Assembly (NCBI GenBank): GCA_945483525.1
Contig: CALYRV010000015.1
Location: 1-24,901, forward strand
DNA: 24,901 nucleotides
Source: an uncultured Verrucomicrobiota bacterium
GTDB taxonomy: Bacteria; Verrucomicrobiota; Kiritimatiellia; RFP12; UBA1067
Reading direction: 5' to 3'
Shown: one piece after another, positions 1-24,901 of the stretch
Layout of the letters: every line of letters starts with the position of its first letter
Numbering within the stretch: the stretch's first letter is position 1
Notes under the pieces: model-generated
Told to the model about the DNA's origin: nothing
The model's database searches: none
What the model saw: only the letters and a program-made list of their open reading frames with translations
Translations under genes and position numbers: made by a program

Positions 1-793
1 GGTCCTGACGGTAGTTCGTGTGCATCACGACGTCGCCGTCCTTCATGCCGGCGTAATCGCCGATCACGTAGCACGGGATGTACTCGTCCGTCATCTCCGT
101 ATTGTCGGGCGTCCTGCCGGTGTCGTACTCGAGCTTGACGGCCTCCTCGATCGTCGCCGCCTTCTTGCCCTCGCACGCGACGATGCAGTTGTAGGCCTCA
201 GTCGTGAGCTTGTAGTTCTTGGAACGGTCCATACCGTAGTAGCGGCCCATCGCGGTACCGATCACGGCGTTGCCAACCGCAGCAAGCTCGGTTTTGAGGC
301 GCGCGATGTATTCGAGCGTCGAACGAGGCGGCGTGTCGCGTCCGTCCAGGAACGGATGTACGACGATCCTCCCTTCCGGGAACTCCTGACGCGCCCTGCG
401 CATCAGCTTGAAGAGGTGCTCCTGGTGGGCGTGGACGCCTTCGTCCTGAAGCAGCCCAAAGAAATGGAACTGGGAGTTGTTCTGCTTCCAGTCGGCGATG
501 AGCTTCGCCCACTTCTCGCTCTTGAAGAGCTCGCCGGAGGAGAGACCGTCGTCGATGCGCTTCAGCTCCTGGACGACGATCCGGCCCGCGCCCATGTTGA
601 GGTGGCCGACCTCGGACGAACCCTGATAACCGTCGGGCAGCCCCACCGCCTCGCCGCAGCAGTCGAGCAGGCAGTGCGGATAGCGCGCGCGGATCTGGTC
701 GATGACGGGCGTCTTCGCCCCGTAAACGGAATTGCCATCCTGGCGGGGATTCACGCCCCAGCCATCACGGATAATTAATGCAACCGGTCTCAT
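1..793 (-). CDS. gpmI: 2,3-bisphosphoglycerate-independent phosphoglycerate mutase, C-terminus cut by window edge
   Basis: The gene interconverts 3- and 2-phosphoglycerate in cytosolic glycolysis/gluconeogenesis. I translated it by hand on the minus strand; 264 complete codons lie in the window and the rest runs past base 1. Visible family motifs are the N-terminal metal-binding RDGWG (residues 9-13), SSEVGHLNMGAGR (59-71, in which Ser60 matches the phosphoserine nucleophile), a QDEGVHAHQEH block (117-126) and DGRDTPP (150-156), all in the order known for the Mn-dependent alkaline-phosphatase-fold mutases. The ATG at 793 is preceded by AAGGAG (805-810) at 11 bases, which supports this start. 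A good extended -10 lies at 836-844, so the gene is probably transcribed alone or as the first gene of its unit. Family assignment is firm; completeness cannot be judged. Confidence 0.95.
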   Translation of the reverse strand, partial: MRPVALIIRDGWGVNPRQDGNSVYGAKTPVIDQIRARYPHCLLDCCGEAVGLPDGYQGSSEVGHLNMGAGRIVVQELKRIDDGLSSGELFKSEKWAKLIADWKQNNSQFHFFGLLQDEGVHAHQEHLFKLMRRARQEFPEGRIVVHPFLDGRDTPPRSTLEYIARLKTELAAVGNAVIGTAMGRYYGMDRSKNYKLTTEAYNCIVACEGKKAATIEEAVKLEYDTGRTPDNTEMTDEYIPCYVIGDYAGMKDGDVVMHTNYRQD

Positions 794-835
794 TTCTTTA
801 TAGTCTCCTTGGTATGTTGAAATCAGATTCTGGAC

Positions 836-844
836 ATTATATCA
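836..844 (-). promoter_or_regulatory. Extended -10 promoter for gpmI
   Basis: On the minus strand the bases read TGATATAAT, a perfect TATAAT hexamer with the upstream TG of an extended -10 element. It lies in the short gap between the end of the solute-binding protein gene and the gpmI start. About 42 bases separate the hexamer from the ATG, leaving room for a leader of roughly 35 bases carrying the AAGGAG ribosome-binding site. No convincing -35 was seen. Confidence 0.65.
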
Positions 845-864
845 AAATCAAAGCACACCATGCA

Positions 865-2373
865 TCATTCGCCGACCGGACAAAGGTACGCCTCCTGTCC
901 GTAGGGAAAGTCACTTGGAATATAATTACCGACTGATGGGCGCACCAACGAATTTGACTTCGGGACATGAGTGAAGATCCAGGGACAGTCCTCGCGAACA
1001 ATCTCCTGACATTTGCGCCAGTACCGATTGCGTTCTTCCTCGGTATTCGCCGCCATCGCCTCGTCATAGGCGCGGTCGTACTCGGGATTAGCATAGCAGC
1101 TGTGATTGGCGCCGGGCGAGACATTAGACGAATGGAATAGCTGCAGAAAGTTCTCAGCATCCGGATAATCGCCCACCCATCCCATCTGATACATCTGAGT
1201 GCGACCTTCGTTAACCGCCTTCATGAATGCCTCCCAAGTATAGAACTGGGTCTCGAGCTTCACGCCGATCTTCGCGTAGAAGCTTGCCATCAGTTCCGCC
1301 CTTTCGCGCGCGTCCTGAGAGGCGCGCCCCATCGACACCGTCAGCACCAGACGGCGTCCGGTCTCCGGATCGATGCCGTCCGGATAACCGGCCTCGGCGA
1401 TCAGCTTTCTCGCCAGCTCCAGATCAAAGCGATACTTGAATGTCTCAGCAGGAAGCGCCGCCGCAACCGTCGGCGGAACCGGCCCGCCGGCTTCCACAGC
1501 ACGGTTTCTGTAGAAGCGGTTCCAGGCTTCGAAATCAAACGCGGCGTTCAGCGCCTGCCGGAGTTTCCTATTCTTGCCGAGCACAGGATCATTCATGTTT
1601 AGTCCGACGTACATTACGGACAGCGTGGGCATCGAATACATCTTCACCCCGGCCTTCAACATATCCGGCGAAAGACTGCCGTCCTTGTCAACAACCGCAT
1701 CCCAGTTGTCCTGCGAAATCTCGCCGAGCACATCCAGCTCTCCGTTCAAGAACATCAGCCACTGCGTGGACATGTCGTCAATGACCAGGAACTTAACGAC
1801 ATCAAAAAGCCTTTCACTCCGAGATTCCCCATTCTTTCTGCGAGTGAAGACCATCTCATGGTTTTTCCACCACTTCGTCAGCTCGAAAGGCCCAGTACCG
1901 GAGCCGTCCGCCTTCATAATGCCGCACCCGCTCATCGCCATGATCCACGGGAATACATGCTGGCGCTTCTTCATCTTGATTTCGACGGTCCGGTCATCGA
2001 GCGCCCTGATCGTATCGACGGACTTCAGATACCAGCCGTTCGGCGACACTATATCCGGATCGCGAAGCCTCTCAAGTGAGCGAACGATGTCTGACGAGTG
2101 CACAATGGACGGGAATCCGTTACCAGTCACGGATTTTTCCCTGATTCTGAAGATGTAAGTAAGGCCGTCTTCGCTGACTTCCGGAAGTTCACAGGCGCCG
2201 GGGACAAGCTTGTACGGGCGCGCATAGTAATCAATGTTCAGGGGTGTTTCATAGATGAGCTGAATGACCTTGGAATCATAGACCGACTGACACTGCGCAG
2301 GGTCGGTCGAAGCCACTCGGTCCATCTGTCTCGCGAAAATGCTCGCGGCCAAAACCACCGACATCAAGAGCAT
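865..2373 (-). CDS. ABC transporter substrate-binding protein, SBP_bac_5 (DppA/OppA) family
   Basis: This looks like a periplasmic binding protein of the peptide/nickel/oligosaccharide class that delivers ligand to an ABC importer. Family features are a DPAQ...VYDSKVIQLIYETPL block near the N-terminus, EDGLTYIFRIRE, a GTGPFEL block, RKLRQALNAAFD in the middle and a GWVGDYPDAENFLQLF segment in the C-terminal half. The length of about 502 residues is slightly short for the family. The N-terminus is a 15-residue hydrophobic stretch with no basic residue before it and no lipobox, which is odd for a signal peptide. The start is either ATG at 2373 (sharing one base with the upstream stop, TGATG) or GTG at 2376 (four-base overlap); no clear Shine-Dalgarno decides. 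The overlap with the lyase-GH88 gene suggests coupled translation and possibly uptake of its products, but no permease or ATPase gene is in view. Confidence 0.88.
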   Translation of the reverse strand: MLLMSVVLAASIFARQMDRVASTDPAQCQSVYDSKVIQLIYETPLNIDYYARPYKLVPGACELPEVSEDGLTYIFRIREKSVTGNGFPSIVHSSDIVRSLERLRDPDIVSPNGWYLKSVDTIRALDDRTVEIKMKKRQHVFPWIMAMSGCGIMKADGSGTGPFELTKWWKNHEMVFTRRKNGESRSERLFDVVKFLVIDDMSTQWLMFLNGELDVLGEISQDNWDAVVDKDGSLSPDMLKAGVKMYSMPTLSVMYVGLNMNDPVLGKNRKLRQALNAAFDFEAWNRFYRNRAVEAGGPVPPTVAAALPAETFKYRFDLELARKLIAEAGYPDGIDPETGRRLVLTVSMGRASQDARERAELMASFYAKIGVKLETQFYTWEAFMKAVNEGRTQMYQMGWVGDYPDAENFLQLFHSSNVSPGANHSCYANPEYDRAYDEAMAANTEEERNRYWRKCQEIVREDCPWIFTHVPKSNSLVRPSVGNYIPSDFPYGQEAYLCPVGE

Positions 2374-5369
2374 CACAGGAGTCCGTCGATGTATTTACGG
2401 AAACGCAGTAGCGCTTCAAGATAGTAGTAATCACCGTAATTGAGCGGAGTGTCAATCTCTCCTCCGGCCGGCTTATGCCCGACGCCGTGCTTCAGCAGAA
2501 AATGTCCAATCTCATCACCCTCCGAAAAGTACTCCGGCGACGAAAGCGTGAGAAGCTGTCTGACCGCGAAAGCGCGGTAGCGCGCGGCATCTTCAGGTCC
2601 AACGAAGCTGGCGAGTTCGAGAAGCGCCGACGCCATACAGCTCGCGGCGGAGCTGTCGCGTTCCTCACCAGGAGCGCCGAAATCCCAGTATGGGACTCCG
2701 TCCGCGGGCATATTGGCATGGTTTATGGCAAAATCGGAGAGCTTTTTCGCGAACTCGAGGTAACGGGTTTCTCCGGTCTCGCGGTACATCATCGTATAGC
2801 CGTAAATGCCCCAGCTCTGTCCGCGACTCCATGCGGTTCGGCAGGATAGGCCCTGTCCGCGGCGGATCTCCTGGACCGTCCCGACAAATCCGGGGCGCTG
2901 ATCATAATTGAGCACATGATAGCAACCGCCGTCCTGACGAAAATGATTGACCATCGACTTGTCCGCATGGCTCTTCGCGACGAGGTCATAGCTCTTGTCG
3001 CTGCTGATGGACGAGGCCACTTCGAGCAGCTCAAGATTCATCATGTTATCCGGAATCACCAGGAACGTCTCTCGATCGTCCTTCTCGCCCCAGCTGCGGA
3101 TGAGTCCGAGCTCAGAACTAAACCGCTGGGAAAGCGTCTTCGCGGTCTGAACCAAGAGCTGGTCGTACTTATCCGTCGCGAGAATCCGCCGCGCGTTGCC
3201 GAGCGAGCAGTTCATGATGAAACCGAGATCGTGATTGGTGTCGGCAGTCGCGTTCGGGGCGAGACGGTCGGTCCACCAGATCGCGCGTTCCCTAAGCTTC
3301 TCATTGCCAGTGCCTTCGTAAAGATACCACAGGGATCCTGGATAGTGTCCAGAAGTCCACCAGTAGATGGACCGCATATCGAGACACTTCTTCGCGCGGT
3401 TAAAACCGTGCGGGAACTGCAGCCGCGTCTTCTCTTTACCCTCGAAAAGATCGTTCGTCGCCACAGCCTGAGGGGTCGCTGCGGCGTCGAGCGCAAGGTA
3501 ATGCGCGGCAGACTTCGCGAAGAGCCCGGGAAGCTTCGCTTTCAGGTCGCGCTCGGCGACCGAAAGCGCCTTCTCGGTGCGGGCGGAGAATTCAAGCACA
3601 CCAGAATCGGGGACGACGGCCGACATCCACGCGCGGTAGAAACCGACGTTAAGACTTTCATAGTCGTGCGGAGGCTTTGAAATGTCCTTAAGCTGCCAGT
3701 CGCACGAACCGATGACGTCGAGCGTCTGTCCAGAGTCCGCGAGATGCAAGACCCTGCCATTAACGGACGGCGAACCATGGACGACGGCTGACCATTCCAC
3801 GACCGAGCCGGGCTTAGCCTCGATATGATCCCTAATCTCGAGGCGGCGCCCCTTGAGTTCCGCGGTGCGAATCACCTTGGTCGCATTCGTGTAGAGTGAG
3901 GTAAGGTCGATCGTCACCTTGTTGAAACCGTGTGGAATAGGATTGACAAAGACACCGTTGCCGCGCCCGATCTGCTCACCATCGTCGATCTTGATGGTAT
4001 TGTGGATAGCGAGGCTATAACGCAGGATCTTCCAACGGTCGGCGCCAGGGAGCCCGTTCCACAAATCAACCTTCGCCTGCTCGAGCTTGTGGTAATCCTC
4101 ACTGCCGAGGTCCCAGAACCAACGGACCCCATCCCGATCAAAGATAAAATTGCCGCCATCCTGATGCGAATGGCTATGTCCAGGGCCACCGCCCTTGATC
4201 GCGAGATACGCTGCGTTCCGATCGTTCCAGGCGGATCGGATGGACGCAACGGGATTGCCTCCGCCGAGGTAAGTCGCGAGTTCGCGTTTAGCTGGCGGTT
4301 GCGGCTCCTTCTCGGGCAGCCAGAACAGCAGCAATGGCATCAGCCGTCCGTAACTGCGGCGGGTCGATCCAGCAGGCTTTTCAGTCATCGCGCGACGCAA
4401 AGCTGGCATCTCGTAGGTAGCGAGGGAGTCTGGACGGTTGAAGTGCTTGGCGAGATAAAAGCTCGCGACGGAGAAAGTACGCGGGGTGAAGGTGAAATGA
4501 ACTTCGGAATCAGAATAGTTGAAATAGGTCCCAAGAGGACCGGTCAGTGTATCAAGGTAGTCGGGCTGTTCGGCGACACCGGGAATACGGTCAAGCCCGT
4601 AAACCGTTCCGCATGCGCTCTCAAGCATCCCTAATGCGCAGCTCAGGTATTCGGTCGCGTATTGCCAGTATCCAGCAGGACCTTCCGGAAAATTTCCGCC
4701 TTCGTAGGACTTAAGCGCATTAGGCATCAATTCGATCGCAGCGGAGATATAATCGTGGGCGAGTTCAGGATATTCATCATAAATCACGAGCGCGGCGGCG
4801 AGGTAACCGGTATGACAGACGAGATTCCAGTTGTTGTTCCAGTCCATCCACCGAGAATTCTCGTGATCTGCTTTGAGCCCCTTTTCGATCAGGGTCCTTC
4901 TGACTGTCTCCCGTTCTGAGGCGGTCAGCTGATCATAGATCCAGTCGTATGTGAGCGCGGCGGCGAACATCGCCTCAGCGGTGTCGAGAAAGTGCGAAGG
5001 ATTCCAATCCGAAAACGAACAAAGAGCGAAGAGCTCACGCTTTGCACGCTCGAGATATCGCCTGTCGTCAGAGATCCGATACGCCATCGAGAGGTGGGTA
5101 AGGCGCGAAACCGCAAGACGGGAGACGCAAAGAAGGCGACGGCCTTCCACCACGCGTTCAACCGGCGGTTCGGTCAACACCGCTTCGGCTTCGGCGAAGA
5201 CCTTGGCACGCACTAAGGCGGCAAGTTCAGACTTGTCCGACCGGATCCGCATGAATTCATCAGCATCCGCAAACAGCTTGGGATGTCCGATCTTGACCTT
5301 GACCTCTGGCGCGGCAACCGCATGAACCGCCAATACCATTACCGCAACTATCGCCATCAAGTTTTTCAT
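2373..5369 (-). CDS. Fused heparinase II/III-like polysaccharide lyase and GH88 unsaturated glucuronyl hydrolase
   Basis: A 998-residue exported enzyme with two catalytic modules. Residues 1-19 are a signal peptide. Residues about 25-600 match the heparinase II/III architecture: an alpha-helical toroid with WNNNWNLVCHTGYL (177-190) and a PEGPAGYWQYATEY segment (228-241), then a beta-sandwich part with the family's histidine motif GHSHSHQDGGNF (397-408). Residues about 605-998 match GH88: WWTSGHYPGSLWYL (670-683), NHDLGF (712-717) and IPDNMMNLELL (772-782), holding the two aspartates expected for catalysis (Asp714 and Asp774), then AWSRGQSWGIYGY (846-858) and a C-terminal NYGDYYYLEALLRF. By family knowledge, a lyase cuts uronic-acid polysaccharides and leaves an unsaturated uronate end that GH88 hydrolyses, so both steps would sit on one chain. 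Substrate and exact PL family cannot be read from sequence. AGGGAGG lies just upstream of the ATG at 5369. The gene follows the DUF721 gene by 15 bases. Confidence 0.9.
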   Translation of the reverse strand: MKNLMAIVAVMVLAVHAVAAPEVKVKIGHPKLFADADEFMRIRSDKSELAALVRAKVFAEAEAVLTEPPVERVVEGRRLLCVSRLAVSRLTHLSMAYRISDDRRYLERAKRELFALCSFSDWNPSHFLDTAEAMFAAALTYDWIYDQLTASERETVRRTLIEKGLKADHENSRWMDWNNNWNLVCHTGYLAAALVIYDEYPELAHDYISAAIELMPNALKSYEGGNFPEGPAGYWQYATEYLSCALGMLESACGTVYGLDRIPGVAEQPDYLDTLTGPLGTYFNYSDSEVHFTFTPRTFSVASFYLAKHFNRPDSLATYEMPALRRAMTEKPAGSTRRSYGRLMPLLLFWLPEKEPQPPAKRELATYLGGGNPVASIRSAWNDRNAAYLAIKGGGPGHSHSHQDGGNFIFDRDGVRWFWDLGSEDYHKLEQAKVDLWNGLPGADRWKILRYSLAIHNTIKIDDGEQIGRGNGVFVNPIPHGFNKVTIDLTSLYTNATKVIRTAELKGRRLEIRDHIEAKPGSVVEWSAVVHGSPSVNGRVLHLADSGQTLDVIGSCDWQLKDISKPPHDYESLNVGFYRAWMSAVVPDSGVLEFSARTEKALSVAERDLKAKLPGLFAKSAAHYLALDAAATPQAVATNDLFEGKEKTRLQFPHGFNRAKKCLDMRSIYWWTSGHYPGSLWYLYEGTGNEKLRERAIWWTDRLAPNATADTNHDLGFIMNCSLGNARRILATDKYDQLLVQTAKTLSQRFSSELGLIRSWGEKDDRETFLVIPDNMMNLELLEVASSISSDKSYDLVAKSHADKSMVNHFRQDGGCYHVLNYDQRPGFVGTVQEIRRGQGLSCRTAWSRGQSWGIYGYTMMYRETGETRYLEFAKKLSDFAINHANMPADGVPYWDFGAPGEERDSSAASCMASALLELASFVGPEDAARYRAFAVRQLLTLSSPEYFSEGDEIGHFLLKHGVGHKPAGGEIDTPLNYGDYYYLEALLRFRKYIDGLL

Positions 5370-5384
5370 ATGCCTCCCTAATCC

Positions 5385-5723
5385 TTAAATCTCGCTATGA
5401 ATCTCCAGTCTAAGCTTAATCGTTCTTGGAGCTCCTGGCAGAGATCCGAGCACGCGCTTGATCGCAGCAAGCCGCGGACGCATCAAATAAAGCGTCGTCG
5501 ACTTGTTGACGTAAAGAACCACAGTGCCGTCATGCCAAGCGCCTGGCCGCGCCGGCAGTTCCGAAAAGAGCCGCGGCCAATTCCGGCAGACTGTGTTGAA
5601 AAACGGATTCTTCTCCGTCCGTAACGTCTTGAGCGATGCTGCAACGGCCGAAGCGAAAGTCGAATGCCGACCCCGTTTTTCGGGTTCGATCGCCCTGCCC
5701 CAGACGTTATCGAGATCCGCCAT
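5385..5723 (-). CDS. DUF721 / DciA-like protein
   Basis: A 112-residue soluble protein. The core HDGTVVLYVNKSTT (64-77), followed by LMRPRLAAIKRVLGSLPG and a final beta strand IKLRLEI, matches the KH-like DUF721 fold. DUF721 includes DciA, which assists loading of the replicative helicase DnaB in bacteria lacking DnaC/DnaI. Whether this short version does that job is inference. The upstream pyrB stop and this ATG share one base (TGATG, 5721-5725), so translation is probably coupled. The lyase-GH88 gene begins 15 bases after its stop. Context gives no further functional clue. Confidence 0.72.
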   Translation of the reverse strand: MADLDNVWGRAIEPEKRGRHSTFASAVAASLKTLRTEKNPFFNTVCRNWPRLFSELPARPGAWHDGTVVLYVNKSTTLYLMRPRLAAIKRVLGSLPGAPRTIKLRLEIHSEI

Positions 5724-6799
5724 CAGTACCCGCAGTCCATCAACGTCTTCTCAAAGCCGAAGGTCGCGGCAATCAACGCGGCGCGGATCCACATGCCGTT
5801 GCGCATCTGGCGCCAGTACATCGCCTTAGGATCGTGATCGCAGCAGGTCGCGATCTCATCACGGCGAGGCAGCGGATGCAACAGCGCCCCGCCTTCTCGC
5901 AATAGCGCCAGATGCTCGGCCCCGAACTTAAAGCGGGAATTGTCGATTTTCGCCGAAGCGCCCTTGGCGGAATCCCACTCGTCCTGGATACGCGTCATGT
6001 AGACGGCATCAGAGAGCTTGGTCGCGGCCTTGAGGTCATCAGTAACCTCGAAGTCTATCCCCTTCTTCGCGAGAATCATCACCACGTCCGCCGGCACTTG
6101 CAGTTCCTGCGGAGCGACGAAGATCTGCTTCACGTCCCTGAAATTCGTGAGCAGATACGAAAGCGAGCGAACCGTACGGCCGCGCATCAGGTCACCGCAG
6201 AAGGTGACGGTCTTGCCGTCAATACCGCCCTGGGTCTCAAAGGAACGCATGAGCGTGTAGATGTCAAGAAGCGCCTGGGTCGGATGCTGGTCTTTGCCCG
6301 AGCCGGCGTTGAGGATCGGAATCGGACGCGATGAATTCGAAAGCTCCCACGCCATCTTCTCCGCCAAGCCCTGCTCGGGAGAACGCATGATAATCATGTC
6401 GAAGTACGACGAGAAGGTGCGGATCGAATCCTCGTGCGACTCACCTTTGAATTCGGACGAGGTCGCGGCGTCGCGGACCGACCCGGTGGTCACGCCGAGA
6501 ATCTGACACGCGGCAAGATGCGAGAGGAACGTGCGCGACGAAGGCTGGGAGAAGTAGAGCATCGCCCGCTTGTGAGCGAGAACATTCTTGAGGAAGAGCG
6601 CACCTTCCTTGGACTTGTTGATAAAGCGGATCCGATTCGCAAGCGTGCAGAGCCGTTCGAGCACCTCGCGATCGAACTGCTGGGCATTCAACGTGTGATA
6701 AGGCATGCCGTCTCCGCTACGATGCGCGAGGTACGGCTTCTTGGCCTCAAGCGTAAGCTTCGAGTAGTCTTCCCAAGAGATTGAGTCAAGAGTCTTCAT
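5723..6799 (-). CDS. pyrB: Aspartate carbamoyltransferase catalytic chain
   Basis: The enzyme condenses carbamoyl phosphate with aspartate in the first committed step of pyrimidine synthesis. Family motifs are SQPSSRTFLSH (84-94, the carbamoyl-phosphate loop, with Ser-Ser-Arg-Thr in place of the usual STRT), EFKGES (116-121), QHPTQALLDIYT (171-182), a GRTVRSLSYLL segment and HPLPRRDEI near the C-terminus. I place the start at ATG 6799 (358 residues), because GGGAG lies 10 bases upstream at 6810-6814. A longer GTG start at 6835 would add 12 residues encoded by a 7-bp tandem repeat and is less likely. At 358 residues it is longer than the E. coli chain. No regulatory chain gene (pyrI) is in the window. 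It lies 39 bases downstream of trpS. Confidence 0.93.
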   Translation of the reverse strand: MKTLDSISWEDYSKLTLEAKKPYLAHRSGDGMPYHTLNAQQFDREVLERLCTLANRIRFINKSKEGALFLKNVLAHKRAMLYFSQPSSRTFLSHLAACQILGVTTGSVRDAATSSEFKGESHEDSIRTFSSYFDMIIMRSPEQGLAEKMAWELSNSSRPIPILNAGSGKDQHPTQALLDIYTLMRSFETQGGIDGKTVTFCGDLMRGRTVRSLSYLLTNFRDVKQIFVAPQELQVPADVVMILAKKGIDFEVTDDLKAATKLSDAVYMTRIQDEWDSAKGASAKIDNSRFKFGAEHLALLREGGALLHPLPRRDEIATCCDHDPKAMYWRQMRNGMWIRAALIAATFGFEKTLMDCGY

Positions 6800-6813
6800 G
6801 CCACAACTTCTCC

Positions 6814-6841
6814 CTGTTCGCTGTTCACTGCTCACTGCTCA
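6814..6841. repeat. Four tandem 7-bp repeats between trpS and pyrB
   Basis: Four consecutive heptamers follow the pattern CTGYTCR on the plus strand, with copies at 6814, 6821, 6828 and 6835; the last two copies are identical. The array covers the trpS stop codon (6839-6841) and most of the gap to pyrB. It resembles short tandemly repeated heptamers known from other bacteria, notably filamentous cyanobacteria, though no relationship is claimed. Confidence 0.8.
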
Positions 6842-7792
6842 GATACCCACGGCCTTCCTAATCTTTTCCATCGTTGGTGCCGCAGCCCGGCGGGCCTTCT
6901 CGGCTCCGGCCCGGAGGATATCCTCGAGAGCCTTGGGGTCTTTGGCAAGTTCGTCACGTTTAGCCTTGAAGGGATCGAAGAGCCGATGATAGGCGTTCAG
7001 AAGCTCCTTCTTCGCCGCGCCATAGCCGTAGCCGCCGGCGCGGAAGGCGTCCGCCATAGCCTGCACCTCATCCTTCGTCGCGAAGAGCTTGTAGAGCTGG
7101 TAGATCGAATTGGTCTCTGGATCCTTCTTGTCCTCAACGGTCGCGGAGTCGGTGACGATGCCCATAACCTTCTTCTTGGCGGAGACGTCGAAGAGCTCGA
7201 TAGTGTTGTGATACGACTTCGACATCTTCTGCCCGTCGGTACCGGGAATCGTCGCCACAGTCTCGGGGATATAGGCGTCGGGCAGTTTGAAGATTTCTCC
7301 GTACTGATTATTGAACTTCTGGGCGAGGTCACGTGTCACCTCGAGATGCTGCTTCTGGTCCTTGCCGACTGGGACGAGGTCAGCGTTCATGATCAGGATA
7401 TCGGCGGCCATCAGCACTGGATAGGCAAAAAGGCCATGGGTCGCCTCAAAACCGTGCGCCATCTTGTCCTTATAGGAATGACAGCGTTCGAGCAACCCCA
7501 TCGGAGTGAGGCAGGAAAGATACCAGGCCAGCTCCTGAACTTCGGGGACGTCGCTCTGACGGTACATGACCGTCTTCTCCGGATCGAGTCCGCACGCGAG
7601 ATAATCGAGAGCAACCTCCTTGGTGGCGTCTCGGAGTATCTTTCCATCCCTAACGGTCGTCATCGCGTGAAAATTCGCAATGAACATGAAGTTCTCTCCC
7701 TTTTCCTGGAGATCGAACATGGATTTCATCGCGCCGAAATAATTGCCCCAATGGAGCTTGCCCGAAGGCTGGATACCAGTAAGAATTCTCAT
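6839..7792 (-). CDS. trpS: Tryptophanyl-tRNA synthetase
   Basis: A class I aminoacyl-tRNA synthetase that charges tRNA-Trp in the cytosol. The 317 residues carry GIQPSGKLHWGNYFGA at positions 6-21 (the HIGH-type signature, here HWGN), YPVLMAADILIM (124-135), VGKDQKQHLE (142-151) for the active site, and GTDGQKMSKS (184-193). Length is normal for the compact bacterial form. The ATG at 7792 has no visible Shine-Dalgarno. Instead a TATAAT box ends only 11 bases upstream, so the transcript is probably almost leaderless. It appears to head a unit containing pyrB, the DUF721 gene, the lyase-GH88 gene and the solute-binding protein gene. Confidence 0.97.
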   Translation of the reverse strand: MRILTGIQPSGKLHWGNYFGAMKSMFDLQEKGENFMFIANFHAMTTVRDGKILRDATKEVALDYLACGLDPEKTVMYRQSDVPEVQELAWYLSCLTPMGLLERCHSYKDKMAHGFEATHGLFAYPVLMAADILIMNADLVPVGKDQKQHLEVTRDLAQKFNNQYGEIFKLPDAYIPETVATIPGTDGQKMSKSYHNTIELFDVSAKKKVMGIVTDSATVEDKKDPETNSIYQLYKLFATKDEVQAMADAFRAGGYGYGAAKKELLNAYHRLFDPFKAKRDELAKDPKALEDILRAGAEKARRAAAPTMEKIRKAVGI

Positions 7793-7803
7793 AATCGCAA
7801 TAT

Positions 7804-7812
7804 ATTATATCA
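7804..7812 (-). promoter_or_regulatory. Extended -10 promoter for trpS, start-codon proximal
   Basis: The minus strand reads TGATATAAT. Only 11 bases lie between the hexamer and the trpS ATG at 7792, so a transcript starting about 7 bases after the hexamer would have a leader of about 4 bases. The surrounding 15-mer at 7802-7816 (ATTATGATATAATAT on the minus strand) is identical to the one upstream of transketolase at 23151-23165. No good -35 was seen. Confidence 0.7.
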
Positions 7813-7828
7813 TAATCGGCCCGACGCA

Positions 7829-8764
7829 TTAAGGCTCAATTATTACCCTAGTGCCGGACTTGCAGAGCGCATAAAGTCTGGCGGCGTTCCAGTTCGCGAG
7901 CCGGAAGCATCCGTGGGATCCGGTAAAACCGATAGATTCCGGACGTGGAGTACCGTGGATACCATAACCAGGAAGGTTGAGCCCCATCCACGCAACACCG
8001 ACGGGACAGTTCTCGCCTGCCGGCCAGATGTACCGCTGTACCTTCTTCCCCGCCGGCGTGGAATCGGGAGTATAAGTGTAGTTAGGCCAGGCGACATAGC
8101 TCGTTATCTTAAGCTCACCATGTGCAGGCACCTTCGTCTTGTTCGCCGCAATAGAACATGGCGCCAGCAATAGCGGTCTGCCCGAGGCGTCATATGCCCG
8201 AATCGTGGAGTCGGAAATCGAAACGCGCACCACCGTCGCCTCTGGTCGGACCGGCCGATTTCGCCGGCCGCGATCGCCCGCCAACAGCTCCTCGTCAATT
8301 GAAGGGAAATCGGGGATCACCAGCTTGAGTCCTGGTTTGACATGCGCCCAGTCGATACCGGGATTAAGTCGCACGAATGCCTGCTGCGAGAGGTGTCCAC
8401 GCTCAGCGAACATCTCCTTAACCGATTCATATCCCATTCGTTTAAGTTCGGAACGCCGCGCTGGGTCCTCGGGAATCTTCACCACTGCATCAAGATCCGC
8501 TTGCGTCACTTCCACAATACGGAACGGATCAGGTTTATCAGCAAAGAAACGGTCGAACGCCTCGCCAGGTCCCGGCACCTTGCCGTCCTTCGGCAGCAGG
8601 TGGTTGTCGATCATGTACCTGGTCAACGCATAATCCGATTTTCTCCCCCACACGCCATCGATTGCGCTGCAGGAGTATCCAGCGCGGTCAAGATGAATTT
8701 GCACCGCCATCTCCTTTGACTCGGCGAAGGTGGCGGCGAACATCAGGATAACGGATGCGAACAT
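7829..8764 (-). CDS. Exported L,D-transpeptidase (YkuD family) with peptidoglycan-binding-like N-terminus
   Basis: A 311-residue cell-wall enzyme. Residues 1-14 form a short signal peptide. Residues about 20-55 (IHLDRAGYSCSAIDGVWG) resemble a PG_binding_1 repeat, and residues about 125-152 (QAFVRLNPGIDWAHVKPGLKLVIPDF region) resemble a LysM-like segment. The YkuD domain occupies about 175-311, with GIHGTPRPESIGFTGSHG followed by Cys286; His270, His284 and Cys286 are the expected catalytic set. By family knowledge it forms 3-3 peptidoglycan crosslinks or attaches proteins to the wall. The ATG at 8764 follows a 48-base pyrimidine-rich spacer without a Shine-Dalgarno after the dihydrouridine synthase gene. 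It is probably the last gene of the phosphatase-kinase unit. No terminator hairpin follows it before the trpS promoter. Confidence 0.92.
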   Translation of the reverse strand: MFASVILMFAATFAESKEMAVQIHLDRAGYSCSAIDGVWGRKSDYALTRYMIDNHLLPKDGKVPGPGEAFDRFFADKPDPFRIVEVTQADLDAVVKIPEDPARRSELKRMGYESVKEMFAERGHLSQQAFVRLNPGIDWAHVKPGLKLVIPDFPSIDEELLAGDRGRRNRPVRPEATVVRVSISDSTIRAYDASGRPLLLAPCSIAANKTKVPAHGELKITSYVAWPNYTYTPDSTPAGKKVQRYIWPAGENCPVGVAWMGLNLPGYGIHGTPRPESIGFTGSHGCFRLANWNAARLYALCKSGTRVIIEP

Positions 8765-8812
8765 ATACAGATGAGAAGCAAAGAAGGGAAACTTGAAGAA
8801 GGAAGACGGAGG

Positions 8813-9691
8813 TCAGGGTAAAGATGAAAGGAGTTCGTCAGTCGTGCGACAGAGTTTGACCACGTTCCAACGGCGGTGCCATGCCGGGAGTAGCTTCCAG
8901 TACGAGATCAGTTCCTTCATCCTCCCCAGCACCGATGCGTCACCAGAAAGCTCTGCCGCGCTCGCCGCGACGTAACGGCGCAACAGCATTCCGATATCAT
9001 CCCGCTCTCCGAGCGAGACGACGAAGGACCGTCCGATCATTAACGAGGTCGAGGACGGAGCTTGAGACCGAGAACAAAGCGGCAGGTCTCCGTTGCGGAC
9101 GAGCGGAATCTTCGCGACCTTCTCAATCTCCGCAAACGCCTCCCAGTCGCACTGTCCGCCGTACATCTGACGGGCAGTGCGAGCGTGGACGGTAAGGAAG
9201 CGTAACGGATATTGGTTAATGATCGGCATCAGTGCCAGAAGTTCGTTAGGACGTTCGATACCAAGACGCGCCTTGACCGAGAATTTCCCTTCGCCCATCA
9301 CGGAGCATCCAGCGTCAAGCATCGCCCGAAGCACGTCCGGTGTCTTCAGCATCCCGGAGCCCCTTCCCTTGCAACGCACCATCGGATACGGACACCCGCA
9401 GTTAAGGTCCGCAGTATCATACCCCGCGCCCTTGACCTTCTCGAGACAGACTTTAAGTGCGGACGGATCTTTGCCGATAAACTGGGGGGTGATTATAAGG
9501 GAATGAGAAACGGGGGATGGGGAGCGGGAAATTGGGAACGCGGACAGTTCGCGGTCCTTAAGCGGATCGTAGCCGTTAATGGCGGCGATGAACGGGGTGA
9601 TGGCTTCAGTGAATCCAGCTTCGCCGATAAGATCCGCGAAGACCTCGCGGAAGCAGCGGATAGTCACGCCTCGGAGCGGTGCGAGGATCAT
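8813..9691 (-). CDS. tRNA-dihydrouridine synthase family protein, with repeat-derived insert
   Basis: An FMN enzyme family that reduces uridine to dihydrouridine in tRNA. The 292 residues contain LAPLRGVTIRCFR (3-15), DLNCGCP (95-101, catalytic Cys100), SVKARLG (138-144, Lys140), TVHARTARQMYGG (167-179, His169), RNGD (199-202) and MIGR (218-221), closest in style to DusC. Two parts look atypical. Residues 52-65 (about PISRSPSPVSHSL) are encoded by six degenerate 7-bp repeats. Residues about 205-216, between RNGD and MIGR where the family has a helix, are low-complexity and encoded by a CTC-rich tract. The reading frame stays open and the catalytic residues remain, so it may be active. The ATG at 9691 overlaps the kinase stop by four bases (ATGA), indicating coupling. 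Confidence 0.85.
   Translation of the reverse strand: MILAPLRGVTIRCFREVFADLIGEAGFTEAITPFIAAINGYDPLKDRELSAFPISRSPSPVSHSLIITPQFIGKDPSALKVCLEKVKGAGYDTADLNCGCPYPMVRCKGRGSGMLKTPDVLRAMLDAGCSVMGEGKFSVKARLGIERPNELLALMPIINQYPLRFLTVHARTARQMYGGQCDWEAFAEIEKVAKIPLVRNGDLPLCSRSQAPSSTSLMIGRSFVVSLGERDDIGMLLRRYVAASAAELSGDASVLGRMKELISYWKLLPAWHRRWNVVKLCRTTDELLSSLP
9498..9539 (-). repeat. Six degenerate 7-bp repeats inside the dihydrouridine synthase gene
   Basis: Read on the minus strand, six consecutive heptamers approximate RTTCCCN, with the first base alternating G, A, G, A, G, A; the array could also be read as three 14-mers. Total length is 42 bases, a multiple of three, so it adds 14 codons without breaking the frame. 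The encoded Ser/Pro-rich stretch lies just before the strand carrying ITPQFIG. Confidence 0.7.
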
Positions 9692-10758
9692 CTTCCAAAA
9701 AGACGGGCGAAAAATCCGCGCCGCCTGCGTTGCTTGAGATTATCAACGAAATTCTTAATTTCGATGTCTTGAGTCTCGAACGAAAGTGTGGGATTATTTG
9801 GAGGCAGGTTCTCAACCAGCTTGCCGATCTTCATCGTCGGTCGCGCCTCGGTATCCGGGGCGAACTCCACCGTGGGCGCACCTAGCGATCCAAAATCGTA
9901 CCCCAAACGTCCGAGTTCCGCGACCAATACCTTGTAATCGCCGATACGGCGATCACGATCCTTATGACACATGCGCCGGATCAACGTAGCCACAGCGGGA
10001 GGAACGGTACGATCAAAATCCCGCACATCTGGCATCGGTTCATCCGAAAGCACTTTCTCAAGAATCTGAGCGGAATTACCTTCCGTGTAGGGACAGGTTC
10101 CAGAGACCATTTCGAAGAAGACGATCCCCAGCGAATAAATATCTGCGCGATGATCGACATCCCCGGAATCCACAGCTTGTTCCGGCGAGATATATACTGG
10201 AGTGCCGAAAACGCTCTGAGTTGCGGTCGCCAGCGTATCGCCGAGCCCAGTCGCCTTGGCAATGCCGAGATCGATGAGCTTTACAGTTCCGTCTGGCAGC
10301 AGCATGATGTTCTCAGGCTTAATGTCGCGGTGAACCACACTGAACTTCTGAGCGGCACCGAGGGCGGAAGCCACCTGCAGGATGATCTTCGCGGCTCGAT
10401 CAGGAGAGAATTTACCGGCGAACCCGAGCACGGTACGAAGGTCTCCTCCCTGGACATAGTCCATGACCAAATAGTAGATTCCGCGATCCTGATCAAAGCC
10501 GCAGCCGTGAACGGCGACAAGATTAGGATGACGAATCTTAATCGCGATCTTCGCCTCGCGAATAAAGCGCTTGACGTATTCCGGATCCTCCTGCGCGACC
10601 TTCGGATAAAGAACCTTCATGGCGAACGGAGTGTCAAGGATCTCATGCCGAACTAGATACACCGCACCGACACCGCCGTGACCAAGCACGCGTTCGACCA
10701 CGTAACCGCGATAATGCTCGCCGACTTTGAATACGTCTTCGTCTGGGGTGCCGTCCAT
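9688..10758 (-). CDS. Soluble Hanks-type serine/threonine protein kinase with basic C-terminal tail
   Basis: A eukaryotic-like protein kinase. In the 356-residue reading it shows the glycine loop GHGGVGAVYLVRH (26-38), Lys48 in AMKVL, Glu68, HRDIKPEN (143-150), DLGIAK (163-168) and SPEQ (191-194) at the activation-segment end. The kinase core ends near residue 280. After it come a threonine-rich linker (APTVEF, ARPTMKIG) and an arginine-rich end (RRRRGFFARLFGR). There is no transmembrane helix and no PASTA repeat, so it is likely cytosolic. I chose ATG 10758 because GAGAGG precedes it by about 8 bases; a GTG at 10779 would overlap the upstream kinase by 20 bases. It lies one base after the second kinase gene's stop and overlaps the Dus-type gene by four. 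Its targets are unknown. Confidence 0.92.
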   Translation of the reverse strand: MDGTPDEDVFKVGEHYRGYVVERVLGHGGVGAVYLVRHEILDTPFAMKVLYPKVAQEDPEYVKRFIREAKIAIKIRHPNLVAVHGCGFDQDRGIYYLVMDYVQGGDLRTVLGFAGKFSPDRAAKIILQVASALGAAQKFSVVHRDIKPENIMLLPDGTVKLIDLGIAKATGLGDTLATATQSVFGTPVYISPEQAVDSGDVDHRADIYSLGIVFFEMVSGTCPYTEGNSAQILEKVLSDEPMPDVRDFDRTVPPAVATLIRRMCHKDRDRRIGDYKVLVAELGRLGYDFGSLGAPTVEFAPDTEARPTMKIGKLVENLPPNNPTLSFETQDIEIKNFVDNLKQRRRRGFFARLFGR

Positions 10759-10759
10759 A

Positions 10760-11620
10760 TCAGATCCTCTCCAGCACACGATTGCAACAGTCGGCGATCC
10801 ATTGCGGAGAGTTCACACGGTTCTCTCGCTTCGGATCGCACATGATTCTGATGATATTGGCGACAACGGCAGGTATCGTAGGCTCGACAGTACGCACGTC
10901 CGGAATCGGTTCATTGGTAACCGCCTTGGCCATGATCTGCACATTTGTCAACGACGGATACGGACGTACTCCTGTCAGCATCTCAAAGAACATTATTCCA
11001 AGAGAATAGATGTCTGCCCGACCGTCAACACCTCTCGGATCCACCATCTGCTCCGGAGCCATGTAGGCAGGAGTACCGACGAAGGCACCAATCTTGGCCG
11101 TAAGAGCCGGCGACATTCCGTCGCCATCAAGCACATTAACCCTCGCGGTGCCCAGATCGGACACACGAAACGATCCGTCGGCAGCGAACATGATGTTCGA
11201 CGGTTTGAGATCTCGATGCACAATCCCGCGAGATTTCGCCCGCTCCAGCAGCAACGCGAGATCGCGCACCAGCGAAACGGCCTTCGCGAGCGGCAACCGC
11301 CCCTGCTCCGCGATCAACTCCGCCAGCGTTCCTCCGGGCACATACTCCATGATTATGTAACATAGCCCGGTGATCGGATCCTCTCCGATATCAAACACCT
11401 TCACCACATTCGGGTGGTCGATTTCCTTCGCGAGCCGCGCCTCCGAAAGGAATCGCTGACGCATCGTATGATCCGCAGCCTTCTCGGGGTCTAGCACTTT
11501 CACCGCACAGAACTCGTGCCGGGATTCGATCTCCAGTAACCACACCTCCGCCATCCCACCCTTGCCGAGCATGCTGACAATGCGGTAATCGCCGAACATC
11601 TCCCCGGACGTTAGGAACAT
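10760..11620 (-). CDS. Soluble Hanks-type serine/threonine protein kinase, minimal
   Basis: A 286-residue kinase consisting of almost only the catalytic domain. Motifs are GKGGMAEVWLLE (19-30), Lys41 in AVKVL, Glu60, HRDLKPSN (135-142), DLGTAR (155-160) and YMAPEQ (186-191), with the GRADIYSLGIMFFEMLTG helix (200-217). There is no membrane segment or accessory domain. The ATG at 11620 is preceded by GGAGGGAAA inside the end of the phosphatase gene, and the genes overlap by 10 bases. It is clearly related to the downstream kinase but diverged, so a tandem duplication followed by specialisation is plausible. With the phosphatase it forms a writer/eraser set. Confidence 0.93.
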   Translation of the reverse strand: MFLTSGEMFGDYRIVSMLGKGGMAEVWLLEIESRHEFCAVKVLDPEKAADHTMRQRFLSEARLAKEIDHPNVVKVFDIGEDPITGLCYIIMEYVPGGTLAELIAEQGRLPLAKAVSLVRDLALLLERAKSRGIVHRDLKPSNIMFAADGSFRVSDLGTARVNVLDGDGMSPALTAKIGAFVGTPAYMAPEQMVDPRGVDGRADIYSLGIMFFEMLTGVRPYPSLTNVQIMAKAVTNEPIPDVRTVEPTIPAVVANIIRIMCDPKRENRVNSPQWIADCCNRVLERI

Positions 11621-12381
11621 TTTCCCTCCACCTCAAGAATAACGAACGAGAAGTTGTCAGGTGCACCACACTTCAGCACCTCCTTGGAGAGAGCGGACTT
11701 GGCGGACTCTAATGCCCCACTTCCTATCAGCTTCAGCAACGACTCGTCAGACACAACGTCGTTGACCCCGTCAGTGCATAATAGATACCTGTCCCCCGGC
11801 TCAACCAACAGCTTCTTCCAGTCTGGACACACCGTATCGCCAGTACCTACGGCTCGGGTGAGAACATGCGACAGCGGATTAGAGCGACTCGCGAAGTCTG
11901 CACCAAAACCGCACTTTCGTCGAAGCTCGGCGCCAACCGAATGGTCTCTGCTTAACTGGGTTATCCCCCCCCTGCGGATACGATATATGCGACTGTCGCC
12001 GACATATCCGAGAACCGCATGTGTCATATCGTCAGGGTCGAACAGCATAACCGCGACCGTGGTTCCCATCTGATCAAACCCCATCGTCTGCGAATAGTCC
12101 CAAATCGCCTCGTTAGAACATATGATGGCATTACACACCGCCTCCATCCGAGCGGCGAAATCATCAGGTTGAATACGGACCATCATGGAGATCTCGGCAC
12201 AGACTATCTCGCTGGCCTTCTCACCGTCCGCCCCGCCCCCCATGCCGTCAGCGACACAATAAGTCAAGTGCGCATCGTCGATCAGCACGTGATCCTCATT
12301 GTTTTCACGGACCAATCCGACCGCACTTTCACTTACGGCGAGTATCCTTGGTTTCGTGTTCTTTTTACCGAATCCGAACAT
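11611..12381 (-). CDS. PP2C-family serine/threonine protein phosphatase
   Basis: A 256-residue metal-dependent phosphatase expected to remove phosphate from Ser/Thr residues, probably those of the two downstream kinases and their targets. PP2C motifs occur in order: VRENNEDHVLI (24-34), ADGMGGG (44-50, Asp45), MGTTVAVML (105-113), GYVGDSRIYRIR (125-136), LSRDHS (143-148), LCTDGVND (201-208, Asp204) and DNFSFVILE (242-250, Asp242). No signal peptide or membrane segment, so cytosolic. The ATG at 12381 has no Shine-Dalgarno, and a TATAAT box ends 10 bases before it, so the mRNA should start almost at the start codon. It heads the unit phosphatase-kinase-kinase-Dus-L,D-transpeptidase. Confidence 0.95.
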   Translation of the reverse strand: MFGFGKKNTKPRILAVSESAVGLVRENNEDHVLIDDAHLTYCVADGMGGGADGEKASEIVCAEISMMVRIQPDDFAARMEAVCNAIICSNEAIWDYSQTMGFDQMGTTVAVMLFDPDDMTHAVLGYVGDSRIYRIRRGGITQLSRDHSVGAELRRKCGFGADFASRSNPLSHVLTRAVGTGDTVCPDWKKLLVEPGDRYLLCTDGVNDVVSDESLLKLIGSGALESAKSALSKEVLKCGAPDNFSFVILEVEGKCS

Positions 12382-12391
12382 TACGCCGCTG

Positions 12392-12400
12392 ATTATACCA
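12392..12400 (-). promoter_or_regulatory. Extended -10 promoter for the phosphatase/kinase unit
   Basis: The minus strand reads TGGTATAAT, a consensus extended -10. Its hexamer ends 10 bases before the phosphatase ATG, leaving a predicted leader of only about 3 bases. It lies in the 24-base gap after the acyltransferase stop. Confidence 0.65.
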
Positions 12401-12405
12401 TTTTA

Positions 12406-13227
12406 TCAGTCATCGCGCCAGCGGCGATGAATCCAGAGATACTGTTCAGGATACTTACGAATGGCAGCCTCAAGGCGATCATTGAGCAACTGTGTACACG
12501 CGTTTCTGTCGTCTGTCTTAGAAAACCTGACCGGATCGCCGCCGACCAGGCGGTATTGATACGGCGCAATCCGAACGAACGATCCAACCACGATCGGATA
12601 CCCCGTCCGCATCGCAAGCCTGGTCGCCGATGTAAACGTACGAGCAGGACGACCCATGAACTTCAACAGCGCCCCGTTGCGCGAAAACTGATCCATCAGA
12701 ATGGTCATCGCAGCCTTGTCGTCCTGCCATCCTCTAAGAATGTCCGGGGTGAAGCCGTGGTTTTTATCAATCACCTTGACAGGCCCGCGAAAATGGTGCT
12801 CCTTGATCCACTTGGCGAAAAACCGATTGTCCATCACCCTAGCGATAGCATACATAGGACGGGAGAAGGAAATCAAGTTGGTCGCCGCCTCCCAGACCCC
12901 GTGGTGGGAGGAAACCAGCAGGATCGGCGTATCCAGAGCTTCCAGCAACATCCTAGCCACCTCCTGCGATGCATCAGTGGTTACATCAAGGTGCTCGCGC
13001 CAGTTGTCTTTGGTAATGACCGCAGGAACGCAGATCGCCTCAAGGATATGCCCAGCAAAATGTCCGAACGACGCCTTCGCGATCCGCGCAGCCTCCTTCG
13101 GATCCGCGGTAATTCCGCCGCGAATGATGTTCTCCACCGCCACCCGGCGACGCTTACGGAAAAATGGCCAGATCATCCGCGCGAAACGTGATCCGATATC
13201 GTAAGCGTGCCTCTGGAAGAAGGTCAT
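12406..13227 (-). CDS. LpxL/HtrB-type lipid A acyltransferase
   Basis: A 273-residue membrane-associated acyltransferase of the LpxL/LpxM family, which adds secondary acyl chains to lipid A at the inner membrane. Support comes from the HX4E catalytic motif in SSHHGVWE (His108, Glu113), the DQFSRNGALLKFMGRPA segment and the C-terminal YPEQYLWIHRRWR typical of the family. The N-terminus has a short hydrophobic/basic segment (FARMIWPFFRKRRR) suited to membrane contact. The start overlaps the leuS stop by one base (TGATG). It implies an outer membrane with acylated lipid A, although no other lpx gene is in view. Which chain or position it transfers to cannot be told. Confidence 0.88.
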   Translation of the reverse strand: MTFFQRHAYDIGSRFARMIWPFFRKRRRVAVENIIRGGITADPKEAARIAKASFGHFAGHILEAICVPAVITKDNWREHLDVTTDASQEVARMLLEALDTPILLVSSHHGVWEAATNLISFSRPMYAIARVMDNRFFAKWIKEHHFRGPVKVIDKNHGFTPDILRGWQDDKAAMTILMDQFSRNGALLKFMGRPARTFTSATRLAMRTGYPIVVGSFVRIAPYQYRLVGGDPVRFSKTDDRNACTQLLNDRLEAAIRKYPEQYLWIHRRWRDD

Positions 13228-15812
13228 CAGCGGACGACGAAATTGACCATGCGCTTCGGCACGGCGATCACCTTGACAATCGTCTTGCCTTCAAGGAACT
13301 TTGCGACGTCAGGATTAGCCTTTGCAGCCGCCTCCATGTCAGCTGGAGTCGCCGCTACTGGCACCTTCACTCGGCCACGAAGCTTGCCCAGCACCTGTAC
13401 CGGAATCTCAATTTCGTCCTCAACGAGAGCACTGGGATCATATGCCGGCCACGACTCGTATGCGAGCGTCCTATCGTGTCCAAGCACGGACCACAGCTCT
13501 TCTCCGAGATGCGGCGCAAACGGCGCAAGACAGAGGACAAACTTCTCAAGAAGCTCCTTCGGAAGCTCTCCCGGAGGGACCTCGTTGAGAAACACCATCA
13601 TCGCTGAAATACCGGTGTTGAAACTCATCGCCTCGAGATCTTCTCCGACCTTCTTCACCATCGTAGCGACACTCTTGGCCTCCGCCTTGGTGAGCGCACG
13701 ATCAATGATCTTCGAATCACACACGAGATTGTTCGCGCGCTTGAGGAAACGATGAACACCTTCGACGCCCTTAGTGGACCACGGCTTGACAGCCTGCAAC
13801 GGGCCCATGAACATCTCGTAGAGACGAAGCGAGTCGGCACCGTAATCGCGGATGACGTCATCTGGATTGACAACGTTCTTGAGCGACTTCGACATCTTCG
13901 CAGGAAATTCAACGAGCTCCTCGAGCACCGAAAGATCAGCGCCATCCATTCCCCAGTTCACAGGGCCGAACGGCTTGCCATCCTTCCACTCGACATGGTC
14001 CATCGGAATCAGCACACCACGCTTGTTCTTGTATGCCATGCCGAGGATCATGCCCTGGTTGACGAGCTTCTGGAACGGCTCCGCCGTCGGGACAAGCCCA
14101 AGATCAAACAGCACCTTATGCCAGAAACGCGCATAAAGGAGATGAAGCACCGCATGCTCGGCGCCACCGACGTAAAGATCAACTGGCAGCCACTCCTTGA
14201 GCAACTCAGGATCACAGAACGCCTTGTCGTTAGTCGGATCAATATAACGGAGATAGTACCAGCAGCTGCCAGCCCACTGCGGCATCGTATTAGTCTCGCG
14301 AACGCCTTTCATGCCATCCGCGCGCGTGACATTCACCCATTCTGTAGCCTTCGCGAGCGGCGGCTCCCCGGTGCCCGTCGGCTTGTAGTCCTCGAGCTCT
14401 GGCAAGGTAAGCGGCAAATCACACTCGTCAACGAGCGACTGCGTGCCATCCTCCCAATGGATGACCGGGAATGGCTCGCCCCAGTAGCGCTGCCGAGAGA
14501 ACAGCCAGTCGCGCAGTTTGTATTGCGTTTTTGCCTGGCCTAACTTGCGCTCCTCCAACCACTTGATCATCGCCTTGCGGGCGTCATCGACGGAAAGACC
14601 CGTGAGGAAGCCGGACGAGACCATCACGCCGGAATAGATGTCGGTGAACGCGGCATCCTTCGTGTAGGGGACAGGATCCTTCGACGCGTTCTTCGCCTCT
14701 TCGCTGTCCGCCGCCGCGACAACCTGGACAATCGGGAGGCCGAAGACCTTCGCGAAGTCAAAGTCACGCTCATCGTGCGCAGGAACCGCCATGATGGCAC
14801 CGGTGCCGTAGGAGGCGAGGACGTAGTCGGAGATGAAGATCGGGATCTCGGTGTCGTTGACCGGATTATGGCCAGTCACGCCTTCGAGCCTGACGCCGGT
14901 CTTCTCCTTGTTGAGCTCCGTACGCTCGAGATCGCTCTTGGAAGCGGCCTTCTTCTGATAGGCCTTCACGTCTTCGGCGTTTCTGATCGTGCCATCCCCA
15001 AGCCATTTGGCGACCAGCTTGTGCTCGGGAGAAAGAACCATGTAGGTCGCCCCAAAGAGCGTGTCGCAGCGAGTCGTGTAGACCGTAATCGTATCGGCCG
15101 TTCCTGTCGCCTTGAAGTCGACCAGCGCACCAGTGGATTTCCCGATCCAGTTGCGTTGCATCTCCTTGATGCCGTCAGGCCAATCGAGCGTGTCGAGATC
15201 CTTGAGAAGACGCTCGGCATATTCGGTGATCTTGAGCATCCACTGACGCATCGGCTTGCGGATTACGGGATAATTGCCGCGCTCCGACTTGCCGTCAATG
15301 ACTTCCTCATTCGCAAGCACCGTACCGAGGGCCGGACACCAGTTTACCGGCACCTCCGCAACGTAGGCCAACCCCTTCTTGTAGAGTTGCTCGAAAATCC
15401 ACTGCGTCCACTTGTAGTACCTGGGGTCGGTTGTGTTGACCTCGCGATCCCAGTCATAGGAAAAACCGAGAGCGCGAATCTGCTCACGGAAACGGTCAAC
15501 GTTCTTTTTGGTGGTAATCGCAGGATGAGTGCCCGTCTCAACCGCATATTGCTCGGCAGGGAGACCGAACGCGTCCCATCCCATTGGATGCAGGACGTTA
15601 AAACCCTTCATGCGCTTGTATCGACAAAGGATATCAGTCGCTGTATAACCTTCAGGGTGTCCGACATGAAGCCCAGCCCCCGACGGATAAGGAAACATGT
15701 CAAGACAATAAAACTTCTCGCCCGGCTTGGACGAATCAGTCTTAAAAGTCTTGTTCTCGAGCCAGTACTTCTGCCACTTCTTCTCAATGGCAGAGAAATT
15801 ATAATCGCTCAT
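13227..15812 (-). CDS. leuS: Leucyl-tRNA synthetase
   Basis: An 861-residue class I synthetase that charges tRNA-Leu. It shows the HIGH box as HVGH (residues 49-52, in [18 protein letters not shown]), a CP1 editing insertion of about 200 residues with [18 protein letters not shown] and [12 protein letters not shown], the zinc-lacking WYYLRYIDP region, and [10 protein letters not shown] near residue 637, followed by the anticodon-binding helices and a C-terminal domain. Length is normal. The ATG at 15812 overlaps the plsX stop by four bases (ATGA), and its stop overlaps the acyltransferase start by one, so the three genes are tightly coupled. Internally it looks intact. Confidence 0.97.
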
Positions 15813-16864
15813 TTCTGCTTCAGGTCTTCGGCATGTTCGGCGATCGCTTGGGCGATGAGGCCGGATACGTCGTTGACCGCCGCAGCGACGCCGGCTTTTA
15901 CGGCGTAGTAAATTGCCTTGTGGCTGGAACTGCCGTGTGCAATCACGACCGCTCCGGGAACACCCAATAGCGGCGCACCACCATACAGTTCGGGGTCGAA
16001 CGTTGACTTGATCGAATGAAACGCTCCGCGCAGAAGAATCGTGCCAGCAATGCGCATCAAGCCCTTAAAACACTCCTTCTTAAGGTACTGGCTGAAAGCC
16101 TTGGCAACCGACTCCGTGGTCTTCAATACCACATTGCCGACGAAGCCATCACAAACGACCACGTCAAGGTGCCCCTTGAAAAGGTCCTTGCCTTCAATAT
16201 TGCCGACGAAGTGAAGCCCCTTCACCTCCTTGAGAAGCGGAAAAGTCGCCTTCGTCATCTCATTGCCCTTGCAGTCTTCGGTGCCGATCGAAAGGAGACC
16301 CACTACAGGAGTCTGACGCTTGATCACCGCCTGCGAATAGGCATTACCCATAATTCCGAACTGAACCAGCCACTCGGGATGGCAATCCATATTCGCACCG
16401 GCGTCAAGCACCAGAATCGGACGGCGAGGGCTCTTCGTCGGAAGAATGGTGGCAATGGCGGGACGCTTGACCCCCGGGATGCGGCCAAGATTGAGGATCG
16501 CACTCGTCGCGACGGCACCGGAATTGCCTGCCGATACAAACGCATCGGCACGACCTTCCTTCACTAGGCGCATCGCGACGTTGATGGAACAATCCTTTTT
16601 CTTGCGAACCGCATCAACCGGACTTTCATCCATCTCCGCAACATCGGGAGCATGGACGATTTCAAGGGTTCCCCTCTCGATAGCCTGCTGTGCCTGAGAC
16701 TTAAGCTTCTTGTCAAGCTTGTCAAGCTCGGACTGAATCGAGGCAAGCTGCCCAACGAGTAGAACTTTCACGTCGGGAATGCCGACGGCAGCCTCGACAG
16801 CGCCGATTACGACTTGTTCGGGAGCATAATCGCCCCCCATCGCATCAAGAGCAATCCGAGTCAT
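15809..16864 (-). CDS. plsX: Phosphate acyltransferase PlsX
   Basis: PlsX converts acyl-ACP to acyl-phosphate for phospholipid synthesis and works peripherally at the membrane. The 351-residue reading begins [17 protein letters not shown], the classic PlsX start, and continues with [55 protein letters not shown] and a C-terminal [19 protein letters not shown] use ATG 16864, preceded by GGGG 7 bases upstream; a longer open frame to 16978 overlaps rpmF and would add 38 unrelated residues. The order yceD-rpmF-plsX is conserved in many bacteria. Here plsX is followed by leuS rather than fab genes. Confidence 0.96.
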
Positions 16865-16887
16865 AGGGAACCCCCTATTAAAGGTTT

Positions 16888-17067
16888 TTACTTGGCGGCG
16901 ACGACTTTGCGTCCCTTGTAGGTACCGCACTTCGGGCATGCACGGTGACTGCGAACGGCCGCACCACAAGCGGGGCACGTCGCGGTCTGGGCGAGAATCG
17001 GCTTCTCGAGGGAAGCAACACGCTCGCGTTTACGACGCTTGGACACACGATTCTTAGGACTTGCCAT
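16888..17067 (-). CDS. rpmF: 50S ribosomal protein L32
   Basis: A 59-residue ribosomal protein. The translation begins MASPKNRVSKRRKRERV and carries the L32 zinc ribbon as CPACG and CPKCG, two pairs of cysteines, ending GRKVVAAK. AAGGAG lies about 9 bases before the ATG, supporting the start. The gene sits 23 bases upstream of plsX and about 60 bases after yceD, with its own promoter. Being a C-plus (zinc-binding) form, no zinc-limitation paralogue is implied by anything visible here. Confidence 0.97.
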   Translation of the reverse strand: MASPKNRVSKRRKRERVASLEKPILAQTATCPACGAAVRSHRACPKCGTYKGRKVVAAK

Positions 17068-17121
17068 TTTCTGTTCTCCTTGGATCTATTCAAACAAAGA
17101 CTTTCCGTCTATTGAGAGTAT

Positions 17122-17127
17122 ATTATA
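17122..17127 (-). promoter_or_regulatory. -10 element for rpmF-plsX-leuS unit
   Basis: The minus strand reads TATAAT, preceded by AATAG, directly abutting the yceD stop codon at 17128-17130. About 54 bases separate it from the rpmF ATG, so the transcript would have a normal leader with the AAGGAG site. This lets rpmF and the genes after it be transcribed independently of the long upstream unit. Confidence 0.55.
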
Positions 17128-17577
17128 CTATTTTTCCGCATCATTAGTCAATGCATCCAACGCCCCCCAACGGTCATCCAAGGGCATTTCGCTCTTCTGC
17201 TCGATTCCTTCGCAATTTTCATCACATATCGGGAAATTAGGCAATTCCAGCAAGACCGCCTCACGAATATCCGCGGTAATATCGACCTCTGGCGAATTGT
17301 CAACGACCTCAAATGAGGCCGTAAAATCCTCGACTTTGATCGTATCATCAAAATCCTTGCCGCACCGAGAACAAACGAGTTCGAAATCCTGCTCAAGATG
17401 TCCACGGACCAGCAACTCGGTACCGAATGCTTGGGCGAACAACCGATAACGAACGCCGCCGAACGGCTTTACAAACTCTTCCTCAATATCAACGCAATCG
17501 ACCTCGCCCTCCAGAGCCTCGCCCTCAGGGTCAAGCCTCGAAACGTCGACGACCAGACTATTGTCGAGCTCCTCCAT
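17128..17577 (-). CDS. yceD: YceD family (DUF177) protein
   Basis: A 149-residue protein of the YceD/DUF177 family, normally encoded beside rpmF. Characteristic parts are VRGHLEQDFELVCSRCGKDF (with a CxxC pair) and DITADIREAVLLELPNFP followed by ICDENCEG (a CxxxxC pair). In E. coli and plants the family is linked to 23S rRNA accumulation or large-subunit assembly; the precise role here is inference. Its ATG lies one base after the LpoB-like gene's stop. Very acidic overall (many Asp/Glu), with no signal peptide, so cytosolic. Confidence 0.9.
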   Translation of the reverse strand: MEELDNSLVVDVSRLDPEGEALEGEVDCVDIEEEFVKPFGGVRYRLFAQAFGTELLVRGHLEQDFELVCSRCGKDFDDTIKVEDFTASFEVVDNSPEVDITADIREAVLLELPNFPICDENCEGIEQKSEMPLDDRWGALDALTNDAEK

Positions 17578-17578
17578 G

Positions 17579-18175
17579 TCAAAAGCCCATGACGGACGTC
17601 TTCATCTCCTTGCGGATCTCCTGTTCATCACTCCAGATGAGCTCTCCGGACTTCAGGTCCTTAAGGTTGAGCGTGAACTTAAAGTAACGGTCCGTGATCC
17701 CATCGATCTGGGAGCGCATCTCGGAAAGCTCGCCATACAGGAACATCTGTGCCGCAGACTGCTGCCCGGCGCGAATCGCCTTGGACTGATCAGTAAGCCC
17801 GTTTAACGCCTGGTCATTCATGAACTGCAGATCATCGGATGACGTCGAATGATCCATGAAACGGAATTTTCGTGAACGAATGAGCTTCGTACGAATCGAG
17901 CTCGTGATGGACCCCATATCAATGTGCATCGTGGACTTGTTCTTGATTCCAGTCATATCAAGAACCGGCTTCTTGCCGCCGATTTCATTAATGAACTCCT
18001 GATCCGCAAGCATCGAATCAACCATCTTCTCGACGGTACGTCGCACGTCCTGAGGTTCAAGCGCGGCGGTCTTCGCCTTCATGTCAAGCTGCGTCTCACG
18101 GGCATGAGTCGTGGCGCAACCGGCCGACACGAGCGCTAACGCCAACGCAGAAACGGAAAGCATAACGATCTTCAT
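17579..18175 (-). CDS. LpoB-like lipoprotein (candidate penicillin-binding-protein activator)
   Basis: A 198-residue predicted outer-membrane lipoprotein. The signal peptide ends in a lipobox VSAGC with Cys20 as the lipidation site. The folded part contains KPVLDMTGIKNKSTMHIDM, IRTKLIRSRKFRFMDHST, MFLYGELSEM and KDLKSGELIWSDEQEIRK, which match the LpoB family. In E. coli LpoB crosses the periplasm to stimulate PBP1b; that it does the same here is inference, and the disordered linker after Cys20 is shorter than in E. coli. AAAGGAG precedes the ATG. Neighbours are the COG3014-like lipoprotein gene upstream and yceD downstream. Confidence 0.8.
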   Translation of the reverse strand: MKIVMLSVSALALALVSAGCATTHARETQLDMKAKTAALEPQDVRRTVEKMVDSMLADQEFINEIGGKKPVLDMTGIKNKSTMHIDMGSITSSIRTKLIRSRKFRFMDHSTSSDDLQFMNDQALNGLTDQSKAIRAGQQSAAQMFLYGELSEMRSQIDGITDRYFKFTLNLKDLKSGELIWSDEQEIRKEMKTSVMGF

Positions 18176-18186
18176 TGTCTTCTCCT

Positions 18187-19449
18187 TTATTTGAGTTTGA
18201 TTACCCTTGAAATCCTCGGTCCGCCGAACTCAGCGACCCACAGGAGCTTCGTCTCGCCGGCCGCGAGCGAAACCGTCTCTCCGAACACCTGATAGTCTCC
18301 CGGCGACATATCATTATCCTCCCACACCTCGACAGACGCCGGTAGCGTCCTCCACGAACGCGTGTCTGCACGACGCATCGCCGAAATAACCGCATTCCCG
18401 AGCAACACCCCGAGCTGCACGTATTCATTGCCGTTGTTGTTGGCCACCGCCTGAGCCGCCGCCTGCGTGGCGGCACGGGTGATATTACGCGCAATGATTC
18501 CCGGCAAATGCTCCTTAAGATCCCTCGCGCCCAACGCCAGCACGTCCAGCGCCGTATCCGGAGTGCGAGCACACAGACTCGCATCATATGTCGGAATGTC
18601 AATGGACATCGCGGTATAAATCGGCACCGGCACCTTTACCGACTTGCGCATCGGGACAAAATCACGATCGCGGATCGCCACTAATCGCGCCTTTCCAGAT
18701 CTCGGCGCCACCCAATGATCTGCTCTCTCGCAATCATTGGAAAACACTGCGTTCCGAGGAAGAATCGCCGCGGCCTTGCGATACGACTGCCAAGCCATGT
18801 CGAGGTCTCCGTCCGTCTCGAAAAGCACCCCCGTAAGCCACCAGAGCACAGGATTTTCCCACGAACAACGAGTCTCAGCGATCAACGTCTGAAGATTTCC
18901 TCCCTGATCGTCGTAGAGTTGCTGAGCTCCGCGGTCGGAACTCATGGACGCCTTCGCGACGTCCGGACCGTACTCGTCCGCCAGATGATCCTGCACATAC
19001 ACCGCGAGTCGCGCATCCGCCATCGCATCATCACGCTTGCCGGCGAAAAGCTGCGACAGGATTCCGTACTGCAACGCGAAGTTAAGTTCGTAAGGAGGCA
19101 GATAATACTCCCGCGTCCTGTCATCGGTGATCGTCGAAGCCAGCACCGTGTTACCGACATCGCCAAGCTTGATCTTGGGATTCTGCTCCTTACGGTCCAC
19201 TGCAGTGTCCACCCCCCGACGGAACCATCCGTCCGCCTTGTCGAAATCGCCGGAAAGCATACTCACGCGGCCCGCCTCGACCATGCCTAGATTCTTAGAA
19301 TAATAGCTGTCCGCGAGATCGACGGACCACTCTTCGGCCGCGGCGAAATCGCCGCGCTTCATCGCGTCAATCGCCCCGACCGCATCCGTATCCACGGAAA
19401 CACAGCCCGCGAACACGAAGGCAGATACAACTAACGCAAGGAACTTCAT
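18187..19449 (-). CDS. COG3014-like TPR lipoprotein
   Basis: A 420-residue predicted lipoprotein. The lipobox VFAGC puts the lipidated Cys at 16. Residues about 20-260 contain helical, TPR-like repeats (AIDAMKRGDFAAAEEWS, MLSGDFDKADGWFRRG, LFETDGDLDMAWQSYRKAA). The C-terminal half is a predicted beta-rich domain interrupted by an Ala-rich segment (ITRAATQAAAQAVANNNGNE) that recurs in this family. I use ATG 19449, which gives a proper signal peptide and overlaps the upstream stop by four bases (ATGA); the longer frame to 19587 adds an arginine-rich tail with no support. Function is unknown. It is found here with LpoB- and YcfL-like genes, which suggests an envelope role. Confidence 0.75.
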   Translation of the reverse strand: MKFLALVVSAFVFAGCVSVDTDAVGAIDAMKRGDFAAAEEWSVDLADSYYSKNLGMVEAGRVSMLSGDFDKADGWFRRGVDTAVDRKEQNPKIKLGDVGNTVLASTITDDRTREYYLPPYELNFALQYGILSQLFAGKRDDAMADARLAVYVQDHLADEYGPDVAKASMSSDRGAQQLYDDQGGNLQTLIAETRCSWENPVLWWLTGVLFETDGDLDMAWQSYRKAAAILPRNAVFSNDCERADHWVAPRSGKARLVAIRDRDFVPMRKSVKVPVPIYTAMSIDIPTYDASLCARTPDTALDVLALGARDLKEHLPGIIARNITRAATQAAAQAVANNNGNEYVQLGVLLGNAVISAMRRADTRSWRTLPASVEVWEDNDMSPGDYQVFGETVSLAAGETKLLWVAEFGGPRISRVIKLK

Positions 19450-20414
19450 TGAGCGAGCTTGATCCGATCGGCACCACCGACATCGCGCCAATTGGAGGAG
19501 TCGATATTGATCTTGATGCCGCGTTCCTTGGCAGCCTCGGCGTAACGGCGGGCGAGATCGGCTCGAAGCGCCTCGACCGAGCCCCACTTGGCGACCCCTT
19601 CGTCGGATAACTCAAGCGCGACGTCAAGGTTCATACCCTCGGCAACGCTCACCGTCGCCTCATAAGGCTTCATCCACGCACGGGTAACCCGGATCTTGTG
19701 AAGACCCTTCCCCGCCTTGAAATCGCCAGGAGCCGATCCGATCACGACACCATCGAGCTCAACCGCTGCACAGCCGACGACCTTGCGCAACTCCACGAGC
19801 TGTTCGCCCTTCGTGCCTTTGGTCTGAGACTCCAGCTCCGCGATCGTCTTATCAATCGAAGTGCTGACATGGAATCCGACTTCGTTCGCCTTGATTTCGG
19901 CAGGCGAACGCCATTTCGGAGCCTTCACCGCCAGCGCCGCGGTCACATCGGCCGCCCACTGGTCGAACAGATTCTCGTAATAGTTCATCGGATCATCCAC
20001 GGCGTCCAGCACCGGGAAGGTACGGAACCAGGTCGGAAGTCCGTCGACCGAATCCCCGTTAACATCCGTGATTTTGAGCGTCATCCTGAGCGTAAAGACC
20101 GTATTGAGCCGGCCACCCATATTGCGCTTCACCGAGCCCGCGCCAACGATGCCGGCGACGGCCACGTAGTCGCAACCGATCTGCTTCGCGACATTCGGAG
20201 AACCGTTGAAGGCGTCCGTAGCCAACGTCGAATCGACAACCGTAAAGCCGGGAATCTCGGCGATCGAACCGATGAGCCGCTCACGAACCCCACCGACGGC
20301 GGCATCCATCCCGGCGGTCTGCGTGCGGTTCTGAACAAATACCGCCACCCGCTTGTCCGCCGCGAATCCAATGGATGCTAAAAACCCTAATGCGACGAAA
20401 ATGGCACTCTTCAT
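19446..20414 (-). CDS. Exported CsgG-like protein with a PEGA domain
   Basis: A 322-residue secreted or periplasmic protein with a cleavable signal peptide (1-18, cut after GFA) and no lipobox. Residues about 20-165 (VAVFVQNRTQ, VRERLIGSIAEIPGFTVVDS, CDYVAVAGIVGAGS) have the pattern of CsgG/TolB-N-like assembly-protein domains. Residues about 217-262 (ELDGVVIGSAPGDFKAGKGLHKIRV broken by loops) form a PEGA repeat, a surface beta module. The C-terminus is an amphipathic helix rich in charged residues, then a short beta strand. TAAGGAG overlaps the upstream stop, indicating coupled translation with the YcfL-like gene. The exact role is unknown; envelope assembly is plausible. Confidence 0.7.
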   Translation of the reverse strand: MKSAIFVALGFLASIGFAADKRVAVFVQNRTQTAGMDAAVGGVRERLIGSIAEIPGFTVVDSTLATDAFNGSPNVAKQIGCDYVAVAGIVGAGSVKRNMGGRLNTVFTLRMTLKITDVNGDSVDGLPTWFRTFPVLDAVDDPMNYYENLFDQWAADVTAALAVKAPKWRSPAEIKANEVGFHVSTSIDKTIAELESQTKGTKGEQLVELRKVVGCAAVELDGVVIGSAPGDFKAGKGLHKIRVTRAWMKPYEATVSVAEGMNLDVALELSDEGVAKWGSVEALRADLARRYAEAAKERGIKINIDSSNWRDVGGADRIKLAQ

Positions 20415-20425
20415 GATTCCGCTCC

Positions 20426-20830
20426 TTATTCCACATCGATGATTTCACGAATCTGCATCTTCGCCGCGACACCCTTCGCGCTCGGCGCCATGCCGGATAC
20501 CGTAAGGACGTCATTACCGTCGATGACATACGTACGATAAGGCTTGCCGTCCGAATCGATCTCCATACCTTCGGCATCCATCCACACGATCCGAGCCTGC
20601 AGTCGCTGACGACGACGGGTGGTGGACTCGATCGTCATCGTCGCCCGCTTGATGCCGTCACCATTATCACCATAAGTCACCTTACGGACTTTAACGCGAT
20701 TCGAAAGCCGATAGGAATCTTCAAGTACGGAGGCATCTCCGGTCTCGGCATCAAGCATGACCCGTGTGCCGCGCGTGTCGGCACAACCCGCAACCGCCGC
20801 TACCGCCGCAATCAATAACATCTTCTTCAT
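20426..20830 (-). CDS. YcfL-like (DUF1425) lipoprotein
   Basis: A 134-residue predicted lipoprotein. The signal peptide runs MKKMLLIAAVAAVAGC with Cys16 as the lipidation site, followed by a single domain (YRLSNRVKVRKVTYGDNG, ATMTIESTTRRRQRLQARIVWMD region) with the strand pattern of YcfL. In E. coli ycfL lies next to lpoB, and here an LpoB-like gene is three genes downstream, which fits a shared envelope cluster. I use ATG 20830, one base after the preceding stop; the frame extends 15 residues further without a ribosome-binding site. Function unknown beyond association with this cluster. Confidence 0.7.
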   Translation of the reverse strand: MKKMLLIAAVAAVAGCADTRGTRVMLDAETGDASVLEDSYRLSNRVKVRKVTYGDNGDGIKRATMTIESTTRRRQRLQARIVWMDAEGMEIDSDGKPYRTYVIDGNDVLTVSGMAPSAKGVAAKMQIREIIDVE

Positions 20831-20831
20831 T

Positions 20832-21170
20832 TCAGAAGCTCCAGTTGAAAATCGGAAGAAAAGGAATGTCATCACCGGCGATTACGTTCACGACACCAAG
20901 CTGCACCCCGTAAGCGCGGTCGGCGATATTCACGACCCCGAGCTGAAGACCGGAGAACTCGTAGACATCGTTCCAGATGCCGATCTGAAGCCCCTTGATA
21001 TTCCAGTCTCCCCAAGGAAGCCCCACCGGACCGGCCAGCGTGAGCGCAAACGGAGTCCATTCCGTCATACAACCCTCACGACTGTCAGAACGAACCGGCT
21101 TGAGCTTCGCCTCAGCGGCTGAAACGGACAACATGCCGAACAACGCGAACGCAAGCAACAAGCGCTTCAT
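20832..21170 (-). CDS. LA_2272-type surface-repeat protein, small
   Basis: A 112-residue exported protein with signal peptide 1-19 (cut near SAAEA). The mature part has three imperfect repeats of the form GLQIGIWN, GLQLGVVN and GVQLGVVN, each ending in an Asn, typical of the LA_2272 surface-repeat family described from Leptospira. Such repeats suggest a beta-strand-rich outer-membrane or surface protein. AAGGAGG precedes the ATG at 21170 in the 24-base gap after transketolase, so it belongs to the same unit. Only three repeats make it short for the family. No partner is known. Confidence 0.65.
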   Translation of the reverse strand: MKRLLLAFALFGMLSVSAAEAKLKPVRSDSREGCMTEWTPFALTLAGPVGLPWGDWNIKGLQIGIWNDVYEFSGLQLGVVNIADRAYGVQLGVVNVIAGDDIPFLPIFNWSF

Positions 21171-21194
21171 TCCTTACCTCCTTATTGTATTGTA

Positions 21195-23141
21195 TTAAGC
21201 GTCCACCAACGCCTTGGCGGCGTTGTAGACATTCTCCACAGTAAATCCGAACTTCTCGGCCAAGACCTTGTACGGAGCGGACGCCCCGTAATGATCCATC
21301 GTAACATACGCCGTGCGGCGGAAATCAAGGCGAAAACGATCAAGCCCAAACCTGGTGCCAGCCTCGACAATCACGCGCTTCACCATCTCCTGCGGCAACA
21401 CCTGACAACGATACTCCGGCGTGGTCTCACGGTGGAACCGCTCGACACACGGGAAGGACGCGACCCGTACACCGACACCCTCCGCGGCAAGCCGCTTCGC
21501 AGCCTCAATCGCAAGGTAAACCTCAGATCCGGAAGCAAGGAAGAGAATCGTATTGGCGTTCTGCGGACCAGCCTTGAAAATGGCATAGCCGCCCTTCGCA
21601 ACACCTTCGGCCGTCACACCCTCAAGCACTGGGACATTCTGCCGAGTGGTCAGAAGGCACGCCGGGCCCTTGGATGCGCAAAGAATCTCCGCCCACGCAT
21701 AAGCGGTTTCATTCGCGTCGGCCGGACGCCACGTCCAGACGTTAGGCATCGCACGAAGCGCGGCGATATGCTCGACCGGCTCATGAGTCGGCCCATCTTC
21801 CCCGACATAGAAGCTGTCATGCGAGAACACGAAGATTGACGGCACGTTCATCAGCGCAGCGAGACGAATCGCCGGACGGCAATAGTCGGAAAACACGAAA
21901 AATGTCGCGCCGTAGCCGCGCAACCCCTCGCCGAACGCAGTGAAACCATTGACTATTGCAGTCATTGCGATCTCACGGATACCGAAATGGATGTTCCTCC
22001 CGTCGAAAGATCCCTGCCCAATGTCCCCCATCCCCTTGAGAATGGTCTTGTTGGACGGCCCCAGGTCGGCAGATCCGCCGACAAGCCCCGGAACCAGCGG
22101 AGCGAGCGCATTCATCACCTCGCCGCATGCGGAACGCGTGGCGACGCTCTTGCCAACCTCATAACGGGGCAATGCACAAAGAAGCTCGGTACGGTTCGCC
22201 ATCTTGAAGGAAATCCTCTCGGATGCCTTTGCAACCCGCCGGGCATAACGATGCTGTGCAGCGGAGCGGACAGCGAAGAGATCATAAACCTCCTGCGGAA
22301 CAAAGAAGCTCTTCTCGGGGTCGAACCCGAGCGTCTTCTTGGCGCCAGCAAGCTCTTCCCCGCCGAGTGGAGCCCCGTGAGAATCGGCCGAGTCCTGTTT
22401 CGTGGGCGCACCGTATCCGATGTGAGTCGTGAAAATCACCAACACAGGCTGCCCAGAGAACTTCTCGGCACGTTTGAGCACACGCCCGATCTGATCGAAA
22501 TCATGCCCGTCGGCCTCGAAAACCTTCCACCCATAGCTCTCAAAACGCTTCTTAGCGTCATCAGCCATCGCGATCTCGGTCTTACCCTCGATCGTGATGT
22601 GATTGGAATCATAGAGAAGGACAAGATCATCGAGCTTCATCGCGCCAGCCCAACTGCAGGCTTCGTGGGAAATGCCTTCCTCAAGATCTCCGTCACCGCA
22701 GACAATCCAGGTCTTGTTGCCGATCTTCGCCTTCTTCGCGGCAAGCGCGAGACCGATGCCCATCGCAATGCCTTGACCGAGAGGACCGGTAGTGACCTCA
22801 ACACCAGGCATCACACCACGCTCAGGATGACCGGCGCAACGGCTACCCCACTGACGAAAGGCCTTGAGCTCGTCCATCGTAACCCCGCCCATGCCAGAGA
22901 GATGAAAGAGCGCGTAAACGATCGAAGACGCATGCCCGCCCGAGAATACGAGCCGATCGCGCTCCCTCCAGGAAGGATTGGTCGGATCGACATTAAGATT
23001 GTTGAACCAGAGAGAAGTGACAAAATCGGCCATTCCCATCGGAGCCCCAGGATGCCCCGAGTTCGCCTTCTCGATCATGTCGGCGCAAAGGCAACGGATG
23101 GTATTGGACGCGAGTCTGAGCTGTTCGTTATTCGTTTTCAT
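21195..23141 (-). CDS. tkt: Transketolase
   Basis: A thiamine-diphosphate enzyme moving two-carbon units between sugar phosphates in the pentose phosphate pathway. The 648 residues include ANSGHPGAPMGMA (N-terminal substrate/ThDP loop), GPLGQGIAMGIG, CGDGDLEEGISHEA (ThDP-Mg motif), DSNHITIEG, GGSADLGPSNKT, HFGIREIAMTAIVNG, FVFSDYCRPAIRLAALM, HDSFYVGEDGPTHEPVEHIA and the C-terminal MDHYGASAPYKVL. Length is normal. I take ATG 23141, with GGAG 5 bases before it; GTG 23147 is possible. The TATAAT box ends 11 bases upstream of the ATG, so the leader is about 4 bases and the GGAG may not be transcribed. It heads the unit that continues through the lipoprotein cluster. Confidence 0.97.
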   Translation of the reverse strand: MKTNNEQLRLASNTIRCLCADMIEKANSGHPGAPMGMADFVTSLWFNNLNVDPTNPSWRERDRLVFSGGHASSIVYALFHLSGMGGVTMDELKAFRQWGSRCAGHPERGVMPGVEVTTGPLGQGIAMGIGLALAAKKAKIGNKTWIVCGDGDLEEGISHEACSWAGAMKLDDLVLLYDSNHITIEGKTEIAMADDAKKRFESYGWKVFEADGHDFDQIGRVLKRAEKFSGQPVLVIFTTHIGYGAPTKQDSADSHGAPLGGEELAGAKKTLGFDPEKSFFVPQEVYDLFAVRSAAQHRYARRVAKASERISFKMANRTELLCALPRYEVGKSVATRSACGEVMNALAPLVPGLVGGSADLGPSNKTILKGMGDIGQGSFDGRNIHFGIREIAMTAIVNGFTAFGEGLRGYGATFFVFSDYCRPAIRLAALMNVPSIFVFSHDSFYVGEDGPTHEPVEHIAALRAMPNVWTWRPADANETAYAWAEILCASKGPACLLTTRQNVPVLEGVTAEGVAKGGYAIFKAGPQNANTILFLASGSEVYLAIEAAKRLAAEGVGVRVASFPCVERFHRETTPEYRCQVLPQEMVKRVIVEAGTRFGLDRFRLDFRRTAYVTMDHYGASAPYKVLAEKFGFTVENVYNAAKALVDA

Positions 23142-23152
23142 AATCACTCCAT

Positions 23153-23161
23153 ATTATATCA
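23153..23161 (-). promoter_or_regulatory. Extended -10 promoter for transketolase
   Basis: The minus strand reads TGATATAAT, inside the 15-mer (23151-23165) that is also found exactly upstream of trpS. The hexamer ends 11 bases before the tkt ATG at 23141. It is close to a mirror image of the -10 region of the divergent regulator gene at 23201-23215, with 13 of 15 positions matching in inverted orientation. Confidence 0.7.
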
Positions 23162-23184
23162 TAATTCAGCGCCCATCTTCCTTC

Positions 23185-23213
23185 TGCACATAGCGTGTGT
23201 AATATGATACAAT
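23185..23213 (+). promoter_or_regulatory. Promoter for the XylR-like regulator gene
   Basis: TGCACA at 23185-23190 (four of six consensus bases) and TACAAT at 23208-23213, with a 17-base spacer and a TG at 23205-23206, form a plausible sigma-70-type promoter. The hexamer ends only 7 bases before the ATG, so transcription would begin at or next to the start codon. An alternative -10, TATGAT, lies at 23203-23208. Confidence 0.6.
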
Positions 23214-23220
23214 ATCGAGC

Positions 23221-24360
23221 ATGAAAAAAATCAGCAAGCATTATAAACTTCTCATCTCCCTCGATCAGCGGCATACCGCGAGACAGCGGATCATCGGCGG
23301 CATTTTGCGCTGGAGTATGATTCACATGAACTGGGACGTCGAGTTCGCGTGCGAACCATTGGGCGGGCACAGCGACTTGCGCAAATACCTCGACTGGGGA
23401 GCGGACGCGCTGATCATCGATGAAAGCCACGAGAACCTGACGGATGCCGAACTGCTGAAGATCTCCGGCGGCCGCGTTGTATTCGCCAACTGCCGCGACC
23501 GGAAAATCAAGGGGCTCCTCTACGCGATCCTCGGTTCAGACGACGAGACCATCGGGCGTCGAGCGGCAGAGATCCTGATCAAGAACGGACTCACCAACTT
23601 CGCGTTCGTCCCCTGGTCGTCGCCCTCCCGCTGGAGCAACGGCCGCGGACAGAACTTTGTCAAATTCGTCGAATCAAAAGGCTTCAAGGCGTCCGTCGTC
23701 AACGAGATCTCCGGAGAGGCGCTCAGCGCCCTGCCCAAACCATGCGGAGTCTTCTGCGCCAACGACATCCGCGCGCGGCAGGTCATTCTCGAATGCGGGC
23801 GCTCCGGTATCGCCGTTCCCAAAGACATCCAGGTGCTCGGCGTTGACGACAACGAATTCCTCTGCGACAACACCGACCCCTCAATTTCCTCGGTATTGCT
23901 CGAATTCGACCGCGGCGGCTTCATCTCGGCGGACTGGCTCTCTAAACAAATCAACAAGCCCTGCGAGACCCCGGCGAAACCCGACCTGCTCGTATTCCCC
24001 TGCATTGCGGTGATCGAGCGTCTCTCGACTTGCGGCGTCAACGCCACAATGCGCTATATCGATGTCGCCCGGACCTTTATTCGCAAGAACGGACTCAAGA
24101 ACATCAGCGTCAAAGACGTCGCCGGTGCCGCCGGCGTATCCGTCAGTCTGCTCCAGCGTGACTACCCGAAGATCACAGGGCGCACCATGGTGGAGGAACT
24201 CATCCAGGTCCGCCTCAACGAGACGAAACGGCTGTTGCGCAAGACCACGATGCCAATTGAATCCATCCACACCCTCTGCGGCTTCAAGTCTTCATCCTAC
24301 CTGAAGAACCTCTTCAAGCGCCGCACCGGAAAGACGATGTCCGCCTTCCGCGCACAATAA
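23221..24360 (+). CDS. XylR-like AraC-family transcriptional regulator with periplasmic-binding-type sensor
   Basis: A 379-residue cytosolic regulator. Residues about 8-265 have the LacI/periplasmic-binding-protein-like sensor fold (LLISLDQRHTARQRIIGGILRWS, ADALIIDES, KPCGVFCANDIRARQVILECGRSGIAVPKDI region, VLGVDDNEFLCD). Residues about 275-378 form the AraC double helix-turn-helix (ISVKDVAGAAGVSVSLLQRD, then TMPIESIHTLCGFKSSSYLKNLFKRRTGKTMSAF). This domain order is that of E. coli XylR, whose sensor binds xylose; ligand here is unknown. It is divergent from transketolase across 79 bases, so it may regulate itself and/or tkt. The only Shine-Dalgarno candidate is a CGAG just before ATG 23221, which is weak. 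Such regulators are often numerous in Kiritimatiellota/Lentisphaerota. Confidence 0.9.
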   Translation: MKKISKHYKLLISLDQRHTARQRIIGGILRWSMIHMNWDVEFACEPLGGHSDLRKYLDWGADALIIDESHENLTDAELLKISGGRVVFANCRDRKIKGLLYAILGSDDETIGRRAAEILIKNGLTNFAFVPWSSPSRWSNGRGQNFVKFVESKGFKASVVNEISGEALSALPKPCGVFCANDIRARQVILECGRSGIAVPKDIQVLGVDDNEFLCDNTDPSISSVLLEFDRGGFISADWLSKQINKPCETPAKPDLLVFPCIAVIERLSTCGVNATMRYIDVARTFIRKNGLKNISVKDVAGAAGVSVSLLQRDYPKITGRTMVEELIQVRLNETKRLLRKTTMPIESIHTLCGFKSSSYLKNLFKRRTGKTMSAFRAQ

Positions 24361-24363
24361 TGG

Positions 24364-24461
24364 CGACATCGATTTTGACGCGCCGGTTTTTCGCCTAAGC
24401 GCGCTTGCGCGCGTGATTCGTACCCAAGCGGCGAAAAAGAAAGGCCGCAAAATCGATGTCG
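24364..24461. repeat. Large imperfect inverted repeat in the convergent intergenic region
   Basis: Outer arms are a perfect 14-bp pair: CGACATCGATTTTG at 24364-24377 and its complement at 24448-24461. Inner arms are a perfect 9-bp pair: TTTTTCGCC at 24387-24395 with GGCGAAAAA at 24430-24438. A 9-base internal mismatch lies between them and the loop is 34 bases, itself holding a CGCGC-TT-GCGCG hairpin. It could be an elaborate terminator or a dispersed palindromic element. Confidence 0.75.
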
Positions 24462-24463
24462 AC

Positions 24464-24507
24464 CCGGCTTTCCCGCCGGAAATCCGCGGCGCATCCGACG
24501 CGGATTT
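24464..24507. other. Two consecutive small hairpins after the large inverted repeat
   Basis: CCGGC (24464-24468) pairs with GCCGG (24475-24479). AAATCCGCG (24480-24488) pairs perfectly with CGCGGATTT (24499-24507) over a 10-base loop. With the inverted repeat just before them and a weaker CGAGC/GCTCG pair at 24510-24540, they make a run of stems. The remaining part of the 24361-24625 gap, about 24541-24609, shows nothing recognisable. Confidence 0.55.
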
Positions 24508-24609
24508 AGCGAGCACCAGCGCCGAATCGCCCCCGGCTCGAGGCAACTTAATGACCTGTTCGTACGACGCCATTGGAATAAATCAAATCAAGCGGAATGA
24601 ATCGGATGC

Positions 24610-24626
24610 GCGCGCAGTTCGCGCGC
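24610..24626 (-). terminator. Possible hairpin just after the FISUMP gene stop
   Basis: GCGCGC pairs with GCGCGC across a 5-base loop, overlapping the last base of the stop codon on the minus strand. The downstream sequence on that strand becomes T-rich only about 20 bases later, so it is a weak terminator candidate. Confidence 0.3.
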
Positions 24627-24901
24627 TACTTGGCAAATCCTCGGAGAGGACGCACCGGGAGACCCCAGTAGCGGTCGCAGTGGAACTGGCTGAAATAGCC
24701 CGAACCGAAGAAGAGGTACCACGCGAAGACGGAATTCTCCGAACGCGGCGTGGAGGACCAGTAGAGGCCGCCCGAGCCGGGGCTGTAGAGGGCGGAGTCG
24801 TTGCCGTAGCCGGCAGCGGGAAGGAAGATGCTCTTCGTCGAGAAGCCCCCCTTGCCCGTCACGAGCCGCCCGTACACGCCGTTGCGCGTCGTCCACGTGG
24901 T
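24626..24901 (-). CDS. FISUMP-domain protein, 3' end only
   Basis: The last 91 codons of a gene entering from the right edge. The frame is open from base 24901 down to the TAG at 24626-24628 and reads TTWTTRNGVYGRL..., then SIFLPAAGYGND, GGLYWSSTPRS, FFGSGYFSQFHCDRYWG and PVRPLRGF at the end. This is the pattern of the Fibrobacter succinogenes major paralogous (FISUMP) domain: the Ser-Ile-Phe-Leu-Pro-Ala-Ala-Gly-Tyr block, the aromatic Trp-Ser-Ser, and the closing Pro-Val-Arg-Pro. These are secreted or surface proteins of unknown function, often large paralogous sets. The start, signal peptide and other domains lie outside the window. Confidence 0.8.
   Translation of the reverse strand, partial: TTWTTRNGVYGRLVTGKGGFSTKSIFLPAAGYGNDSALYSPGSGGLYWSSTPRSENSVFAWYLFFGSGYFSQFHCDRYWGLPVRPLRGFAK

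What the first reader, a model, noticed from the sequence alone, without database searches (positions are those of the whole stretch)
2373..5369. Polysaccharide lyase and GH88 hydrolase fused in one exported chain
One open frame of 998 residues carries a heparinase II/III-like lyase (histidine motif at 397-408) followed by a full GH88 module with both expected aspartates (714, 774). GH88 acts on the unsaturated uronate that a lyase leaves, so the two steps would be physically linked. These activities are more commonly encoded by separate neighbouring genes, with GH88 often cytosolic; here the signal peptide would place GH88 outside the cytosol. Substrate is unknown.
Basis: partly seen in the sequence, partly recalled or inferred. 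Interest (0 to 1): 0.75.

Follow-up and report, generated by a model that had tools for sequence, protein, structure and literature searches.

The report
Lyase fused to its follow-up hydrolase
One exported bacterial enzyme appears to join a glycosaminoglycan-cutting lyase to the hydrolase that removes the unsaturated sugar the lyase leaves, one of several such fusions found in this group of bacteria.

Summary
On the minus strand, 2373..5369 is one 998-codon frame: a signal-peptide-like start, a PL35-type glycosaminoglycan lyase (residues ~26-601) and a GH88 unsaturated-uronyl hydrolase (~602-998), almost without linker. The published PL35 catalytic and Mn-site residues and both GH88 aspartates are present. 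An 88%-identical protein has the same length and junction, so an assembly error is unlikely.

The host is a Kiritimatiellia bacterium. Glycosaminoglycans are the likely substrate, chondroitin/hyaluronan type favoured over alginate.

The exact fusion is rare: 2 of 120 listed PL35 relatives, both the window's own lineage. It belongs to a wider pattern: related GH88 modules are fused, at either end, to PL33-like and other heparinase-like lyases, DUF4861, a glucuronate dehydratase and others. One protein is PL35-GH20-GH88; another PL35 is fused to a GH105-like hydrolase. In six fetched relatives the genes flanking the fusion are direct neighbours, so it sits as an insertion in a housekeeping gene pair.

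The separate PL35 and GH88 steps are published; I found no paper on their fusion. New variant of a known kind, moderately interesting. Activity and coupling untested.

The parts
2373..5369 (-). whole fusion gene, 998 codons plus stop: signal peptide - PL35 lyase - GH88 hydrolase
5373..5379 (-). Shine-Dalgarno-like AGGGAGG before the ATG at 5369
   Evidence: read from the sequence
5310..5369 (-). signal-peptide-like N terminus, residues 1-20 (Lys, hydrophobic run, AVAA)
   Evidence: by eye; crude hydropathy 3.4 against 0.6 for TrpRS and -0.82 for LeuRS; pLDDT under 50 at 2-6 and 9-18; no signal-peptide predictor was available
3567..5294 (-). PL35-type glycosaminoglycan lyase, residues 26-601
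4830..4832 (-). N180, the carboxylate neutraliser (N192 in GAGase II)
   Evidence: residue from PMC12088678
4668..4670 (-). Y234, catalytic Tyr (Y246 in GAGase II)
4170..4172 (-). H400, catalytic His (H401 in GAGase II); H402, D404, D420, H456 match the Mn-site residues
2376..3566 (-). GH88 unsaturated-uronyl hydrolase, residues 602-998
3228..3230 (-). D714, aligned with D88 of Bacillus UGL (Asn at that column in the mutant sequence 2ahf; its further entry 2fv0 is titled UGL_D88N)
   Evidence: D in 105 of 105 modules
3048..3050 (-). D774, aligned with Asp149 of the Bacillus UGL chain 1vd5 (counted on the printed alignment)
   Evidence: D in 105 of 105 modules
865..2376 (-). SBP_bac_5 solute-binding protein; a possible ATG at 2373 overlaps the fusion's stop (TGATG), the listed start being GTG at 2376. 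A housekeeping-type neighbour, not part of the enzyme
5385..5723 (-). 112-aa ORF without a Pfam or NCBIfam hit at E<=0.01; its homologue lies directly before the SBP gene in the six relatives fetched

Best explanation
The gene encodes an exported two-step enzyme for uronic-acid glycosaminoglycans, most likely chondroitin- or hyaluronan-type. The N-terminal PL35 module cuts the chain by beta-elimination (Asn/Tyr/His, Mn-stabilised). This leaves a 4,5-unsaturated uronate at each new non-reducing end. The C-terminal GH88 module, joined by about three residues, hydrolyses that uronate to 5-keto-4-deoxyuronate and leaves a hexosamine end for an exo-hexosaminidase. Fusion guarantees joint export in equal amounts and puts product removal next to product formation. 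Shown here by computation: the two modules, their conserved catalytic residues, the folds, a single gene also seen in P0002/P0003, and recurrence of the pairing. Inferred: activities, substrate, cell compartment (periplasm or surface) and any kinetic benefit. Also inferred: the fusion arose in this Kiritimatiellia lineage when a GH88 gene without its signal peptide was joined to a PL35 gene, and the product came to lie between two co-directional housekeeping genes.
For: PDB sequence and fold matches for both halves. Residue conservation: PL35 N180/Y234/H400 and the Mn site, GH88 D714/D774. AF2 model of the whole chain, pLDDT 90.2, pTM 0.80, strand 591-600 followed by helix 604-634. Same fusion in P0003, 122 of 998 residues different. 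Separate BcPL35 and BcGH88 act in sequence on chondroitin (PMC12269599). An unfused GH88 and a PL35-like lyase are neighbouring frames in L013, and lie within about 1.2 kb in L049 and 3.5 kb in L033. P0004 carries PL35, GH20 and GH88 in one chain; GH20 would be the next enzyme needed for beta-hexosamine ends (family knowledge, recalled). P0171 joins a GH105-like hydrolase to a PL35. The residue that gives GAGase III its alginate activity (His188) corresponds to GAGase II Asn191 and aligns with N179 here, not His.
Against: No activity was measured. The closest solved GH88 (3wiw) is titled specific for heparin, which would point to heparan sulfate, whose hexosamine is alpha-linked (recalled). 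PL35 enzymes act on HA, CS and HS, so the substrate stays open. The tool returned neither coordinates nor PAE, so the relative placement of the two active sites was not examined. GH88 modules are also fused to partners not known to make unsaturated uronates (GH2, GH28, GH39-like, GH95), so 'substrate hand-over' does not explain every fusion. The exact PL35-GH88 architecture is rare, and most GH88 places in the class are unfused.
Confidence: 0.72

Rival explanations
1. Two ordinary enzymes share a chain only for joint export and dosage; there is no hand-over between the active sites.
For: Many different partners and both orders occur: the 105 GH88-bearing records of the listing (the query included) have 44 N-terminal and 66 C-terminal partner segments. 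The hinge is short, but no inter-site geometry was seen.
Against: Of those 110 segments 67 are lyase-like: 57 in one heparinase-like cluster (two members tested match PL33 structures), 4 PL35-type and 6 other heparinase-like. So partners that would make the GH88 substrate are the majority; a dehydratase that makes it is also fused (P0101).
Confidence: 0.4
2. GH88 is used here mainly as a sugar-binding or scaffold module that lost or does not need its activity.
For: It is attached to very diverse partners.
Against: Both catalytic aspartates are present in 105 of 105 modules, and 68 positions are at least 99% conserved.
Confidence: 0.05
3. The substrate is not a glycosaminoglycan but another uronate polymer (alginate, glucuronan, a plant or bacterial polysaccharide of the herbivore gut).
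For: Several relatives' record titles name rumen, goat, sheep, water deer or horse sources, and GH28, GH95 and GH2 partners of related modules would fit plant polymers (inference); one PL35 (GAGase III) cuts alginate weakly.
Against: The PL35 enzymes in the passages seen act on GAGs; N179 is Asn where the alginate-active enzyme has His.
Confidence: 0.2
4. Artefact: an assembly join or a missed stop between two genes.
For: No whole genome is held for the window, so the source is probably a metagenome record.
Against: P0002 and P0003 have the same length and an ungapped junction; the GH88 half has no hydrophobic leader of its own at the junction (0.81 in the crude test against 1.8 used as cut-off).
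Confidence: 0.02

Closest known systems
BcPL35 + BcGH88 of Bacteroides caccae PUL25 (PMC12269599)
   Same: Same two families used in the same order on one polymer; GH88 removes the unsaturated uronate made by PL35
   Different: Two separate proteins there, in a PUL with a glucuronate dehydratase and GH109; here one chain, in a housekeeping neighbourhood
GAGase II / GAGase VII (PL35; 8khv, 8khw; PMC12088678)
   Different: Single-module enzymes (PDB chains of 614 and 618 residues); 31% and 29% identity to the window's lyase in the structural alignment
GH88 unsaturated glucuronyl hydrolases (3wiw, 1vd5)
   Same: Fold and both catalytic aspartates
   Different: Free-standing chains of 402 and 377 residues; the one nearest to the window's module is titled heparin-specific
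P0004, PL35-GH20-GH88 (1576 aa)
   Same: Same two modules in the same order
   Different: A GH20 hexosaminidase lies between them; its lyase is not sister to the window's (AU p 9e-94), though a shared origin of the GH88 modules is not rejected (p 0.606)
P0171, GH105-like hydrolase - PL35 (992 aa)
   Same: An unsaturated-uronyl hydrolase and PL35 in one chain
   Different: The hydrolase is closest to 4ce7, titled GH105, instead of GH88, and is placed at the N terminus

Membership tests
PL35 | sequence similarity to characterised members | tested here: met
   8khv E 2.4e-93, 8khw E 1.7e-75, 9o3q E 3.8e-67
PL35 | (alpha/alpha)6 toroid plus C-terminal beta-sheet domain | tested here: met
PL35 | catalytic Asn/Tyr/His | tested here: met
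   N180, Y234, H400 (residues from PMC12088678)
PL35 | Mn-site residues His403, Asp405, Asp421, His457 | tested here: met
   H402, D404, D420, H456
PL35 | lyase activity on GAGs, 232-nm product | not testable with these tools
   no assay
GH88 | homology to unsaturated glucuronyl hydrolases | tested here: met
   3wiw E 4.6e-76, 1vd5 E 3.5e-47
GH88 | two catalytic aspartates (D88, D149 in Bacillus UGL; that these two are catalytic is recalled, D88N is in a PDB title) | tested here: met
   D714 and D774; 105 of 105 modules
GH88 | Pfam Glyco_hydro_88 above its cut-off | tested here: not met
   no PF07470 hit at E<=0.01 for the whole protein; a relative, P0006, scores 20.4 against a cut-off of 26.6. 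The Pfam model appears weak for this branch; the PDB matches outweigh it
GH88 | hydrolysis of unsaturated disaccharides | not testable with these tools
   no assay
polysaccharide utilisation locus | CAZyme genes clustered with transport/regulation for one glycan, within the window | tested here: not met
   the neighbours scanned are iPGM, SBP_bac_5, ATCase, TrpRS, Dus, LeuRS and the like; an SBP homologue is found in 214 of 288 genomes of the class. Only 2.4 kb are visible on the downstream side

The most novel reading that the evidence does not exclude
In gut Kiritimatiellia the GH88 hydrolase behaves as a portable finishing module. It has been joined many times, at either end, to enzymes that create or expose unsaturated uronates (PL35, PL33-like, heparinase-like, glucuronate dehydratase), building one-chain 'peelers'. 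The most complete, PL35-GH20-GH88, could carry out three consecutive steps of chondroitin/hyaluronan breakdown. The fusions would be selected for fast removal of the unsaturated end at the site where it is made.
Probability: 0.35. Interest if true: 0.65.

Novelty: new variant of a known kind. Interest (0 to 1): 0.5.

Why it matters
In the papers seen, the lyase and uronyl-hydrolase steps are carried by separate proteins. A natural fusion gives a ready test of whether physical coupling of these two steps changes the rate or the product pattern. It could also serve as a single-enzyme tool for making GAG fragments without unsaturated ends. The recurrence with different lyases, a dehydratase, GH20 and a GH105-like enzyme suggests that coupling is selected. 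It also gives Rosetta-stone hints to the function of partners such as DUF4861, for which the paper search returned nothing.

Tried and rejected
Rejected: that adjacency of the SBP_bac_5 gene shows uptake of the enzyme's products. A homologue at E<=1e-60 is found in 214 of 288 class-mate genomes, and in 6 of 6 fetched regions (of those 214 genomes) it sits next to the small ORF without a lyase gene between. Rejected: recent foreign origin by composition; the two halves have GC 0.56-0.58 and third-position GC 0.65-0.69, within the range of the 13 other genes measured. Rejected: GH88 as a catalytically dead module.

Not settled: whether the GH88 modules of the window and of P0004 share one origin. 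The free quick tree separates them, but the tree with them held together scored 10.6 log-likelihood units better (the free search missed it) and the AU test does not reject one clade (p 0.606). The lyase halves do reject it (p 9e-94; long branches present). The GH88 trees are FastTree/quick trees, so the counts of changes are rough. Rows dropped before the 184-row tree: loci with a cut or broken module (L012, L022, L030, L034, L037, L038, L058), duplicates of the same contig (L068-L077, L079-L088), L093-L095, L098 and L099 (cut or fetched again), L139 and L140 (L140 is the same contig as L040, which was kept). For the 83-row tree PL33_C, DUF4861_C and free rows were sampled and L138 and L040 left out.

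Limits of the counts: one search's list of 120 (of 692) misses P0004, P0007 and P0009, which one search had found with PL35 halves, so candidate selection differs between searches. In one search the tool scored at most 4 candidates per genome. Frames run from stop to stop and some are cut by contig ends. That PL35-GH88 is absent from the 12 longer regions fetched afterwards rests on a BLAST of the lyase half. Of loci L001-L067, 38 of 67 hold a frame resembling a fusion partner besides the GH88 frame; 29 do not, in stretches of unequal length.

Literature on a PL-GH88 fusion: searches showed none in the titles and abstract starts listed. 'Find' gave GH88 0 in PMC12088678, PMC11848413 and PMC11262172; 'fused'/'fusion' gave 0 or unrelated uses there and in PMC12269599 ('fusion' was not asked in PMC12088678). 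Subscription journals and the CAZy site were not available.

Full report

Both active sites look intact. From PMC12088678 (outline and passages) the PL35 catalytic residues are Asn192, Tyr246 and His401, and the residues at the Mn that were mutated are His403, Asp405, Asp421 and His457. They align with N180, Y234, H400, H402, D404, D420 and H456. Of 20 GAGase II positions mapped, some outer-pocket ones differ: R188, Y240, Q307, E428 and M440 align with D176, F227, T295, H427 and G439. The position of the His that gives GAGase III weak alginate activity is N179 here. For GH88, D714 aligns with the position that is Asn in the D88N sequence of Bacillus UGL, and D774 with D149. Both are Asp in 105 of 105 related modules.

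It is a real gene, not a join. P0002 (4 of 998 residues different) and P0003 (122 of 998 different, no gaps) have the same architecture. The junction falls near where the mature N terminus of unfused GH88s begins, as if GH88 had lost only its signal peptide (inference).

How rare is it? The search with residues 1-600 gave 692 proteins at E<=1e-3, of which 120 were listed. Of these 120, two (P0002, P0003) carry this GH88, by BLAST and by an HMM of the modules. Two others (P0171, P0127) carry another PF07470-type hydrolase; the closest solved relatives are 4ce7 (titled GH105) for P0171 and 3k11 (not family-labelled, then GH88/GH105-named entries) for P0127. P0004, listed but not, is PL35-GH20-GH88. 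In 288 sampled genomes of the same class, 46 have this GH88 at E<=1e-60 (58 places) and 69 have a PL35 at E<=1e-60. No listed place of the two shares a frame. In one genome (G010 contig C174, the same contig as L013) they are neighbouring frames, in the order GH88 then PL35.

The wider pattern. The listing (120 of 289 hits, plus the query; lengths limited to 549-1746 aa by the tool, so free-standing GH88s could not appear) holds 105 records with this GH88, the query included. They carry 110 partner segments of at least 120 aa: 44 N-terminal, 66 C-terminal, 5 records with both. By BLAST clustering 57 segments are one heparinase-like cluster (two members tested, P0014 and P0058, match the PL33 structures 8r73/8r75), 23 are DUF4861, 4 PL35-type and 6 other heparinase-like. 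The remaining 20 are single or paired types. These include GH2, GH28, GH95, AXE1, beta-lactamase-like and DUF4838, and in P0101 a domain matching the glucuronate dehydratase 9o4u at E 1.3e-117, and 8oi4, named beta-galactosidase, at E 2.4e-144. PMC12269599 argues that this whole family, GH154, are dehydratases. In the 288 genomes 16 of 58 GH88 places lie in frames of 650 codons or more, so unfused GH88 is the commoner state. Partners seen there include PL33-like, DUF4861, a GH39/GH42-like domain (five genomes), a nucleoside-hydrolase-like domain, and GH97, GH43 and heparinase-like domains in one 2081-codon frame. On a FastTree of 184 modules the 13 partner labels need at least 54 changes, and 'alone versus fused' 20 (15 forced by starred branches). 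On an IQ-TREE quick tree of 83 of those rows the window's clade is sister to two DUF4861-GH88 proteins, with free GH88s (L004, L009) next; a better-scoring tree exists, see below. In 38 of 67 loci around GH88 relatives a further frame resembles a fusion partner. Examples: PL33-like (L014, L011), PL35-like (L013, L049), dehydratase (L035, L043, L044, L048), DUF4861 (L053, L054), heparinase (L025).

One or more origins. In a lyase tree of 54 rows the window's lyase is sister to P0005 (606 aa, no GH88 in the protein; its contig is only 2745 bases, so a neighbouring GH88 gene is not excluded; support 96*). Holding it together with the P0004 lyase is rejected (AU p 9e-94). On the GH88 side the same grouping is not rejected (p 0.606), and the held tree scored 10.6 log-likelihood units better than the free one. 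So the lyase of P0004 was probably recruited separately, while a shared GH88 ancestor remains possible. The GH105-like - PL35 protein shows the pairing arising with another hydrolase and the other order.

Neighbourhood. The gene lies among housekeeping genes (iPGM, SBP_bac_5, ATCase, TrpRS, YkuD, Dus, kinases, LpxL, LeuRS, PlsX). In 6 of 6 fetched relatives that carry the SBP homologue, the 112-aa ORF homologue lies directly before it with no lyase between. In the window the fusion gene lies exactly between them and shares a TGATG stop/start with the SBP gene. Composition is ordinary. LeuRS is 92% identical over 309 of 861 residues to a partial gene of G004 and 89% to G269 and G274 over the full length, which places the window in the class of G002, whose record is titled Kiritimatiellae.

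How it likely works. PL35 cuts; GH88 removes the unsaturated uronate from the new non-reducing end. The two separate B. caccae enzymes do this in sequence on chondroitin (PMC12269599, sections 'BcGH88 works in tandem with BcPL35' and 'Discussion'). Why fuse them is inference: one export event, fixed ratio, and fast removal of lyase product. PMC8511951 notes product inhibition in ulvan degradation (passage). Substrate: the PL35s in the passages seen act on HA, CS and HS, or prefer chondroitin. GH20 in P0004 fits beta-linked hexosamine (HA, chondroitin; family knowledge), but the nearest solved GH88 is titled heparin-specific. I favour chondroitin/HA at about 0.6.

Novelty. Each half is a new member of a known family. 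The exact fusion and the recurrent GH88 fusions were not found in print by the searches (listings) and the 'find'. I file it as a new variant of a known kind (multimodular carbohydrate-active enzyme).

Noticed in passing
P0101 (793 aa); L035, L043, L044, L048: A GH88 fused to a domain matching beta-D-glucuronic acid dehydratase (9o4u, E 1.3e-117), and frames resembling that domain beside unfused GH88 in Bacteroidota; the dehydratase makes the GH88 substrate from saturated ends.
   Followed up: partly
P0006, P0008, P0020 and others; L053:8422-9750, L054:3659-4957: DUF4861, with no paper in the held library, is the second most common GH88 partner and also a neighbour of unfused GH88; its model (pLDDT 73) looks like a mutarotase-like beta-sandwich. 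Function unknown.
   Followed up: partly
P0004 (1576 aa): PL35-GH20-GH88 in one chain: lyase, hexosaminidase and unsaturated-uronyl hydrolase; the lyase's catalytic and Mn-site residues are kept.
   Followed up: partly
L140:2408-8650 (-): A 2081-codon frame with GH97, GH43, heparinase-like and GH88 domains.
   Followed up: no
L130-L134: GH88 behind an N-terminal GH39/GH42-like domain in frames of 1017-1050 codons in five class-mate genomes; two scanned by Pfam, the other three 44-95% identical to these over the N-terminal part.
   Followed up: partly
window 23221-24360 (+): Regulator with a LacI/RbsR-like sensor part and an AraC-type C terminus (partial matches below the cut-offs), on the plus strand unlike the other genes named here.
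   Followed up: no
window 9691-12381 (-): Two adjacent Ser/Thr protein kinases next to a PP2C-type phosphatase, in overlapping frames.
   Followed up: no
L038:9950-11310: A GH88 split over two frames around a run of masked bases, probably a gap in the record.
   Followed up: no
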